From positions 1 to 64,000 of the forward strand of contig JAGQOH010000007.1 in the NCBI GenBank assembly GCA_020427635.1: 64,000 bases of DNA, written 5' to 3'. A model generated the notes under the pieces. It made no database searches. It was given only the letters and a program-made list of their open reading frames with translations, and had not been told where the DNA came from. The stretch is from Phycisphaerales bacterium. Lineage in GTDB: Bacteria > Planctomycetota > Phycisphaerae > Phycisphaerales > UBA1924. Below, piece after piece: positions 1-64,000 of this stretch (positions within the stretch are counted from its first letter, which is position 1; each line of letters opens with the position of its first letter). The translations under genes and the position numbers were made by a program.

Positions 1-1307
1 CCCGTCCCGCGCAGCGCCCCGCGAATGCAGATCGAAATCGCAAACGGCGCTTGAATGAACGCACAAATGAACAGCAACCTTGGCACCAACTCCATATGCA
101 CAGGCTGCTGCGTAAAGACGCCCACCACATAGCGCGGCGCAAACGCGAACGCCATCCCAAACAGCACCATGATGCTCGTCGCAATCGCAGTGCAACGCAA
201 AATCGCCTTGCGTGCAAGATCCGGACGCATGGCGCCCAAATACTGCCCCGCCAACGTCGCTGCCGCCATGGACATCGCAAACCCAGGCAGAAAACTAAAC
301 GCCTCGATGCGAATCGCAACGATGTGGCTCCCAAAGAGCCCCTCGCCCCCCATCAACCCCACAAGCACAATCACCAGGAAGTTGCCAAACCACATCCCCG
401 CCGTCTCGATCAGATTGGGCGTGCCCACACGAATCAACCGCTTCATCGTCGTAACGTGCGGCTTCAATCGCCTCGCACGCAAGCGAAGCCCGTGCACGCC
501 CCGCGTGCCGAGCAACACCATCATCGCCACCGCGCCGGTGGTCCATGCGATCACCGTGCCCCACGCAATGCCCGCAAGCCCCCACTGAAAGCCAAACGGG
601 TTCGCAATGATGGTCGTCGTAACCACGTCGCCCGCCGCTCCGGGCCGCGTATAACCAAAGCTCGCGCCGGACAGCACAAAGCTCGTCACGATATTGACAA
701 CGTTCACCCCCGCCATCATCAACAGCGGACTCACCGCATCCCCCGCGCCACGCGCACCTGCAATCCCGCACACAAGCCATGTCTGCATCGGCACCGCAAC
801 CGCAAGAATGCGCAGGTACTCGACCGCTTGGCGCGCAACTTCCCCATCGAGATTCAGCACACGCGCCACCAACGGTGCGCACACCCACAGCACCACGCTC
901 ACAAGCGCACCACCACCAAGCCCAAGCAGTGCCGCCTGCCCCAGCGCCGCGTTCGCCACCGCAGGGCGTCCCTTGCCCATCGATCGGCTCACCAGCGCCG
1001 TTACACCAACACCCAGCGCCATCCCCACAAGCCCAATCAACCACACGAAGTAACTCGCCGCGCCGACCGCGTCCGTCGCCTCGACGCTCAAACTCGCCGA
1101 TAGCGTCGTATCCACCATCCCCACAAGCGCATTCAGAAAGCTCTCGATGAGCACGGGCCACGCGAGCAGCCAAATCGCCGCGCGCATCGACAGCCCCTTC
1201 AGCTTGCCTGACTTGATCACCCGATCATCGCGCACGCCACCCACCGGCCCTGCGCCGCTTGGGCCCGTCACCGGAGGATCAGCATCTGTGTACTTGCGAG
1301 AGGTCAC
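1..1307 (-). CDS. MATE-family multidrug/Na+ efflux transporter (C-terminus outside window)
   Basis: I read this frame by hand on the minus strand; it is open through the left edge, so the C-terminal part is missing. The chosen start is GTG at 1307, with AGGAG six bases upstream. After about 45 hydrophilic residues come repeated hydrophobic helices of MATE type (AIWLLAWPVLIESFLNALVG, then DTTLSASLSVEATDAVGAAS), and the second half repeats the pattern. MATE proteins export cationic drugs or metabolites in exchange for Na+ or H+ across the inner membrane. It is the last visible gene of the nrdR group. Family assignment is firm; the substrate is unknown. Confidence 0.85.
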   Translation of the reverse strand, partial: MTSRKYTDADPPVTGPSGAGPVGGVRDDRVIKSGKLKGLSMRAAIWLLAWPVLIESFLNALVGMVDTTLSASLSVEATDAVGAASYFVWLIGLVGMALGVGVTALVSRSMGKGRPAVANAALGQAALLGLGGGALVSVVLWVCAPLVARVLNLDGEVARQAVEYLRILAVAVPMQTWLVCGIAGARGAGDAVSPLLMMAGVNVVNIVTSFVLSGASFGYTRPGAAGDVVTTTIIANPFGFQWGLAGIAWGTVIAWTTGAVAMMVLLGTRGVHGLRLRARRLKPHVTTMKRLIRVGTPNLIETAGMWFGNFLVIVLVGLMGGEGLFGSHIVAIRIEAFSFLPGFAMSMAAATLAGQYLGAMRPDLARKAILRCTAIATSIMVLFGMAFAFAPRYVVGVFTQQPVHMELVPRLLFICAFIQAPFAISICIRGALRGT

Positions 1308-1356
1308 GAGCGGCTCCTGCACGCATCGGCCTGACGCGCGAGGGCCATGCTAGCCC

Positions 1357-1857
1357 TCACCCTGCCGCGTCGCCCGCGCCTGACCCCGAAACCTGGGCCA
1401 CCATCGCATACGCGACATACCGAAGCGCCCCGCCCGGATGCGCCAAGGGCGTAGCGGTCAATTCGCGAATCTCAACCGCAGCGCCGGGCCCGAACGCGCC
1501 ACCCGCAACCCGTGCCACCGCCCGTCGCGCGCCTGCCAGATCGCTCGCCAGCGCTTCGACACACACCACGCGCTCTCCATCCTCCGTGCGCTCGCCATCG
1601 AACCACCACGCCGGCTTCACTGTCGCCGGCCCATGGACCACAGGCTCGGGGGCCGCCGCAATCGTGCCCGGCGCCTCCTCATCCTCTGTCACCCTTGGCC
1701 CATACGCCGTTTCATCAGGCGCAACCTGCACCGTCCGATGTGGCGCGGGCGTCGGCAACAAATCGGGAGGTCCACTCTGCGCGCATCCACTCCACACGCT
1801 GGCTGCCGCCGCACACACAAAACCACCCACCTTCACACCGCTCAAACGTGCTGACAT
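1357..1857 (-). CDS. hypothetical lipoprotein
   Basis: The preferred start is the ATG at 1857, which places an N-terminal signal just after it (SARLSGVKVGGFVCAAAASVWSGC), ending in a lipobox-like WSGC. The frame also allows a GTG at 1896. The mature part is a Pro/Ala-rich linker followed by an alpha/beta-looking segment of about 80 residues (VVCVEALASDLAGARRAVAR). No family recognised. It lies 75 nt after nrdR and 49 nt before the MATE gene on the same strand, so cotranscription is likely. Confidence 0.6.
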   Translation of the reverse strand: MSARLSGVKVGGFVCAAAASVWSGCAQSGPPDLLPTPAPHRTVQVAPDETAYGPRVTEDEEAPGTIAAAPEPVVHGPATVKPAWWFDGERTEDGERVVCVEALASDLAGARRAVARVAGGAFGPGAAVEIRELTATPLAHPGGALRYVAYAMVAQVSGSGAGDAAG

Positions 1858-1932
1858 ACCCACCTGTACCGCACCCCTTGCCCTTCGGGTCCGCACCCGC
1901 CCGCACTTTTTGCCCTGTCATCTGCTCGGAGA

Positions 1933-2448
1933 TCACTGCGTCGGCGGCCGAGACCCATCGCCAAACATGTGCTGCTGATCCGGAACATCACGAATCCGCG
2001 CATTCAGCTCCTCCAGCTGCTTCATGATGTCATCCACGTTCCGGAAGTTGTAGTACTCGCTCGCGAACCGCACATACGCAATCTCGTCCAGCCCCTTGAG
2101 CCGATTCGCCACCAACTCACCGATCGCCCGGCTCTCCACCTCCCGGTCATAGGTCCGGTGGATCTCGTCCTCCACCGCATCCACCAGTGCGACCTTGTCG
2201 TCCTCCTTGATGGGCCGCTTCCCACAGGCCATCAGCACCCCCTTCAGGATGCTCTCTCGTGAAAAAGGCACCCGCGATCCATCCCGCTTCACCACCATCA
2301 ATCGAGCCGTCTCTTCGATCCGCTCATAGGTGGTGAACCGCCTCCCACACGCCAGGCACTGGCGGCGACGACGGATCACGCCCCCGCCCTCAGACGAGCG
2401 CGAGTCAATCACCTTGTCATTGTCTTCGCCACAGAAGGGGCAATTCAC
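1933..2448 (-). CDS. nrdR: transcriptional repressor NrdR
   Basis: 171 residues. The N-terminal zinc ribbon has Cys3, Cys6, Cys31 and Cys34 (NCPFCGEDNDKV and RRRRQCLACGRRFTTYER), followed by an ATP-cone domain (about residues 49-139). NrdR binds (d)ATP and represses ribonucleotide reductase genes. Length and architecture are standard. The start is GTG at 2448 with GAGGT six bases upstream; it overlaps the stop of the ORF upstream as GTGA, suggesting translational coupling. The C-terminal tail past the ATP-cone is short and acidic. Confidence 0.97.
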   Translation of the reverse strand: MNCPFCGEDNDKVIDSRSSEGGGVIRRRRQCLACGRRFTTYERIEETARLMVVKRDGSRVPFSRESILKGVLMACGKRPIKEDDKVALVDAVEDEIHRTYDREVESRAIGELVANRLKGLDEIAYVRFASEYYNFRNVDDIMKQLEELNARIRDVPDQQHMFGDGSRPPTQ

Positions 2449-2813
2449 GTGCAGACCTCAATTGGGCGTGGGAATCGGTCGCCGCCGCCCAAGATGTTGC
2501 GCTCCCAGCCCCTTCCAGTCAAAAACCGACTCCGAGCCGGCCCGCCTCGCAAATTCCGGGGCCTTTGCCCCCCACCAAACCATTGCACAACCATTGCTCG
2601 GAAGCCGATGAATGTGTAACGTGCATTGGTCCTTGGGGGTGTACCCCAGGGGCGTCGGCATCGCGGAGGCGCTTGCTTCTTGGTCAAGTTGGTGACAACG
2701 AAGCCCAGACCGGTCCGCCGAGCAACCTCGGTGCGATCCGCACGCGCCTGCCCCGCCGGAAACTGGATCATGTATTTGTGAACGCGACGCATGAACTCGT
2801 CGCGATAGGCCAT
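2445..2813 (-). CDS. possible small hypothetical protein coupled to nrdR
   Basis: An ORF of about 122 residues starting MAYRDEFMRRVHKYMIQF, whose TGA stop overlaps the nrdR GTG start by four bases (GTGA). The first 50 or so codons have a GC-rich third position like the neighbours; the second half is less gene-like and rich in Pro, Arg and Gly. No family recognised and no strong ribosome binding site before the ATG at 2813 (another in-frame ATG is at 2828). If it is not a gene, the 455 bases between nrdR and infC are an empty divergent intergenic region. Confidence 0.35.
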   Translation of the reverse strand: MAYRDEFMRRVHKYMIQFPAGQARADRTEVARRTGLGFVVTNLTKKQAPPRCRRPWGTPPRTNARYTFIGFRAMVVQWFGGGQRPRNLRGGPARSRFLTGRGWERNILGGGDRFPRPIEVCT

Positions 2814-2903
2814 CGTCTCGACCACCATTGGTCGGGATCAGTGGCATCGCCCGCTCGCCCGTGGCGCGGCTGTGCGATGTCACCAACAGAAGGAGATTGA
2901 ACC

Positions 2904-3554
2904 ATCAGTCGGATGTTTAGGCGGGCCCCAGGCCCCATGAACAAGACCCGTGTGAACCATGAGATCCGCCTCACCCCCGTGCGCTTGATCAACGAGCACA
3001 ACGAGCAGGTGGGCGTCATCGATACGCGCGACGCGCTGCGCATGGCTGAAGAAGCAGGCCTCGATCTCGTCGAGGTCCAGGCTGACGTGCGCCCGCCCCT
3101 GTGCAAGATCATGGACTACGGCAAGTGGAAGTACGAGCAGTCCAAGAAGAAGAACCAGGGCGCGAAAGCCCAGGAAATGAAGGAAGTGCGCCTGGGTCGA
3201 TCGGCCAAAATCGATGACCATGACGTGCACATTCGCGTCTCCCAAGCGCGCAAGTTCCTCATGGAAGGCCACAAGGTGCTCTTCATCCAGCGCTATCGCG
3301 GACGCGAAATGGCGCACATCGAGATCGGCATGGACCGCCTGAACGAGATCGTCACCGAACTCGCTGACATCTCCAAGGTCGAGTCCCCGCCACGCCTTGC
3401 AGGTCGACAGGCCACCATGGTCCTGGTGCCCGACCGTGCCAAGGTCGCCTCACTCAAGGCGCGACTCGCCAAGGAAGCAGGCGCTACAAGCCAAGCCCCG
3501 CAGGAACTCGACGCACCCGCGCCAGAGCCCGAACCGGCCGAGCAAGAAGCCTGA
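2904..3554 (+). CDS. infC: translation initiation factor IF-3, probable ATC start
   Basis: Bacterial IF-3: N-domain with VNHEIRLTPVRLINEHNEQV, the signature region PPLCKIMDYGKWKYEQ and the C-domain GREMAHIEIG, plus an extra acidic Pro/Glu tail of about 25 residues. IF-3 binds the 30S subunit and enforces start-codon selection. ATG codons exist at 2913 and 2937, but the only strong Shine-Dalgarno (AAGGAG, 2890-2895) is 17 bases from 2913 and 8 bases from an in-frame ATC at 2904. An ATC start gives N-terminal (M)SRMFRRAP and would match the known use of rare start codons for infC autoregulation. rpmI and rplT, usually next, do not follow; the next gene is a FIST protein. Confidence 0.95.
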   Translation: MSRMFRRAPGPMNKTRVNHEIRLTPVRLINEHNEQVGVIDTRDALRMAEEAGLDLVEVQADVRPPLCKIMDYGKWKYEQSKKKNQGAKAQEMKEVRLGRSAKIDDHDVHIRVSQARKFLMEGHKVLFIQRYRGREMAHIEIGMDRLNEIVTELADISKVESPPRLAGRQATMVLVPDRAKVASLKARLAKEAGATSQAPQELDAPAPEPEPAEQEA

Positions 3555-3685
3555 TAACAGACCCCGCCGCGCAAGCTTCACACTACAAACAGTGCAAAAG
3601 CGGCGCGCCTATGGGTCTGCACCAAACCCAACGCCCAATCGCCCCGATGCAAGCCCGAGCCGAATCGATCGGGAAGGGGGGCGTT

Positions 3686-4861
3686 ATGCGCCACGCGCAC
3701 ATGCAATGGACGGCCGCAGACGGGTGGGATCGCGCAATGCCTGATCTCGAGCAGTCGCGCACACTCATCATCGTCTTTGGCGACGCCGACCTCGCGAACA
3801 CCCCAGAGCCGATCGCCCAACTGCTCGAACGCTACCCGCAAGCTACGCTGGTCGGCTGCTCGACCGCCGGCCAGATCATGCACGACTCGATCAAAGACGG
3901 TGGCGCCTTCGTCACCTTCATCACCTTTGAGCAGCCCGGCTCTTCCGTCAAGGCCACCCTCACCCAGCACCAGGGCGACACCCTGGACACCGCCCGACAA
4001 CTCGTCGCGGGCCTGCAAACTGACAACCTGCGCGGCGTACTTGTGCTCTCCGATGGCCTACTGGTCAATGGCAGCGATCTCGCCCAAGGCTTGCGTGACT
4101 CGCTCCCCCCGCGCACCTGCATCACAGGCGGGCTCGCGGGAGACGGGCAACGCTTCGAACACACCTGGGTCTGCTGCAATGGCCTGCCGCAGCCTTCCGG
4201 CGTCGTCGCCGTCGGCTTCTATGGCAATTCGATCGGCATGTGGCATGGCTGCCGCGGCGGGTGGGACACCTTTGGCCCCGCGCGCAAGGTCACACAATCA
4301 GAAGGCAACGTCCTGTACGCCCTGGACGACAAGCCCGCGCTCACCCTCTACAAGGAATACCTGGGCGAACTCGCCGAAGGCCTGCCCGGGTCAGCGCTGC
4401 TCTATCCGCTCGCCATTCGCCACCCCGACCACGATCGCATCCTCGTGCGCACCGTCCTTGCGGTGAACGAAGATGACGATTCAATGACCTTCGCCGGCGA
4501 CATCCCACAAGGCTGGACCGCTCAGCTCATGAATGCCAGCTTCGATCGCATCATCGATGGTGCAGGCGAAGCCGCCGCCATGGTGCCACACCATCTCGAC
4601 GAGGACGCCTCGGCCCTGTGCGTCTCCATCAGTTGCGTTGGACGCCGTATGCTCTTGCGTCACCGCGCTGAAGAAGAACTCGACGAGGTCTTGGACGCGC
4701 TGCCCGCGAACACTTCGCAGATCGGTTTCTATTCCTATGGCGAACTCTCGCCACTGGCTGACTCCCCGTGCGAACTGCACAACCAAACCATGACCTTGAC
4801 CCTCATCGCTGAACGCCCCGGAGGATTCGATGCACTCGATTCTCACGCGTCAGCTGCGTAA
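3686..4861 (+). CDS. FIST-domain sensory protein
   Basis: 391 residues from the ATG at 3686, chosen because AAGGGGGG lies just upstream; the frame stays open to 3611. The N-terminal half is FIST_N (SRTLIIVFGDADLANT, LVGCSTAGQIMHDSI, GGLAGDGQRFEHTWVC) and the second half FIST_C (ALTLYKEYLGE, then VSISCVGRRMLLRHRAEEEL and IGFYSYGELSP). FIST domains are predicted small-ligand (possibly amino-acid) sensors found with signalling output domains. No membrane segment is seen, so it is probably cytoplasmic. It overlaps the following GGDEF-EAL gene by 32 bases, so the two probably work as sensor and effector. Confidence 0.88.
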   Translation: MRHAHMQWTAADGWDRAMPDLEQSRTLIIVFGDADLANTPEPIAQLLERYPQATLVGCSTAGQIMHDSIKDGGAFVTFITFEQPGSSVKATLTQHQGDTLDTARQLVAGLQTDNLRGVLVLSDGLLVNGSDLAQGLRDSLPPRTCITGGLAGDGQRFEHTWVCCNGLPQPSGVVAVGFYGNSIGMWHGCRGGWDTFGPARKVTQSEGNVLYALDDKPALTLYKEYLGELAEGLPGSALLYPLAIRHPDHDRILVRTVLAVNEDDDSMTFAGDIPQGWTAQLMNASFDRIIDGAGEAAAMVPHHLDEDASALCVSISCVGRRMLLRHRAEEELDEVLDALPANTSQIGFYSYGELSPLADSPCELHNQTMTLTLIAERPGGFDALDSHASAA

Positions 4862-6422
4862 GCTTGGGCTCAAGCCACACGAGCTCCCATCGACTGAAGC
4901 GTGGGTCCGCTTCATCGCGGATATCTCGCAAGCCTTTCGTGGCTACGACGAGGATCGCTACCTCATGCAGCGCGCCATGGAGCTCTCCTCCAAGGAAATG
5001 CGCGAACTGATGGACCGGCTTGCTCGCCAAAACGAGCAGTTGCAAACACAAATCCGCCAGAACGCTGCGCACACCGACCGCCTGCGCCACGCCGCCACCC
5101 ACGACACACTGACCGGCTTGCCCAATCGCGCCGCGCTGCTCGAAGCCGCGACCGCCTGCATCCGCGAGCGCAATGGCGCTGCGCCCAGCTTCGCGCTCAT
5201 CTTCATCGACCTCGATGACTTCAAGGTCATCAACGACAGCCTCGGACATGACATCGGAGACCAGGTCCTCAAGCTGCTCGCCGAGCGCCTGGACGGCGTC
5301 GCCCACGAGGCCCCAGAAACCGAGCCACTCACCTGTCGCCTGGGTGGCGACGAGTTCGTCATCCTGCTGCGAAACATCAACGACAGTGAAACCGCCGTCG
5401 ACGTCGCCGATCGCCTCCACGACGCCATGCGCAAGCCCTTCACCCTCGCTCACCACAGCTTCGTGCTCTCCGCCAGCATGGGCCTCCTTGTCAACGACGC
5501 GACCTATTCCGATGCCTCCGAAATGCTCCGCGATGCCGATGCCGCCATGTACCGCGCCAAGATCAATGGCAAAGCTGGCCACGCCGTCTTCCACCCAGGC
5601 ATGCACAACGAGAGCGTGCAGCGCCTCCGCGTCGAGCAAGACCTGCGCGCCGCCATTGGAAAAGGGCAGTTCCACGTCGCCTACCAGCCCGTCATTCAAT
5701 TGGAAAGCGGCCAGCTCACTGCCTTCGAGTCGCTCTTGCGCTGGCGCCACCCCGAGCGAGGTCTCGTGCGCCCCGATTTCTTCCTCGATGTCGCCGAGCA
5801 GACCGGGCTCATCGTGCCTATTGGTCGAGAAGTGCTCAAACACATCGCCAAGGACGTGCGCTCCTGGGATCAGGCAGGACCCAAAACGCACTTCCGCATC
5901 GCCGTCAACTTCTCACGCCGACAGCTCTGCGAGCCCTCGCTCATCGACGATCTCCTGCGCGTCACCGACGAAAGCAATCTTACGCCGGATCGCCTCGCCG
6001 TCGAGGTCACCGAATCCTCAGTCGTCGCCGACGCAGACCAAGTGACCGACGTTCTGCGCACCATCCGCGAACGAGGATGCAACGTCTACATGGACGACTT
6101 CGGCACAGGCCTCAGCTCCCTCAGCTCGCTCCACTCCATGCCCTTCGACGCCGTCAAGATCGACCGCGCCTTCATGCGCCACATCACCGAGCAGCGCCAC
6201 CACGCCGCCATTGTGATGTCCATCGTCATGCTCGCACACAACCTGGGCCTTGGTGTCATTGGCGAGGGCATCGAATCCGTCGACCAGCTCGTCCAACTGC
6301 AAGCCTCCGATTGCGACATGGGTCAGGGCTACCTCTTCTCGCGCCCCCTCAACGCACACGACGTCCCCGACTGGATCGCTTCCGAAGGCGTCCAGTGGCG
6401 CCAGATCCGTCAGGCCGCCTAG
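4830..6422 (+). CDS. GGDEF-EAL bifunctional cyclic-di-GMP enzyme
   Basis: 530 residues. A helical N-terminal region (about 1-90, probably coiled coil) leads to a GGDEF domain with an intact GGDEF motif at residues 172-176 and then an EAL domain. The EAL catalytic set looks complete: ESL at residue 300 in place of EAL (the metal-binding Glu is kept), VNFSRRQL, EVTES, DDFGTG, KIDRAF, GEGIES and QGYLFSRP. It may therefore both make and degrade c-di-GMP. There is no transmembrane helix. The start at 4830 follows GGAGG and lies inside the upstream FIST gene, which suggests strict co-expression. Confidence 0.95.
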   Translation: MHSILTRQLRKLGLKPHELPSTEAWVRFIADISQAFRGYDEDRYLMQRAMELSSKEMRELMDRLARQNEQLQTQIRQNAAHTDRLRHAATHDTLTGLPNRAALLEAATACIRERNGAAPSFALIFIDLDDFKVINDSLGHDIGDQVLKLLAERLDGVAHEAPETEPLTCRLGGDEFVILLRNINDSETAVDVADRLHDAMRKPFTLAHHSFVLSASMGLLVNDATYSDASEMLRDADAAMYRAKINGKAGHAVFHPGMHNESVQRLRVEQDLRAAIGKGQFHVAYQPVIQLESGQLTAFESLLRWRHPERGLVRPDFFLDVAEQTGLIVPIGREVLKHIAKDVRSWDQAGPKTHFRIAVNFSRRQLCEPSLIDDLLRVTDESNLTPDRLAVEVTESSVVADADQVTDVLRTIRERGCNVYMDDFGTGLSSLSSLHSMPFDAVKIDRAFMRHITEQRHHAAIVMSIVMLAHNLGLGVIGEGIESVDQLVQLQASDCDMGQGYLFSRPLNAHDVPDWIASEGVQWRQIRQAA

Positions 6423-6637
6423 CCTCCACCCGCCGCCCACCGCGCCAATCCCCTATCCTCCCGCCGGTTCCACTCACCGTCCCCCGCGCGACTGGCCGAT
6501 ACGCCTTTGCATCCGCCCATTCATCCCCAACGAACAGGGGGGCGGAGCCTGACCAGGCGACCGGGGGAGATCCAACGCTCTTTCCTGAGGTGTGTGTCCA
6601 CCTCCAGCCCCCCAAGCCTCGGCGCCAGGGATCGTCC

Positions 6638-7390
6638 ATGCCTCGCATCGCCCTCATCTCGGACATCCACGGCAACCTCGAGGCACTCGACGCCGTCCTC
6701 AAAGACATCGCGCAGGACCACGTCGACCGCGTCTGCTGCCTGGGCGACATCGTCGGCTATGGCCCCGACCCCGGCCAATGCATCGAAGTCGTCTTCACCG
6801 TCTGCGACAAAATGGTACTGGGCAACCATGAGGAAGCACTCCTCCGCTCAGGCGTCCTCAACAGCTTCAACCCCCGCGCACGCCAGGCCATCGACATCAC
6901 CCGCCAACTGCTCTCCGACGACCACATGGCGATGCTCGAATCGATCCCCGACGTCGCCAAGATCGACGAACTCACCCTCGCCCACGCCAGCTTTGGTCCG
7001 GTGCAATACGAATACCTCGCCACTGAAGAAGCCGTCGACCGTTCTTTCGAAGGCCTGCGCACCAAGTACGGCGCCGTCGGACACACCCACATCCCGGGCG
7101 TCTTCTCGCGCGAGATGTCCATCCTTGGCGGCTCCTCCGAACCAATCTTCGAAATCATGCTTGGCTCAACCTCCGTCCCCATCCGCCCCAACACCCGCGC
7201 GATCATGAACCCCGGCTCCGTCGGGCAGCCGCGCGACCGCAACCCCGATGCGAGCTGGGGCATCTTCGACACCGACGACATGCGCTTCGAAATCCGCCGC
7301 GTCGCCTACGACGTCGACGCCACCCAAGCCAAGATCGCACGCCTCGGCATGCCCAGCTTCCACGGCGAACGCCTCAAGATGGGCGCTTAG
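6638..7390 (+). CDS. calcineurin-like metallophosphoesterase (YfcE/MJ0936 type)
   Basis: 250 residues from the ATG at 6638 (AGGGA upstream). The metallophosphoesterase ligands are present in order: SDIHGN near the N-terminus, LGDIVGYGPDP, LGNHEEAL and VGHTHIPG, then a conserved NPGSVGQPR. Such enzymes hydrolyse phosphodiesters or phosphomonoesters with two metal ions; the natural substrate is not clear from sequence. The frame is open far upstream, but that part is a shadow of the GGDEF-EAL gene. The 215 bases before it hold no other feature I can see. Confidence 0.9.
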   Translation: MPRIALISDIHGNLEALDAVLKDIAQDHVDRVCCLGDIVGYGPDPGQCIEVVFTVCDKMVLGNHEEALLRSGVLNSFNPRARQAIDITRQLLSDDHMAMLESIPDVAKIDELTLAHASFGPVQYEYLATEEAVDRSFEGLRTKYGAVGHTHIPGVFSREMSILGGSSEPIFEIMLGSTSVPIRPNTRAIMNPGSVGQPRDRNPDASWGIFDTDDMRFEIRRVAYDVDATQAKIARLGMPSFHGERLKMGA

Positions 7391-7579
7391 GCGCGGTTCA
7401 TTCCAAAACCCAGGGATCGCAATCCCTGGGTTCCACCGCGCTCCATCCCCCTGCTACCATTCCTCCCATCAGGTGTGTCGCTGCACCTGAACCACAACAC
7501 CTGAGCGGCGCTTCATTCCGCGCCGCGCTTGCCCGTCGACAGCGTCACGTGAGTCGATGGGGAAAGGACCGGGCCCACC
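7391..7579 (+). promoter_or_regulatory. thrS upstream region with two hairpins
   Basis: The 189 bases between the phosphoesterase and thrS contain a perfect inverted repeat at 7407-7432 (11-bp stem, CGCA loop) flanked by shorter complementary arms GCGCGG (7391-7396) and CCGCGC (7436-7441), and a second hairpin at 7469-7490 (7-bp stem, 8-nt loop). No T-run follows the first one, so it is not a standard intrinsic terminator. A TACCAT at about 7455 could be a -10 box. Whether these are terminators, a repeat, or a thrS leader control element cannot be decided here. Confidence 0.45.
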
Positions 7580-9418
7580 ATGCCCGTCATCGAAAAACAC
7601 AAAGTCGACAAGCAATCCGACCTTTACAAAATGCGCCATTCCCTCGCGCACGTCATGGCACAAGCCGTGCAGAGGCTCTTCCCGGGCGTGAAGCTCGGCT
7701 TTGGCCCGCCCATCGACGATGGCTTCTATTACGACTTCCTCTTCCCCGCCGGCACCGTCCTCACCGATGCCGACCTCGCCACAATCCAGAAAGAGATGCA
7801 GAAGATCGTCAAGGAGGATCAGCCCTTCCAACAGGAAGAGCTCTCCTTCGCAGACGCCATCGCGCGCCTCACCCAAATGGGCGAGCCCCACAAGGTCGAA
7901 TACTGCAAGGAACTCCACGACAAAAAAGGGTTCGACACCATCGGCTTCTACACCAATGGCCCCTTCGTCGACATGTGCGAAGGCCCCCACGTCGAAAACG
8001 TGCGTCAGCTCAAGCCCGATCAGTTCAAACTCCACGCCCTCGCCGGCGCATACTGGCGAGGCGACGAACGCAACGTCCAGCTCACCCGCATCTATGCCTA
8101 TGCCTTCCCCTCCAAGCCGGAACTCAAGGAGCACATCCAGAACGTCGAGCAGGCCAAGAAGAACGACCACCGCATCCTGGGCCAGAAGCTCTCGATCTAT
8201 TCCATCGCCGAAGAAGTCGGCAAGGGCCTGCCCCTCTGGCTCCCCAACGGCGCCGCCATCCGTCACGAGCTCGAGAAGCTCGCCTACGAAATGGAATTCG
8301 CCGCGGGCTATGTCAAAGTCGCCACGCCCATCATCACGCGCGAGGGCCTCTACCACACCTCGGGCCACTTGCCACTCTACGCCAAGGGCATGTACCCGCC
8401 CATGGAGATTCACGAAGAAGCCGAGGGCGATGAGCAGGCGAAAATCGAGCGCTATTACATCAAGCCCATGAACTGCCCGCACCATCACATGGTCTTCAAA
8501 GCCGAGAAGCGCTCATACCGCGACCTGCCCCTGCGTCTTTGCGAATACGGCTACAACCACCGCTTCGAACGCGCCGGCACCCTGCAAGGTCTCACGCGCG
8601 TGCGCGGCTTCTGCATGAACGATGCGCACATCTATGTCACCCCCGAACAACTCAAAGACGAGTTCAAGGCGGTCTTGGAGCTGCACCGCAAGTACTACGC
8701 GCTCTTCGAGTTCAACGACTATTACCTGCGCCTCTCCAAGTGGGATCCGGACGATCCCAAGAAGGGCGACAAGTACGTCGACGACCCTGCCGGCTGGGCG
8801 TTCTCCGAGCGCATCGTGCAGGAAGCGCTCGAAGAGATGAACCTGGAGTACACCATCGAGCCGGGCGAAGCTGCGTTCTATGGCCCCAAGGTCGATTACG
8901 AATTCCGCACCGTCACCGGGCGCGAGTTTACGGCAACGACCAATCAGTTGGATTTTTGCGTGCCCGCGCGCTTCGAGCTCGAATACACCGACAAGGACGG
9001 CGAACAAAAAACGCCCTACTGCATCCACCGCGCCCCCCTCGGCACGCACGAACGCTTCATCGCCATCCTCATCGAACACTACGGCGGCGCATTCCCCACC
9101 TGGCTTGCCCCCATCCAGGTCTGCATCGTCCCCGTCTCCGAAAAGCACTTGGACTACGCGAAGAAGGTCGAATCACTCTTGCGCAGCGACCTTGTGCGCA
9201 CGGAACTCGACGATTCCAACAACACCATGGGCAAGAAGATCCGCACGAACACTACGCGCAAGATCCCCATCCTGCTCATCCTGGGCGATCAGGAAGAAGC
9301 CGACGCCACCGTCACCATCCGCCGCTACGGCATCGAGCAACAGGACACCATGCCGCTCGACACGTTCCACACCCTCGTGCGCGAGGAGATCAGGGCGCGG
9401 AAGCATGTGAAGGGCTAG
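7580..9418 (+). CDS. thrS: threonine-tRNA ligase lacking the TGS domain
   Basis: 612 residues. The editing domain begins almost at once: HSLAH at residues 20-24 and CEGPH about 115 residues later are its zinc ligands. The class II core follows, with MNCPHHHMVF (zinc Cys), motif 2 RFERAGTLQGLTRVRGF, the zinc His in HRAPLGTHERF and motif 3 near GAFPTWLAP, and then the anticodon-binding domain. In E. coli the HxxxH motif lies about 53 residues further in, after a TGS domain, so that domain is absent; small insertions in the core partly restore length. Charges tRNA-Thr. The stop overlaps the convergent downstream gene by 4 bases. Confidence 0.98.
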   Translation: MPVIEKHKVDKQSDLYKMRHSLAHVMAQAVQRLFPGVKLGFGPPIDDGFYYDFLFPAGTVLTDADLATIQKEMQKIVKEDQPFQQEELSFADAIARLTQMGEPHKVEYCKELHDKKGFDTIGFYTNGPFVDMCEGPHVENVRQLKPDQFKLHALAGAYWRGDERNVQLTRIYAYAFPSKPELKEHIQNVEQAKKNDHRILGQKLSIYSIAEEVGKGLPLWLPNGAAIRHELEKLAYEMEFAAGYVKVATPIITREGLYHTSGHLPLYAKGMYPPMEIHEEAEGDEQAKIERYYIKPMNCPHHHMVFKAEKRSYRDLPLRLCEYGYNHRFERAGTLQGLTRVRGFCMNDAHIYVTPEQLKDEFKAVLELHRKYYALFEFNDYYLRLSKWDPDDPKKGDKYVDDPAGWAFSERIVQEALEEMNLEYTIEPGEAAFYGPKVDYEFRTVTGREFTATTNQLDFCVPARFELEYTDKDGEQKTPYCIHRAPLGTHERFIAILIEHYGGAFPTWLAPIQVCIVPVSEKHLDYAKKVESLLRSDLVRTELDDSNNTMGKKIRTNTTRKIPILLILGDQEEADATVTIRRYGIEQQDTMPLDTFHTLVREEIRARKHVKG

Positions 9419-9948
9419 CCGTGCTGCTTCTCAGCGAGCAGGTGGTCGATCAACGATTGCAATTGATCAAGATCGACGTTGCGCCCAATCGCGAGGCGAT
9501 TGGTCCGCTGCTTGCCGCGCCGAGTCCATACAACATCCAGAAAGCCGTAATCCCCATCCCGAACGATGGCCAGATCGTCGACTTCCTTCCCGAAAACAGG
9601 GTTGACTCCACCGCCAGCGAAAACCGCAATCTTGTCCCGGCGCACTTCCACCTGAAATGGAATGAACACAATGATCAACCCCATCCCAACGAGCATCAGC
9701 GGCACGCCAAAAAGCCAGACCGCCATTCTGGCCCAAGGGACAATCATGTTTGGGAAAGCCGACTGCGCCCATATCGAAAGCCCAGCAACAACAATCCACG
9801 CGACAAGGATCGGCCGAAACCAAAACTGAATCCGAAAGAGCCGCCCGTCGCCTTCCCCGGACTTGATCTTATGGATGGCCCGCTTCTTCGCGTGGGGCCA
9901 CGGCTCCCACCAAGTGATCCGTTTTGGAATGCCATCGGGATCGCTCAT
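9415..9948 (-). CDS. two-TM protein with possible bacterial PH-like domain
   Basis: 177 residues: a Trp-rich cytoplasmic start, two transmembrane helices (about 45-65, RPILVAWIVVAGLSIWAQ; about 72-96, WLFGVPLMLVGMGLIIVF), and a C-terminal beta-rich stretch (VEVRRDKIAVFAGG, YGFLDVVWTRRGK). The layout recalls DUF304/bPH_2 membrane proteins, but I cannot confirm this. It starts 3 bases after the upstream gene stops, so it is the last gene of the TPR-kdsB operon. Confidence 0.7.
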   Translation of the reverse strand: MSDPDGIPKRITWWEPWPHAKKRAIHKIKSGEGDGRLFRIQFWFRPILVAWIVVAGLSIWAQSAFPNMIVPWARMAVWLFGVPLMLVGMGLIIVFIPFQVEVRRDKIAVFAGGGVNPVFGKEVDDLAIVRDGDYGFLDVVWTRRGKQRTNRLAIGRNVDLDQLQSLIDHLLAEKQHG

Positions 9949-9951
9949 CCC

Positions 9952-10272
9952 CTACCACTCATACCCCATATCCTCAGCCAGCCGATAGATCGCAATCAAC
10001 TGAATCACCGCCCCGAGCCACAGCTTCGCGCGCACCTCATCCCCCTCCGCCTCGGCCGCGCGCTTCTGGGCGATCAGCGCGTCGAGCAGCGGAATCGCTT
10101 GCGCCGCCTCGCGCGTGGTCTGATCCACCTCCGCTTGGCTCCCCGCGTTCACCATCGACGCAATCTGCCCAATGAACGCCTGGTCATTGAACCGCGCAAA
10201 GAACTCGCGCATATCAAGCCGCTTCTTTGGCTTGCCCGACGGCTGCGGAATCCCCGGCCCATAGATCGCCAT
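9952..10272 (-). CDS. hypothetical protein, 106 aa
   Basis: Starts at the ATG at 10272, six bases after the kdsB stop with AAGGG just upstream; the longer frame to 10320 would run into kdsB. Soluble and mostly helical (FNDQAFIGQIASMVNAGS, TREAAQAIPLLDALIAQKRA, KLWLGAVIQLIAIYRLAEDM). No family recognised. Tight spacing on both sides places it in the operon of kdsB and the two-TM protein. Confidence 0.75.
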   Translation of the reverse strand: MAIYGPGIPQPSGKPKKRLDMREFFARFNDQAFIGQIASMVNAGSQAEVDQTTREAAQAIPLLDALIAQKRAAEAEGDEVRAKLWLGAVIQLIAIYRLAEDMGYEW

Positions 10273-10277
10273 CGCCC

Positions 10278-11066
10278 TTAGACCTTCCCGATTGCCGTGC
10301 CGCCCTGTCGCGCTTTCCACCGCGCCACAAACGCTTCGTACTGCTGCGGCGTATCAATCCCGCAGCTCATCGACCGATGGATCGCCACCATCATCGAATA
10401 GCCGTTCTCCAGCACGCGCAACTGCTCGAGCCGCTCACTCTGCTCCAACGGCGTCGGCTCCAGCGCCAAATACTTCTTCAAGAACGCCCGCCGATAGCAA
10501 TAGATCCCGATGTGCTTCAAGGGCTGCGCCGCATCGCCCAGCCGCGCGCGCGCATCGCCATCCCGATCCGCCGGAATCGGCGCTCGAGAAAAATACAGCG
10601 CTCGTCCATCAACACCCCGCACCACCTTCACGATGTCCGGGCTCTTGACATCCTCGCCCGGCACAAAGGGCGACGCCACCGTCGACGCCGGCACATCGTT
10701 TGCCGCGGCGCGCAACGCCTTCACCGCCGCGTCGATCACGCCCGGCTCCATCTCGGGTTCATCACCCTGCACATTCACCGCGATGTCATCATCGCGCAAG
10801 CCAAGCTGTTCCGCCGCCTCCGCCAACCGGCTCGTGCCATTCGGATGGTCAGGCGAAGTCATCACCACCTGCGCGCCAAACGTCGCGCACGCCTCGGCAA
10901 TCTCTGCCGCATCCGTCGCAATCACCACACGCGCCAAGCTCTTCGCCTGCGTCGCCCGCGCCCACACATGCTGCACCAATGGCATGCCCGTCTCACTGGC
11001 CAGCATCTTGCGCGGGAACCGCACCGACGCGAGACGCGCGGGAATGATCCCAACCGCCTCGCTCAT
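10278..11066 (-). CDS. kdsB: 3-deoxy-manno-octulosonate cytidylyltransferase
   Basis: 262 residues, normal KdsB length. N-terminal nucleotide-binding IIPARLASVRFPRKML, then VVIATDAAEI, VNVQGDEPEM and SRAPIP with HIGIYCYRRAFL, all standard for the family. Activates Kdo as CMP-Kdo for lipid A attachment, which implies an outer membrane with Kdo-containing LPS. Its ATG overlaps the stop of the TPR gene (ATGA). Confidence 0.97.
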   Translation of the reverse strand: MSEAVGIIPARLASVRFPRKMLASETGMPLVQHVWARATQAKSLARVVIATDAAEIAEACATFGAQVVMTSPDHPNGTSRLAEAAEQLGLRDDDIAVNVQGDEPEMEPGVIDAAVKALRAAANDVPASTVASPFVPGEDVKSPDIVKVVRGVDGRALYFSRAPIPADRDGDARARLGDAAQPLKHIGIYCYRRAFLKKYLALEPTPLEQSERLEQLRVLENGYSMMVAIHRSMSCGIDTPQQYEAFVARWKARQGGTAIGKV

Positions 11067-12577
11067 TGCAGCGCTTTCACAAGCGCCTGCAGCTTCTCAC
11101 GCCGCTCGCGGATGTCCTTGTAGTTGATCTGCTGAATCGCAATCGACGATGCAATCTTGAACGCTTCCTTCGCGGTCTCCACGCTCTTGGTGTCCTCCGC
11201 CTTTCGCGCCAGCACATCCATCAAGCCGTAGCGCAGCTCCATGCCGAGTTCATCATTGTCCACCGGGTGGTTCTGCACCGCCTCGCGATAGGTGTCCTCC
11301 GCCTCGTCCAGCCAGCCCATCGCGCTGAAGCTCTGCGCCAAGTAGTTCCGCACGCGGTTGCCGATCCCCGAAGCCCCCTGTGCCTTCTGGAATTGCCCGA
11401 TCGCCTCTTCGAACCGCCCCGCTTCAAAGTACCGCCGACCGAGCTCATACTTCATCGCCAGATCAGTCGGATAGTTCTGCACGCGCTCCGCGAAGATCTC
11501 GGTCTCCATGTCGACCATCTTCTTCTTGCCCGCCTCATACTTTGCCTTGAGCTCCGCATCCGCACCATCCGCCCTCGCCTGCTCACGCAAGGGCAACAGC
11601 TGCCGGCGCAGCCGCCGCATCCGAATCTCATCCGCCTGCCGCTTGAACTTGTAGACGTCATGCTGCTCATAGCCCTTCATGAGCAAGTTGAACGCCATCT
11701 TCTCGTCATCATCCTTGCCGCGCTCAAGCAACACACGCGCCGCCTTGCCCAGCGCATTCTGATCCTCAGGCCGCTCCTTGAAATCCGCAAGCGCCCGAGC
11801 CACCACGCGATCCATCGTCTCTGCGCTCTTGACGACCGACTCTTCCTCAATGAGCTCGCGCTGCGCCTGCGCATCCTTGATGTTCGCCCGAAACCCGCCG
11901 GCGGCGCCAGTCCCCTCATACCCGCCGCGCGACATCGTCGCCTGTGCGCTCATGTTCTTGACTTCGTTGGCAAGCTTGCCGTCCGTCGGATCAGCCCGAC
12001 ACGCCGTATCCCCCGCCTTCACCGCAAGCTCATACACCCCGCCCGCCGCAAAGATGCGCATCATCTGCACGAACGCATCCTTCTTCGCCTTCTTGTCGTT
12101 CTGGGCCATGCCCAAAACCTTCACGCCGATCCAGTGCATCTGCTCGCCAAGCTCGAGCTTCGCCGCCGCGTCCATCGCCTTCAGACCCGCCGACCAATCG
12201 ATCGGCTTGCACGCCCACTGCAACAGCGCACCCAAATACTTGTCGATCGGCTTGCGCCCACCAACCTCGTCGCGCTGCCCCTTGCTTGGGCCCTTCGTCT
12301 TGGGCGTCGCCATGTACGCCTGCGCCGCATCAAAGAACCGCTCAAACGCGTTCATGTCCGCCGGGTCGAACCGCATTCCCTTGAGCCACAAGATCACCGC
12401 GTACTCATAGTTCGCCGTGTCCTGCATCGACTGCGCATGCTCGAAGAACTTGCGGGCCTTGGCAGGGTCAAAGTCACCGTCGCTCTGCTCGGGCGCCTCC
12501 CCCGACGTGGCGTCTGTCCCCGCCGCCGTCGCCTCGCCGTTCTCCTCAACCTCGGATTTCTTCTTGAACAACGCCAC
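11063..12577 (-). CDS. TPR-repeat protein
   Basis: About 504 residues from the GTG at 12577 (ALFKKKSEVEENGEA); an ATG at 12613 in the same frame is possible. An acidic low-complexity N-terminus is followed by helical repeats typical of TPR folds (YELGRRYFEAGRFEEAIGQF, then YLAQSFSAMGWLDEAEDTYR). No signal peptide, so cytoplasmic. It is the first gene of the operon with kdsB; the function is unknown, possibly a scaffold. Confidence 0.85.
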   Translation of the reverse strand: MALFKKKSEVEENGEATAAGTDATSGEAPEQSDGDFDPAKARKFFEHAQSMQDTANYEYAVILWLKGMRFDPADMNAFERFFDAAQAYMATPKTKGPSKGQRDEVGGRKPIDKYLGALLQWACKPIDWSAGLKAMDAAAKLELGEQMHWIGVKVLGMAQNDKKAKKDAFVQMMRIFAAGGVYELAVKAGDTACRADPTDGKLANEVKNMSAQATMSRGGYEGTGAAGGFRANIKDAQAQRELIEEESVVKSAETMDRVVARALADFKERPEDQNALGKAARVLLERGKDDDEKMAFNLLMKGYEQHDVYKFKRQADEIRMRRLRRQLLPLREQARADGADAELKAKYEAGKKKMVDMETEIFAERVQNYPTDLAMKYELGRRYFEAGRFEEAIGQFQKAQGASGIGNRVRNYLAQSFSAMGWLDEAEDTYREAVQNHPVDNDELGMELRYGLMDVLARKAEDTKSVETAKEAFKIASSIAIQQINYKDIRERREKLQALVKALQ

Positions 12578-12746
12578 GGTCGGCAGGTCCCCTCGCAGGC
12601 CTCTGAAAACCACCCCGGGCGACGACCTGGCCCGGGCCCTTCCATACGCTGAACCCAGCGCAGGAGATGATCCTACGGCATGCCTTTCTCCAACGCCATG
12701 CGGGCCCCGAAAGCCCCATTTGACCAGTTCCTCCCACCACAGGTCC

Positions 12747-12752
12747 TATACT
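12747..12752 (+). promoter_or_regulatory. putative -10 box for leaderless def transcript
   Basis: TATACT lies 7 bases before the def ATG (12760), so transcription would start at or next to the A of ATG. No Shine-Dalgarno is present in between and no good -35 box is visible at normal spacing. Confidence 0.5.
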
Positions 12753-12759
12753 CGCGCCG

Positions 12760-13362
12760 ATGAGCGTCGATCCCGCCAAACTCCAGATCGTCCACTACCC
12801 AAGCCCTGTGCTTCGCCAAAAGGCCAAGCCCGTCGACACCATCACCCAAGAGGTCCGCGCCGTCGCCACGCGCATGCTCGAACTCATGTTCGAAGCGCGC
12901 GGCATTGGCCTCGCCGCCCCACAGGTGGGCCTCCCCTGGCGCATGTTCGTCGTCCACGTCCCCGCGACCGACGAAGACGACGATCCCGACGAGCCGCCTC
13001 GCTCCCCAGATCACGTCCCGCCCACCGCCACCGCAACCCCGCAGATCTACATCAACCCCAAACTCACGGGCTTCTCGCGCGATCTCGTCGCCCAAAGCGA
13101 GGGTTGCCTGAGTATCCCGGGCATCACAGGCGAAGTGCGCCGCCCCTCCTCCGTCACGATCACCGCGCTCGACCTGCAGGGCGAATCCATCACCCAACAA
13201 GCCACCGGCCTCCTCGCGCGCTGCTGGCAACACGAGTTCGACCACATAGAGGGCGTGCTCTGCATCGACAAGTTCCTCCCCCCCGACAAACGACGCGCCG
13301 CCAAGCACTTGCAGGCCATGGAAGAAGCCGCGGGCCACCTTGGAACCGCCGCGCGTGGATGA
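12760..13362 (+). CDS. def: peptide deformylase
   Basis: 200 residues with the three catalytic motifs in order: GIGLAAPQVG, EGCLSIPG (metal-ligand Cys) and QHEFDHIEG (two metal-ligand His and the catalytic Glu). An extra acidic/Pro-rich insertion of about 27 residues (DEDDDPDEPPRSPDH and following) sits between motifs 1 and 2. Removes the formyl group from nascent proteins. It overlaps fmt, which adds that formyl group, so the two are coupled. Confidence 0.97.
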   Translation: MSVDPAKLQIVHYPSPVLRQKAKPVDTITQEVRAVATRMLELMFEARGIGLAAPQVGLPWRMFVVHVPATDEDDDPDEPPRSPDHVPPTATATPQIYINPKLTGFSRDLVAQSEGCLSIPGITGEVRRPSSVTITALDLQGESITQQATGLLARCWQHEFDHIEGVLCIDKFLPPDKRRAAKHLQAMEEAAGHLGTAARG

Positions 13363-14371
13363 CAAACGCCTGAACATCGTGTTCTTTGGCTCTGGCGCCT
13401 TTGGCCTGCCGACCCTGCGCGCACTCAACGAACATCACAACCTGCTCTGTGTCGTCTCTCAGCCGGATCGCCCCGCCGGTCGCGGCAAGACCCTCACCCC
13501 CACCCCCATCAGCGCATGGGCGCAGGAACACCTCCGCCCGACCCAGCTCGTGCGCCCGGACAACGTCAATGCGCCCAAAGTCGTCGACGAATTGCAGCGC
13601 CTCCCTGTCGGCCCCGATGCCATGCGCAAAGGCGCGTTCGTCGTCATCGCCTTCGGCCAGAAGATGGGTCCCGAACTGCTCGAACACCGCTTCGCCATCA
13701 ACCTCCACGCCTCGTTGCTCCCGCGCTGGCGCGGCGCGGCCCCCATCAACCACGCCATCCTTGCAGGCGACATCGAAACCGGAAATTCCGTCATCACCCT
13801 CGCACAGCGCATGGACGCAGGCCTCATCCTGGGTCAATCCAAACGCGCCATCGACCGCGCCGATTGGCCCGACACCGCAGCCACCCTGCACGACGAACTC
13901 GCCAACGACGGCCCCGCACTCATCCTCCACGTCCTTGATCAGTACGCGATGGATGACCTCCGCCCGCACAGACAAGACGAAGCGCTTGTCACCCGCGCAT
14001 CCAAACTCCATCGCGCACTTGCTCAACTCGATCTTGCCTTGCCCGCCGCGCGCATCGCCAACACCATCAATGGCCTTTCTCCCTGGCCTGGTGTCTCCGC
14101 TCGCCTGGGCCCACACACCCTCCGCCTCCTTCGCGTCGCGGTCGACGCCCCCGCCGCCGCCCCGCACGGCCTCCTCGACAATCGCGCCGCCGGCACAATT
14201 CTCGACCACGCTTCCGGAACAATCAGGTGTGGCGGCGGCTCGTCAATCCGCCTCCTCGAAGTCCAGCCCACCGGCAAGAAGGTCATGACCTGGCGCGATT
14301 TCGCAAACGGCTTCACCCCGAGAACACCTGAGGATGCTCGCCTCAAGCCGATGGATGCCCTGGGAACCTAA
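13340..14371 (+). CDS. fmt: methionyl-tRNA formyltransferase
   Basis: N-terminal NIVFFGSGAFGLPTLRALNE, active-site region INLHASLLPRWRGAAPI followed by AGDIETGNSVITL, and a C-terminal domain beginning about residue 210. Formylates initiator Met-tRNA. The start is uncertain: TTG at 13340 or GTG at 13355, both inside the end of def; the GTG has a better placed GGAA. Length (338-343 residues) is slightly above the usual 310-315. Confidence 0.96.
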   Translation: MEPPRVDDKRLNIVFFGSGAFGLPTLRALNEHHNLLCVVSQPDRPAGRGKTLTPTPISAWAQEHLRPTQLVRPDNVNAPKVVDELQRLPVGPDAMRKGAFVVIAFGQKMGPELLEHRFAINLHASLLPRWRGAAPINHAILAGDIETGNSVITLAQRMDAGLILGQSKRAIDRADWPDTAATLHDELANDGPALILHVLDQYAMDDLRPHRQDEALVTRASKLHRALAQLDLALPAARIANTINGLSPWPGVSARLGPHTLRLLRVAVDAPAAAPHGLLDNRAAGTILDHASGTIRCGGGSSIRLLEVQPTGKKVMTWRDFANGFTPRTPEDARLKPMDALGT

Positions 14372-14377
14372 CCACGC

Positions 14378-14947
14378 ATGCGCATTGCCCAGCTCAACTT
14401 GTTTGACCTGCTCAGCGCATCCCGCCGCCTCATCGCACCCGCGCGCCCCGCGCCGCCCAAACGCCCGACCACCGCGCGCGCCAAGTCGTCTCGACGCGAA
14501 GGGCCCATGGCTCAACGCTATGCCCACCTGACGCGCGAGCTCCTCGCCATCCACAACGTGCGCGTGCGCAAATGGCGCACAAGCATGTCGGGCGTCGCCT
14601 GGATGATCGAATACCGCGACGGCACGCGATCCAATCTCATCGAAGCCCCACGCCCCAAGGGCCCCATGTCCGCCGCTGTCTTCTGCCACGAGATCGGACA
14701 CCATGCCATCGGCCTCGGCGCATTCACCCCGCGCTGTCTCGAGGAATACCACGCTTGGATGTGGTCCCTCGAAGCCATGCGCAATTACGACATCCCCGTC
14801 ACGCAACGTGTGCGCGAACGCGTGCATGATTCGCTGCACTACGCAGTGCAGAAAGCCCAGCGCCGCGGTCTCAAACGCCTCCCAGACGAGTTGCAGCCCT
14901 ACCGATACCCGCGCGAGGTCCGGATAACAATTCCCTGCCGCCCGTAG
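14378..14947 (+). CDS. HExxH-motif putative zinc metalloprotease, 189 aa
   Basis: A basic N-terminal stretch of about 45 residues precedes a small domain with CHEIGHHAIG: His104, Glu105 and His108 form an HExxH zinc site, and Glu122/Glu123 (CLEEYHAW) is a possible third ligand, as in ImmA/IrrE-like or gluzincin peptidases. I do not recognise the exact family. It starts six bases after fmt and may be cotranscribed with def-fmt. Lacks a signal peptide; probably cytoplasmic. Confidence 0.65.
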   Translation: MRIAQLNLFDLLSASRRLIAPARPAPPKRPTTARAKSSRREGPMAQRYAHLTRELLAIHNVRVRKWRTSMSGVAWMIEYRDGTRSNLIEAPRPKGPMSAAVFCHEIGHHAIGLGAFTPRCLEEYHAWMWSLEAMRNYDIPVTQRVRERVHDSLHYAVQKAQRRGLKRLPDELQPYRYPREVRITIPCRP

Positions 14948-15086
14948 AGGGGATTCCTCGAGCAAAGAATGCCTGGCGCGCCGCTTGCGGAGTCAAGCGT
15001 GGAGGATTGTGCGTTCAGGTTGATGGCCAGGAGGGCCGATACATCCAAGTGCCGGGGCATCGCTTCGGCGCACAGGGAGACACGTC

Positions 15087-16118
15087 ATGCAGATCGACCC
15101 CTCAACAATCAGCGCCTATGCGAACCGTGGCGAGCTCGTTCGCCAGGCCGCTCAGGGGCAGCGCACACAGCGCCAGTTTGGGGCTAATGTCCTCAACCGC
15201 ACGCAAAGCGCATTGAACTTCCGGTCCTTCCTCGATCGCGTGCAACTCTCCGTGCAGGCTCGGGCCGCCAAGTACGCCGCGAACGTCTCCGAGACCGTGA
15301 CGCCCTCGCCCACCAAGACCGACGCGGGTGACCCAACGCCCACGCTCCCGCCCGTGGTCACGACCAACCCGGCACTCAGCGCTACGCCCACAACGCCCAA
15401 CTACACCAAGCCCCAACCGGCAGCTACACCCGGACAGGTCATCCAACCCACCGAGACACAGATCCTGGGCAACGACAAGAACACCCTTCAACAGACGGCT
15501 GACGTTGTTGGCGGCTCCGCCGTCGCGCGCCCGCCACGCGAACACCATGACGAAGGCGGCGCAACGCGCATGCCCTACTCCGTCCTGCAGGAACAGCTCT
15601 TCAGCGCCTTCGGCACCTCATCAGGTGACGAAGGCTTCCGCGCAGATCTCGACCTCGATGGCGATGGCACGATTGGCCTCAACGATCTCAACGCACTGAA
15701 CTTTGCAGAGCACGCGCGCGTCCAGGGTCACGATCACAACCACCACGAGCACGATGGCGAGCACTTCGACGACGCCCACGAGATCGAGCACGACGACCAT
15801 CACGCCGGTGCCAAGCCACCGGCAACGCTGCCGCCCGTCATCGAGTCGCAGCCCAAGCCTGATGCCGTGCAGGTCACCGACACCAAGCACGACCTGACCG
15901 CGACGGAAACAGTCGTTGGCCTGAACGACGCGATCGCCAAGGCGCCCGCGCCGGAACCCGAAGCGGCAACCGTGCTGCCCAAGTCTGTCTTGCAGGAGCA
16001 ACTGTTCGCGGCCTTTGGCGCCATGGACGGCGATAAGGCCTACAACGCAACGCTCGATTTCGATGGCGATGGCATCATCGGGCTCAACGATCTCAATCAC
16101 CTGCTCGCCCAGGAATAA
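15087..16118 (+). CDS. duplicated dockerin/EF-hand-like protein with His-rich linker
   Basis: 343 residues. Start supported by GGGAG seven bases upstream. There is no signal peptide. Two copies of a module of about 40 residues, each beginning SVLQEQLF and ending in a calcium-loop motif (DLDGDGTIGLNDLN near residue 193; DFDGDGIIGLNDLN near residue 328), are separated by a stretch dominated by His, Asp and Glu (HDHNHHEHDGEH) and a Pro/Thr linker. The loops match dockerin half-repeats or EF-hands; the His-rich part may bind transition metals. No known protein recognised. A terminator follows directly. Confidence 0.75.
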   Translation: MQIDPSTISAYANRGELVRQAAQGQRTQRQFGANVLNRTQSALNFRSFLDRVQLSVQARAAKYAANVSETVTPSPTKTDAGDPTPTLPPVVTTNPALSATPTTPNYTKPQPAATPGQVIQPTETQILGNDKNTLQQTADVVGGSAVARPPREHHDEGGATRMPYSVLQEQLFSAFGTSSGDEGFRADLDLDGDGTIGLNDLNALNFAEHARVQGHDHNHHEHDGEHFDDAHEIEHDDHHAGAKPPATLPPVIESQPKPDAVQVTDTKHDLTATETVVGLNDAIAKAPAPEPEAATVLPKSVLQEQLFAAFGAMDGDKAYNATLDFDGDGIIGLNDLNHLLAQE

Positions 16119-16147
16119 CACCGGAGCACAACTCCGCACTGACCGAT

Positions 16148-16171
16148 AACGCCGCCAACTGCGGCGTTTTT
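16148..16171 (+). terminator. intrinsic terminator
   Basis: Perfect 8-bp stem AACGCCGC/GCGGCGTT with loop CAACT, ending in TTTTT, 30 bases after the stop of the His-rich dockerin-like gene. Confidence 0.85.
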
Positions 16172-16288
16172 CGTTGAACGACGTGCCAATCGGCGCCCGC
16201 CGCCCGCATGGCGCTGGCATGCGCGCGCCGTCGTGGCAGGCTCCCAAGGGCTCCGGATGCGCTGGAGCCATGCGTCCCGGGAGCCATG

Positions 16289-17596
16289 ATGAAGACGAGG
16301 TGTGTGTGTCCCTCGCGCGGCGCGCTTGTGCTGGCGCTCTCCATCGCGCCCGCAGTGTGCGCGCAAACCGTCATCGCCTTTCGTCCAACGCAAGTCGTGC
16401 TCGCTGACGACATCTGCATGGATCTCTTGCCCACACCAACCGCTACGCCGGGCGTCGTGACCGTGCATCTTGGCCCAAGCCGCGTGGGCATGCTTGGCAA
16501 CGACGGCGCGGGCAACCTCGCGCCGCAATCCAGTTCGTCAACGCTCCCCGCCCCGCGCGCCGGCGCGCTCGCCGACATGAACAACGACGGCATCGCCGAT
16601 CTCTTCCTGATGAGTTCTTCCAACGATCGCGTCGACCTTCTCTATCGCTCTGGCCCCGGCTTCATCCACGCTGCCAGCATGAACCCGGGCGATGCCCCGC
16701 TCGCAGGCCAGGTGGGTGACTTCAATGGCAATGGCATCCCCGACCTCGCCTGCGCGCTGCACAACGCAAACCAACTTGCCATCATCGAGCCCGACGCCAC
16801 AGGCGCGCTTCAAGCCGTCCTGCGCTATTCGACCGCCTCCAAGCCCTACGACATCGCCCTTGGCGATCTGAATGGCGACAACATCGACGATGTCGCCATG
16901 CCCTGCTACGGCGCAAACAACGTCACCATCGTGCTTAACGCGCGCGGCATGCCGGTCGGCCCCACGGTCCTGTCGATTCCCGGCGGCGCACGACCCAAGG
17001 CCATCGCCATCGCCGACTTCGACAGCGATGGGCACAACGACATCGCGCGCGCCGATTCGCAAACCGGACGCGTTGTCATCATGCGTCATCTCGCCACGGG
17101 CGTTGATTTCGACCAATCGCAGAGCTTCTACGTCGGGCAAGACCCCGCCGACATCGCCGTTGGCGACTTCAATGCAGACGGCGCGCCCGACATCGCAGTC
17201 TCCTGCGGCCCGAGTTTCCGCGTCATGCTCATGCTCAACGATGGACAAGGCCTCTTCACCGTCCAAGAAGTCCCCTTCAACTTCCGCCCGGGAAAGATCA
17301 CACTAAGCGACCTCAACGCCGACGGCTTGGCCGACCTCGTCGCCGCCGATCAACAATCCGAAGCCGTCGCCGTGCTCATCAACGCCACCGAGATTTCGCC
17401 CGCCGAATGCCCGGGCGACACAAACGCCGATCGGCGCGTGAACCTTGCCGACCTGCAGTTGCTCTTGTTTGACCTTGGAAGCACCACAGATCAGATCAAC
17501 GGGCGCGGCACCGACTTGAACGACGATGGCATCGTCAATCTCGCCGACCTCAACCTGTTGCTCTTTAGCTACGGCACCGTCTGCGGCGAAGAGTAG
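16289..17596 (+). CDS. secreted FG-GAP (VCBS) repeat protein with C-terminal dockerin
   Basis: Start at the ATG at 16289 (GGGAG five bases upstream; the adjacent ATG at 16286 is also possible). Signal peptide with cleavage after PAVCA. Six FG-GAP-type repeats follow, each with a calcium loop: DMNNDGIADL, DFNGNGIPDL, DLNGDNIDDV, DFDSDGHNDI, DFNADGAPDI and DLNADGLADL, forming a probable beta-propeller. The C-terminus is a type I dockerin with two loops (GDTNADRRVNLADL, DLNDDGIVNLADL). Planctomycetes encode many such secreted proteins; the partner is unknown. Confidence 0.9.
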   Translation: MKTRCVCPSRGALVLALSIAPAVCAQTVIAFRPTQVVLADDICMDLLPTPTATPGVVTVHLGPSRVGMLGNDGAGNLAPQSSSSTLPAPRAGALADMNNDGIADLFLMSSSNDRVDLLYRSGPGFIHAASMNPGDAPLAGQVGDFNGNGIPDLACALHNANQLAIIEPDATGALQAVLRYSTASKPYDIALGDLNGDNIDDVAMPCYGANNVTIVLNARGMPVGPTVLSIPGGARPKAIAIADFDSDGHNDIARADSQTGRVVIMRHLATGVDFDQSQSFYVGQDPADIAVGDFNADGAPDIAVSCGPSFRVMLMLNDGQGLFTVQEVPFNFRPGKITLSDLNADGLADLVAADQQSEAVAVLINATEISPAECPGDTNADRRVNLADLQLLLFDLGSTTDQINGRGTDLNDDGIVNLADLNLLLFSYGTVCGEE

Positions 17597-17611
17597 TTCG
17601 CCAAGCCAACG

Positions 17612-17617
17612 TATACT
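17612..17617 (+). promoter_or_regulatory. putative -10 box for leaderless zinc-ribbon transcript
   Basis: TATACT, eight bases before the ATG at 17626, with no Shine-Dalgarno between. Same arrangement as at def. Confidence 0.45.
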
Positions 17618-17625
17618 TCGCGCCC

Positions 17626-17781
17626 ATGGAAGAACACACAACCCCATTGGGCAGCAGCACCGTCGGCAAAGGTTTCCTGTGCGCACAGTGCGGCTACGAG
17701 TTGCAAGGCTTGCCCGAAATCGGCGATTGCCCGGAGTGCGTCAAGGCCATCCGCATCACGCGCGGCGACATCATGGGCTAA
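17626..17781 (+). CDS. small zinc-ribbon protein, 51 aa
   Basis: Read directly from the sequence: it starts MEEHTTPLGS and contains two CxxC pairs, CAQC and CPEC, separated by 12 residues (GYELQGLPEIGD), a classic zinc ribbon. It ends ITRGDIMG. No cofactor domain is attached, so it is a standalone knuckle perhaps binding RNA, DNA or a protein. It lies between the dockerin gene and the convergent tRNA-Phe, and carries a TATACT just upstream. Confidence 0.75.
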   Translation: MEEHTTPLGSSTVGKGFLCAQCGYELQGLPEIGDCPECVKAIRITRGDIMG

Positions 17782-17860
17782 GCCAACCACCATTCCCCCC
17801 AAAACCAACATCGCCCGACGGCTTGGTCGGGCGATGCGGCGTCAATGCAGCAGACGAGAG

Positions 17861-17933
17861 TGGCTGGGGCCGGACTTGAACCGGCGACACCCGCATTTTC
17901 AGTGCGGTGCTCTACCAACTGAGCTACCCAGCC
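17861..17933 (-). tRNA. tRNA-Phe (GAA)
   Basis: Minus-strand cloverleaf of 73 nt. Acceptor GGCTGGG pairs with CCCAGCC, discriminator A; D-arm GCTCAGTTGGTAGAGC; anticodon stem CCGCA/TGCGG with loop CTGAAAA, anticodon GAA; T-arm GCCGGTTCAAGTCCGGC. CCA is not encoded. Confidence 0.97.
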
Positions 17934-17965
17934 CACACGGGCTCCATCGGCCCGCAGGAAGGGGG

Positions 17966-17995
17966 ACGATAGCGTCGCCAAGCCCGAATGGTCAA
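17966..17995 (-). promoter_or_regulatory. promoter of tRNA-Phe
   Basis: TTGACC (17995-17990) and TATCGT (17971-17966) separated by 18 bases on the minus strand; the tRNA begins about 33 bases past the -10 box. Confidence 0.6.
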
Positions 17996-18078
17996 CGTGC
18001 GCCGATCCCGCGGGACCAAAGCAGCGCCGCCTGCCCCCCTGCCGCAATGTCCCGCCTGGGTCAGCGTTGGGCCGATGG

Positions 18079-18717
18079 ATGTCGGCAATGCCCCATGCAA
18101 GGCCGCAGTTCGCCGCCCACGCGCCCGCGGGTGGGGACCCTTCGCCACCTCGCGAGCTGGGCGCGATCGTCGCGCAGGCCGCCAAAGGCGATCAAGCCGC
18201 CTGGTCCGAACTGGTCACCCGCTACGGCCGCCGCGTCTACGCCATGGCCAAGAGCCGCCTACGGGACCACGAAGCCGCCGAAGACATCACCCAGGGCGTC
18301 TTCGTCACCCTCGCCGAGAAGCTCGCAAGCCAAGCCGGCGCCTACCAGGAAGTCGGGCGCTTCGAGGCCTACCTCTTCCGAATCGCCATGAACCGCGTCC
18401 GCGACGAGGCCCGCAAACGCAAGCGCCGCCCCACCCCGCTGTCCCTGCAGGAAGGGGACACGGGCACCCCACAGGCGGCCGAGCACGCAGCACGCGATGA
18501 CTTGGATGAACTTCGCGCCGCACTCGCCCAATTGCCCGATCCCGACCGGCGCGTCGTCGAGTTGCGACACCTGTCTCAGATGAGCTTCAAAGCAATCGCT
18601 GATCTGCTCCAAGAGCCCATGGGCACGCTGCTCGCCCGCCACCACCGCGCCCTGAAAAAGCTCCGCCAGGTCCTAGAAAACCAGACCAAGACCAACATGC
18701 AAGAAACGGGCGACTGA
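18079..18717 (+). CDS. ECF-type RNA polymerase sigma factor
   Basis: About 212 residues. Region 2 is visible as WSELVTRYGRRVYAMAKSRL then HEAAEDITQGVFVTLAEKL and YLFRIAMNRVRDEARK; region 4 as LPDPDRRVVELRHLSQMS and FKAIADLLQEPMGTLLAR. No region 3, so group IV (ECF). The start is uncertain: ATG at 18079 or 18088, or TTG at 18067; none has a clear Shine-Dalgarno. It lies 24 bases before a one-TM protein that could be its anti-sigma factor. Confidence 0.9.
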   Translation: MSAMPHARPQFAAHAPAGGDPSPPRELGAIVAQAAKGDQAAWSELVTRYGRRVYAMAKSRLRDHEAAEDITQGVFVTLAEKLASQAGAYQEVGRFEAYLFRIAMNRVRDEARKRKRRPTPLSLQEGDTGTPQAAEHAARDDLDELRAALAQLPDPDRRVVELRHLSQMSFKAIADLLQEPMGTLLARHHRALKKLRQVLENQTKTNMQETGD

Positions 18718-18741
18718 CGCGTTGAGCCCCAAGGAGACACC

Positions 18742-19218
18742 ATGACCCCCCGCCCCGACCAACACGACGACCGCAAGCTTGAGCTCATGCTCGATCGGCT
18801 TGGCGAGCGCGAACGCGCAACGCCGAATGCGAGCTTCGAAGCACGAATCGCAGCGGCTGCCGCAGATGCGGCAACACAAACCGCCCCGCGCACGCTCGGT
18901 GGCGCGGCATGGTTCCAACGCACATGGGTCCGCCTCGCAGCGGCAATCGCCATCGTGGGTGGCATCGGCATGGCCACCCTCATGGTCCGCACAGGCAACG
19001 TCGCGACGAACACCCAAACGATCGCAAGAGCCGAAGAGCTCGCAGTTGAGCTCGACGCGTGGATGACTGAAATGGAAGCACAAAGCCAATTGGGATTGCT
19101 TGCGGATGCAAGCGAAGAGCTTGAGCTTCCGGCCGGCTGGGGGGATTTGGACTTGGATTTCTGGGGCGATGACGACCCGGTGATGGGGTCATCAGGATGG
19201 GATTTGGAATCGTTCTAG
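18742..19218 (+). CDS. single-pass membrane protein, candidate anti-sigma factor
   Basis: 158 residues: cytoplasmic N-terminal helices (KLELMLDRLGERERATP), one transmembrane helix at about 59-80 (VRLAAAIAIVGGIGMATLMV) and an acidic periplasmic tail rich in Asp, Trp and Gly. AAGGAG precedes the ATG. Position directly after the ECF sigma gene and topology fit a membrane anti-sigma factor, but no zinc motif (HxxxCxxC) is present and sequence alone does not prove it. Confidence 0.6.
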   Translation: MTPRPDQHDDRKLELMLDRLGERERATPNASFEARIAAAAADAATQTAPRTLGGAAWFQRTWVRLAAAIAIVGGIGMATLMVRTGNVATNTQTIARAEELAVELDAWMTEMEAQSQLGLLADASEELELPAGWGDLDLDFWGDDDPVMGSSGWDLESF

Positions 19219-19236
19219 GAAGGTGGTTGATTGGCA

Positions 19237-20205
19237 ATGCACACGAAGTCAAACACAAGATGGTTGAGCGTTTTGTTCGGCGCCGCGTTGATCGCGGGAA
19301 GCGCAGGACTCGCGGCGGCACAAGACGCCCCGCGCCGCGCCCCGATTCGCGAGCGCATGCAACAGCGAGCACAGGACCGCGACCCTGCTGCGCAACCCGC
19401 CGAGCGCGGGCAGCGCTTGCGCCACATGCTCGAACAACGCCTTGAGCGCCTGCGCGAGCAGGAGGCCAAGATCCAAGGCGCCCTCGATCGAATGGATCAG
19501 GGACAGCGCCCGGACATCGAGCCCTGGATGCTCGAACCCGAGGCCCGCAGCCCAATCGAAGGCGGTCCAGAACACCGCGGCCCCCGCCCAGGCCGACCCG
19601 GTCCGGATGACGAGCCGGGGCTTGGCGGCCCACCGATTGATGGCCGGCCCATGGGACGACCGGGACGTGGCCCCGAGGCAGGACCTGGCCCCGGCGCTGG
19701 TCTAGGTCCGGGTGGGCGTCCCCCGCTCCCCCGTGAGCGCGCGATGGACTTTCTCCGCGAGAACAACCCCCGCCTGCACCAACGCCTCGAACGACTGCGC
19801 GAGCACAATCCGGAGGCGGTCGACCAGGCCATCCAGGAACGCCAGGGCCGATTCCGCGAGCTGATGCAGGAGCGCTCGGAGCACCCCGAGGCCTTCGCAG
19901 CACGCCAGGAAGCCTTCGAGGCCCGCGAAGCGGTCCATGCAGCGGCCCGGGCCCTCGTCACTCGTCCGGATGATCCCGCAGCAATGAACGAAGTCCGCCA
20001 GGCCGTTGAGCATGCCTTCGATCTCCAACTCAAGCTGCGGGAGATGACCCTAGGACGCCTGAGCGATGAACTCGAAGACGCCCGGGCGCAGCTCGCCGAG
20101 CAACGCTCACACCGAGCCGAAGCGATTGACGCCCGTGTGCAGGACGTCATCCGCGGGGCCGCGGGCCAGCCGCTGGACGAACCGCCGCCGCCTCCGCGCG
20201 AGTAG
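19237..20205 (+). CDS. secreted helical protein with Pro/Gly-rich linker
   Basis: 322 residues from the ATG at 19237 (TTG at 19231 also possible). Signal peptide ending SAGLAAAQ. Two charged helical segments (residues about 30-90 and 165-305) flank a Gly/Pro/Arg linker (GRPGRGPEAGPGPGAGLG). The helices recall periplasmic chaperone-like proteins of the Spy/CpxP/ZraP type but no LTxxQ motif is found. It follows the sigma factor and TM protein and may be a target of that sigma factor. Function unknown. Confidence 0.7.
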   Translation: MHTKSNTRWLSVLFGAALIAGSAGLAAAQDAPRRAPIRERMQQRAQDRDPAAQPAERGQRLRHMLEQRLERLREQEAKIQGALDRMDQGQRPDIEPWMLEPEARSPIEGGPEHRGPRPGRPGPDDEPGLGGPPIDGRPMGRPGRGPEAGPGPGAGLGPGGRPPLPRERAMDFLRENNPRLHQRLERLREHNPEAVDQAIQERQGRFRELMQERSEHPEAFAARQEAFEAREAVHAAARALVTRPDDPAAMNEVRQAVEHAFDLQLKLREMTLGRLSDELEDARAQLAEQRSHRAEAIDARVQDVIRGAAGQPLDEPPPPPRE

Positions 20206-20229
20206 GCCGCACCCACCGGCGCGCTCCAC

Positions 20230-20235
20230 TATGCT
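20230..20235 (+). promoter_or_regulatory. putative -10 box at the first permease
   Basis: TATGCT, eight bases before the ATG at 20244 and with no Shine-Dalgarno between; supports that ATG as the start of a leaderless message. Confidence 0.4.
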
Positions 20236-20243
20236 TGGCGGCG

Positions 20244-21611
20244 ATGCCGCGAGCGGAGCCAGGATCTGAACAAACCGTGATGGCAATGGCCGGGCCGGCG
20301 GTGAACCGTCGGCGCGGCTTTTCCAGTTCCTGGGCCGGCATGATCGGCTTGGCCGTACTCGCCCTGCTCGTCCTCGGATGCTTGGGCTCCTTGCCATGGA
20401 CGCTTGGCTCAGCGTCGAAAGAAGCCCCCGCCCGCTACGAAGACGGGACCCTCAGCGCCATCCTGCTCCCGCCAACATGGACTGGATTCACCGATGGCGC
20501 CGCGGACATGGCCCTCGCCCTGCGCGATCGCCGGGACGACCCGAATTGGACACCTGCGCCCGATGGCCCCAACCCCGACACCGCGACCTCGACGCTCGTG
20601 CGCTATGCCCAGGTCACCCTCGAACGCGCAGAGGCCAAGCGCCACGATGACGCAGCCCCACTCACCAAGCAAGACCTGCAGCGCGCAGAGCCAACCTACC
20701 CCTTTGGCACCGACAACCTCGGACGCGACGTCTTTGTGCGCTCCTTGACCGGCGGCGGCGTGTCCATCGGCATCGGACTTTCCGCAGCCCTCATCTCCGT
20801 GACCATCGGCACCCTCTACGGCGCGCTCGCGGGATATGTCGGCGGGCGCGCCGATGCGCTCATGATGCGCATCGTCGACATCCTTTATGGCCTGCCGTAC
20901 ATCCTGCTCGTCGTCCTGCTCGCCGTCGCGGGCGACGCCATCGTCGACGAGTTCGACACCAAGGCCAATGCACGCCGCCACTACATCGAGCAACAGGCGA
21001 TGGTCGAATTGCAGCACCGTGTCGAAGCCGGTACCGCGAAGATCGCCAACAAGGAAGCGATGCGCGTACTCCTTGAAGAAGAGCCCGAACTCCGCGCGAC
21101 CTACCAGGATCAAGCCGACGCAATCAAGCGCCTCGAGCCCTACCACATGGCGCCATGGGCGCGAACCTTGTTCGATGTCATCGTGCTGCTCGTCGCAATC
21201 GGCGGCGTCAGCTGGCTTACGATGGCGCGCGTCATCCGCGGCCAAGTCCTGAGCCTCAAAGCGCAGCCATTCATGGAGGCAGCCCGGGCCGCGGGTGTGC
21301 CTGTCTGGCGCCAATTCGCGCGCCACCTGTTGCCCAACCTGCTGGGCCCGATCATCGTCTACGCCACCCTGACTGTCCCGCAAGCCATCCTGCAGGAAAG
21401 CTTCTTGAGCTTCCTCGGCATCGGGGTGCAGCCGCCGCTGCCGAGTTGGGGGAACCTCGCGGCCGCAGGGCTCGGAGAGTTGAATACCGCGTCAAGCCGA
21501 TGGTGGCTCTTGGTCTTTCCGTGTGCGCTGCTGGGACTGACGCTCCTGGCATTGAACTTCGTGGGTGAGGGGCTCCGAGAGGCGTTTGATCCAAAGCGCT
21601 CCCGATCGTAG
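20244..21611 (+). CDS. ABC importer permease, DppC/OppC type, with large insertions
   Basis: 455 residues against about 300 for the family. TM1 (about 30-50) is followed by a periplasmic extension of roughly 100 residues, then the family motif PFGTDNLGRDVFVRSLTGG, TM helices, and a charged helical insertion at about 20931-21170 (ANARRHYIEQQAMVELQHR). The C-terminal half has the binding-protein-dependent transport EAA loop (MEAARAAGVPVWRQFARHLL) that contacts the ATPase. First gene of a peptide/nickel-type importer cluster. The substrate is unknown. Confidence 0.9.
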   Translation: MPRAEPGSEQTVMAMAGPAVNRRRGFSSSWAGMIGLAVLALLVLGCLGSLPWTLGSASKEAPARYEDGTLSAILLPPTWTGFTDGAADMALALRDRRDDPNWTPAPDGPNPDTATSTLVRYAQVTLERAEAKRHDDAAPLTKQDLQRAEPTYPFGTDNLGRDVFVRSLTGGGVSIGIGLSAALISVTIGTLYGALAGYVGGRADALMMRIVDILYGLPYILLVVLLAVAGDAIVDEFDTKANARRHYIEQQAMVELQHRVEAGTAKIANKEAMRVLLEEEPELRATYQDQADAIKRLEPYHMAPWARTLFDVIVLLVAIGGVSWLTMARVIRGQVLSLKAQPFMEAARAAGVPVWRQFARHLLPNLLGPIIVYATLTVPQAILQESFLSFLGIGVQPPLPSWGNLAAAGLGELNTASSRWWLLVFPCALLGLTLLALNFVGEGLREAFDPKRSRS

Positions 21612-21683
21612 CCTGAGCGGATTCTGAGGGTTGCGCGGCGTCGTTCGGCCGCCGTGGTCGGCCTTTGTTTGGAGTGCAGATCG

Positions 21684-23642
21684 ATGCAGAACACATTCGG
21701 ACTCAAAGACTTCGTGCTTTTGGTGTTGGTATCGATCGTCGGCGTAATCGCAGTGCTGGGCATGCAGCAGAGCGATCGCGTCTGGAACAAAATGGAGCAG
21801 GCGCGAAAGGAATCCGAGAGCCTGCTCACAACCGCGATCCAGATTCGCGGCGAAATGGAGCAACTCCGCTCCCAGCAACGCGAGGCCTTGCGTGACGCCG
21901 TTCGCGACGAGTTGACTGTCATCGATTCGAAGATCGATGCCGCAATGGCTGCAGCCGCCACCTCCGGCGCCGCGGTCAGCACGGGCGGCCCGACATCCAC
22001 CGCTGGCGCAAGCTGGGCGCGCCCCGGCTACCCGGTCACCTACCCCGAGCCCGAGCGCTGGGTGAGCGATCCGCGCAAGGACGCAGACTTCAACCAAGGC
22101 GGAGAGCTGTTCGAGATCTTCGAAGCGCAGATGCCGAAGATCTCACCATTCCTCTACAGCGACGTCTATGGTCGACGCATTGTCGAAGGCGCCGTGTGCG
22201 AATGCCTCGGCGCATACGACGCCGAAACCCTGAAGCTGCGCGGCGCGCTCGCCGAAGCGTGGCAGTACGACCCCAACGGCATGTGGCTGCGCGTCAAGAT
22301 CCACGATCGCGCGCGGTTTAGCGACGGCAGGCCCGTCACCGCCGAAGACGTGCGATGGACCTTCCACGACTTCGTGTTCAACCCCGAACTCGAAACCGAG
22401 CGATTCCGCAGCACCCTCAACGTCATCGATCATGTCGAAGTGCTCTCCGAAAAAGTCTGCGAATTTCACTTCGTCGATCCCATGTTCACGAACCTGCGCG
22501 AAGCAGTCCGCATGCCCATCCTGCCCAAGCACTTCTATGAGCAGTTCACGCCAACGCAGCTCAATCAATCAACTGGGCTGCTCATGGGTTCCGGGCCCTA
22601 TCGCCTGGAGAACCTGGATGTCGAAAGTCAGTGGGCGCCGCCGCAGGACCTGGTGCTCGTCCGCAACGAGAACTACTGGCGCGAGCCGCCCCCCTATCAC
22701 CGCCAGCGATACAAGACCATCGACAACTACGCCGCGATCCTAACCTCGCTCGAAAACGGCACAGGCGACATAGGCCGCGGCACGCCCGAACAGTTCCGCG
22801 AAAAGTCGCGCGACAAGGGCTTCACCGACGACTTCCACGCCCTCCAGTGGGCCAACATGCGCTCCGGCTTCAGCTTCATCGCATGGAACTGTGGCGAGCG
22901 CAATGGCAAGCTCACCCCCTTTGCTGACAAACGCGTGCGCCAGGCGATGGCCCACTTGCTGGACTGCAACCGCATCCGGCGCGACTTCTACTATGGCCTT
23001 GGCCAAATCTGCACCGGGCCCTTCCCCGTGGGCAGCCCGCAAAACTCGACGGACATCGTGCCACTGGAATACTCCGTCGAGAAGGCTCGTCAACTCCTGA
23101 CCGAAGCCGGCTGGATCGATCGCAATGGCGATGGCATCGTTGAGAACGAGCGAGGCGACCGCTTCACGTTCGAATACGTGCATGGCAGCGGCAGCACCAT
23201 CAGCCCAAAGATCGGCAACTACCTGCGTGACCAATGCGCCCTCGTCGGCGTGGAGTGCGTCCCCAAGCCGATCGACTGGGCCATCTTCCAGACCACCCTC
23301 AACCAGCGCGACTTCGACTGCATCACCATGCAATGGTCGCAGTCAAACCCCGAGTCCGACCCCTACCAACTCTGGCACTCCAAGTCGATTGAGAACCAGG
23401 GCGACAACTTCTCGCAGTGGGCGAACCCGGAAGCGGATCGTCTGATCGAACTCGGACGCCGAACCCTCGACTTCGAGCAGCGCATGGCGGTCTGGCACCA
23501 ACTGCAGCAGGTGATTTACGACGACCAGCCATACACCTTCATCCTCAATGCGCCGTGGATTCGCTTCATCAACAAGCGCGTCGGCAATGTGCATCCATAT
23601 CCGATCGGCATCGACAAGACCGAAATGTTCCCGATGCCCTAA
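21684..23642 (+). CDS. membrane-anchored extracellular solute-binding protein, family 5
   Basis: 652 residues from the ATG at 21684 (GGAG nine bases upstream). The N-terminus is a transmembrane anchor (FVLLVLVSIVGVIAVLG) and not a lipobox, followed by a coiled coil (MEQARKESESLLTTAIQIRG and following) and an Ala/Gly linker. The SBP_bac_5 domain starts near residue 120: LAEAWQYDPNGMWLRVKIHD, ARFSDGRPVTAEDVRWTF, LLMGSGPYRLENLD. It delivers oligopeptides or similar ligands to the permeases encoded around it. Confidence 0.93.
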   Translation: MQNTFGLKDFVLLVLVSIVGVIAVLGMQQSDRVWNKMEQARKESESLLTTAIQIRGEMEQLRSQQREALRDAVRDELTVIDSKIDAAMAAAATSGAAVSTGGPTSTAGASWARPGYPVTYPEPERWVSDPRKDADFNQGGELFEIFEAQMPKISPFLYSDVYGRRIVEGAVCECLGAYDAETLKLRGALAEAWQYDPNGMWLRVKIHDRARFSDGRPVTAEDVRWTFHDFVFNPELETERFRSTLNVIDHVEVLSEKVCEFHFVDPMFTNLREAVRMPILPKHFYEQFTPTQLNQSTGLLMGSGPYRLENLDVESQWAPPQDLVLVRNENYWREPPPYHRQRYKTIDNYAAILTSLENGTGDIGRGTPEQFREKSRDKGFTDDFHALQWANMRSGFSFIAWNCGERNGKLTPFADKRVRQAMAHLLDCNRIRRDFYYGLGQICTGPFPVGSPQNSTDIVPLEYSVEKARQLLTEAGWIDRNGDGIVENERGDRFTFEYVHGSGSTISPKIGNYLRDQCALVGVECVPKPIDWAIFQTTLNQRDFDCITMQWSQSNPESDPYQLWHSKSIENQGDNFSQWANPEADRLIELGRRTLDFEQRMAVWHQLQQVIYDDQPYTFILNAPWIRFINKRVGNVHPYPIGIDKTEMFPMP

Positions 23643-23669
23643 GCGCGTCCACGGAGTGAAGCACACAGC

Positions 23670-25271
23670 ATGCTGGCCTACGTCATTCGTCGATTGCTGC
23701 TGATGATCCCGACGCTGATCGGGATCACCTTTCTCGTGTTCATGCTTTTTGCGCTTTCCCCGGGAGGCATCGGCGCAGCCCTGCGCTTCTCCGGCGGCGG
23801 CGGCCAATCTGGACAGGACGCCCGCGCGCAGCAGGCATACCTCGAAGATCGCTATGGCCTCGATGACCCCGCGGCAGTGCAATACGTCCGCTGGCTCGCG
23901 CGGATCAGCCCCATCAAGTTCGGAAACCGCGATCAGCGCGATCCCGCCGGCACCATCATTCGCCCGCCCAAGCCCCTCAAAGAGCCATCACTCATTGGCG
24001 TCCTCTATGGCTCCCGTGATCAGCTGGTCAAGCCATCGCCGGTCGTGCCCGCCCAGCTCGATGATGCCCCCGACCAACGAAACAGCGCATACCGAAATGC
24101 CGCGAGCAACTATCAGAATGAGCGGCTGGACTTCATCGCCGCCGAGACCGACCTGCGCCTCGCGCTGTCGACCTGGGGCACCACCCAGGGCATTCGCAAA
24201 GTCCTCAACGCCAAGAGCAAGCTCGATCCCAGCAAGCTCCGCGGCCTGAAGCTTCCCGAACTCGTCGATGGTGCCGTGCCCATCACAAATGTGCCCCAAG
24301 CAATCCGCGATCAAGGCACCGCAGCGACCTCTGCATACATCGATGCCTCGCGCAATGTCGTGCAGGCCTATGAGCGCGCAATCGCGGTCCACAACGAGGC
24401 CCAGAAAGCGCGCGACCACCTGGCCAACGTCTACGCGGGCAAGCCCTACCCTGAGGTCGGCTTCCCGATCATCCCAGGCGCATTGAGCGTCGGACCGCCC
24501 GACTTCGGTACCTCATTCAGCAGATCGCAGCCCGTGCTGGCGCTCATTCGCACCGCGCTGCCCGTCACCCTGCTGCTCAACATGATCGCAGTGCCCTTGA
24601 TCTACCTGATCGCGATTCCGTCGGGCATTCTCGCCGCAACGCGCGCAGGCTCATGGTTCGATGTCTGCAGCGGCGCTTTTTACGTCGCGCTCTGGTCCGT
24701 ACCTGTCGTCTGGGCCGGCACGCTGCTCATCGGCTTTGTCGCAAACGAGCGCTCGGGATTGGGGTGGTTCCCCGTCGCAGGGCTTCACTCCCCGGAGGCC
24801 GACGCGATGCCCTTCCTCCCAGTGTGGGGCCAAACCAATGGGTTCCTGCTCGACACGATGCTGCACATCTGCCTGCCCGTGGCCTGCCTGGTCTACGCGG
24901 GCTTCGCAGTGCTCTCCAAGCAAACACGCGCCGCGATGCTCGACAACTTCAATGCCGACTACGTACGCACCGCCAAGGCAAAAGGCGTGAGCCACAAAGA
25001 CGTCGTCATGAAACACGTCTTCCGCAACTCACTGCTGCCCGTGATCACGATGTTCGCCGCCGTCTTCCCCGCGATGTTGGCCGGCTCCGTCGTCGTCGAG
25101 AAGATCTTCTCCGTCCCCGGCATGGGCAAGCTCGTGCTGGATGGCATCAACCTCCGCGATCGCGAACTGCTGCTCGCCAACACGCTCATGATCGCAACCG
25201 TCAATCTGCTCGCCCTGCTGCTTGCGGACATCCTCTACGCCCTGGCCGACCCGCGGGTGACCTATGACTAA
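23670..25271 (+). CDS. ABC importer permease, OppB/DppB type, with long insertion
   Basis: 533 residues; typical OppB is about 310-340. The start (YVIRRLLLMIPTLIGITFLV) and the C-terminal half (DFGTSFSRSQPVLALIRTAL; EAA loop DYVRTAKAKGVSHKDVVMKH; SVVVEKIFSVPGMGKLV) are canonical. About 200 extra, mostly helical residues at roughly 70-275 lie between TM1 and TM2, on the periplasmic side. The stop overlaps the next permease start (ATGACTAA). Confidence 0.93.
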   Translation: MLAYVIRRLLLMIPTLIGITFLVFMLFALSPGGIGAALRFSGGGGQSGQDARAQQAYLEDRYGLDDPAAVQYVRWLARISPIKFGNRDQRDPAGTIIRPPKPLKEPSLIGVLYGSRDQLVKPSPVVPAQLDDAPDQRNSAYRNAASNYQNERLDFIAAETDLRLALSTWGTTQGIRKVLNAKSKLDPSKLRGLKLPELVDGAVPITNVPQAIRDQGTAATSAYIDASRNVVQAYERAIAVHNEAQKARDHLANVYAGKPYPEVGFPIIPGALSVGPPDFGTSFSRSQPVLALIRTALPVTLLLNMIAVPLIYLIAIPSGILAATRAGSWFDVCSGAFYVALWSVPVVWAGTLLIGFVANERSGLGWFPVAGLHSPEADAMPFLPVWGQTNGFLLDTMLHICLPVACLVYAGFAVLSKQTRAAMLDNFNADYVRTAKAKGVSHKDVVMKHVFRNSLLPVITMFAAVFPAMLAGSVVVEKIFSVPGMGKLVLDGINLRDRELLLANTLMIATVNLLALLLADILYALADPRVTYD

Positions 25272-26958
25272 GTCCACAGGCGCAATCACGGGCATCCAGG
25301 CCATGCGCGGCGAAGGCGTGCATGTGTCGCAGGGATTCTGGGCCGACGCATGGGAACGCGTCGTCAAACGTCCGGGCGCCATCATGGGGCTCACGTGGAT
25401 CAGCATCGTCGCGCTCTTTGCCGTGCTCTCACCACTCGTTGCCAGCGGACACCCACTCATCATGTGGGAACTCAACGAAGCAGGCGAACGCGGCGCAATG
25501 TCGAGCCCACTGCTGGCAAACCTGAAAACCGTCGACTGGCTCATCCTCTTCTGGACCGTCGTGTGCGGCGTCGGATTCCTCCTACCGCTCAAGCTCAAGC
25601 GCAGCACCAAGCTCGGCTGGATCATCGCCCTGTCATTGCAGACCGTCCTTACGGTCATCGTCGCCGCCATGGTGAAGGGGTACGCCTCGGCACGCGACGC
25701 CTCCGACTTCGTCCGTGGCCTCGAACAGAGCAAGCAATTTGTGCCCGCAGTCTCGGTGCTCAGCGCACTCTTGTGCGCGGGGCTCTTTCTGCTGGCGCCC
25801 ACCCTGCGCAACATCTGGAAGCGCATCGTTTTCGTGGCGATCGTCGGCGCCGTGGCCGCAACCGCGATCGGCCTCACCTGGAAAGCCCCGCCCCCGCGCT
25901 ACCTCTACATGCAGCGCGAACTGGCCGGCGAGATCGAGGCGATATACACCGTCGTGCCCTGGTCGCCCTCCCAGCGCGTCACCGACCGCAGCGCGCAACG
26001 TCTTGAACCTGGCGAAAGTGCCGGCTCCGCGCTCGCCGAAACGCTGACTGTCGAACTGCCGCTCATGGGCCCCATCGGCGCGGATGGCGTCGACACAGTC
26101 ATTTCGGGCATATCCGATCTGCCGTTGCGCCCTGAACAAAAGGACGACGTGCGCACGGCATTTCAGAAGTGGGCTGAAGAAGAACAAGCCGCCCGCGCGA
26201 AGGATCCAAAGTATCCCGAATTGGACTCGCAACGCGCCACGTCGGCCCTGCGCGACATCCTGTACGCCGATGGCCAACCCTACTACCTCGGCACCGACAA
26301 CATGGGACAAGACGTGCTGTCCCAAATCATGCACGCCTCGCGCCTGAGCATTTCGATCGGGCTCGTCTCCACGGGCATCGCGGTCCTCATAGGCGTGACC
26401 CTCGGCGCCTTGATGGGATACTTCGGTGGCTGGATTGACATGATGCTCTACCGCGTCGTCGAAGTGTTCATGGCGATCCCTGTCCTGTTCACGCTCATCG
26501 TCGCCGCCGGCGTGCTGCCGCGCAACACCTACGTCATGATGGCGATCATCGGGTGCTTCACCTGGCACTACGCCGCACGATTCACGCGCGCCGAATTCCT
26601 CAAACTGCGCAACCAAGACTTCGTGCAATCGGCGCGTGCCGCCGGCCTGCCCTTGCGATCGATTCTGTTCAAGCACATGCTGCCCAATGGCGTGACCCCG
26701 GTGCTTGTCGACTCGTCGTTCCGCATTGCACTTGCAATCCTCTTCGAAGCGATCCTCTCCTTCCTGGGCCTTGGCCCGGTGGATCAGCCAAGCTGGGGGC
26801 GCCTCTTGAGCGATGCCGCGGGCGACTCGGGCGCATTTGCATGGTGGCTTGCCATCTTCCCGGGGTTCGCAATCTTCCTGACGGTCCTTGCGTACAACCT
26901 GCTTGGCGAAGCCCTGCGCGATGCCATCGATCCCAAGCTGCGAAAGGCGCGCGTTTGA
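25264..26958 (+). CDS. ABC importer permease, OppC type, with extended N-terminal half
   Basis: 564 residues, with the core OppC region only from about residue 340 ([20 protein letters not shown] onward; EAA loop [20 protein letters not shown]). The N-terminal part holds TM1, three extra hydrophobic helices (residues about 90-200) and a periplasmic-type section of some 130 residues rich in charged helices. Overlaps the OppB-type gene and precedes the ATPase by 2 bases, so the three are translated together. Confidence 0.92.
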
Positions 26959-26960
26959 GT

Positions 26961-28139
26961 ATGGCGAACACCGCAACCACCCCCTCGACAACCTCCAAGG
27001 CGCCAACGCCCAAACCCATCATGCGCGTCGACGACCTGGCGGTCTCATTCGACAACGGGCGCGGGCCACGCATTCAGGCCGTAGATGGCGTCCGCATGAG
27101 CGTCTATCCGCGCCAGACCCTCGCCGTCGTGGGTGAATCAGGCTGCGGCAAGAGCGTCACCGCCATGAGCTCGATGCAGCTCGTTCCAAGACCGCCGGGT
27201 CGATTCGATCGCGGGCGCATCCTTTGGACCGGCAGTGGCGGCGAAGTCGATCTGCTCACGCTCAACGACCGCCAGATGCGCGAAATCCGCGGCAACGACA
27301 TCGCCATGATCTTCCAAGAGCCAATGACCTCGCTCAATCCGGTCTACACCGTGGGTGACCAAATCCTCGAAGCGATCCTGCTGCACCAGAACGTCACGGC
27401 CCGCGAAGCAATCGACATCGCTGTCCAGGCGATGGACGATGTCGGCATCCCGAATCCCAAAGCGCGCCTCCGGGCCTATCCCCACCAGTTCTCGGGCGGC
27501 ATGCGCCAGCGTGTCATGATCGCAATGGCCCTGGCGTGTCAGCCCAAGCTCCTCTTGGCGGATGAGCCAACCACCGCGCTCGACGTGACCATCCAGGCGC
27601 AAATCCTCGAACTGCTGCGCGAACTCCAGCAGACGCGCGACATGGCGGTCATGCTGATCACCCACAACCTGGGCGTCGTCGCGGAAAACGCCGACGTCGT
27701 GTGCGTCATGTACGCCGGACGCGTCGTCGAATATGCAAACGTCTTCGAACTCTTCTCAAACCCCATGCATCCATACACGCGCGGCCTCTTCGCTTCGATT
27801 CCCAAGATGCGCACACGCCGCGATCGCCTGGTTACGATCACCGAAGTCACCGAGAACCCCAAGGAATTCGAAAAGCTCCCCGGCGCAAGTGAGGGCGTGC
27901 GCCCATGGTGGCCTTGGCACACACCCCCCAAAGACCTAAAGGCCGCGCCCGGCCCCGCGGGCGACTACTTCCTGCAAGAAGTCAAACCCAACCACTGGGT
28001 CGGTGTGTGGCGAACCGCCGCGGTGCATGACCATGAGTCGCGCGCCCCCGACCTCACCTACCGCATCGTCGACGATCCCGAAAAGATTGCACTGCGCCCG
28101 AAGGCTGAACATCTCGCGCAGTCCGTCGGCGGCGACTAA
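26961..28139 (+). CDS. ABC importer ATP-binding protein, OppD/DppD type
   Basis: 392 residues from the ATG at 26961. Walker [10 protein letters not shown]-loop [11 protein letters not shown], signature FSGGMRQR, Walker [13 protein letters not shown] and switch His in ITHNL are complete. The C-terminal region lacks the Cys cluster common in OppD and has a Trp/Pro-rich tail ([14 protein letters not shown]) followed by about 70 unusual residues. No OppF partner is encoded in the window, so either this acts as a homodimer or a second ATPase is elsewhere. Confidence 0.95.
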
Positions 28140-28142
28140 GCG

Positions 28143-28952
28143 TCAAGCTTCGAGGCGCACGCGGTTGCGCAACACGCCCACGCCCTCCACCTCCACTTCA
28201 ACGACATCCCCCGCGCGCAAGAACCGTGGCGGCGTCCTTGCCATCCCCACGCCCGAAGGCGTGCCCGTCAGAATCACCGTGCCGGGCACAAGCGTCGTGC
28301 CGCGTGAGAGTTCCGCGATCAATTGCACCACTGGAAACATCATGCTGGCGGTCGTGTCGCGCTGCATCACCTCGCCGTTGACTCGCGTCTCGACTGCAAT
28401 CGCATCGAGTGCCGGCACATCAGCGATCGGGACAACATGCGGCCCAAGCGGGCAAAACGTATCGAAACTCTTGCCACGCACATACTGGCCCGCACTGCCC
28501 TGCTTCTGCCACCACCGCGCAGAAACATCATTCGCGCAGCAGATCCCGAGAATCGGACTGTCCGCCCCAACCAATGCGCTCGGCGCCGCATCGCGCACAG
28601 GCGCACCAATGACCACCGCCAATTCACCTTCGTAATCCACCTGCTCTTGGTCCGGATAGGCCTCAGCGGGCAGTGCTTCGCCATCCGCATCGCGGCAGAC
28701 GCGCGGGATCACAATGTCCTGCTCGTGCAGGATGGCGCTTGACGGATTCTTTGTAAACACAAGCGGGCGCTCCGGTGTCTGCAGATTCTGCTCCCGTGCG
28801 TGCGCCGCATAGTTCCGCCCAATCCCAATGATCTGTCGCACAGGCAAGACGTTGCCTTCGACGAGCGCTTCCGCCGCGACACCGCTCTGTGAACCAAGCC
28901 GCACGCCCACCACGGCGCCGCTCCCGGGTGCGCGTGCCACCAATGCATGCAT
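28143..28952 (-). CDS. fumarylacetoacetate hydrolase family protein
   Basis: 269 residues. FAH-type metal site: GRNYAAHAREQ, DYEGELAVVIG (metal-binding Glu pair) and ANDVSARWWQKQGS with KSFDTFCPLGP, then GTPSGVGMAR. Members are hydrolases or isomerases of keto-acids (for example 2-hydroxyhepta-2,4-diene-dioate isomerase or acylpyruvate hydrolase). AAGGAG lies eight bases before the ATG. It follows the 677-residue secreted protein by 18 bases and so belongs to the SPFH/ABC operon, though its chemistry gives no obvious link. Confidence 0.9.
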   Translation of the reverse strand: MHALVARAPGSGAVVGVRLGSQSGVAAEALVEGNVLPVRQIIGIGRNYAAHAREQNLQTPERPLVFTKNPSSAILHEQDIVIPRVCRDADGEALPAEAYPDQEQVDYEGELAVVIGAPVRDAAPSALVGADSPILGICCANDVSARWWQKQGSAGQYVRGKSFDTFCPLGPHVVPIADVPALDAIAVETRVNGEVMQRDTTASMMFPVVQLIAELSRGTTLVPGTVILTGTPSGVGMARTPPRFLRAGDVVEVEVEGVGVLRNRVRLEA

Positions 28953-28970
28953 GGCGAGATCTCCTTGCCC

Positions 28971-31004
28971 CTATTGTTGCTCGAACTGCAAGTCTTCCTT
29001 CTGACCCGGCGCCTGCTCCTTGCGGATCGCCTCACGCATCGCTCGGTACTCCTCCATGCCGGCCGGCTCCGGGAACAACCCCTGCAACACCTCCGCCGGA
29101 ATCGAGTACTGCGCGAAGTACGCAATCAGATCGTCATACACGATTCGACGCAAATCATCCGAAATACGCTCGCTCGTATACAGCTGCGACGCCTCCGGAT
29201 ATGGCAACGACGACGCCAACACCAAGAACACCGCGCCCGCCGCATCCGCAAAGTTGCGCGGCATTTCCTCCATGCGCCCGGAGTCCTTGTCGACGTTCTG
29301 GTTGACGTCGTGCTCCTTGAAGTAGTGCGCATGCACAAGCTGTGCATGCTGCCAGAGTGACGCAAACGCACGTGTGTCGCCCATCAAAATGCCGCGCTGA
29401 TACGCCTCCATGAGCGACGATTGCACTTCATTGGCCGCCGCATATGGAATCGTCATGCGATCATCTTCATTGGTCTGCTTCCAGACATAGTCCGCCAGCG
29501 GCAAGGCACAATCCGTCGAGTAGTCCATGCGATGGTCGTTGATGCCTTCCCACGTACACATCTCATTGAAGTACGCATCCGCCTCTTTGATGCGCCCGAG
29601 GTTGTAAAAGATCCGAATCACATCGCGCAGATAATTGTGGTATCCCTCGCTATACAGCGTAAACAGGCGCGTCGTCACATCCTGCGAATTGCCGCCGCGC
29701 AGTGCCGCCTCCTTCATGATCTTGCCATACTCCGCGGCAAAGTGCGTTGAGATCATCGCAAAGTAGCTGTCCGACAACACGTCATAGAAAACCGTTCCCG
29801 ACCGGAACAGCTCCTGAATCGCGTGGACCGTAATGCGATCCGTGTTAAGCCAGTCGAACCGCGTCGTCCCCTTGCGCTGCAACCCAAGCTCCACACCAAG
29901 ATGCGACCAATACACCGCATGCGAGGCGCCGTGCCGCCAGTCAAGCGGCCCGAACTTGAGCGTATACCGCTGCATGCGGCGCGGATCCATGTTGTAGTGA
30001 TCAACCAGCACACGCTTGCGCACAAACGGCACAAGCCGCTTCCACGCATCAGCGTAGCGCGGCTCCAACACCAACTTATCAAGCGTTCGATTCAGCTCAC
30101 TGTTCTGCGAAAGCGTCCGCGTAACCTGATTGCGAATCTCACCAATGGCGCCGCGTTGCTCACTGCTGGCCGAATCCGGATTGCTGAACCACGACGCATC
30201 GATCGCCAAGCGATAGCCCAGCAGGCGCAGCAAGTCGCCATTCAAATCGAGTCCCGCGTCCTTGCGAATCTTGTCGACCAGTTCCTCGACAACGCTCGTC
30301 GGCGCTTCCTCCCCCGCCGATCGCTTTGCCGCAAGCTCCGCGGCAACCACACCGGACAGCGTGTCCGGCGCCGAAGCAACCGGCTCGAGCCAATCCACCA
30401 TCGTCTGCTTTGCCTCATCCGGATCATCCGGAAGCCGTGGCGGCGGTCCAAGCACAAACGTCCACTCACGCGCAAGCTGCCGCTTGTAGTACCGGTTGGC
30501 ATCATCCTGGAACATCTGAATCTTGTGCAGGAAGATCCACGCCAGTTCCTTATAGAGAATCGTCTCGTTCGGATTCCAACGGATCGCCTCATTCCGCAAC
30601 AGATCGATCCCGGCCGTCACCCACTGCCAACGCTCCTGCGCCGTCTGCGTGGCGACCGAAATGTTGTATGCCATGTTCCACGCATGAAACGCCCACACGC
30701 GCGGAAACCGCGGCTGCAACCGCGTGATCGCATTCGACAGCTCAATCGCCTCGTAATACTTGCCTTCCTCCTTGAGCTTGTTGGCGCGCAACCACAAGTA
30801 GTTCACAAACAAGCCACGAAACGCGCCCATCGCGATGCCCACCGCAACCTCGGGCGGATCGGCAGCGTTTGCTTCGTCCGTATATGTCAACTGTGCGCGT
30901 GCGGCTTCAGCAGTCACCGCTGGCGCCACCACCGTCGACCCTCCAACACACAACGCGAGCATGACCGCACACACGATTTGAATCCAACGATCCCTCGGAT
31001 TCAT
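28971..31004 (-). CDS. large secreted/anchored helical-repeat protein
   Basis: 677 residues. N-terminal hydrophobic signal (IQIVCAVMLALCVGGSTVV), then predominantly helical repeats, some TPR-like (LKEEGKYYEAIELSNAITRL, PRVWAFHAWNMAYNIS). No catalytic motif seen. I know of similar uncharacterised proteins in planctomycetes next to ABC exporters only by general impression, not by search. It is encoded 18 bases after the ABC permease gene. Probably acts outside the inner membrane. Confidence 0.75.
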   Translation of the reverse strand: MNPRDRWIQIVCAVMLALCVGGSTVVAPAVTAEAARAQLTYTDEANAADPPEVAVGIAMGAFRGLFVNYLWLRANKLKEEGKYYEAIELSNAITRLQPRFPRVWAFHAWNMAYNISVATQTAQERWQWVTAGIDLLRNEAIRWNPNETILYKELAWIFLHKIQMFQDDANRYYKRQLAREWTFVLGPPPRLPDDPDEAKQTMVDWLEPVASAPDTLSGVVAAELAAKRSAGEEAPTSVVEELVDKIRKDAGLDLNGDLLRLLGYRLAIDASWFSNPDSASSEQRGAIGEIRNQVTRTLSQNSELNRTLDKLVLEPRYADAWKRLVPFVRKRVLVDHYNMDPRRMQRYTLKFGPLDWRHGASHAVYWSHLGVELGLQRKGTTRFDWLNTDRITVHAIQELFRSGTVFYDVLSDSYFAMISTHFAAEYGKIMKEAALRGGNSQDVTTRLFTLYSEGYHNYLRDVIRIFYNLGRIKEADAYFNEMCTWEGINDHRMDYSTDCALPLADYVWKQTNEDDRMTIPYAAANEVQSSLMEAYQRGILMGDTRAFASLWQHAQLVHAHYFKEHDVNQNVDKDSGRMEEMPRNFADAAGAVFLVLASSLPYPEASQLYTSERISDDLRRIVYDDLIAYFAQYSIPAEVLQGLFPEPAGMEEYRAMREAIRKEQAPGQKEDLQFEQQ

Positions 31005-31022
31005 CTCCGTTCGCCTTCCCGG

Positions 31023-32957
31023 CTACTTGCCCGAATACAGCGCCAACTCACGGTTGCGCAGTGCCGCGACGCCAGCCAACAACACGCCGATCGTCCATCC
31101 GCCAACCACCGCCACCCCGCGCATCACACTCATCCAACTCAACAATCGCCCATCAACAAGCTTCTCCGTGGGCCTCAGCTCCGCATAGATCTTGAAGATC
31201 GATGAGATGGGCAACGCAATGAACCGAATGACCTGTTTGTTCCACTCCAACTTGCCCCCCCGCGGCGCCGTGTAAAACACATCGATCGACTCCGCAAGGA
31301 ATGACGCACTCTCCGCCGCAAACAGCACGACGATCGTCAGCAAGCACGCCACCGGGAAGCTCAACGATGTGGCCGCCGCCATACCAACCGCCGCGAGGAA
31401 TCCAAGCTTGATCCACATGATGAAGAACACACGCGAGAAATTCAGCTCAAAACCGCCTGCGGGATACAGCACCTCAAAGCCATCCGGAGGCAAGTTGAAC
31501 TCGCGCGGATTCGACGGATCGCTCTCGATCACGACGGACAGCTTGCCTTCGTCACCCACAAGCCACGCCGGGAACTCAAGCACTTGCGCATCCTTCAGTG
31601 CAACTTGCCGAATCCCGTCATTCGCTGGTGGCCATGGGGCGCCGCCGATCGTGAAACGCACGCGATACAGCGCCGCCGGATCATTCGACCCGGCATTTAG
31701 CTTGAACCGCAACGTGAGCATCGACGTGTCCGAAATCGCCGGCCCTTTCAGATGCTCAAACGTAAACTCTCGCACTTCGCCCGGCGCCACCGAGCGATAG
31801 CGCTCATAGAGCCCCTTTACGAACTCCTTGCGCGCCGTTGCAATCGTTCGATCGGTCACAATGATCGATGAGTCGTTCGACTTGAGCAGCGCCACCCGGT
31901 CTTCGACTGCACGCTGCACCGCTTCCTCATTCAGAGGAGGCAGCGTCGGACGCTCACCCACACGTGCGACCATCACCTGCTGCTCGAGCATACGCCGATC
32001 AACACTCATCAGGTGCGGCTGGCCCCGCGTTGATACGCCATCAACACTGATGTGATACGCCGCTTCACCTTGCGCCGGCTGGAATCGCAAGTACTCCGTG
32101 AACACATACGTGCCCGCCGCCACAACGACCAAGAGCACGGCATTCAGCATCATGATGCCACACCACTTGCCGATCAGATACTGCAACGAACTGACCGGCT
32201 TGCTCATCGTCTGCCAAATAATCCGGTCTCGCTGCTCAAACGCGATCGTCGCCGCTGAGAAGAACACGGTCAGCATGGCGAGCACGGCATACCCCAGCCC
32301 AGTGCCATACTGAATCCATTGTTGCACCCGAAACCGCAGCGGCTGCTCCGCATGCAACGCTTCGGGCACCGCAGCAAGCATGAGTAACAGCACCACAATG
32401 AAGACCATGCTGATCTTCATGCGCACTGCTTCATTCAACAGGTTTCGCGCCACCGCAAAGACAGGCCACGGCGCGCTGAACGCCAGGCGGCTCAGTTGCA
32501 ACATCGTCAAGAACACAAAGAGCAACGGCGCAATGCCAAGCCCAAGCTTGCCAAGCCCACTCGTCGCCGGGATCAACGACAACGGCACAGCAAGAAGCAA
32601 CACGCCGCCAAACAGCGCCAGGTACGTCAGCGCCAGTCCAATCCAGATCGCGCCAAGCGCTAGCACGGCCAGCGCACCCGCCGCAATACCAAGCATCACT
32701 TCGACGTTGCTGTCCCGGCTCAGTTGTCGCAATGAATCAAGCACCGTGCCGCGCAGCGCCTCCGCCGCAGCCGACCCACCACTCACCGCAGCCTCGCCCG
32801 GAACGACCGGCGACTTTCCGCCGGGCGAATTGAGCTGCACAACCAACACCCCATAGACAATCGCCACAAGCGAGACAACCACGATGCTGGCGATCACTTT
32901 GAAGCGCGTGGTGCGCTGCGCGCGATCAAGCCGACCGATCAGCGCCGCGAGTTTCAC
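31023..32957 (-). CDS. ABC exporter permease (ABC-2/GldF-like)
   Basis: 644 residues. TM1 at about 20-45 (VIASIVVVSLVAIVYGVLVV), clusters of hydrophobic helices at about 95-165 and 185-270, a soluble central section (about 290-520) with the look of a periplasmic domain, and two to four helices at the C-terminal end. This fits an ABC-2 type permease with an enlarged extracytoplasmic loop. Its start overlaps the ATPase stop by four bases (ATGA). Confidence 0.82.
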   Translation of the reverse strand: MKLAALIGRLDRAQRTTRFKVIASIVVVSLVAIVYGVLVVQLNSPGGKSPVVPGEAAVSGGSAAAEALRGTVLDSLRQLSRDSNVEVMLGIAAGALAVLALGAIWIGLALTYLALFGGVLLLAVPLSLIPATSGLGKLGLGIAPLLFVFLTMLQLSRLAFSAPWPVFAVARNLLNEAVRMKISMVFIVVLLLMLAAVPEALHAEQPLRFRVQQWIQYGTGLGYAVLAMLTVFFSAATIAFEQRDRIIWQTMSKPVSSLQYLIGKWCGIMMLNAVLLVVVAAGTYVFTEYLRFQPAQGEAAYHISVDGVSTRGQPHLMSVDRRMLEQQVMVARVGERPTLPPLNEEAVQRAVEDRVALLKSNDSSIIVTDRTIATARKEFVKGLYERYRSVAPGEVREFTFEHLKGPAISDTSMLTLRFKLNAGSNDPAALYRVRFTIGGAPWPPANDGIRQVALKDAQVLEFPAWLVGDEGKLSVVIESDPSNPREFNLPPDGFEVLYPAGGFELNFSRVFFIMWIKLGFLAAVGMAAATSLSFPVACLLTIVVLFAAESASFLAESIDVFYTAPRGGKLEWNKQVIRFIALPISSIFKIYAELRPTEKLVDGRLLSWMSVMRGVAVVGGWTIGVLLAGVAALRNRELALYSGK

Positions 32958-34216
32958 GTCCCGCGCTCCTCGCCGCCATCGCCTGACCCACCGCCCCCAA
33001 GCAGCGACGAAATCACATCGTCATCCACATCGCCGGGCGCACTGCGCGGCGTGCTTCGCTCCTCCGCGGGCGGCGCGCTCGGAGCGCTGGCATCTGCCTC
33101 GCTGGCGACCGCATCACCCAACAAATCGCCAATCACATCCTCTTCGCGCGCTTGCGCTGCGGGAACAGGCTCGACCTCGATCGGCTGCTCCTCCGGGTGC
33201 GATGTCACGAGCGACTCGATCAGCTCCTTGCCGTCACGGGAAGCGGTCGTCGCGGCGCCATCGCCCATCAGGAACGCCGCGGTCATGCCGCCCGCCTGCG
33301 CGCCGCTCGTCTCTGCGCGCTCCGCCTTCGCTCGCGCGACGATGTCCAAGAACAAGTCTTCCAACTTCTGTCGCCCCGACCGAATGACCGGCGCTTCTCC
33401 AAGATGCCGCTGCAACACCTCGCGCAACTCCGCGATGGTGGGCTCATCGAGCGCGCCAGTCTCAATCACCGAACGATCCCGCGCCGCCAGCAACTCATCG
33501 CACGTACCCGCTGCACGAACACGCCCGCCGTACAAAATCACCATCCGATCAACAACATCTTCAACGTCGGAAAGCAAATGCGAACTCAGCAGAATCGTCT
33601 TGCCTCGCTTGCCCAGATGAAGAATCAGATCCTTCACCTGGCGCGTGCCGATCGGATCAAGCCCAGACGTCGGCTCGTCGAGGATCAAGAACTCAGGATC
33701 ATTGATCAGCGCCTGCGCAATACCAATGCGCCGCTGCATGCCCTTCGAATACTCGCGCACCTGACGAAACTGGACCGCCTCAAGACCGACCATCTCAAGC
33801 AACTCGTCGATGCGCTTCGTGCGCGCTCGATGATTGAGCTGAAACAGCTTGGCGTAGTAATCAAGCGTCTCCCGAGCATTGAGAAATGGATACAAATACG
33901 ATTCTTCGGGCAGATACCCGATGCGCTTCTTCGATGAAACGTCCGTGGCGGGCTTGCCAAAAACAGCAAGACGCCCCTTCGTCTTCTTGAGCAGCCCTAA
34001 GATCATCTTGATCGTCGTGCTCTTGCCCGAGCCGTTGGGGCCAAGCAATCCGAAGATCTCCCCGCGATGGATTTCGAAATCCACGTTCTCCACAGCCCGG
34101 GCGCGCGGACGCATCCAGAAGTCGCGAAACGTCTTGCTCAGACCGCGCGCCAGCACCACCGGTGCTTGATCGGGCGTCGACCCGCCGCTCTGCACACTCC
34201 GGGCTGAAACACTCAC
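32954..34216 (-). CDS. ABC exporter ATP-binding protein with acidic C-terminal tail
   Basis: 420 residues. Walker A GPNGSGKSTT, signature YSKGMQRR, Walker B FLILDEPTSGLDP and switch His in LLSSHLLSD are complete. Beyond about residue 300 there is a long Ala/Glu/Asp-rich tail with two similar short acidic-hydrophobic motifs, EEDVIGDLLG (358-367) and DDDVISSLLG (398-407). The family mostly powers exporters with ABC-2 permeases such as the next gene. Overlaps both neighbours. Confidence 0.93.
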   Translation of the reverse strand: MSVSARSVQSGGSTPDQAPVVLARGLSKTFRDFWMRPRARAVENVDFEIHRGEIFGLLGPNGSGKSTTIKMILGLLKKTKGRLAVFGKPATDVSSKKRIGYLPEESYLYPFLNARETLDYYAKLFQLNHRARTKRIDELLEMVGLEAVQFRQVREYSKGMQRRIGIAQALINDPEFLILDEPTSGLDPIGTRQVKDLILHLGKRGKTILLSSHLLSDVEDVVDRMVILYGGRVRAAGTCDELLAARDRSVIETGALDEPTIAELREVLQRHLGEAPVIRSGRQKLEDLFLDIVARAKAERAETSGAQAGGMTAAFLMGDGAATTASRDGKELIESLVTSHPEEQPIEVEPVPAAQAREEDVIGDLLGDAVASEADASAPSAPPAEERSTPRSAPGDVDDDVISSLLGGGGSGDGGEERGT

Positions 34217-35607
34217 CGCCGGTCCCTCAACATCTGCAAGCGCCTACCCTCGGCTTCCTTGCGCCGCTTCTCACGCTCCGCGCGCTCCAGATCCCGCAAC
34301 TGCTCGGGATCGTCGTTGATCCGAATTTGGAAATTCGACAAGTCACGCGGAATCATGAACACCTTGAGCAGCGAATTCCGCGTCATTTCCTCAAACGCAC
34401 GCGCCCGCTCCGACGTCATGAACAAATGTGGATTGCTCTGGAACGATGGCAACTTCGCCAGGAAAACCTCCGCCCGGCTGCGCGCTTCGTTCGCCACCTT
34501 CTGGCGGTACGCACGCGCCGCCGACAACCGCACCGCCGCATCGCCCGCAATCACGACGTTCCCAAACGACTGCCCGTCAACCGTCAACGCCTTGTTCGCA
34601 TACTCACCATCCAGCACCGCGAACACCGTGTTCAGCACATCCTCGGCTCTCGCGTCATCCCGCGCATCGATCGCCCGCTCGTAAGACTCGATCAGAGCCA
34701 ACAGCGGCCGCGCCGCGCCGCCTGCCGTCGACGTGAGCGTCGCATTCGCTTCCGCCTGCGCCTTCTCCTTGGCGGCTTCGCCCTCGGAGACTGCCGTGTT
34801 CGACTCCGTAAAAGTGCGCAGAACGCGCGATGGCGGATAGAACCGTTGCGCACTCACATCAATGATTGACAGCCCACTGCTCAGCTCATCAAGCGTCGTC
34901 TGCGCCGCCGAACGCACGCGATCAAACACCGCCTCGCGCTCATCCGCACGCTGCAGATCATCGAGCGTCACGCCCGCAACCACACGCACAATCGCACGCT
35001 CCACAGCATCGCGCACAAGCCGCTCCTCGTCCTTCGGGAGCACCGCACGCAAGTACTGCTCTGGATCCGTGCGCGTATAGCGGAACGACCATCGCGCGTG
35101 CGCCAAACTGCGGTCCGCCGTGATCATCGAACCATCACGCGCCGGATCGACATTTCCACTCGTGCGCACTTCCTCAAACGGCTTGGCCCGGTCAGCACTT
35201 GGCAAGTACGGAAAGAATGCCTCGTCCAAGTCTACATCCACCGGGCGCGTATCCACCGCAATCACCTGCCCGAATGGCCTTGGCAATGACAGATGCGAAC
35301 CAGGCGGAAGATCCGTCGCAGTCACGCGCCCCAAACGCACTTTCACGCCGCGCTGGTTTTCCTGCACCGATTGATGCCCAGTGGCAACAAACAAGCCAAT
35401 GAGCGCAATCATCGTCACCTGCAGCAGCCGATACATCACCTTCAGCGCGCCCGCGAGCGCCTGATTCGCCGCTTCCATCGACGCCGCACGGACCTCGCGC
35501 GCGTCATCCTCACGCAAGGTCAACGATGCCCCGCGACGCTCTTCGACCTGCATCTCCGCAAGGTCGCCGCCCATGTCATCTGGATTGATGATCGGCTCAT
35601 CGGTCAC
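34213..35607 (-). CDS. SPFH/Band 7 membrane protein, HflK-like
   Basis: 464 residues: acidic cytoplasmic start, one TM helix at about 60-78 (LLQVTMIALIGLFVATG), SPFH domain (QENQRGVKVRLGRVTATDLP, PGSHLSLPRPFGQVIAVDTR), then a long coiled coil (EGEAAKEKAQAEANATLTST) and a charged tail. HflK normally forms, with HflC, a cage-like complex around the FtsH protease. Its stop overlaps the ABC ATPase start. Confidence 0.88.
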   Translation of the reverse strand: MTDEPIINPDDMGGDLAEMQVEERRGASLTLREDDAREVRAASMEAANQALAGALKVMYRLLQVTMIALIGLFVATGHQSVQENQRGVKVRLGRVTATDLPPGSHLSLPRPFGQVIAVDTRPVDVDLDEAFFPYLPSADRAKPFEEVRTSGNVDPARDGSMITADRSLAHARWSFRYTRTDPEQYLRAVLPKDEERLVRDAVERAIVRVVAGVTLDDLQRADEREAVFDRVRSAAQTTLDELSSGLSIIDVSAQRFYPPSRVLRTFTESNTAVSEGEAAKEKAQAEANATLTSTAGGAARPLLALIESYERAIDARDDARAEDVLNTVFAVLDGEYANKALTVDGQSFGNVVIAGDAAVRLSAARAYRQKVANEARSRAEVFLAKLPSFQSNPHLFMTSERARAFEEMTRNSLLKVFMIPRDLSNFQIRINDDPEQLRDLERAEREKRRKEAEGRRLQMLRDRR

Positions 35608-36593
35608 TGACTGTCCTCCGTCGCAGGGGCAGTCGTCGTCGCAGCGCGCTGCTCAGCACGCTTGGCCTGTGCATCGATGTATTCGTCACCAAACAACCGC
35701 GCTGGCACAGATTCGGGCGTAAGCAGCAACGTCATGCGCCGCCCAAGCCCTGACGTCAGGTGATCGATATACGCCATGAATTCTGCAAGCTCCGGGTTAT
35801 CCGCCAGCACCGCGATCCAGCGCGCCGCTTCCTTCTCACCAGAAGCCCGGATCTGCGACGCACGCACCTCGGCAAACGCCCGAATCCGTTCCGCCGCATT
35901 CTGCGCTTCGCTCGTGATGCGCTCCGCTTCCGCCTGACCTTCGTTCCGCGCCTCAGCAGCGATGCGACCACGCACGTCGTTCATGCGATCGATCACCTTG
36001 CTCGTTACATTCGCAGGCAACCGCACACGATTGATCCCCACTACGCCGATTTCCAGGCCGTTCGCAGCCAACGACGCCTCGCCCGACACACTGCGCAGCC
36101 GCTCAGCCATATCACGCTCGAGCTGGTCCAGCTTCGAGCCGTGCTCCGCGTCGATGAAAAGGTCATCCATCGAATACTTGCTCGTCACCGCAAGCGCCGC
36201 CCGCAGCTGATCTGTCAGCGTCTCCTCCGCACGCTTGTAGTGCTCGCGCGGCTCGCGCCCACCAGCCCCACGGGCAAACCGCCGGTAGAACACCGCCGGA
36301 TCGGCAATCGACCACGTCAGGAACGCATGCACAACGATCTGACGCCCATCAGACGTCGCCAGCTGCTGCCCCGGAGCCTCGAGCACCCGCGCACGCCGAT
36401 CATAGATGGTCACATCCTGAATAGGTGAAGGCAGTTTGAACTTCAGCCCAGGCTCCGTAATCACGCCCGATTCGCTGACGCGTCCAAAAGTCGTCTTGAT
36501 CGCCGCTTCCGTGAAGCTGACGGTAAACGTCATAGACTTCAGCACGAAGCCGATGAGAATCACAACTGCAACGCCAATGAGCAAGCTGCGCAC
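35604..36593 (-). CDS. hflC: SPFH/Band 7 protein, HflC-like
   Basis: 329 residues, close to HflC length. N-terminal anchor (LLIGVAVVILIGFVLKS), SPFH domain (EAAIKTTFGRVSESGVITEP, LKFKLPSPIQDVTIYDRR) and coiled coil (AAEARNEGQAEAERITSEA). The start is 3 bases after the preceding gene's stop and it overlaps the following HflK-like gene (ATGA). Gene symbol is by similarity; no ftsH is nearby. Confidence 0.85.
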   Translation of the reverse strand: MRSLLIGVAVVILIGFVLKSMTFTVSFTEAAIKTTFGRVSESGVITEPGLKFKLPSPIQDVTIYDRRARVLEAPGQQLATSDGRQIVVHAFLTWSIADPAVFYRRFARGAGGREPREHYKRAEETLTDQLRAALAVTSKYSMDDLFIDAEHGSKLDQLERDMAERLRSVSGEASLAANGLEIGVVGINRVRLPANVTSKVIDRMNDVRGRIAAEARNEGQAEAERITSEAQNAAERIRAFAEVRASQIRASGEKEAARWIAVLADNPELAEFMAYIDHLTSGLGRRMTLLLTPESVPARLFGDEYIDAQAKRAEQRAATTTAPATEDSQ

Positions 36594-36596
36594 GGA

Positions 36597-38642
36597 TCAG
36601 TTCTCCGATTGTCCCTCGTTGGGATTCTGGAAACTCAGTTCTTGATAGATCTCGGTGCCGTCGTAATCCACCGCCACGCCCTTCGGCACAACAAACACGC
36701 GCGACTCCTTCGCCGCGTCCCACCACGCATCCAACTCCGTCTGAATGCGATAAAACGCCGGGGCCGCCAAATACGCCGCAATCTGGCCTTCGCTGCGCAC
36801 CGCGCGCGAGCGAGCGCCCATGTGCGTGCGCCAGCGATCCGCCTTCGCCTGGGCAATCGTGCGCGCCGCCTCGCCGCCCGCCGCAAGGATGCGCGCAATC
36901 ACCTCATGCTCCTGGGCGTCTATCGTGTCCTCCTTGGCGCCATCTCGCTGCAAGCCATCAAGCACGTCAAGCGCCTCGACAATGTGCTCAGCGCGCCGAA
37001 CGTCACCCGCCGACTGCGAAAGCACCGCGATGCGCGTCGATGCCGCTCGCTCGATCAATGCCTCGCGCTCCTGGTCGGCCGCAACCACCGCCTCAAACGC
37101 ACTGGCCGCATCATGACTAGGCGAAACTTCCGAAATGCCCGCGAACACGACCTCCACACCCGAATTGATCTGATCCAGTCGCTGCTGCACATCGCCACGA
37201 ATGCTGTCCGCGATCGAAACACGCGCCTCGCCAAGCAAGTCATCCACCGAATAGCGTGCAATAACACCGCGCGCCACGCCCGAGATCACATGCTCCAGCA
37301 AATCCGCTCGGTTCCGTTCGACATCGCCCGCAGGGCCATCCTGTGCCAAGCGGTAATACGCCGGCAAGTCCTTCACCACATAGTGCACCGCCACCGAACC
37401 GGACAGCAGCGACACGTCGCGCACGTTCGCGTCCCCGTTCCGACGCGCAGGCTGCACAATGAAAAACTGCTCGGCTTCCCCCGGCTCATCGTCAGCAGTC
37501 CACAGCAACGGCTTGGCCGTCTCGAGCGTGTCCGGCTGCACGCCGATGTGAACTTCGTTCACCGCTTCAGCGCTAAAAGTCACCACCTTCGCAAAAGGCG
37601 CAGGCAACTTGAACACCGGGCCCGGCGGCAACACCTTGTCACTCATCCGACCCCACGTGATCTTCAATCCCGTTTCATCCGGGCGAATCACCGTGATGCA
37701 CGTCGCCGCCCACACCAACACGAGCGCCAACAGCGCCAGACCAATGATGTACTTGCTCAGCAGGCGGTAGAACCACGTCGACGAAACATTAAAACCAAAC
37801 TGATAGTTGATCGCCCCCGACACCGATCGCGCCAGTTGATCCGGCGCCGCAATGAACGCCAGCACGCGCGAGTCAAGCGCAGGACGAAGCCATTCCCCCG
37901 CCCGTCGCGGCTTGTACAGGTTCAGCACGAAGTGCAGGAACATCTCCGCGCCGATCAACACCATGAATACATCGATCACGCGCGGCAAGGGACGCAGCAG
38001 CCAGTCCGTGCCCATCGCCGCGGACATGAAGTGCGCCACCGCGAGTAGCGAACCCACCACTGCCGCACCAACCGCAGAGGCCGCCCCGCCATTCAGCAGC
38101 GACCAGATGCGCTGCTTCGCCATCCCCGCGACAAAACGCGCAAAGACAAATCCGATGACCGCAACACCAGCGCCGATCGCGATTGCCCAACCCGATTCCT
38201 TGGGCTTCACGAAGGTCTCGATCGCGACCCGCCGCTCGTTGCCCAAATAGAACATCACGCCAAGCAGGATGTACACCCCGCCCAAACCCACACTCACCGC
38301 GGGCAGCACCCACTTGTGAAGCCAGTTCAGACGGTTGGCATGGACCAACTGGTCCGTCGCCGTTTGCTCAAACACCGATGCCGAAGACGCTTCAGACGCC
38401 GCGAACGCCTCCGCCTCAGCAGCCTCCCGCCGCTCCAGGCGGTGCTGGTGAAACACCAGCATGAGCGCGATCCATACGCCAAGCCCGAGCAGCACCAACA
38501 GGCCGCCCTCGAACGCCGCCCGATCCCCGCCGAGTGACCCATACACCAACAGCACGATCGCAATCACGGCCTGGATGCCGAAACCGATCGCCGTCGTCGT
38601 AACGGCCCGCTTATACGAGAGCTGATCTGCAGTGGTGGACAT
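36597..38642 (-). CDS. SPFH/Band 7 protein with about seven N-terminal TM helices
   Basis: 681 residues. Helices at about 15-37, 44-64, 112-133, 150-172, 183-205, 225-245 and 300-322, where HflK has one. The SPFH domain follows (VIRPDETGLKITWGRMSDKV, PGPVFKLPAPFAKVV), then a coiled-coil region (AAGGEAARTIAQAKADRWR). First gene of the seven-gene operon. The multi-pass extension is not part of the canonical HflK and could form a membrane channel, scaffold or docking site; function unknown. Confidence 0.85.
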   Translation of the reverse strand: MSTTADQLSYKRAVTTTAIGFGIQAVIAIVLLVYGSLGGDRAAFEGGLLVLLGLGVWIALMLVFHQHRLERREAAEAEAFAASEASSASVFEQTATDQLVHANRLNWLHKWVLPAVSVGLGGVYILLGVMFYLGNERRVAIETFVKPKESGWAIAIGAGVAVIGFVFARFVAGMAKQRIWSLLNGGAASAVGAAVVGSLLAVAHFMSAAMGTDWLLRPLPRVIDVFMVLIGAEMFLHFVLNLYKPRRAGEWLRPALDSRVLAFIAAPDQLARSVSGAINYQFGFNVSSTWFYRLLSKYIIGLALLALVLVWAATCITVIRPDETGLKITWGRMSDKVLPPGPVFKLPAPFAKVVTFSAEAVNEVHIGVQPDTLETAKPLLWTADDEPGEAEQFFIVQPARRNGDANVRDVSLLSGSVAVHYVVKDLPAYYRLAQDGPAGDVERNRADLLEHVISGVARGVIARYSVDDLLGEARVSIADSIRGDVQQRLDQINSGVEVVFAGISEVSPSHDAASAFEAVVAADQEREALIERAASTRIAVLSQSAGDVRRAEHIVEALDVLDGLQRDGAKEDTIDAQEHEVIARILAAGGEAARTIAQAKADRWRTHMGARSRAVRSEGQIAAYLAAPAFYRIQTELDAWWDAAKESRVFVVPKGVAVDYDGTEIYQELSFQNPNEGQSEN

Positions 38643-39058
38643 CGCCTGAATGACGCTCCTGAGTCATGCGGACCGTGCGCCGCCCGGTCCCCGGCATGGC
38701 CTTGCCCGTCGCCCCGCCCGGGTGGCCCTTCCTGGCCCCAACCACGCGGGTTCGGGCATTCTCGCGACGCGGAGGCCCAATGTCCACCTGAGGTGTTCAC
38801 CCTGCCCCGCGCGCCCCTCGTTGTCTCAGGCCGCTCTCACATCGCGACCCCACGAATGCGCGCTCACTGCTCCGCGCACACCGTCCCCGTGCTCGCCGGT
38901 CCGGCTTTGCCTGGTACGACGGCACCCGAAGATGGTTCGGTACGACCCGCAACTTCCCATGAGAATCGCCCCCGGGCTATGCTCCACCCGTCAGGCCGCC
39001 ACGGATGGCCGCCACACCCCCGCACAGGACACCCCCAAGCGACGTATCCACCACCAGC
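38643..39058. other. divergent intergenic region, 416 bp
   Basis: Between the SPFH operon (minus) and the ABC-2 permease (plus). No convincing ORF; reading frames here are shadow-like. A TATGCT at about 38975-38980 could be the -10 box for the plus-strand permease. It also contains two near copies of GGTACGAC (about 38919 and 38940). Nothing else recognised. Confidence 0.4.
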
Positions 39059-40420
39059 ATGTTCGGCCAAACCCTTGCCATCGCGCGCAACACCTTCCTC
39101 GAGGCCATCCGCCAGCCGATCTTCTTCGTGCTGATCCTCGTCGGGGGCCTCGCACAGGTCTTCAACGTCCTCCTCTCCGCCTACTCCCTGGGCTTCTCCG
39201 ATGAGGGCGAGGTTGCCGCCGACAACAAGATGCTCCTCGACATGGGCCTCGCCACCATCCTCCTCATCTGCCTCCTCCTCGCCAGCTTCGTCGCCACATC
39301 CGTCCTCTCCCGCGAAATCGAAAACAAGACCGCCCTCACCGTCATCGCCAAGCCCGTCGGGCGCCCCATGTTCATCCTGGGCAAGTACGTCGGCATCACC
39401 GCCGCGATCCTCCTCGCCGCCGTCACACTCACCGCATTCTTCATGCTCGCGATGCGCCACCAGGTCATGTCCACAGCGCGCGACCATGTCAATGGCCCCG
39501 TCGTCGTCTTTGGCGGACTCGCCGTCCTCATCTCCGTCGGCGTGGGCCTCTGGGGCAACTTCTTCTATGGCTGGGTCTTTCCCTCTGTCGCAACAACACT
39601 CATGGCCCCACTGTCCGTCATCGCCTGGGCGCTCACACTGCTCATCGATGAAAACTGGGCCATCACCCAAGCCTACTCCGTCGTGTGGCGGCCCAACGTC
39701 CTCGTCGCATGCGCATGCGTCATGATGGCGCTCTTCGTCATCACAGGCATAGCCCTCGCCGCCTCAACACGCCTTGGCCAAGTCATGACCATCGTCGTCT
39801 GCGCAGGCATGTTCTTTGGCGGCCTGCTCTCAAACCACCTCTTGGGCAAACGCGCCTACGACAACACCTGGGTCGCAAAAGTCGCAGAAGTCGAACTTCC
39901 CGACCCGGAGGTCCAATCACTTGCCGAACCGACCGAGACCGCAACCATCACCCTCACAAGCGCCGTCGATGTGCCCCTCGAACCAGGACGCTCCGTCTAC
40001 TTTGGCCCCGGCGCAAACGGCATCAATATCGCGGTACCGAAACACCCCGCCTGGCGCGGCACCGACGTCAACAACGGCACCCAACTCCTTGACACCAACA
40101 ACGGCAAAGCCCTGCTCATCCGCAGCTACGACCCCGTCACGCGCAAGCTCGTCCTAGTCAACGCCGGCGGGCTCCACGTCAACCGCCCTCCCATGGAAGG
40201 CGATTACGTCTTTCTCACCCCCACCACCTACAACATCGCGCCCCTCGCAGCGTGGGCGCTCATCCCCAACATGCAAAGCTATTGGGTCGTCGACGCGATC
40301 ACACAAAACCACCCGATCCCCGTCCGCTACGTCGGCATCGTCGCCCTCTACACCGTGCTGCAAGTCGGCGCAATGGTCAGCCTCGCCATGCTGCTCTTCC
40401 AAACACGCGACGTCGGCTAA
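39059..40420 (+). CDS. ABC-2 type membrane permease with C-terminal soluble insertion
   Basis: 453 residues from the ATG at 39059; an in-frame ATG at 39005 would add 18 polar residues. N-terminal TLAIARNTFLEAIRQPIF is typical of ABC-2 permeases, followed by five or six hydrophobic helices, a soluble section of about 130 residues (VEVPLEPGRS-like beta region: ITLTSAVDVPLEPGRSVYFG) and a final TM (YVGIVALYTVLQVGAMVSL). No ATPase adjoins it on this strand. It may pair with the ATPase of the divergent operon or one elsewhere. Confidence 0.8.
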   Translation: MFGQTLAIARNTFLEAIRQPIFFVLILVGGLAQVFNVLLSAYSLGFSDEGEVAADNKMLLDMGLATILLICLLLASFVATSVLSREIENKTALTVIAKPVGRPMFILGKYVGITAAILLAAVTLTAFFMLAMRHQVMSTARDHVNGPVVVFGGLAVLISVGVGLWGNFFYGWVFPSVATTLMAPLSVIAWALTLLIDENWAITQAYSVVWRPNVLVACACVMMALFVITGIALAASTRLGQVMTIVVCAGMFFGGLLSNHLLGKRAYDNTWVAKVAEVELPDPEVQSLAEPTETATITLTSAVDVPLEPGRSVYFGPGANGINIAVPKHPAWRGTDVNNGTQLLDTNNGKALLIRSYDPVTRKLVLVNAGGLHVNRPPMEGDYVFLTPTTYNIAPLAAWALIPNMQSYWVVDAITQNHPIPVRYVGIVALYTVLQVGAMVSLAMLLFQTRDVG

Positions 40421-40468
40421 GCCTGTACCAGCCCATGCGCAAGCGCGGGCGTACACGCCTTCTTCTTC

Positions 40469-40504
40469 GGGTGGCCCGACTTGCTTGCCAAGTCGGGTTT
40501 GTCC
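40469..40504 (+). repeat. hairpin repeat, copy 1 (CTTGC-loop family)
   Basis: 36 bases identical to 41884-41919. 9-bp stem CCCGACTTG (40475-40483)/CAAGTCGGG (40489-40497) with loop CTTGC, followed by TTTG. It sits between the convergent ends of the permease and lipoprotein genes and could act as a bidirectional terminator. Confidence 0.85.
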
Positions 40505-40570
40505 GCTGCTCGGGTGCCATAGCCTGAGTCCGCGGGGCCACGTTCCTCGCCGCCCGCCGACAAGACATTC

Positions 40571-41548
40571 TCAGTTGTCCTGCCCCAGCGCCATCAACCC
40601 GCCGAACACCTGGAACACGCCCATTTTCACCGTCTGCTCAAACTGCTCGGGCGTCGTCGCCGCCATCAACTGGTCCAGCGTGCCGTCCACCGCATCAAGC
40701 ATCTGCATGATCTGCGGCTTCTTCTCCGCAAACTTCGCCCCCGACATCTTCGACAGCGCCTCGCGCGCCTCCGCCATCTGCTTGTCCCAGTCCTGCTGCA
40801 CATCGAGCGGGATCCACTTGCCCTCGACCTTCACAAACTCCTGATCGATCGTGGGCTTGCCGGGCACTTCGAGCGTGACCATCGCGTTGTCCTTGCTGTT
40901 GCCCAGGAACCCGACAAATGTCGCATGCGCCTGGCGCATGTTCGCCAGGTCATTGGCCGGGCCGCCTTCCTTGATCTCATTCAGCGCCTCGAGCTGCTTG
41001 ATGAAATCAACACCCGTGGTGCCGAGCATCTTGCGAATGTCCACGTTCTTCATGCGATCCACGTTCGCAATGTCGCTCTTGGCGATCGTCTTGAACGGCG
41101 CGATCACACTGTCCCACTCGCGCGACGCCTTCTGCAGGTCAAAGCCCGGAGCCTCCTGGAACTTGGGCATCGCCAGGATCAAGTCCTTCTTGGTCTCCAT
41201 CACCGTGATGACCTTGCCAAACACTTCAAACCCACGGTTCCACAAGTCGCGGTCCACATTCGCCGCAAACGTATGCACCAGCTGCGTCACGTCCGCCTGA
41301 TAGCTCTGCGGCAGCGCATCCCACGCCACATACAACTTCCCCTCGCCAATGCTGCGCAGCACATGCTCCGCAACCTTGTCAGGCTCACTCGGAAACGCCT
41401 GCGGCGCAGGTGCCTTCGTCGTCGCATTGCGCGAACCGCTCGAAGACGCAGCATGCGCCTCCGACGCTCCCTCCCCGCAACCGGCAATCAGAAACGCAGT
41501 CGTCGCAACAAGAGACGTAGCAATCAGGGCAACACGCGGCGTATGCAT
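40571..41548 (-). CDS. hypothetical lipoprotein, 325 aa
   Basis: N-terminal signal ending in the lipobox LIAGCG; GGAGG lies nine bases before the ATG at 41548. A short Ser/Ala linker leads to a mostly helical domain (EPDKVAEHVLRSIGEGKLYV, QADVTQLVHTFAANVDRDLW) with a conserved-looking C-terminal EKKPQIMQMLDAVDGTLDQL. No family recognised. Confidence 0.75.
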   Translation of the reverse strand: MHTPRVALIATSLVATTAFLIAGCGEGASEAHAASSSGSRNATTKAPAPQAFPSEPDKVAEHVLRSIGEGKLYVAWDALPQSYQADVTQLVHTFAANVDRDLWNRGFEVFGKVITVMETKKDLILAMPKFQEAPGFDLQKASREWDSVIAPFKTIAKSDIANVDRMKNVDIRKMLGTTGVDFIKQLEALNEIKEGGPANDLANMRQAHATFVGFLGNSKDNAMVTLEVPGKPTIDQEFVKVEGKWIPLDVQQDWDKQMAEAREALSKMSGAKFAEKKPQIMQMLDAVDGTLDQLMAATTPEQFEQTVKMGVFQVFGGLMALGQDN

Positions 41549-41701
41549 GACGAGCTTCCTCCAGTGTGATCAATCAAGACACACTGGACCTCTCGACCAA
41601 CAACGCCCCCAACTGCAGGGGATTCACACACCCAACCACCAGATCCAGGCCTGCCGCGCCATAGACGTTCCGATAGCGAGGCCACGCCCACCGCTGGGTG
41701 C

Positions 41702-41736
41702 CCGGGGTTGCTTGCCAACCCCGGTCTGCAACGACA
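41702..41736 (+). repeat. hairpin repeat, variant stem (CTTGC-loop family)
   Basis: Stem CCGGGGTTG (41702-41710)/CAACCCCGG (41716-41724), loop CTTGC, then GTCTGCAACGAC. Same geometry as the other copies but different stem bases. The tail recurs at about 41941-41952 after a degenerate stem. Confidence 0.75.
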
Positions 41737-41823
41737 TGCATCCTGCAACACCCGGCGAGCCCCGACCGCGAGGGAGGGGGTCTCCTGTTCTCTCCGCTCT
41801 TTTCTCCGCGTTCCTTCTCTGCT

Positions 41824-41874
41824 CCCTCTCCCTGCGCCGCGCGGGGAGAGGGTGGCGCTTCGCCGGGTGAGGGG
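41824..41874. repeat. REP-like element with two hairpins
   Basis: CCCTCTCCC (41824-41832)/GGGAGAGGG (41844-41852) followed by a small GGCG-CTT-CGCC hairpin (41854-41864) and GGGTGAGGGG. This arrangement resembles widespread REP-type intergenic elements, by memory and not by search. Confidence 0.65.
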
Positions 41875-41883
41875 TCTTTCTCG

Positions 41884-41919
41884 GGGTGGCCCGACTTGCT
41901 TGCCAAGTCGGGTTTGTCC
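41884..41919 (+). repeat. hairpin repeat, copy 2 (CTTGC-loop family)
   Basis: 36 bases identical to 40469-40504, with stem CCCGACTTG (41890-41898)/CAAGTCGGG (41904-41912), loop CTTGC. Just downstream of the REP-like element. Confidence 0.85.
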
Positions 41920-41962
41920 TGGTTGGTTGCCCGCTTGTCAAGCCCGGTCTGCAACGACTTGA

Positions 41963-42223
41963 TCACTGCAGCCTTGCCAGCAAGAACGCGACAAGCGAAG
42001 CCAACCCCCACACCGCCGCGACGATGCCCCGCAAACCTCTACTGAACTCGATCCACGCCTTGAAAGGCTTCCACCCGCGCTGACCCAACGCCACATACGC
42101 GCACACGACCAGGCCTACCCAGCCGACAACCCACCACGCGCCGGGCTCCACGATCTCCAGGGCCCGCGCCCGCGCGACTGCAATGACCAATCCCGCTGCC
42201 GCACACACAAGTGCGATCGCCAT
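41963..42223 (-). CDS. small membrane protein, 86 aa
   Basis: Start at the ATG at 42223. Three hydrophobic stretches (about 2-18, IALVCAAAGLVIAVA; 30-46, WWVVGWVGLVVCAYVAL; 66-83, GIVAAVWGLASLVAFLL) separated by a basic loop. No family recognised. It follows pheS on the same strand with an 83-bp gap that contains a repeat. Confidence 0.6.
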   Translation of the reverse strand: MAIALVCAAAGLVIAVARARALEIVEPGAWWVVGWVGLVVCAYVALGQRGWKPFKAWIEFSRGLRGIVAAVWGLASLVAFLLARLQ

Positions 42224-42266
42224 GAGAGTCGAGCGATGGGATGGCCCACGTCCCACTCACAATTCC

Positions 42267-42296
42267 CCTCTGTGCCCTCTGCGCCTCTGCGGTGAA
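42267..42296. repeat. tandem CTCTG-type repeat
   Basis: Three near-tandem units of about 9 nt, CCTCTGTGC, CCTCTGCGC and CTCTGCGG, ending in TGAA, just after the pheS stop. A similar pattern recurs intergenically in various environmental bacteria, from memory. Confidence 0.55.
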
Positions 42297-42306
42297 TCCT
42301 CTTCTC

Positions 42307-43353
42307 TTACACCCGCCCAAGAAACCGCACATCACCGCCATACAGCAATCGGATATCCGGGATCCCATACCGCCCCATCGCAATCCGCTCGATCCCGAAC
42401 CCAAACGCAAACCCCGTCCACTGCTCCGGATCAAGCCCCACCGCTTCAAACACCTTGGGATCGACAAGCCCACAACCACCAAGCTCGATCCACTTGGGCT
42501 CTTCGCCTTGCTTCAGCGCGATCTTCATATCCAACTCAGCGCTCGGTTCCGTAAACGGGAAGTAGCTTGGCCGCAACCGCACTTCCGCATCCGCGCCGAA
42601 GTACAAATGCGCAAACTGCAACAGCGTCGTGCGCAGATCCACCATCGTCACGCGCCGATCGACATACAAACCCTCGATCTGGTGAAACATGAACGAGTGC
42701 GTCGCATCCACCGTGTCCGGGCGATACACCCGCCCCGGTGCAACAATCTTCAATGGCGGCCCCCACCCACGCTTGATCGCGTCATCCAACACGCGAATCT
42801 GTACCGTCGACGTCTGACTCCGCAACATCCGCGGCCGCCCACCCTGATCCGCACGCGCACCATCCGGCTCTTCCACATAGAAATTGTCAATCGGCTCGCG
42901 CGCCGGATGGTCAGGCGGAATGTTCAGCTTGATGAAGTTGTGCTCGTCGTCCTCGACCTCGGGCCCGTCCGCAACATCAAACCCCATCCGCGAAAACACT
43001 TCGCAGATCTCTTCGCGCACACGCGTGATGATGTGCCGCTTGCCCATGGGCAACGCAATGCCCGGCTCCGTCACGTCAATCCGCGGGCCCGACGCCTTGC
43101 CGCCTCCACCGCCCGCAAGCGCCCCCTTGCGCGCCTCGAACGCCGCCTCCAGCGCCTGCTTCGCCGCATTCACCCGTTGGCCATACGCCGGCTTGTCCGC
43201 CTTGGGCACATCCTTCAAGGCCGCCATCGCGTCCTTCAGCTTGCCCTTGCTCCCAAGGTACGCAATCCGCCACTGCTCAAGCGCACCGGCATCGCTCGCT
43301 GCCGCGAGCTCAGCAAGTGCCGTGTCCTGCAATGTCTCGATCGTTTCGAGCAT
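42307..43353 (-). CDS. pheS: phenylalanine-tRNA ligase alpha subunit
   Basis: 348 residues from the ATG at 43353; the long upstream extension in the same frame is a shadow. N-terminal coiled coil (ALEQWRIAYLGSKGKLKDAM), motif 2 region FMFHQIEGLYVDR and C-terminal motif 3 GFGIERIAMGRYGIPDIRLL. Charges tRNA-Phe together with PheT, whose gene is not adjacent; the next gene is an 86-residue membrane protein. A TACACT 6 bases before the ATG may give a leaderless message. Confidence 0.96.
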   Translation of the reverse strand: MLETIETLQDTALAELAAASDAGALEQWRIAYLGSKGKLKDAMAALKDVPKADKPAYGQRVNAAKQALEAAFEARKGALAGGGGGKASGPRIDVTEPGIALPMGKRHIITRVREEICEVFSRMGFDVADGPEVEDDEHNFIKLNIPPDHPAREPIDNFYVEEPDGARADQGGRPRMLRSQTSTVQIRVLDDAIKRGWGPPLKIVAPGRVYRPDTVDATHSFMFHQIEGLYVDRRVTMVDLRTTLLQFAHLYFGADAEVRLRPSYFPFTEPSAELDMKIALKQGEEPKWIELGGCGLVDPKVFEAVGLDPEQWTGFAFGFGIERIAMGRYGIPDIRLLYGGDVRFLGRV

Positions 43354-43359
43354 GGGCCC

Positions 43360-43365
43360 AGTGTA
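43360..43365 (-). promoter_or_regulatory. putative -10 box for leaderless pheS transcript
   Basis: Minus-strand TACACT, six bases before the pheS ATG, no Shine-Dalgarno in between. Confidence 0.35.
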
Positions 43366-43381
43366 CCGCGCAGAACGGCCC

Positions 43382-44224
43382 TCATCGCTGCCAGAAGCCA
43401 TGCTCAATGCCACCCAATACATAGATCGCAATCGTCCCCTGCCCCGGAATCTCCATGCGCGGCAGCGCGATCTCAGCGCCCGCCGCCTTCGCTGCAGCAA
43501 CCGCCGCGTCCAAGTCATCAACCAAGACATAAGGCCGCACGACCGACGCTTCCGATTCGCGCAACGGCCCGCGCACACCGATGCGCCCACCACCCGCAAT
43601 GGCGGCCGTCCGAGCATTGCCCAGTTCAGGCACCGGCGCTGAAAACACGCCGTGCGCCGACGCGAGCGCCTCGCACGTCTGTTCGACATCGGGCGAAACG
43701 ATCTCAAGGTAGTGGATCTGCATGCTCTGCTCCTCATCCGGCGACCAGTGCCCAAGCTGCCGCAACGCCGACAGGTTGTCCCACGTAATCATGATCTCCG
43801 CAATCCTGCCGGCTTCAATTCGAAACACGCCGCAGAAATCATTCTCCATCCGCTTGCCGCTCACCGGAAACGGACCCATCGGCCCTTGCTGCGTTCCGGA
43901 AAAGCGCCCAAACACGCCCACACGATCACCCTCCGCGACAAGCCGCTCCACCGTGAGCGTGCCATCCGGAAACGTAACCCACTCCCGCTTGGCGAAGAAA
44001 ATGAAGTCCTCGACACTCCGCACCTGGATGTCAGGCGTCGCTTCGCAACGCCGCCGAAGGTCCGGCGCCATCGTCGCCCGAAGCCCCGCCACATCGTGCT
44101 CGTTGTACGCCCGCGCGTTGGCAAGCACCACTTGCTTGTTCCGCTCGAGTTGCGAACTCGCGCACCCCGACAACAACGCGACAGCACACAGGCAAAGCAG
44201 CATCTTTGGCCATTGCTTCATCAT
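43382..44224 (-). CDS. lipoprotein: SnoaL/NTF2-like domain fused to VOC (glyoxalase-like) domain
   Basis: 280 residues; ATG at 44224 or 44221 with AAGGGGG upstream. Lipoprotein signal ending LLSGC. Residues about 30-150 have the NTF2/SnoaL ester-cyclase look (ARAYNEHDVAGLRATMAPDL, FRIEAGRIAEIMITWDNLSA). Residues about 165-280 look like one VOC domain (MQIHYLEIVSPDVEQTCEAL, PYVLVDDLDAAVAAAKAAGA, GGIEHGFWQ). I cannot tell if the VOC metal site is intact. An extracytoplasmic fusion of these two folds is unusual. Confidence 0.75.
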   Translation of the reverse strand: MMKQWPKMLLCLCAVALLSGCASSQLERNKQVVLANARAYNEHDVAGLRATMAPDLRRRCEATPDIQVRSVEDFIFFAKREWVTFPDGTLTVERLVAEGDRVGVFGRFSGTQQGPMGPFPVSGKRMENDFCGVFRIEAGRIAEIMITWDNLSALRQLGHWSPDEEQSMQIHYLEIVSPDVEQTCEALASAHGVFSAPVPELGNARTAAIAGGGRIGVRGPLRESEASVVRPYVLVDDLDAAVAAAKAAGAEIALPRMEIPGQGTIAIYVLGGIEHGFWQR

Positions 44225-44270
44225 CGTCCCCCTTTGCAAATTCGATGGGTCGCCCAGCAAGTGTACTCGA

Positions 44271-44302
44271 CAAAAACAAACAACCCGCCACGCAGGCGGG
44301 TT
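44271..44302 (-). terminator. terminator of the ribosomal protein operon
   Basis: On the minus strand, 28 bases past the rplQ stop: 8-bp stem AACCCGCC/GGCGGGTT, loop TGCGT, then GTTTGTTTTTG. Confidence 0.85.
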
Positions 44303-44329
44303 GACTGAATCCTTCGTTTCATGCGGCCA

Positions 44330-44977
44330 TCAGGTCGTCGCCGCTTCTTCCTTGGCTTCGCCCTTCTTGGCGAAACCGCGGCGCTTCTCAGCAGCAAACG
44401 CAGTCCGTCGATCCGCTTTCCGCCGGCGCTGACCAGGATTGCCACCGATCTCGGGGCCCTCCTCCGCGCCCACAAGCTGCAACAGGCAATGCTCGCCGGC
44501 ATCACCCACGCGATACTTGCCAAGCTTGATGATGCGCGTGTACCCGCCGGCACGATCCGCAAAACGCGGCGCGACGTTGTCGAAAATGTGCTTCACAATA
44601 CGAGGCGCCTTGCGCAAATCGCCATACCGATTGCGCTCCACCATGTCCGCATCGGGCAGATCGAAGAACTGGCTCGCCGCGTCCGCTTGCTTCTGCGCAC
44701 GCTCACGCTCCTCTTCCGTCAACCGCTTGGCCTGATACATCCACGCAAACGCGCGGCGATCATGCCCAAGCTTCGACGTCACCAGACGCCGCGCATGAAT
44801 GTCGCCACGCTTCGCCAACGTGATGATCTTCTCGACCATGGGCTGCACCGCCTTCGCCCGCTGCTCCGTGGTCACGATCTGACCATGCTCAAACAGCGCG
44901 ACCGCAAGATTGCGCAACGTCGCCGTGCGATGTGCGCTGGTCCGCCCAAGTTTGTATCCACCCTTGCGATGGCGCAT
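44330..44977 (-). CDS. rplQ: 50S ribosomal protein L17 with internal insertion
   Basis: 215 residues against 127 in E. coli. Conserved start MRHRKGGYKLGRTSAHRTAT and VAPRFADRAGGYTRIIKLGK. About 50 extra residues, mostly helical and charged (TEEERERAQKQADAASQF), sit in the middle, and a basic tail follows. Last gene of the cluster. Confidence 0.95.
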   Translation of the reverse strand: MRHRKGGYKLGRTSAHRTATLRNLAVALFEHGQIVTTEQRAKAVQPMVEKIITLAKRGDIHARRLVTSKLGHDRRAFAWMYQAKRLTEEERERAQKQADAASQFFDLPDADMVERNRYGDLRKAPRIVKHIFDNVAPRFADRAGGYTRIIKLGKYRVGDAGEHCLLQLVGAEEGPEIGGNPGQRRRKADRRTAFAAEKRRGFAKKGEAKEEAATT

Positions 44978-45099
44978 GTCGCACCGCCTCCCAATGGGGC
45001 CTCACGCCCCGCCAAACTCGTCACCGCCCCACCGACCCACCATTGGATGGGGGGCGGACATCCTACCCAACCCGGACCTGCCCTGCCTTCTCAAGCAGA

Positions 45100-46134
45100 T
45101 CAGATCCCGATCGCCTCCGCCGGAATCGGCTGCGACGCCGGCAACGTAATCCCATCTGGCAACGGCATCCCCAACGCCAACCCCAGGTCCGCCAGCTTCC
45201 GCTTCACCTCGCGAAGCGACGTCTTGCCAAACGAACGAACCTTCAGCAGCTCGCTCTCCGGCTTCGTCACCAGCTCCGCCACCGTCGCGATCTTCGCCGA
45301 CTCCAGGCAGTTGCTCGCCCGCACCGACAGGTCTAAATCGCCCACCGGCATCATCAGCTTGCGGATCAGCTCGTCGTCGATGCTCGCCGCAGCCGCAGCC
45401 TCTTCCGACACACGCTGCTCGCCCGCATCTGCAAACTGCACGAACGGATTCAGATGCTTGCGCAGAATCTTGGCGGCTTCGACCATCGCCATCTCAGGCG
45501 TCACCGTGCCGTCCGTCCACACATCCATCGTCAGCTTGTCGTAGTTCGTCTTCTGACCGACGCGCGTCTCATCCACCTTGTAGCGCACACGCTGCACGGG
45601 TGAATAGATCGCATCCACCGCAATGATGCCGATCTCTTGCTCCTCGTCATCGCGATACTGCTCCGCTGCAGGCACATAGCCGCGCCCGCGCGAAACCGTC
45701 AACTCCATCTCGAAGTCAACTTCCTCAGTCAGCGTGCAGATCACCAGGTCCTTGTTCACAATCGTGATCGCGGTGTCCGCTTCGATCAGGTCCGCCGTCA
45801 CTTCGCCAGGACCCGTCGCCGCTAGGCGCATCGTCCGCGGCTCGTCGGCATCGAGCTTCACAACCAGATTCTTGATGTTCAAAATGATGTCCGTGACATC
45901 TTCCAACACACCCGGAATCGTCGTGAACTCATGCGGTGCCCGCGCGATCTTCACACTCGTGACCGCCGCGCCCTCGAGGCTCGACAACAGCACGCGGCGC
46001 AACGCATTGCCGATCGTCGTGCCGAACCCGCGCTCAAAGGGCTCCACAACGAACCGCCCGAAATTCTCTGCATGAAAACGATGATCCTCGGAGACCCTGC
46101 TCGGCAGCTCCAAGCCACGCCAACGTACGCGCAT
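45100..46134 (-). CDS. rpoA: DNA-directed RNA polymerase alpha subunit
   Basis: 344 residues. NTD (FVVEPFERGFGTTIGNALRR, VLLSSLEGAAVTSVKI) and CTD (PVGDLDLSVRASNCLESAKI, KTSLREVKRKLADLGLALGM). The ATG at 46134 has AAGGGA ten bases upstream. A 144-nt gap separates it from rpsK; rpsD, usual at this spot, is absent. Confidence 0.98.
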   Translation of the reverse strand: MRVRWRGLELPSRVSEDHRFHAENFGRFVVEPFERGFGTTIGNALRRVLLSSLEGAAVTSVKIARAPHEFTTIPGVLEDVTDIILNIKNLVVKLDADEPRTMRLAATGPGEVTADLIEADTAITIVNKDLVICTLTEEVDFEMELTVSRGRGYVPAAEQYRDDEEQEIGIIAVDAIYSPVQRVRYKVDETRVGQKTNYDKLTMDVWTDGTVTPEMAMVEAAKILRKHLNPFVQFADAGEQRVSEEAAAAASIDDELIRKLMMPVGDLDLSVRASNCLESAKIATVAELVTKPESELLKVRSFGKTSLREVKRKLADLGLALGMPLPDGITLPASQPIPAEAIGI

Positions 46135-46278
46135 AGTTCACGTTCCCTTCAGCAGCGTTTCGTTCTTCTGGAACTGGCTCCGGGTTCACGCTTTCACACA
46201 GGCGGCTGCTGTTCGCCCACGCGAAGCTTCTTTCCCGAAACGGAAACGATTCGTCAGATTGTCACGCGCCAAGCAAAC

Positions 46279-46656
46279 TCAGACGCGGCGGCGCTTGCGG
46301 GGACGGCACCCATTGTGCGGCACCGGCGTGCGATCCTCGACAGCCGTCACGCGAATCCCCTGCGAAGCAATGCCGTTCACGGCGCTCTCGCGCCCACCAC
46401 CGGTGCCGGTGATGCGCACTTCGCATTCCATCATCCCCATCTTCCGGGCCTTCGATGCACACGATTCCCCGGCACGCGTCGCGGCAAAGGGCGTGCTCTT
46501 GCGCGACCCCTTGAACCCCATCGTCCCCGCCGAATCCCAGCACAGCGTCTCGCCGTTGGGATCCGTGATCGTGATCATCGTGTTGTTGAAGGTCGCGCGA
46601 ACATGCGCGATGCCCTTGACGACGTTCTTGCGAACCTTGCGCTGCTTCTTCGCCAT
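46279..46656 (-). CDS. rpsK: 30S ribosomal protein S11
   Basis: 125 residues; [20 protein letters not shown] and [20 protein letters not shown] are standard S11, with the basic end CRPRKRRRV. Follows rpsM by 3 bases. Confidence 0.98.
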
Positions 46657-46659
46657 GGA

Positions 46660-47037
46660 TTAGCCCTTCACACCCTTCTTGCCCGCAACCGTCTTCTTCT
46701 TGCCCTTGCGCGTGCGTGCGTTGCACTTCGTGCGCTGTCCACGCGTCGGCAAACCGCGACGGTGACGATCACCGCGATAGCACTTGATGTCACGCAATCG
46801 CTGAATGTTCTGATTCACCTGACGACGCAACGCGCCTTCGACCAGGTACTCCTGGTCGAGCAGCTGCGCAATCTGCGCAACTTCCGTATCTGTCAGGTCG
46901 CTCGCACGCTTCGCAGGATCAAGCTGCAAGCGCGCCAAAATGTCGTCGGCGATCTTCGGGCCGATGCCGTGGATGTACCGCAGTGCGAAACGCACGGGCT
47001 TACGATCCGGAATGTCCACACCAGCAATACGCGGCAT
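46660..47037 (-). CDS. rpsM: 30S ribosomal protein S13
   Basis: 125 residues; [20 protein letters not shown] at the start and [20 protein letters not shown] near the end. Follows rpmJ. Confidence 0.98.
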
Positions 47038-47065
47038 GCTCTTGTCCCTTCGTCCTGGCGAACGC

Positions 47066-47182
47066 TTACCCTTGCACCTGCTTCATGCGCGGATCCTTCT
47101 TGTTGATCACACGCACCTTGCCCTTGCGACGCACGATCTGACAGTCCTTCGTCAGCCGTCGAACGCTTGAACGCACTTTCAT
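47066..47182 (-). CDS. rpmJ: 50S ribosomal protein L36, zinc-free form
   Basis: 38 residues from the ATG at 47182; the longer frame is not coding. [20 protein letters not shown] then [18 protein letters not shown]. Of the usual zinc ligands (three Cys and one His) only Cys14 remains; Thr11, the Asn/Lys segment and Met33 replace the others, so zinc cannot be bound in the usual way. Confidence 0.95.
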
Positions 47183-47270
47183 CTGCCACCACCCTCCGGC
47201 CTCAAACCGGTTCCAAATCGACTTTCGAACCTCAAAAACCGCCCTGGCCACCGTCCGAGGGGGGTCGGGA

Positions 47271-47276
47271 AGTATA
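47271..47276 (-). promoter_or_regulatory. putative internal promoter -10 before rpmJ
   Basis: Minus-strand TATACT in the 204-nt gap between infA and rpmJ; predicted start about 80 bases before rpmJ. No strong -35 box. Confidence 0.4.
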
Positions 47277-47386
47277 CCAACTTCGGAAACCGCCGTCGGA
47301 AACCCGGTCCCGCCCCGCGCCATTCCCCTCAAAGACCAACCGCCGCACCAATGCCAAGCCCAGTGCCCGGCGCCTGCGCCCATTCC

Positions 47387-47605
47387 CTAGTGCCGAAACG
47401 TAATCCGCGCCTTCGTCAGGTCATAGGGGCTCATCTCAACCGTCACCCGATCGCCAGGCAGGATCCGGATGAAGTGCTTCCGCATCTTCCCCGAGACATA
47501 CGCCAGCACCTCGTGGTCATTGGGCAGCTTCACCTTGAACATCGCGTTGGGCAACGCGTCAAGGACCTCCGCCTCCATCGTGAACTTCTCATCCTGCTTG
47601 GCCAT
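47387..47605 (-). CDS. infA: translation initiation factor IF-1
   Basis: 72 residues, standard OB fold: [39 protein letters not shown] and [14 protein letters not shown]. It follows secY directly; adk and map, often between them, are absent. Confidence 0.98.
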
Positions 47606-47701
47606 ACTGAACGCAATAACTCCTCAACTGCAGACCGGCGACCCGAACACCACCATGGGCCGGCTCAAACGCTCCCGCTTGGAAAAAGGGACTGTGCCCC
47701 C

Positions 47702-47707
47702 ACTATA
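47702..47707 (-). promoter_or_regulatory. putative internal promoter -10 before infA
   Basis: Minus-strand TATAGT in the 179-nt gap between secY and infA, about 97 bases before infA; no clear -35. Confidence 0.35.
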
Positions 47708-47784
47708 CCCACAACAGGTCCAGAATATTCCCCTTCGACCCCGCCCTGGCCGAGTGGACCAGACTTGGGCCCGGGCCCACATGC

Positions 47785-49221
47785 TCAATACCGAGCCCCA
47801 CGGATCTTGGGCCCCTTCCCGCCATCGGCGCCGCCCAGGAATCCCGCATAGTTCCGCATCAACAGATTCGCCTCGATCCGCTGGATGAAGTCCAACCCCA
47901 CCGACACCACGATCAACAAACCAGTGCCGCCCAGGAACGACGCCACCAAGAAGTTGATGTTCAGCGCAGAATTCACCACCATCGGAATCACCGCAATGAT
48001 CGCAAGGAATCCCGCGCCCACATACGTGATGCGCTCCATCACCGTCTCGAGATACTCCGCGGTCCTGGGCCCCGGGCGAAGCCCCGGAATGAATGCCCCC
48101 GAATCGCGCAGCTGCTTTGACATGTCCTCAGGATTGAACTGCACCGTAGTCCAGAAGTAACTGAAGAAGTACACCATCACGATGTACAGCAAGATGTAGG
48201 GATACGCCCCCGTCTGGAACGCATCCCCCAAGAAGCGCGTCGTGTTCACCCACCACATCGGCAGGTGCGCCGCCTGGGCATGCTCCGCCAGATACTGAAA
48301 AATCACCGCCGGGAAGATCATGAGCGACGACGCAAAGATGATCGGCATCACGCCGCCGTGATTCACGCGCAGCGGCAGATACGAACGCTGCCCGCCAACC
48401 ACCCGGCGCCCACGCGTGTGCCGCGCCTGCTGCACCGGAATGCGCCGCTGCGCCACCGTGATCAGCACCGCGCCCGCAACCACACCCACAAACGCGCCCA
48501 TCAGCAAGATCACCTGCATCCAGCTCAGGCTCGTGTCGCCGCTGGGCGGCTCGCCCAACAGGACCTTCACAAAGCCCAGTTGCGAAATGGGCGAGTTCTG
48601 CACGACCCAAAGGAACGCGCCAGGCATGTTGGCCAGAATGCCCGCCGTAATAAGCAGCGACACCCCGTTCCCAATCCCATACTTGTCGATCTGCTCGCCA
48701 AGCCACATCAGGAACGTCGTGCCCGCCGTCATCGCAACGATCGCCATCACCCACCACACCGGATTGCTGCCCCAGCCCGGGTACACCAACCCCATCTGCG
48801 TGATGTAGCTCAGCCATGCAAAGCTCTGAATGATGCACAAGCCGATCGTCGCGTAACGCGTCCACTCCGTAATCTTCTGGCGACCCGAAGGCCCTTCCTG
48901 CTGCATCTTTTTGAGCGGCGGATACGCCGAACCCAGCAGCTGGAAAATGATCGCCGCCGAAATGTACGGCATGATCCCCAAACCGAAGATCGTCGACTGC
49001 CCAAGTGATCCACCCGAAAACGTCGAGATGAACACCGCCATGCGACCGACGGCCCCGCCCGACTGCGTCTGCTGCTGCATGAAGTCATGCAACGCTTGCT
49101 GCGAAATCCCGGGCACGGGAATCCAGAAGCCGATCCGATAGACGATCAGCATCCCGAGCGTAAAGAGCACCTTGTTCCGCAAGTCGGGAATGCGAAACAC
49201 GTTCATCAGGGCTGCAAGCAT
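47785..49221 (-). CDS. secY: protein translocase subunit SecY
   Basis: About 478 residues from the ATG at 49221 (an ATG at 49257 is in frame). Ten transmembrane helices; FRIPDLRNKVLFTLGMLIVY, the plug region, GIMPYISAAIIFQLL, NPEDMSKQLRDSGAFIPGLR and GTGLLIVVSVGLDFIQRIE. Forms the SecYEG channel; normal size is about 440. Confidence 0.97.
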   Translation of the reverse strand: MLAALMNVFRIPDLRNKVLFTLGMLIVYRIGFWIPVPGISQQALHDFMQQQTQSGGAVGRMAVFISTFSGGSLGQSTIFGLGIMPYISAAIIFQLLGSAYPPLKKMQQEGPSGRQKITEWTRYATIGLCIIQSFAWLSYITQMGLVYPGWGSNPVWWVMAIVAMTAGTTFLMWLGEQIDKYGIGNGVSLLITAGILANMPGAFLWVVQNSPISQLGFVKVLLGEPPSGDTSLSWMQVILLMGAFVGVVAGAVLITVAQRRIPVQQARHTRGRRVVGGQRSYLPLRVNHGGVMPIIFASSLMIFPAVIFQYLAEHAQAAHLPMWWVNTTRFLGDAFQTGAYPYILLYIVMVYFFSYFWTTVQFNPEDMSKQLRDSGAFIPGLRPGPRTAEYLETVMERITYVGAGFLAIIAVIPMVVNSALNINFLVASFLGGTGLLIVVSVGLDFIQRIEANLLMRNYAGFLGGADGGKGPKIRGARY

Positions 49222-49294
49222 TGCGTTTGCCGATCCTCCATGGCGAGCGTGCATCATGCACGCATGGGGCGAAGCCTAGGCGCAGGCCCAACGC

Positions 49295-49933
49295 TCAGCC
49301 CTTCTTCGACTTCTTGCCTTCCTTTGCCTTGCCCTCGCCCTTGCCACCCGCGGCGTGCTCGGCCTTCTTCCTGGCGGACAACTCCAAACGCTTGCGCTTC
49401 CACGTCAGGTTCTTGGGCGTCGGATCACCGGATGCCCGGTCAACGCCGCGAATCTGGTCGCGCCGCGTCCCAAGCTCCGTCACCGAACCACCCGCATCCG
49501 TCACCATCTTCTTGACCGAACCCGTCACGCGCTCCGCGGTGATGTCGTACTTCACCTTCAAGCCTTCGTGGCCCTTCAAGCCGCCCAGCACCTTCAGCGG
49601 ACGCGACTCATCGCGAATGAGCCCCGCCTCCACGAGCTTCGCCTTGGTAATCGCACCACCCTTCGACAACTCCGGGTGATCCAGCATGTCACCAATGTTG
49701 ACCGTCCAGAACTGCACACCAAAGCGCACATTCGAGAAGCCGTGACGCTGCATGCGCCGGAAGAATGGCATCTGGCCACCTTCAAACTGATGCCGCGCCG
49801 AATAGCCCGCGCGCGACCCGGCGCCCTTGTGTCCACGGCCCGATGTCTTGCCGTGTCCCGAGCCACGTCCGCGTCCAAGACGCTTCTTCGCCTTGTAAGC
49901 CCCGGCCTTCGCGGTGATTTCATGAATCATCAT
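49295..49933 (-). CDS. rplO: 50S ribosomal protein L15
   Basis: 212 residues; KKRLGRGRGSGHGKTSGRGH and AGSRAGYSARHQFEGGQMPF. The extra C-terminal tail is Lys/Gly/Ala rich. It follows rpsE with only 50 bases between, leaving no room for rpmD (L30). Confidence 0.98.
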   Translation of the reverse strand: MMIHEITAKAGAYKAKKRLGRGRGSGHGKTSGRGHKGAGSRAGYSARHQFEGGQMPFFRRMQRHGFSNVRFGVQFWTVNIGDMLDHPELSKGGAITKAKLVEAGLIRDESRPLKVLGGLKGHEGLKVKYDITAERVTGSVKKMVTDAGGSVTELGTRRDQIRGVDRASGDPTPKNLTWKRKRLELSARKKAEHAAGGKGEGKAKEGKKSKKG

Positions 49934-49983
49934 GATGATGCGTCCTCTGCCCGCTCATCGGGCGTCTTGCACACAGTGCAGTC

Positions 49984-50721
49984 TTACTTGCTCTCGCCCC
50001 CGCTGGCCTGCGTCTCGCTCGCGGCTTCCGGTGCACCGCCATCGTTGCTCTCACCGCCGCCGCCACCGCGACCACCGCGACCGCCGCGACCACCGCCACG
50101 ACCACCGCGACCACCGCGACCACCGCCGCGACGATCCTCACCAACGCGATTCACCGGGCCCTTCATCTTCTCGCCGCCCGACGTATGCGTCACAAACGCT
50201 GCGCCACGCTCCAAACGCTCGTCGACTTCGCTCTTGCCAAGATCAACCCCACGCAGCCCCGCAACCACGTCCTTCAAACGCAGCTGCTGCAAGCCCGCAA
50301 GCGTCGCCTTCGCAAGGTTCTTCTTGTTCGCAGAACCATAGCTCTTCGTCAGGCAATCCGTAATCCCCGCCGACTCCAGCACCGCACGCACCGTCGTGCC
50401 CGCAACAATGCCAGTACCAGGTGACGCAGGCACAAGCTTCACACGCGACGCCGAGAACTCGCCCCACACCTCGTGCGGAATCGTGCCCCCCTGCAGCGTC
50501 ACCGACTGCATGCTCTTCTTCGCTTCCTTCTGCGCCTTCTCGATCGCGGGCGGCACCTCGTTGGCCTTGGCATATCCCAATGCCACCTTGCCACGCTTGT
50601 CGCCGATCACAACCAGCGCACCGAAACTGAAGCGACGGCCACCAGCAACAGTCGCGGCGCTCCGGAACACACCGATCGTCGTGCTTTCGAGTTGCGAGAC
50701 TTCGTCGAGAACTTCTGCCAT
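49984..50721 (-). CDS. rpsE: 30S ribosomal protein S5 with Arg-Gly-rich tail
   Basis: 245 residues; the core (about 1-170) has TIGVFRSAATVAGGRRFSFG, VVIGDKRGKVALGYAKANEV and GTIPHEVWGEFSASRVKLVP. About 75 extra C-terminal residues contain a run of RGG repeats (residues about 198-220) and an acidic end. DNA there is a low-complexity GGT/CGC repeat (50060-50140). Confidence 0.97.
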   Translation of the reverse strand: MAEVLDEVSQLESTTIGVFRSAATVAGGRRFSFGALVVIGDKRGKVALGYAKANEVPPAIEKAQKEAKKSMQSVTLQGGTIPHEVWGEFSASRVKLVPASPGTGIVAGTTVRAVLESAGITDCLTKSYGSANKKNLAKATLAGLQQLRLKDVVAGLRGVDLGKSEVDERLERGAAFVTHTSGGEKMKGPVNRVGEDRRGGGRGGRGGRGGGRGGRGGRGGGGGESNDGGAPEAASETQASGGESK

Positions 50722-50724
50722 TGC

Positions 50725-51087
50725 TTAGAACTCCAGCCCGGCTTTGCGAGCAGCATCTGCAAGCGCCTTCACACGCCCGTGATACCGGAAACCACCACGA
50801 TCAAACACCACTTTGGTCACACCGCTTGACTTCGCACGCTCTGCAAGCGCCGCGCCCACCGCGCTCGCGCCCTCCACACCACCCGTCTTGGTGACGCCAA
50901 GCTTGCTCTCACGCGTCGACGCCGCGCACAGCGTCTTACCCGCAAGATCATCAATCACCTGCGCGTATATGTGATTCAGCGAACGGTAAATCGCCAAACG
51001 CGGACGCGCCGGCGTGCCCTGCACACGCCTCCGCGTAATCACGCGGCGGCGCTTGCGACGCATTGTCTTTGCTTTCTGCCGATCCAT
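50725..51087 (-). CDS. rplR: 50S ribosomal protein L18
   Basis: 120 residues; [40 protein letters not shown] and [20 protein letters not shown]. Confidence 0.98.
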
Positions 51088-51114
51088 GTCAACGTCTCCA
51101 AAAACCTGCGTGCG

Positions 51115-51663
51115 TTAGCTGCCGAACGCCTTGCCCTGCTTGCGACGAACAATCTCGTCGATGTACTTGATCCCCTTGCCGTTGTACGGCTCGGGCTTGC
51201 GCTTCGAGCGCACCTTCGCGGCAAACTCACCCACCGCCTGCTTGTCTGGACCCTTCACAACGATCATCTGCTTATCCACCGTCACCGTCAGACCAGGCGG
51301 AATCGGCACCGAGATCGTGTTCGCAAAGCCCACCTTCAGGTCAAGCCGTTGCCCCGCAAGCTGCGCCGTGTAACCCACGCCCACAACCTCGAGCTTCTTC
51401 TCATACCCATCCGTCACGCCCTTGACCATGTTCGCAAGCAACGCTCGCGTCAGGCCCCAATAGGCACGCACCTGCTTGATCGACTCGTCCTTCGGATCGA
51501 TCGTCACATTCAACGCCTTTGATGCGTCGTCCAACGTCACCTTCACCTCCGGGCGATGCTCATACTCAAGCGTGCTGTTCCCAGAGGAAATGGACACCTT
51601 GCGCCCGTTGATCGACGCTGTGGCCTTGCCGAGCGGCACTGGTTTCTTCCCAAGTCGACTCAT
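51115..51663 (-). CDS. rplF: 50S ribosomal protein L6
   Basis: 182 residues; SRLGKKPVPLGKATASINGR, ALLANMVKGVTDGYEKKLEV and the C-terminal EPYNGKGIKYIDEIVRRKQG. Confidence 0.98.
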   Translation of the reverse strand: MSRLGKKPVPLGKATASINGRKVSISSGNSTLEYEHRPEVKVTLDDASKALNVTIDPKDESIKQVRAYWGLTRALLANMVKGVTDGYEKKLEVVGVGYTAQLAGQRLDLKVGFANTISVPIPPGLTVTVDKQMIVVKGPDKQAVGEFAAKVRSKRKPEPYNGKGIKYIDEIVRRKQGKAFGS

Positions 51664-51710
51664 CGTTCAACTCCCGGCGATCCACACCGCCGCTACGCAA
51701 TCCGATCAGA

Positions 51711-52106
51711 TCACTCCACGAACGCAAGCACTTCGCCACCAATGCGCTTCTCGCGGCACTGGCGATCTGACATCACTCCGTGCGAGGTCGAAACGATCGC
51801 AATACCCAAGCCCTGCATCGGACGGGACAGATCGTCAACCTTCTTGTACACCCGGCAACCGGGCTTCGACACCCGATCAAGACGATGCAGCACCGTCTCG
51901 CCACGAGGACCATACTTCAGCTTCACGCGGATCAGGCCCTGACGACCATCCTCCACAACATCAAATCCGTTGATGTAGCCCTCGCTCTGCAAAATCTCCG
52001 CAACGCCGCGGCAGACCTTGCTGTTCAGGCACTTCACTTCCTTCTGCTCATTCCGCGCCGCATTGCGGATGCGAGTGAGCATGTCAGCAATCGTGTCATT
52101 CACCAT
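51711..52106 (-). CDS. rpsH: 30S ribosomal protein S8
   Basis: 131 residues; VNDTIADMLTRIRNAARNEQ and the C-terminal GLGIAIVSTSHGVMSDRQCR. GTG or ATG region overlaps the rpsN stop. Confidence 0.98.
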   Translation of the reverse strand: MVNDTIADMLTRIRNAARNEQKEVKCLNSKVCRGVAEILQSEGYINGFDVVEDGRQGLIRVKLKYGPRGETVLHRLDRVSKPGCRVYKKVDDLSRPMQGLGIAIVSTSHGVMSDRQCREKRIGGEVLAFVE

Positions 52107-52291
52107 TACCAGCTCGCCTTCCGCATACCGGGGATCTTCCCTTCCAACGCCAGCTTCCGCAGCATGATGCGAGAGATCCGGAACTTGCGATACACGCCAC
52201 GCGAACGCCCTGTCAACTCACACCGACGGACGGTGCGCGTCATGTACTTCGGCGTCTGCCGCGTCTTTGCCATCTGTGCCTTCGTCGTCAC
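52106..52291 (-). CDS. rpsN: 30S ribosomal protein S14 (short type), zinc ligands lost
   Basis: 61 residues from the GTG at 52291 (GTGA overlap with the rplE stop); an ATG at 52273 with AAGG upstream would give 55 residues. [16 protein letters not shown] and IPGMRKASW match the short (zinc-type) S14, but of the CxxC...CxxC ligands only Cys24 remains: CELT, then SRIM in place of CRIC. Confidence 0.96.
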
Positions 52292-52911
52292 TTCTTCTTC
52301 TCCTCCCGGCGGAACGGGAAGCCCAGCTCTTCGAGCACGAACCGGCTCATCTTCGGGTCTGAATTCTTGAACACCAGGTTCACGTGCATCCCATGCGTGA
52401 ACGTTGCCTTCGCCATGTCGATCTCCGGGAATACGCCCTGCTCAGTCAAGCCAAGCGAGTAGCTCCCTCCCTTGTCGAACGCCTTCTCGTTCATGCCGCG
52501 AAAGTCCTTGATGCGCGGCATCGCCAGATTGATCAGGCGATCAAGGAAATGCCACATGCGATCCTGACGCAACGTCACCATCGCAGATGTCTCGTATCCC
52601 TCGCGAACCTTGAAGTTCGACACTGAACGCTTCGCCTTGATCACCACAGGCCTCTGCCCGGTGATCGTCTTCAGAGAACTCAACACCGTCTCCTTCACGT
52701 TGGCCGGCAACTTCGTGCCCTCCAAGTGACGACCCATGTTGATGTTCACCACGATCTTGTCCAGCTTCGGGCGGCTCATCGGGTTCTTCTTCCCGAACGC
52801 CTCGCCAAGCTTGGGCGAGATCTCGCTCTTGAAACGCTCGCGCAGACGCGGCGGCGGACCCGGCTCGGCCACCGCGGCGCCACCCTTGTTGTCTTTGTCC
52901 TTCGCCATCAT
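52288..52911 (-). CDS. rplE: 50S ribosomal protein L5
   Basis: 207 residues with a N-terminal extension of about 20; [57 protein letters not shown] and [16 protein letters not shown]. Confidence 0.98.
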
Positions 52912-52932
52912 TGCTCTCCGCGATCCTCGCCC

Positions 52933-53277
52933 TTACTTGCTCTTCCGCGCCTTGCGCAGCACGTGCAGCTCCGCCCCGTTCCGCGCCGCAACACGCACCT
53001 TCGAACCATCCGCCTTCTTCTGGAAACGCACACGCGTCGGCTTCCCGTCCACCACCGGGCTCACGTTCGAGATGTGGAAACTCCGGTCCACCTCGACCTG
53101 ACCGCCCTGCGGATTGATCCGCGTCGGCTTCAAGTTCTTCTTGATCCCATCGATCTGTGCGCTATGCACCACCACACGCTCCGCGTCGTGCAACACACGC
53201 ACCACCGTTCCCGTCACACCGCGGTACTTGCCCGCCGTGATCATTACCTGGTCATCCTTGCGAACATGGCATGGCAT
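52933..53277 (-). CDS. rplX: 50S ribosomal protein L24
   Basis: 114 residues; HVRKDDQVMITAGKYRGVTG and QGGQVEVDRSFHISNVSPVV. One base separates its start from the rplN stop. Confidence 0.97.
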   Translation of the reverse strand: MPCHVRKDDQVMITAGKYRGVTGTVVRVLHDAERVVVHSAQIDGIKKNLKPTRINPQGGQVEVDRSFHISNVSPVVDGKPTRVRFQKKADGSKVRVAARNGAELHVLRKARKSK

Positions 53278-53278
53278 C

Positions 53279-53665
53279 TCAGATCACCTCCGAGGCAAGC
53301 GACACAATCTTCATGTACCCCTTGTCGCGCAGCTCACGGGCCACCGCCCCGAAAATACGCGTCCCACGCGGGTTCCCGTCAGGTTGAATCAGCACCACCG
53401 CGCTCTTGTCGAAACGCACATATGAGCCGTCAGGCCGACGCGTCGCCTTCGCCGTGCGCACGACAACCGCCTTCACCACATCGCCCGCCTTCACATCCGC
53501 GCCCGGCAATGCCTTCTTCACCGAGCACACCACGCGATCGCCCACACCCGCCGTGCGGCGCTTGAATCCCTTACGCGGGGTCGAACCCCCGAGCACACGG
53601 ATCACATAAGCGATTTTCGCGCCCGAGTTGTCGGCGACTTCGCACCTTGATTCAGCTTGCAACAT
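53279..53665 (-). CDS. rplN: 50S ribosomal protein L14
   Basis: 128 residues; [20 protein letters not shown] and [21 protein letters not shown] few extra residues ([14 protein letters not shown] region). Confidence 0.98.
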
Positions 53666-53721
53666 CTGCCATCACCTCCCCGCCAAACCAGCTCCCGCTG
53701 GGGCGGCGAACTCCAACACAT

Positions 53722-54003
53722 TCAACCTTCGCGCATCGACACTTCTTCGGGCGCCCGCTCGACCACACGGACCAACCGCCAGGACTTGGTCTTCGAAATG
53801 GGCCGGCACTCTTCGATCTCAACCTTGTCACCCATACGGGCGTCGTTCTTCTCATCGTGCACATGCAACACCGTGCGCTGACGCAGATACTTGCCGTACT
53901 TCGGATGCTTCGCCAGGAACTGCACCTCCACCTTGCGCGTCTTGTCACGCTTGTCAGAGGTCACCACGCCCGTGCGCATCGGAATGTCCTTCTTTTCCGC
54001 CAT
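53722..54003 (-). CDS. rpsQ: 30S ribosomal protein S17
   Basis: 93 residues; [40 protein letters not shown] and [18 protein letters not shown]. Starts at TAATG overlap with the rpmC stop. Confidence 0.97.
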
Positions 54004-54209
54004 TACGCCCGCTCCTCGGCGGCAATCAGCCGCGCCGTCTGCTCAGTCTTGAGCCGGGCAATGTCCCGGCGAATCTTCTTGAACTGCGAAGGATCCTCGA
54101 TCTTGTCCGTCACCACCTGGCAACGCAGGTCGAACATCTTCTTGCTCAGGCGATCGAGCTCGACGAGGATCTCTTCGTCATTCAGCTTGTGAACTTCCTT
54201 GGCCTTCAC
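54003..54209 (-). CDS. rpmC: 50S ribosomal protein L29
   Basis: 68 residues from the GTG at 54209, which has AGGAG eight bases upstream; the ORF can be read from 54254 but that overlaps rpl[21 protein letters not shown] and [18 protein letters not shown]. Confidence 0.95.
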
Positions 54210-54228
54210 GTCTCGAACTCCTGATTGC

Positions 54229-54648
54229 TTACGCCGACAAACGCCGACCAACAAACCTGCACTTCACCGGAAACTTCCGCGCCACACGCGCCATCGCGTT
54301 CCGCGCCACTTCCTCGGGCACGCCCGCGATCTCGAACAGCATCGTCCCGGGCTTCACACGCGCCGCCCAATACTCAACATCCGCCTTGCCCTTACCCATG
54401 CGCTGCTCGAGCGGCTTCTTCGAAATGGGCTTGTTCGGGAACACGCGGATGAACACCTTGCCCTGACGCTTCAGATAGTGCTGGGCTGCAATACGCCCCG
54501 CCTCGATCTGACGCCCCGTCATCCAGCAGCCTTCCAGCGCCTGAAGCCCGAACTCGCCATACGCGACATAGTTGCCCTTCGTCGCCTTGCGATCGCGGAC
54601 ACGCCGGAACTCCTTGCGAAACTTCACTCGTTTGGGCATCAGCGCCAT
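54229..54648 (-). CDS. rplP: 50S ribosomal protein L16
   Basis: 139 residues; PKRVKFRKEFRRVRDRKATK, EAGRIAAQHYLKRQGKVFIR and GKGKADVEYWAARVKPGTML. GGAG lies seven bases before the ATG. Confidence 0.98.
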   Translation of the reverse strand: MALMPKRVKFRKEFRRVRDRKATKGNYVAYGEFGLQALEGCWMTGRQIEAGRIAAQHYLKRQGKVFIRVFPNKPISKKPLEQRMGKGKADVEYWAARVKPGTMLFEIAGVPEEVARNAMARVARKFPVKCRFVGRRLSA

Positions 54649-54709
54649 GACGCTTCTCCTGCTCGCTCAAACACGATTCAACAACAATCAAACAACCGCA
54701 AAGTCCCAA

Positions 54710-55420
54710 TCAACGACGACCTCGTGCTCGCGGACGCGCGCCCGCCGCCGTCGACTCTCCCTCCGCCGGGGTCGGCGCAGGCTCGTCATACATCCCGCGA
54801 TAGATCCACACCTTCACGCCGATCGATCCGTACGTCGTGAACGACTCGGCAAATCCATAGTCAATGTCCGCCTGCAAAGAGCTCAACGGCATGGAACCCA
54901 TGCGGTTGTCCAGCGTGCGGCTCATTTCCGCACCGCCCAAACGACCCGCAAGCAGAATGCGCACGCCCTTCGCGCCCGCCTGCATGCACGCCTCCGAACG
55001 CATCTTCACGATCCGCCGGAAGCTCGCACGCTTCTTCAACTGTTCCGCGATCCCCTCCGCAACCAGCTGCGCTTCCATGTCCGGGTTCTTGATCTCGATG
55101 ATCGAAATCGAAACCTTGCGCCCCGTCATGTACTGCAACTCTTCCGTCAGGCGATCAACCTCCGCGCCCTTCGGACCAATCACCAAACCCGGACGAGCCG
55201 TCTTGATGATCACCTTCAATTCCTCGCGCGTCCGCTCGATGTGAATGTCGCTCACCGCGGCAAACGGTGGCGTGCGATTCAATCGCTTGTCCACGAACTT
55301 GCGGATCTTGTAGTCCTCGACGAGCAACTCGCCATACAGCGCCTTCGGGGCATACCAACGCGAGCGATGCGCCTCAGTGATCCCCACGCGGTATCCGAAT
55401 GGATGAACTTTCTGTCCCAT
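54710..55420 (-). CDS. rpsC: 30S ribosomal protein S3
   Basis: 236 residues; GQKVHPFGYRVGITEAHRSR, KH domain PGLVIGPKGAEVDRLTEELQ and GVRILLAGRLGGAEMSRTLD. ATG overlaps the rplV TAA stop (TAATG). Confidence 0.98.
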   Translation of the reverse strand: MGQKVHPFGYRVGITEAHRSRWYAPKALYGELLVEDYKIRKFVDKRLNRTPPFAAVSDIHIERTREELKVIIKTARPGLVIGPKGAEVDRLTEELQYMTGRKVSISIIEIKNPDMEAQLVAEGIAEQLKKRASFRRIVKMRSEACMQAGAKGVRILLAGRLGGAEMSRTLDNRMGSMPLSSLQADIDYGFAESFTTYGSIGVKVWIYRGMYDEPAPTPAEGESTAAGARPRARGRR

Positions 55421-55977
55421 TACGCCCGCTCCTCCACGCTCACGGTGATGTGGCTCGTCTTCTTCTGAATCGGGTGCGCACGCCCACGATCCTTGGGCTG
55501 GAAACGCTTGATGATGACACCCGCATCCGCCGTCGCCTCCGACACATACAGCCGACGCGTGTCCGCCTGCGCCGCCTCGGCATCCGCAATCGCGGCGCCC
55601 AGAACTTTGTTCACCATCTTCGCAGCACGACGCGGCGAGAACGCCAGCAAATGCCGCGCATCATCCACCGACTTCCCGCGGATGAGCTCCACCATCAGCC
55701 CGCTCTTGCGGTCGCTCGAACGTGCAAAACGGTGCATGCTCGTGAAGCGCACGATCGAAGGCACCGTCACGCCCAGCGCCTGCGCCATCGCAGCGATCTC
55801 CACCGCCTTCGGCTTCGGATGAAAACGGCCTTCCATCCAATTCCGCACCTTGCGCTCCGCAAGCACATCGTGCTTCTGACCAGCCCCATCGGGCTTCGGA
55901 AGCACCGCGCCCAGCTCCTGCGAGCCCAAGCCCGCCGCCTTCGCTGCTTGATTGAATCGTTTCGTGTTGATCTTCAC
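55420..55977 (-). CDS. rplV: 50S ribosomal protein L22 with N-terminal XRE-like helix-turn-helix extension
   Basis: 185 residues from the GTG at 55977, which has GAGG eight bases upstream; the longer frame to 56073 enters rpsS. The L22 core begins about residue 79 (SGLMVELIRGKSVDDARHLL, SPRRAAKMVNKVLGAAIADA, RFQPKDRGRAHPIQKKTSHI). Residues 1-78 are extra and resemble a Cro/C1-type fold: AAKAAGLGSQELGAVL (helices 1-2), ERKVRNWMEGRFHPKPKAVE (helix 3 and turn) and IAAMAQALGVTVPSIV (helices 4-5). L22 sits at the peptide exit tunnel; what the extra domain does is unknown. Confidence 0.95.
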   Translation of the reverse strand: MKINTKRFNQAAKAAGLGSQELGAVLPKPDGAGQKHDVLAERKVRNWMEGRFHPKPKAVEIAAMAQALGVTVPSIVRFTSMHRFARSSDRKSGLMVELIRGKSVDDARHLLAFSPRRAAKMVNKVLGAAIADAEAAQADTRRLYVSEATADAGVIIKRFQPKDRGRAHPIQKKTSHITVSVEERA

Positions 55978-56011
55978 GGCTTGTGCCTCATCTGCAAACG
56001 CGATCCCGCGA

Positions 56012-56293
56012 TTACTTCGACTTGATGCCTTCCTTCTTGTTCGTGTGACCGCGGAACGTCCGCGTGAGCGCAAACTCGCCCAGCCGATGCCCCACCATGT
56101 CCTCCGTCACGAACACATCGAGAAACACACGCCCGTTATGCACCTTGAACGTATGCCCGACAAACTCCGGCACGATCACGCAGGCGCGCGACCACGTCTT
56201 GATTGGCTCGGAGCGCCCAGATTCCTTCTGCGTCATCACGCGACGATAGATGCGCTCGTCAACGAATGGACCTTTTTTCAGTGATCGACTCAT
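56012..56293 (-). CDS. rpsS: 30S ribosomal protein S19
   Basis: 93 residues; [40 protein letters not shown] and [19 protein letters not shown]. Confidence 0.98.
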
Positions 56294-56309
56294 CGATGCC
56301 TCCAGAGCC

Positions 56310-57164
56310 TTACTTCAGCTGCCCGTAGCGCTTGGACTTGCGACGACGGATGATCAACTCTTGCGAGAACTGCTTCTTGTTACGCGTCGAACCGCCCTTC
56401 GCCTCCGTGCCGGACTTGCTGACCGGAGCGCGGTTCGTCTTGCTTCGACCTTCGCCACCGCCCAATGGGTGCGCGTGGTGGCTCATCGCCACGCCGCGCG
56501 TCTTTGGACGAATCCCCAGGTGGCGGCTCTTGCCCGCCTTGCCAAGACGCCGCAAGGTGTGGTCCGCATTGCCCACCGTCCCAACCGCAGCCCGGCAATC
56601 AATCGGAATCTTCCGCAATTCGCCCGACGGAAGCACGATCGTCGCGTAGTCGTCTTCCTTGTTCGTCAGACGCGCCGTCACGCCCGCGCTCCGACACAGC
56701 TTGCCACCACTCCCGGGCGAAAGCTCGATGCAGTGAATGTCAAAGCCCGTCGGAATGTGACGCAACCGCATGAACGAACCGGGCGTCGGATCGATCGCCT
56801 CGTCCGAACACACAACCTTGTCACCATCCTTGAGCCCCTTCGGCGCCAGGATGTAACGCTTCACGCCGTCGCTGTACTCGATCAGCGCGATGTGGCACGT
56901 GCGGTTCGGGTCATACTCGATCCCCTTCACCGTGCCCTCGATCCCCACGCGATCCGACCGACGGAAGTCGATCTTGCGATACAGACGCTTGTGCCCGCCG
57001 CCGCGGCCGCGCACCGTGATCTTGCCCTGGTTGTTGCGACCGTTCGTGCGCCGCTTGGGCTCGACCAATGACTTCTCCGGACGGTTCTTCGTGATCTCGG
57101 CGTTCGTGTTCACCGAGGCGTTGCGCCGCCCAGCACTCGTTGGTTTGAGGATGCGAATCGGCAT
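56310..57164 (-). CDS. rplB: 50S ribosomal protein L2
   Basis: 284 residues; [40 protein letters not shown], peptidyl-transferase-associated [20 protein letters not shown]. Start overlaps the rplW stop (TAATG). Confidence 0.98.
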
Positions 57165-57445
57165 TACAGAATCTCCAACGTGTCATCCGGGTGAATCTTC
57201 ACATACGCACGCTTCGTCACCTTGCCCGCAACAGCGCCGTACTTGTAGCGACGATCCTTCGAACGCAGATTCGACGTCGACACGCCCACCACGCGCACCT
57301 TGTACAGCGTCTGGATCGCGTCCTTGATCTCGTCCTTCCGTGCGCTCGGATCGACCTCAAACAAATGCCGATTGAACTCGTTCGACGCGATCGTGCTCTT
57401 CTCAGTCAAAAGCGGCTTCTTAATGATGTGGTGCGGCTGCATCAT
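57164..57445 (-). CDS. rplW: 50S ribosomal protein L23
   Basis: 93 residues; HIIKKPLLTEKSTIASNEFN and RYKYGAVAGKVTKRAYVKIH. ATGA overlap with rplD. Confidence 0.98.
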   Translation of the reverse strand: MMQPHHIIKKPLLTEKSTIASNEFNRHLFEVDPSARKDEIKDAIQTLYKVRVVGVSTSNLRSKDRRYKYGAVAGKVTKRAYVKIHPDDTLEIL

Positions 57446-58167
57446 TCACCCCCTGACTTCTTCGAGCTCTTCTTCTTGCTTGACTTCTTTGTCGCCGCCG
57501 CCTGCGCATTCGGCACGCGGCTGCCCGACTTGTCAGTCTTCGATGACGGACCCGAAAGCCACGCCTCGAGATCGGCCTTCGAAATCACCATGAACCGGTG
57601 ATTCAGCATCTCGAAGCACGTCAACTGCTCCGCGTTGCACACCGTCACGTCTTCGACATTCCGCGCCGCCAAACGAACGTTGTCATTGTCTGGCTTCACC
57701 GCAACAAGACACGAGCGATTCACGCCCAACTTCTCAAGCATCTCCACGACGCTCTTTGTCTTTGGCGCCTTCATCTCGAAGGTGTCCAGCACCTTCACCT
57801 CGTTGTCCAGCAGCTTCGCCAACAGCGCATTGCGATTCGCCTTGCGCTTCATCTTCCGAGGCATCTCGAGGTGATAGTCCTCACGCCCCTTCAGCTTCGC
57901 GTGCGCCATGCTGCCGCCCTTGCGGCCGGGCACACGCGCCGGACCAACACGAGAATTGCCCGTCCCCTTTTGCTTGTACAGCTTCCGCGTCGAGCCCTCG
58001 ACCATCGAACGAGTCTTCGTCCGCGCAGAGCCCTGGCGGGTGTTCGCGTGATACATCACGAACGCCTGCTTCAGCAGCGCAGGGTTCACCTCGCCGCCAA
58101 GCGACTGTTCATCGACGGTCATCGTCCCTGCAGACTTCCCGTCCATCTTGAATACGGGGATTTCCAT
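57442..58167 (-). CDS. rplD: 50S ribosomal protein L4
   Basis: 241 residues from the ATG at 58167 (AGGGAAAG upstream); an upstream ATG at 58209 is possible. MEIPVFKMDGKSAGTMTVDE, NTRQGSARTKTRSMVEGSTR and KQKGTGNSRVGPARVPGRKG. C-terminal Ser/Lys-rich tail (KKSSKKKSSKKSGG). Confidence 0.97.
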   Translation of the reverse strand: MEIPVFKMDGKSAGTMTVDEQSLGGEVNPALLKQAFVMYHANTRQGSARTKTRSMVEGSTRKLYKQKGTGNSRVGPARVPGRKGGSMAHAKLKGREDYHLEMPRKMKRKANRNALLAKLLDNEVKVLDTFEMKAPKTKSVVEMLEKLGVNRSCLVAVKPDNDNVRLAARNVEDVTVCNAEQLTCFEMLNHRFMVISKADLEAWLSGPSSKTDKSGSRVPNAQAAATKKSSKKKSSKKSGGE

Positions 58168-58382
58168 TTCACTTTCCCTGCCCGAGCTCCGGGCCATGAA
58201 ATCCACCACACCGCCTCACGAGTGCGACCTTCGCACCCTCTCGCCTCGCCCGATCGCAACCGGGGTCAACTCGGCGGCCTCACACACTTGTCCTTGCCCG
58301 ACGGTTCCGCTTCACCGGCCTGCCGGACCGACGGGAAACGCGCTGTCCCGCCGCAATCCTCAATCAACAACAAAGACGCACG

Positions 58383-59081
58383 CTACGCGCCGAGCGCCTC
58401 CTTCTGCTTCACACCCTTGCTCTTGTACAGGCGACGCCCTTCGCGCACCTCCACAAGACCCATGTCTGCGCCGGGAACCGGACCCTTCACCAGGATCAGC
58501 CCCTGCTCTTTGTCGATCTTCACCACAGACAACGAACGCACCGTGACACGCTCATCACCCATGTGTCCCGCCATCCGCTTGCCCTTCTTGGGCTTCGGAC
58601 CCGTACCGCGGTTTGTCGCATGCGCCGCGATCGAACCAGGCGAACGGTGCTTCCGCTCCGTGCCGTGCGTCGCAGGCTGGCCGCCGAAGTTGTGGCGCTT
58701 CATACCGCCCTGGTAGCCCTTGCCCTTGCTCGTCCCGATCACGTCCACGAACGCGCACTTCTCAAACATCGAAACGTCAAGCGTCTGCCCAAGCTCAAAC
58801 GCGGGCAACTCCATCTTCGACTCCGCCGGCTTGAACTCACGATGGTGCCGCTTCGGCGCCGTGTTCGCCTTCGCATCATGCCCAATGATCGGCATCGTGG
58901 AATTGCGCGGCTTCAACTCGCCATAGCCAATCTGCACCGCGTCATACCCGTCGACGTCTTGCGTCTTCACCTGCGTCACAACGCAAGGACCAAGCGCAAT
59001 CACCGTCACAGGCACGGAGACACCATCGTCGTTGTAGACGCGGGTCATCCCGAGCTTGGTTCCAAGGAGCGAAAGGCTCAT
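58383..59081 (-). CDS. rplC: 50S ribosomal protein L3
   Basis: 232 residues from the ATG at 59081 (AAGGGG six bases upstream). SLLGTKLGMTRVYNDDGVSV, the conserved GKGYQGGMKRHNFGGQPATH and GRRLYKSKGVKQ. A 215-nt gap with no feature follows before rplD. Confidence 0.97.
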   Translation of the reverse strand: MSLSLLGTKLGMTRVYNDDGVSVPVTVIALGPCVVTQVKTQDVDGYDAVQIGYGELKPRNSTMPIIGHDAKANTAPKRHHREFKPAESKMELPAFELGQTLDVSMFEKCAFVDVIGTSKGKGYQGGMKRHNFGGQPATHGTERKHRSPGSIAAHATNRGTGPKPKKGKRMAGHMGDERVTVRSLSVVKIDKEQGLILVKGPVPGADMGLVEVREGRRLYKSKGVKQKEALGA

Positions 59082-59223
59082 CACAATCCCCTTCATCCCG
59101 ACGCCTGCCGGGCCGGCTCATCCGCCTGGCGGAGAGGAGCACTTACTTGGGCAGGCCAAACCATTTGGCCCGCAAACGAAAGCGACCGGCTGCTTTGCTC
59201 AGCAACCGGTCGCGAATACTTTC

Positions 59224-59532
59224 CTACGCCTTGATCTTCACAAAGACGCCTGCGGGCACAACGAGACGATTCAGCGCCTCCACAGTCCGCGCATTCGCCT
59301 CAGTGATATCAATGATCCGCTTGTGCGTCCGGATCTCAAACTGCTCGCGGCTTTTCTTGTCAATGAACGGCGAACGCAACACCGTGTAACGCTCCTTCCG
59401 CGTCGGCAACGGAATCGGACCAGCAACCTTCGCGCTCGTGCGCTTGGCGTGATCAACGATTTCTTTCGCCGAGGCGTCCAGCGCCTGGTGGTCATACGCT
59501 TCCATACGGATTCGAATCCTGCCACCGCTCAT
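59224..59532 (-). CDS. rpsJ: 30S ribosomal protein S10
   Basis: 102 residues from the ATG at 59532. [39 protein letters not shown] and [15 protein letters not shown]. First gene of the cluster; rpsL, rpsG, fusA and tuf are not upstream. In other bacteria the same protein is also the antitermination factor NusE. Confidence 0.97.
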
Positions 59533-59722
59533 GTGCCTGCGTCTCGCTTCAAGGAACCTTCGAACCATTCATGCACGGCGACACCGACAGATGCCGACGC
59601 GATCGCGGAGCCCAACGCTCCCCACGATTGCCCGACCGATTGGTCCCCCACGCATGACGCAGGGGGCCCGCCACAGTCTGGACCCACCAAAACCGCCCCG
59701 GCAAAACCGGCGCGAGTCGGGG

Positions 59723-59750
59723 AATATAGGCAACTGGCCCGCCCTGTCAA
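59723..59750 (-). promoter_or_regulatory. sigma-70-type promoter of the S10 cluster
   Basis: Minus-strand TTGACA (59750-59745), 16-base spacer, TATATT (59728-59723). Predicted start about 59716 leaves a leader of roughly 185 nt before rpsJ, with a CCGG-type hairpin, room for autoregulation. Best promoter match in the window. Confidence 0.75.
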
Positions 59751-59825
59751 CTTGAGGCCCTTGGAACGCCGATCGCAACGACAGACCTTCGCCCTGCGAA
59801 CCGACCCCTTGAGGGAGCAAACTCC

Positions 59826-61268
59826 ATGAACCGCACCAGAACCACCCACCGTCCCTTCCGCCTGCTTTGCCTGGCAACCCCCCTCCTATTGGGGTGCGTC
59901 CCGGCCGCAGCCCAGTCAGAGCAGCCCCGCCTCGAAGACATCACCGTCTCCCAGCCCCTCATCATCGACGCCCTGGGCGTCACCGTCCTCGTTCCCGAGG
60001 GTGCCACCGCAAACGTCACCTCCCAGCCCGGCGGCAAGACCACCGCCGTCATCAGCGCTCCAGGCGCCCTCCGAGGCTCCAACTGGGTCGTTCAGGTCAC
60101 CAACGAACGCACCGGCGACCTCGCCCTCTCGCTGGATGGCGTCCTCGACGAATTCGCCAAGCAGCGCACCGCCCAGGCCAGAGCCGCCAACAAGCAGTTC
60201 CGAATCTTCGACCGCTTAAACGAATCCGCCAACCTGAAGATCGCCGGCCGCGCCGCCGCTCGCTTCTATTGCGAGCTTTCACCTGGCGAGGGCGACGCCC
60301 TCATGACTGGCTACACCATCTTCTCCCCCAAGGCAGGCGAGTTCGTGATCATGCAGCTCGATTGCCTCAGCTCCAAGTTCGAGACCTCACGCGTCCTCTA
60401 CGAAACAATCGCCGCCAGCACCAAGTTCGAAGACCCGCTCGCCGTCGCCGAGGGCCGCGCAATGGCCTTGATGGCCGGTGCCGAATTCCTCAGCACAATC
60501 ACCGCGGAAGACATGAAGTCCCTGCTGAGTGAGGAACCCCTCTACCTGCGCTACTACATCCCAAGCCGCACAGGCAAGGCCGGCGACGACAACGAAGTCG
60601 CATTCCAGAAAATCCAAATCCGCGATGGCCAAGCAGGCGAACTCGACTTCACCCGTGGTCGTGAGAACTGGTCCGCCGCCGATCGTGAATACGGCTTCCT
60701 GGTCCAAGTCGATGCGCGCGCAATGCAAGCCTCCACCACGATCGACACCCGCGCCATCCACTTCCTCTCACGCGATCGTGCCTACGAAGCTTGGTCGATC
60801 ACCAACACGCTCCGCGACTCCAAGCGATCAACATCCGTGCAACAAACCATGATCCGCCGCGATCGCGCAATGACCGTCAAAACCCTGCGCGAGGGCACGC
60901 CCGCCGAAGTCCGCGATTGGACCCTCCCCGACAAGGGCTACATCTCCGAGGTCGAGCGCTACATGCTCCCGCAACTCGTGGCGCTCAAGAACCCGCAAAG
61001 CTCGCCGGCTCGCCTCGACTTCGCCTTCTTCTCATATGACAGCAAGAACGACAAACTCACCATCCGGCGCGACGAATTCACCAACATTGACATCGATGGC
61101 TGGCGCTACACCTCGCAACCCGAGCGCAGCGAAGCCGAGATCCAAACCATCCTCGATGTCACTGGCAATCTCGTCCGACGCACGCTGGACAGCGGCATCG
61201 TCATCGAGCCGGTCACCCAAGACCGTCTGCGCCGCATCTGGAAGGAAAAAGGACTGCTGATGGAGTAA
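59826..61268 (+). CDS. secreted hypothetical protein, 480 aa
   Basis: GAGGGAG lies before the ATG. Signal peptide PFRLLCLATPLLLGCVPAAA ending in AAAQS; a LGC near cleavage could be a lipobox. Mature protein is alpha/beta (ITVSQPLIIDALGVTVLVPE, DLALSLDGVLDEFAKQRTAQ, GYTIFSPKAGEFVIMQLD) with a C-terminal half of long strands (LDFAFFSYDSKNDKLTIRRD). No family recognised. It is divergent from the S10 cluster. Confidence 0.7.
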   Translation: MNRTRTTHRPFRLLCLATPLLLGCVPAAAQSEQPRLEDITVSQPLIIDALGVTVLVPEGATANVTSQPGGKTTAVISAPGALRGSNWVVQVTNERTGDLALSLDGVLDEFAKQRTAQARAANKQFRIFDRLNESANLKIAGRAAARFYCELSPGEGDALMTGYTIFSPKAGEFVIMQLDCLSSKFETSRVLYETIAASTKFEDPLAVAEGRAMALMAGAEFLSTITAEDMKSLLSEEPLYLRYYIPSRTGKAGDDNEVAFQKIQIRDGQAGELDFTRGRENWSAADREYGFLVQVDARAMQASTTIDTRAIHFLSRDRAYEAWSITNTLRDSKRSTSVQQTMIRRDRAMTVKTLREGTPAEVRDWTLPDKGYISEVERYMLPQLVALKNPQSSPARLDFAFFSYDSKNDKLTIRRDEFTNIDIDGWRYTSQPERSEAEIQTILDVTGNLVRRTLDSGIVIEPVTQDRLRRIWKEKGLLME

Positions 61269-61282
61269 GCCAGGCCCCAGGT

Positions 61283-62698
61283 TTAGCCCGGGTCCTCTTC
61301 ACTCATCTCGTCCGCCATATCTTCCGTCTCATCAACCATCGCCCCATCGTCATACGACGCGTCTTCGCCCATCTCGGCGCTTGCGTCGTCGTAGTCAGAA
61401 GCGTCGTCTTCATGGGCCGCTGCTGAGGCCGCCGGGTCGATCAGATCGCCCAACTCGCTCACGCGCCCACCCGCCGAGCGGTACGAACTCGAGGCCGACG
61501 AAATCGCCTGCTTCGCCGCGTCCTTGGCCTCCTTCGCCTTCGACCGAATCGCCTTCGCATCAAGCCCGGACACCTTCACGTCAGGCATCCCCTGCAGGCT
61601 TTCCAGCACATCCGCAAGCGAACCCAGCGCCTCGCCCATCCCCCCGTGAATCTCCGCCAGCGCCTGCTGCGCCGCGCCCGACACCATCGCCGCAGGCTGA
61701 CGCAGCGCCGACTGGCCCTTCCGCGCCTCGCCCACCGCCTGGTCATACGCGCTCGTCACCGCGTCATAGCTGGGCGTCGCCCGGTCATTCAGGATCACCT
61801 TTACCGCCGCGAGCGCCTGCGACACCGACTCCGCCGACGCCTTCGCATCACTCAACGCCGCCGTGCGCTGGTCCCCCCAGCCATCATGCGACGCCGCAAT
61901 CCGGTCCCGCGTGTCATCCTGCACCTTGCGCATCCGCGCCAAGGTCGCCACCTCTCGCGCCCGATCCTCCACCGCGCGCGTCACCGTCGCAAGCTCAAGA
62001 CCAATCTCCGACGAACGCTTCTCATGCTGCGCCGCCGCCCGCTCATGCGACACCGCCTGCGAAACCAAATCAAGCCGCATCCGCCCCTCGGCTCGCAAAG
62101 CCTGACTCCGCAGTGCCTGCTCAAACTCGCGCTCCGCCCGCGCGCCCGTGTCTTCCGCGTCCTGCCGCGCCTGGACTTCCGCCTGCATCGCCTCCAGCTC
62201 GTCCAAACCCGACTGCGCGTGCGCCAGCTCAGCATCAAGCTCCTTCGCCCGGGCGTCGATCATCGTGAGCGTCTCGCGCGGATCAAATCCCGCAAGCGAA
62301 TCCGCCACCGCCAACTGCGACCGCAACCGAGCCTCACTCGAGCGCACCAACGTGATCTGGTGCGTCAACGCCGCCAGATCCTCCACATACTCCCCCGCCT
62401 TGATTGACGCCTGCCCAAGCTTCGCACGCGCCATCAGCACATGCGCAACCGCTTGGTTCTCATCCGACGCCCCATCAATGGCGCCGCTCAGGTCTGTGAT
62501 GACACTCTGATAGGTCTTGCTCCGCTGCTCGACCGGCGCCAACGCCCGCCCCGAACCCGAAGACATCGCCATCGCGTGGCTCGCCTTGTCGATCTGCACC
62601 GCAAGCTTGTCGTCCGCACGCTCGCACCCGCCAAGCGCCATCACCGCGCCCGCCGACACCAGCAACATCGCGACCCGAGCCTTCCCCATCTTCTGCAT
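61283..62698 (-). CDS. coiled-coil lipoprotein, 471 aa
   Basis: Start at the ATG at 62698 with AAGGG eight bases upstream. Lipobox in MALGGCERADD. Extended helical/coiled-coil body (LRSQLAVADSLAGFDPRETL, AKELDAELAHAQSGLDELEA) and a very acidic Asp/Glu-rich end (DYDDASAEMGEDASYDDGAM). No family recognised. Follows on the same strand as the next gene upstream. Confidence 0.7.
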   Translation of the reverse strand: MQKMGKARVAMLLVSAGAVMALGGCERADDKLAVQIDKASHAMAMSSGSGRALAPVEQRSKTYQSVITDLSGAIDGASDENQAVAHVLMARAKLGQASIKAGEYVEDLAALTHQITLVRSSEARLRSQLAVADSLAGFDPRETLTMIDARAKELDAELAHAQSGLDELEAMQAEVQARQDAEDTGARAEREFEQALRSQALRAEGRMRLDLVSQAVSHERAAAQHEKRSSEIGLELATVTRAVEDRAREVATLARMRKVQDDTRDRIAASHDGWGDQRTAALSDAKASAESVSQALAAVKVILNDRATPSYDAVTSAYDQAVGEARKGQSALRQPAAMVSGAAQQALAEIHGGMGEALGSLADVLESLQGMPDVKVSGLDAKAIRSKAKEAKDAAKQAISSASSSYRSAGGRVSELGDLIDPAASAAAHEDDASDYDDASAEMGEDASYDDGAMVDETEDMADEMSEEDPG

Positions 62699-62796
62699 CT
62701 GCAATCCCTTCAATCTCCAAGCCGCCCGCAGCCCCGCCGCGAAGCCCAAATCCAAGCGCGCACTATACCAGTGACCATCCAGGGGCCCGTCTCCCC

Positions 62797-64000
62797 CTAC
62801 CGTTCGCCCTCCGTCGCAGACGGTTCCGCCCCACTCGGCTCCAACGGCCCTTCCAGTGCCTTCGGGTCATCCGCCCTGCGCTCCCCAGGCGGGACGTACT
62901 CAATCGGATACGCCGGATGAGGCCGGTACATCGAACGAATCCACTCGATCGCCCGCTGATACCCCTCGTCCTCGCGCGACCGAAACACCGGCCGCCAACC
63001 GCGCACCTTCGGATGCTGATACAGCGCATCCGCCTGCGGCAACCCCATCTGCATCAACGCCGATCGCTCCGGCGCCTCATACGCAATCATCGGAGCCCCC
63101 ATCGACGTCCGGAAACGATCAAGGATCAGGAAATTCGTATAGACCGTCTCCTCCGAGCGCGGACGGCGATTGATCAGCATCAGCTTCCCCGCATCCGCAC
63201 CCCCATGACACTGCGTCGTCCCGCACCGATTCACCAACCAACCCGCGTGGACATCGTCCCGAAACATCGCCATCGATGCCGGTTGACCAACCACCTCCAC
63301 ATCCCCATACAAATCCCGCGCACCCACCTGGAACATGATGCTCAGAATGTCCGCCGCGGGCTTCCGCCGAAATGCCTCCCGACCGTCGCGCGTCACGGGC
63401 ACCAAGGGATGCTCCGCGTAATCCTGCAAGAACCGATCAATCACGTTGCGCTTGATGATCAAGTTGGGCGATTCATCAAGATCAATCTCATACACCTTGA
63501 TCAGGTTGATCTCCGATGGCGAGAGCAACCCAAAGTCCCGGGCCGTCAACCGCCGACGCTCTGGCTCCTGCTTCGGCGTGGCCGTTGGCTTGGCGCCTGG
63601 CGCAGGCGACGGCGCCGTCCGCTTGTCCTTCAGCGCCTTCAGCTGCGCGAGTGTCTTGCGCAGCGCGCGCGCATCACCATTGAAGGGCTCCTGCTTCTGA
63701 ATCCCATCAAGCTCCGCAAGCGCCTCGTCATACATCTGACGCTCCGCAAGCCAATGCACAAGCGAAATGAGCCGCGTCACGTCATCATCGCGAATCTGCT
63801 TGCGCAGCTCGACATACTGCTCAAAATCATCCCCCACCACCTCGAGCCGCACCACCTGCAAGTTGTCGATCGACGTCTCCACGCCCGCAATCGTCAACAC
63901 CACGAACTCAACATCTTCTCGGACGAAGTCGCCCTCCAAACGCGTGCCGTTATTGAGCGTCACACGCACCCGATCGCCAACCGCTGGCAGCACCACCGCG
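62797..64000 (-). CDS. hypothetical protein with C-x4-CH motif, N-terminus outside window
   Basis: Open to the right edge, so the true start is unseen. The N-terminal part resembles a small beta-barrel (RVRVTLNNGTRLEGDFVRED), then helices, a Pro/Lys-rich linker (TAPSPAPGAKPTATPKQEP) and a C-terminal domain with VNRCGTTQCHGGADAGKL. The CGTTQCH could attach haem c (C-x4-CH, a spaced form of CxxCH), as in planctomycete cytochrome-like proteins; it could also be a metal site. Confidence 0.65.
   Translation of the reverse strand, partial: AVVLPAVGDRVRVTLNNGTRLEGDFVREDVEFVVLTIAGVETSIDNLQVVRLEVVGDDFEQYVELRKQIRDDDVTRLISLVHWLAERQMYDEALAELDGIQKQEPFNGDARALRKTLAQLKALKDKRTAPSPAPGAKPTATPKQEPERRRLTARDFGLLSPSEINLIKVYEIDLDESPNLIIKRNVIDRFLQDYAEHPLVPVTRDGREAFRRKPAADILSIMFQVGARDLYGDVEVVGQPASMAMFRDDVHAGWLVNRCGTTQCHGGADAGKLMLINRRPRSEETVYTNFLILDRFRTSMGAPMIAYEAPERSALMQMGLPQADALYQHPKVRGWRPVFRSREDEGYQRAIEWIRSMYRPHPAYPIEYVPPGERRADDPKALEGPLEPSGAEPSATEGER

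Follow-up and report, generated by a model that had tools for sequence, protein, structure and literature searches.

Organization of the rplV locus

The gene for ribosomal protein L22 (rplV) in the window, by which we mean the whole stretch of 64,000 nucleotides analysed here, starts with a GTG at position 55977 and its stop codon ends at 55420. It is present in a single copy in the source genome and is flanked by the genes for S19 and S3 in an ordinary S10 operon. Both Pfam (PF00237, residues 81–181, 102.9 bits against a cut-off of 28) and TIGR01044 (98.3 bits against a cut-off of 73.65) recognize the product as L22. A preliminary description of this DNA had chosen the GTG start with GAGG eight bases upstream, which the sequence confirms, and had placed the beginning of the L22 core near residue 79, in agreement with the Pfam boundary and with the first strand of our structural model at residue 76. 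The features of the locus are as follows.

56012–56293, minus strand: rpsS (S19), upstream of L22 in the S10 operon
55986–55989, minus strand: Shine-Dalgarno motif GAGG, with an 8-base spacer to the GTG (sequence; group Shine-Dalgarno test)
55420–55977, minus strand: rplV, L22 with an N-terminal predicted XRE domain, 185 residues, GTG start (Pfam Ribosomal_L22, E=1.3e-29)
55744–55977, minus strand: predicted XRE domain, helices at residues 5–15, 19–24, 34–48 and 58–68 (Pfam matches of relatives, AlphaFold2, Foldseek)
55834–55878, minus strand: predicted recognition-type helix 3, residues 34–48, with a conserved R45-N46-W47 motif (alignment, model)
55801–55833, minus strand: loop between helices 3 and 4 and start of helix 4, residues 49–59 (alignment)
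55423–55752, minus strand: L22 core, residues 76–185 (Pfam, model, PDB search)
54710–55420, minus strand: rpsC (S3), downstream of L22

Predicted fold of the N-terminal extension

Taken alone, the window L22 gives only sub-threshold Pfam matches to helix-turn-helix (HTH) families (HTH_31, E=0.13; HTH_6, E=0.02). Extended L22 proteins are, however, conserved in more than 100 sequences, and we collected related L22s from the window's family, order and class and aligned them. Among 43 related domains, 22 matched HTH_31 (best 2.9e-8), 10 matched HTH_26 (best 3.8e-7) and 6 matched HTH_3 (best 1.5e-5). These family-wide matches settle the HTH identity of the extension despite the weakness of the window copy.

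AlphaFold2 modelled the whole protein with a pLDDT of 95.3 and a pTM of 0.86 from a 70-sequence alignment. When the whole model was compared with the PDB, the 50 matches listed were all ribosome and L22 entries, and the XRE domain was therefore modelled separately (pLDDT 94.6, pTM 0.82). The models predict the four- to five-helix arrangement of the Cro/C1 superfamily, with helix 3 as the recognition helix, and they place a linker of about one residue between the domain and the first strand of L22, with a pLDDT of about 97 across the junction. The predicted helices agree with those assigned in the preliminary description; helices 2 and 3 are separated by a turn of about nine residues, which exceeds that of classical XRE domains and differs in length by family.

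When the domain model was compared with the PDB using Foldseek, mostly XRE domains were matched, including those of P22 c2 (probability 1.00, target TM 0.74, E=0.046), C.Csp231I, CapH, SinR, the 434 repressor, DdrO and HipB; the XRE-like part of the enzymes HppE and HEPD was also among the top matches. Probabilities were near 1 overall and target-normalised TM scores reached 0.77 for small repressors, while E-values were at least 0.046, as is expected of a query of 79 residues. Searching for solved homologues by sequence yielded nothing beyond weak TniQ matches (E=0.016). The preliminary description had read a Cro/C1 HTH at the N-terminus of L22 and had suggested comparing its predicted structure with XRE and SinR folds; the Pfam matches of relatives, AlphaFold2 and Foldseek all bear this reading out, and SinR is among the structural matches. 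Judged from the alignments and models, residues 1 to about 75 are a Cro/C1 (XRE) HTH domain that leads straight into the first β-strand of an ordinary L22.

Translation and selection

Shine-Dalgarno 4-mers precede 44 of 51 extended starts, compared with 37 of 215 internal in-frame start-type codons (Fisher p=1e-20). In close pairs of sequences, dN for the XRE domain is far below dS, if less so than in the L22 core. The domain is the faster evolving part of the protein (mean pairwise identity 40%, against 57% for the core), and Trp47 and Pro54 are invariant in all 36 full-length proteins. By these comparisons the XRE domain is under purifying selection, and from this together with the Shine-Dalgarno motifs we infer that it is translated as part of L22. 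Chance long open frames in GC-rich DNA, and the several non-carrier L22 frames that are open far upstream yet lack the domain, might suggest an annotation artefact in which translation begins at the L22 core and the upstream frame is silent, but with protein-level conservation at low dN/dS and the ribosome-binding motifs at the extended starts we regard this explanation as hardly credible.

Two sequences in the set are unusual. In one f94 genome (L049, G336) the start of the XRE domain is scrambled before the FRNW motif, suggesting a frameshift in the gene or in the assembly, and one carrier of family f5 (L262, G546) has larger loop insertions in the XRE domain within a 202-residue frame.

Distribution and origin of the fusion

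We surveyed 248 genomes of the class with a full-length profile and detected L22 in 234. The extension, recognized by alignment from its first residues, is present in 61 of these, about a quarter; the remaining L22 proteins align from profile position ~60–74, and the few non-carrier alignments that reach further do so only over stop codons or unrelated upstream sequence. Two candidates for a vestigial domain were inspected by eye and rejected: in L246 (f96) the upstream sequence is unrelated to XRE, and in L255 (f107) the frame opens just one codon ahead of the L22 start.

The families examined are all-or-none for the extension. In the tree set, it is carried by every member of f1 (12/12), f94 (6/6), f5 (4/4), f6 (3/3), f7 (11/11), f108 (9/9), f109 (3/3) and f111 (1/1). 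Families f1 and f94 belong to the window's order, whose other families f2, f3, f4 and f93 contained no carriers, nor did the other families sampled. A domain profile run against 392 genomes of the phylum found no L22 carriers outside Phycisphaerae and no second copy of the XRE domain in carriers; the weak matches outside the class (E 9e-7 and weaker) are other proteins, judging by frame length. The same fusion, which the preliminary description had proposed to look for across Planctomycetota, recurs in Phycisphaerae and in none of the other classes sampled. In a scan of named genomes, the best 80 loci all carry the extension by our extraction, and nearly all of them come from Phycisphaerales or Phycisphaerae MAGs. 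Two public entries (L108 and L156), one entitled Leptolyngbya sp. PLA1 and the other Vicinamibacteraceae bacterium PLA1, hold a Phycisphaerales-type L22, and their titles look mislabelled.

Mapped onto a tree of S3, S19, L2 and L16, the distribution requires three state changes. All families of the window's order group together in the L22-core tree, and the core has therefore been inherited vertically. The XRE-domain tree separates f1, f94 and the remaining carriers (supports 94, 94 and 86). As the domain tree follows the lineages, these sequence-based trees fit a single old fusion with later losses, the simplest interpretation; the XRE domain may instead have spread separately, as the deep branches lack resolution.

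Other ribosomal proteins also vary across these genomes. The uL24 protein (window 52933–53277; relatives L340, L342, L343, L346 and L353) has a C-terminal extension of ~45–70 residues in f94 and in some f1 genomes, which is absent from the window genome and from f2–f4, and the Lys/Ser-rich C-terminal tail of uL4 (window 57442–58209) is longer in the window's family than in f2–f4. We also considered loss of bL32, a neighbour of L22, and rejected it, bL32 being present in 29 of 29 genomes. The bL32 of the source genome (G000:C105:5957-6097, outside the window) is divergent, as it is in most of f1, where seven of nine score 30–44 bits against 53–72 elsewhere; the other carrier families are not divergent.

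A candidate binding face

The XRE domain carries a mean net charge of +4.8. Lys or Arg occupies residues 45, 55 and 57 in 69–78% of sequences and residue 51 in 53%, and Asn46 is found in 50 of 51 domains. In the window protein, residues 49–59 form a conserved positive patch in which R51, H53, K55 and K57 are basic and P54 is the invariant proline. The conserved positive residues (R45, R51, H53, R/K55 and K57) lie close together beside Asn46, where helix 3 ends and in the loop between helices 3 and 4. By comparison with the 434 and P22 repressors, we take this region to be the nucleic-acid face of the domain. Conserved Trp, Pro, Leu and Ala residues may serve the fold rather than a ligand.

Proposed role in the large subunit

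The domain exists, is predicted to adopt the XRE fold and is fixed within whole families. According to published work, uL22 joins the subunit early in assembly, at a site on the solvent side adjacent to bL32 (PMC11723945), contacts both bL32 and bL17 (PMC4881015), and is one of the proteins forming the exit tunnel and vestibule (PMC13338714, PMC8556260). A precedent for an HTH domain on the ribosome comes from EDF1/Mbf1, whose HTH sits between h16 and h33 of 18S rRNA (PMC7486125).

The conserved basic face, the location of uL22 and the EDF1/Mbf1 precedent lead us to favour, at about an even chance of being correct, a permanent clamp or brace on 23S rRNA, held as a fixed structural part on the solvent side of the 50S subunit. 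L22 would bind early in 50S assembly, as usual, and its N-terminus would present the XRE domain on the solvent side, beside bL32 and bL17. The domain would be rigidly held, because its last helix is predicted to run directly into the first strand of L22, and the face formed by helix 3 and the basic loop between helices 3 and 4, with which repressors hold DNA, would grip 23S rRNA nearby or an adjacent ribosomal protein. In this way the domain would act near the tunnel exit as a lineage-specific brace or clamp, aiding assembly or stability. That the domain is present in all the genomes examined from eight families, and is under purifying selection, fits a constitutive part of the ribosome; its presence in the mature particle, rRNA as its ligand and the docking site are what we infer. 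Since the domain evolves fast compared with the core and is absent in sister families, it is inessential to 50S structure in general. More tentatively, a repressor-type domain placed permanently beside the exit tunnel might bind a lineage-specific 23S element, or might sense or bind DNA or RNA from outside the ribosome.

The preliminary description had offered three functions: a link between translation and nucleic acids, binding of lineage-specific rRNA, and autoregulation of the operon. By sequence conservation and by analogy, rRNA binding appears to fit best, given the conserved basic patch, the near-invariant Asn and the MBF1/EDF1 precedent. In favour of autoregulation, XRE domains are mostly repressors, and in the E. 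coli S10 operon autoregulation by ribosomal protein L4 is established; unassembled L22 might bind the DNA or mRNA of the S10 leader through its XRE domain and repress its own operon. We analysed the S10 upstream regions of 15 carriers, in which TTGACA-type promoters are recognisable and start codons were assigned automatically, some of them uncertainly. No inverted repeat was shared between any of the 15 regions and no 8-mer was common to more than four of them; several of the most-shared 8-mers come from four genomes of one genus (g2). Short inverted repeats were more numerous than in mononucleotide shuffles (24 versus 14.7, sd 4.2), but none recurs, and no Rfam leader was found in positions 52000–64000 of the window. 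The lack of a shared operator by this crude motif test and of an Rfam leader weakly disfavours autoregulation; XRE repressors are moreover usually dimers, and nothing here speaks for dimerisation, so we consider this function quite improbable.

A somewhat better alternative, though still an unlikely one, is that the XRE domain makes protein-protein contacts and provides a platform on the ribosome surface, close to the tunnel exit, where a lineage-specific factor docks, for example a chaperone or a targeting, hibernation or quality-control protein. The part that uL22 plays in building the exit tunnel and vestibule (PMC13338714, PMC8556260) would suit this role, and the matches to HppE and HEPD illustrate that XRE domains can also be parts of enzymes; against it, no partner gene was identified, and a basic conserved patch is better suited to RNA than to a generic protein partner. 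The fold and its basic patch would also permit DNA binding, through which the domain could tether ribosomes during translation to the chromosomal DNA or the region of a transcribing RNA polymerase, but a monomeric, ribosome-fixed XRE domain is expected to bind DNA weakly, and such a tether seems very unlikely. Slightly less probable again is a neutral passenger without a function of its own, tolerated and retained by chance after an old fusion. Evolution faster than that of the core and the existence of sister families that do without the domain are what a passenger would predict; close pairs in which dN is far lower than dS, residues that never vary and the clean all-or-none pattern (61/234, the two next matches that were checked being explained by unrelated sequence upstream) are not.

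Comparison with known systems

To our knowledge, it is rare in bacteria for a universal ribosomal protein to acquire an entire folded domain. In XRE-L22 a known domain forms a lineage-specific extension of a ribosomal protein; it is fixed in several families, and others lack it, apparently through loss. The preliminary description knew of no function for such a fusion, and as far as the titles and abstracts of the open-access literature indicate, we likewise found no description of one.

Several known proteins share part of this design. XRE-L22 has the predicted fold and helix order of P22 c2, SinR, 434 and C.Csp231I, and differs from them in the greater length of the turn that separates helices 2 and 3, in its fusion to a ribosomal protein, and in having no dimerisation region or operator that we could find. 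HppE and HEPD likewise hold an XRE-like fold inside a protein that is not a repressor, but they are metabolic enzymes. The 'L22/unknown domain fusion protein' family (PRK12279, NF008917) also combines L22 with an additional domain; its extra part is C-terminal, since the L22 core of the window aligns to positions 10–107 of 311, and with 55.2 bits against a cut-off of 526 the window protein is not a member. Extra segments on tunnel-exit proteins are represented by the N-terminal extension of uL24 in archaea and eukaryotes (PMC13338714). Such lineage-fixed extensions are similar in kind, whereas that of XRE-L22 is predicted to be a complete, independently folding, repressor-type domain.

The closest parallel is MBF1/EDF1 of eukaryotes and archaea, likewise a ribosome-binding Cro/C1-type HTH, which contacts rRNA in EDF1/Mbf1 (PMC7486125) and is stated to be absent from bacteria. 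MBF1/EDF1 is a separate stress factor of the small subunit, whereas the domain described here is covalently built into a protein of the large subunit; by Pfam and AlphaFold2, the residues before the L22 core comprise one XRE domain only, with neither an MBF1 domain nor a zinc ribbon. XRE-L22 can thus be thought of as a natural experiment in recruiting a transcription-factor fold to the ribosome, parallel to that of MBF1/EDF1.
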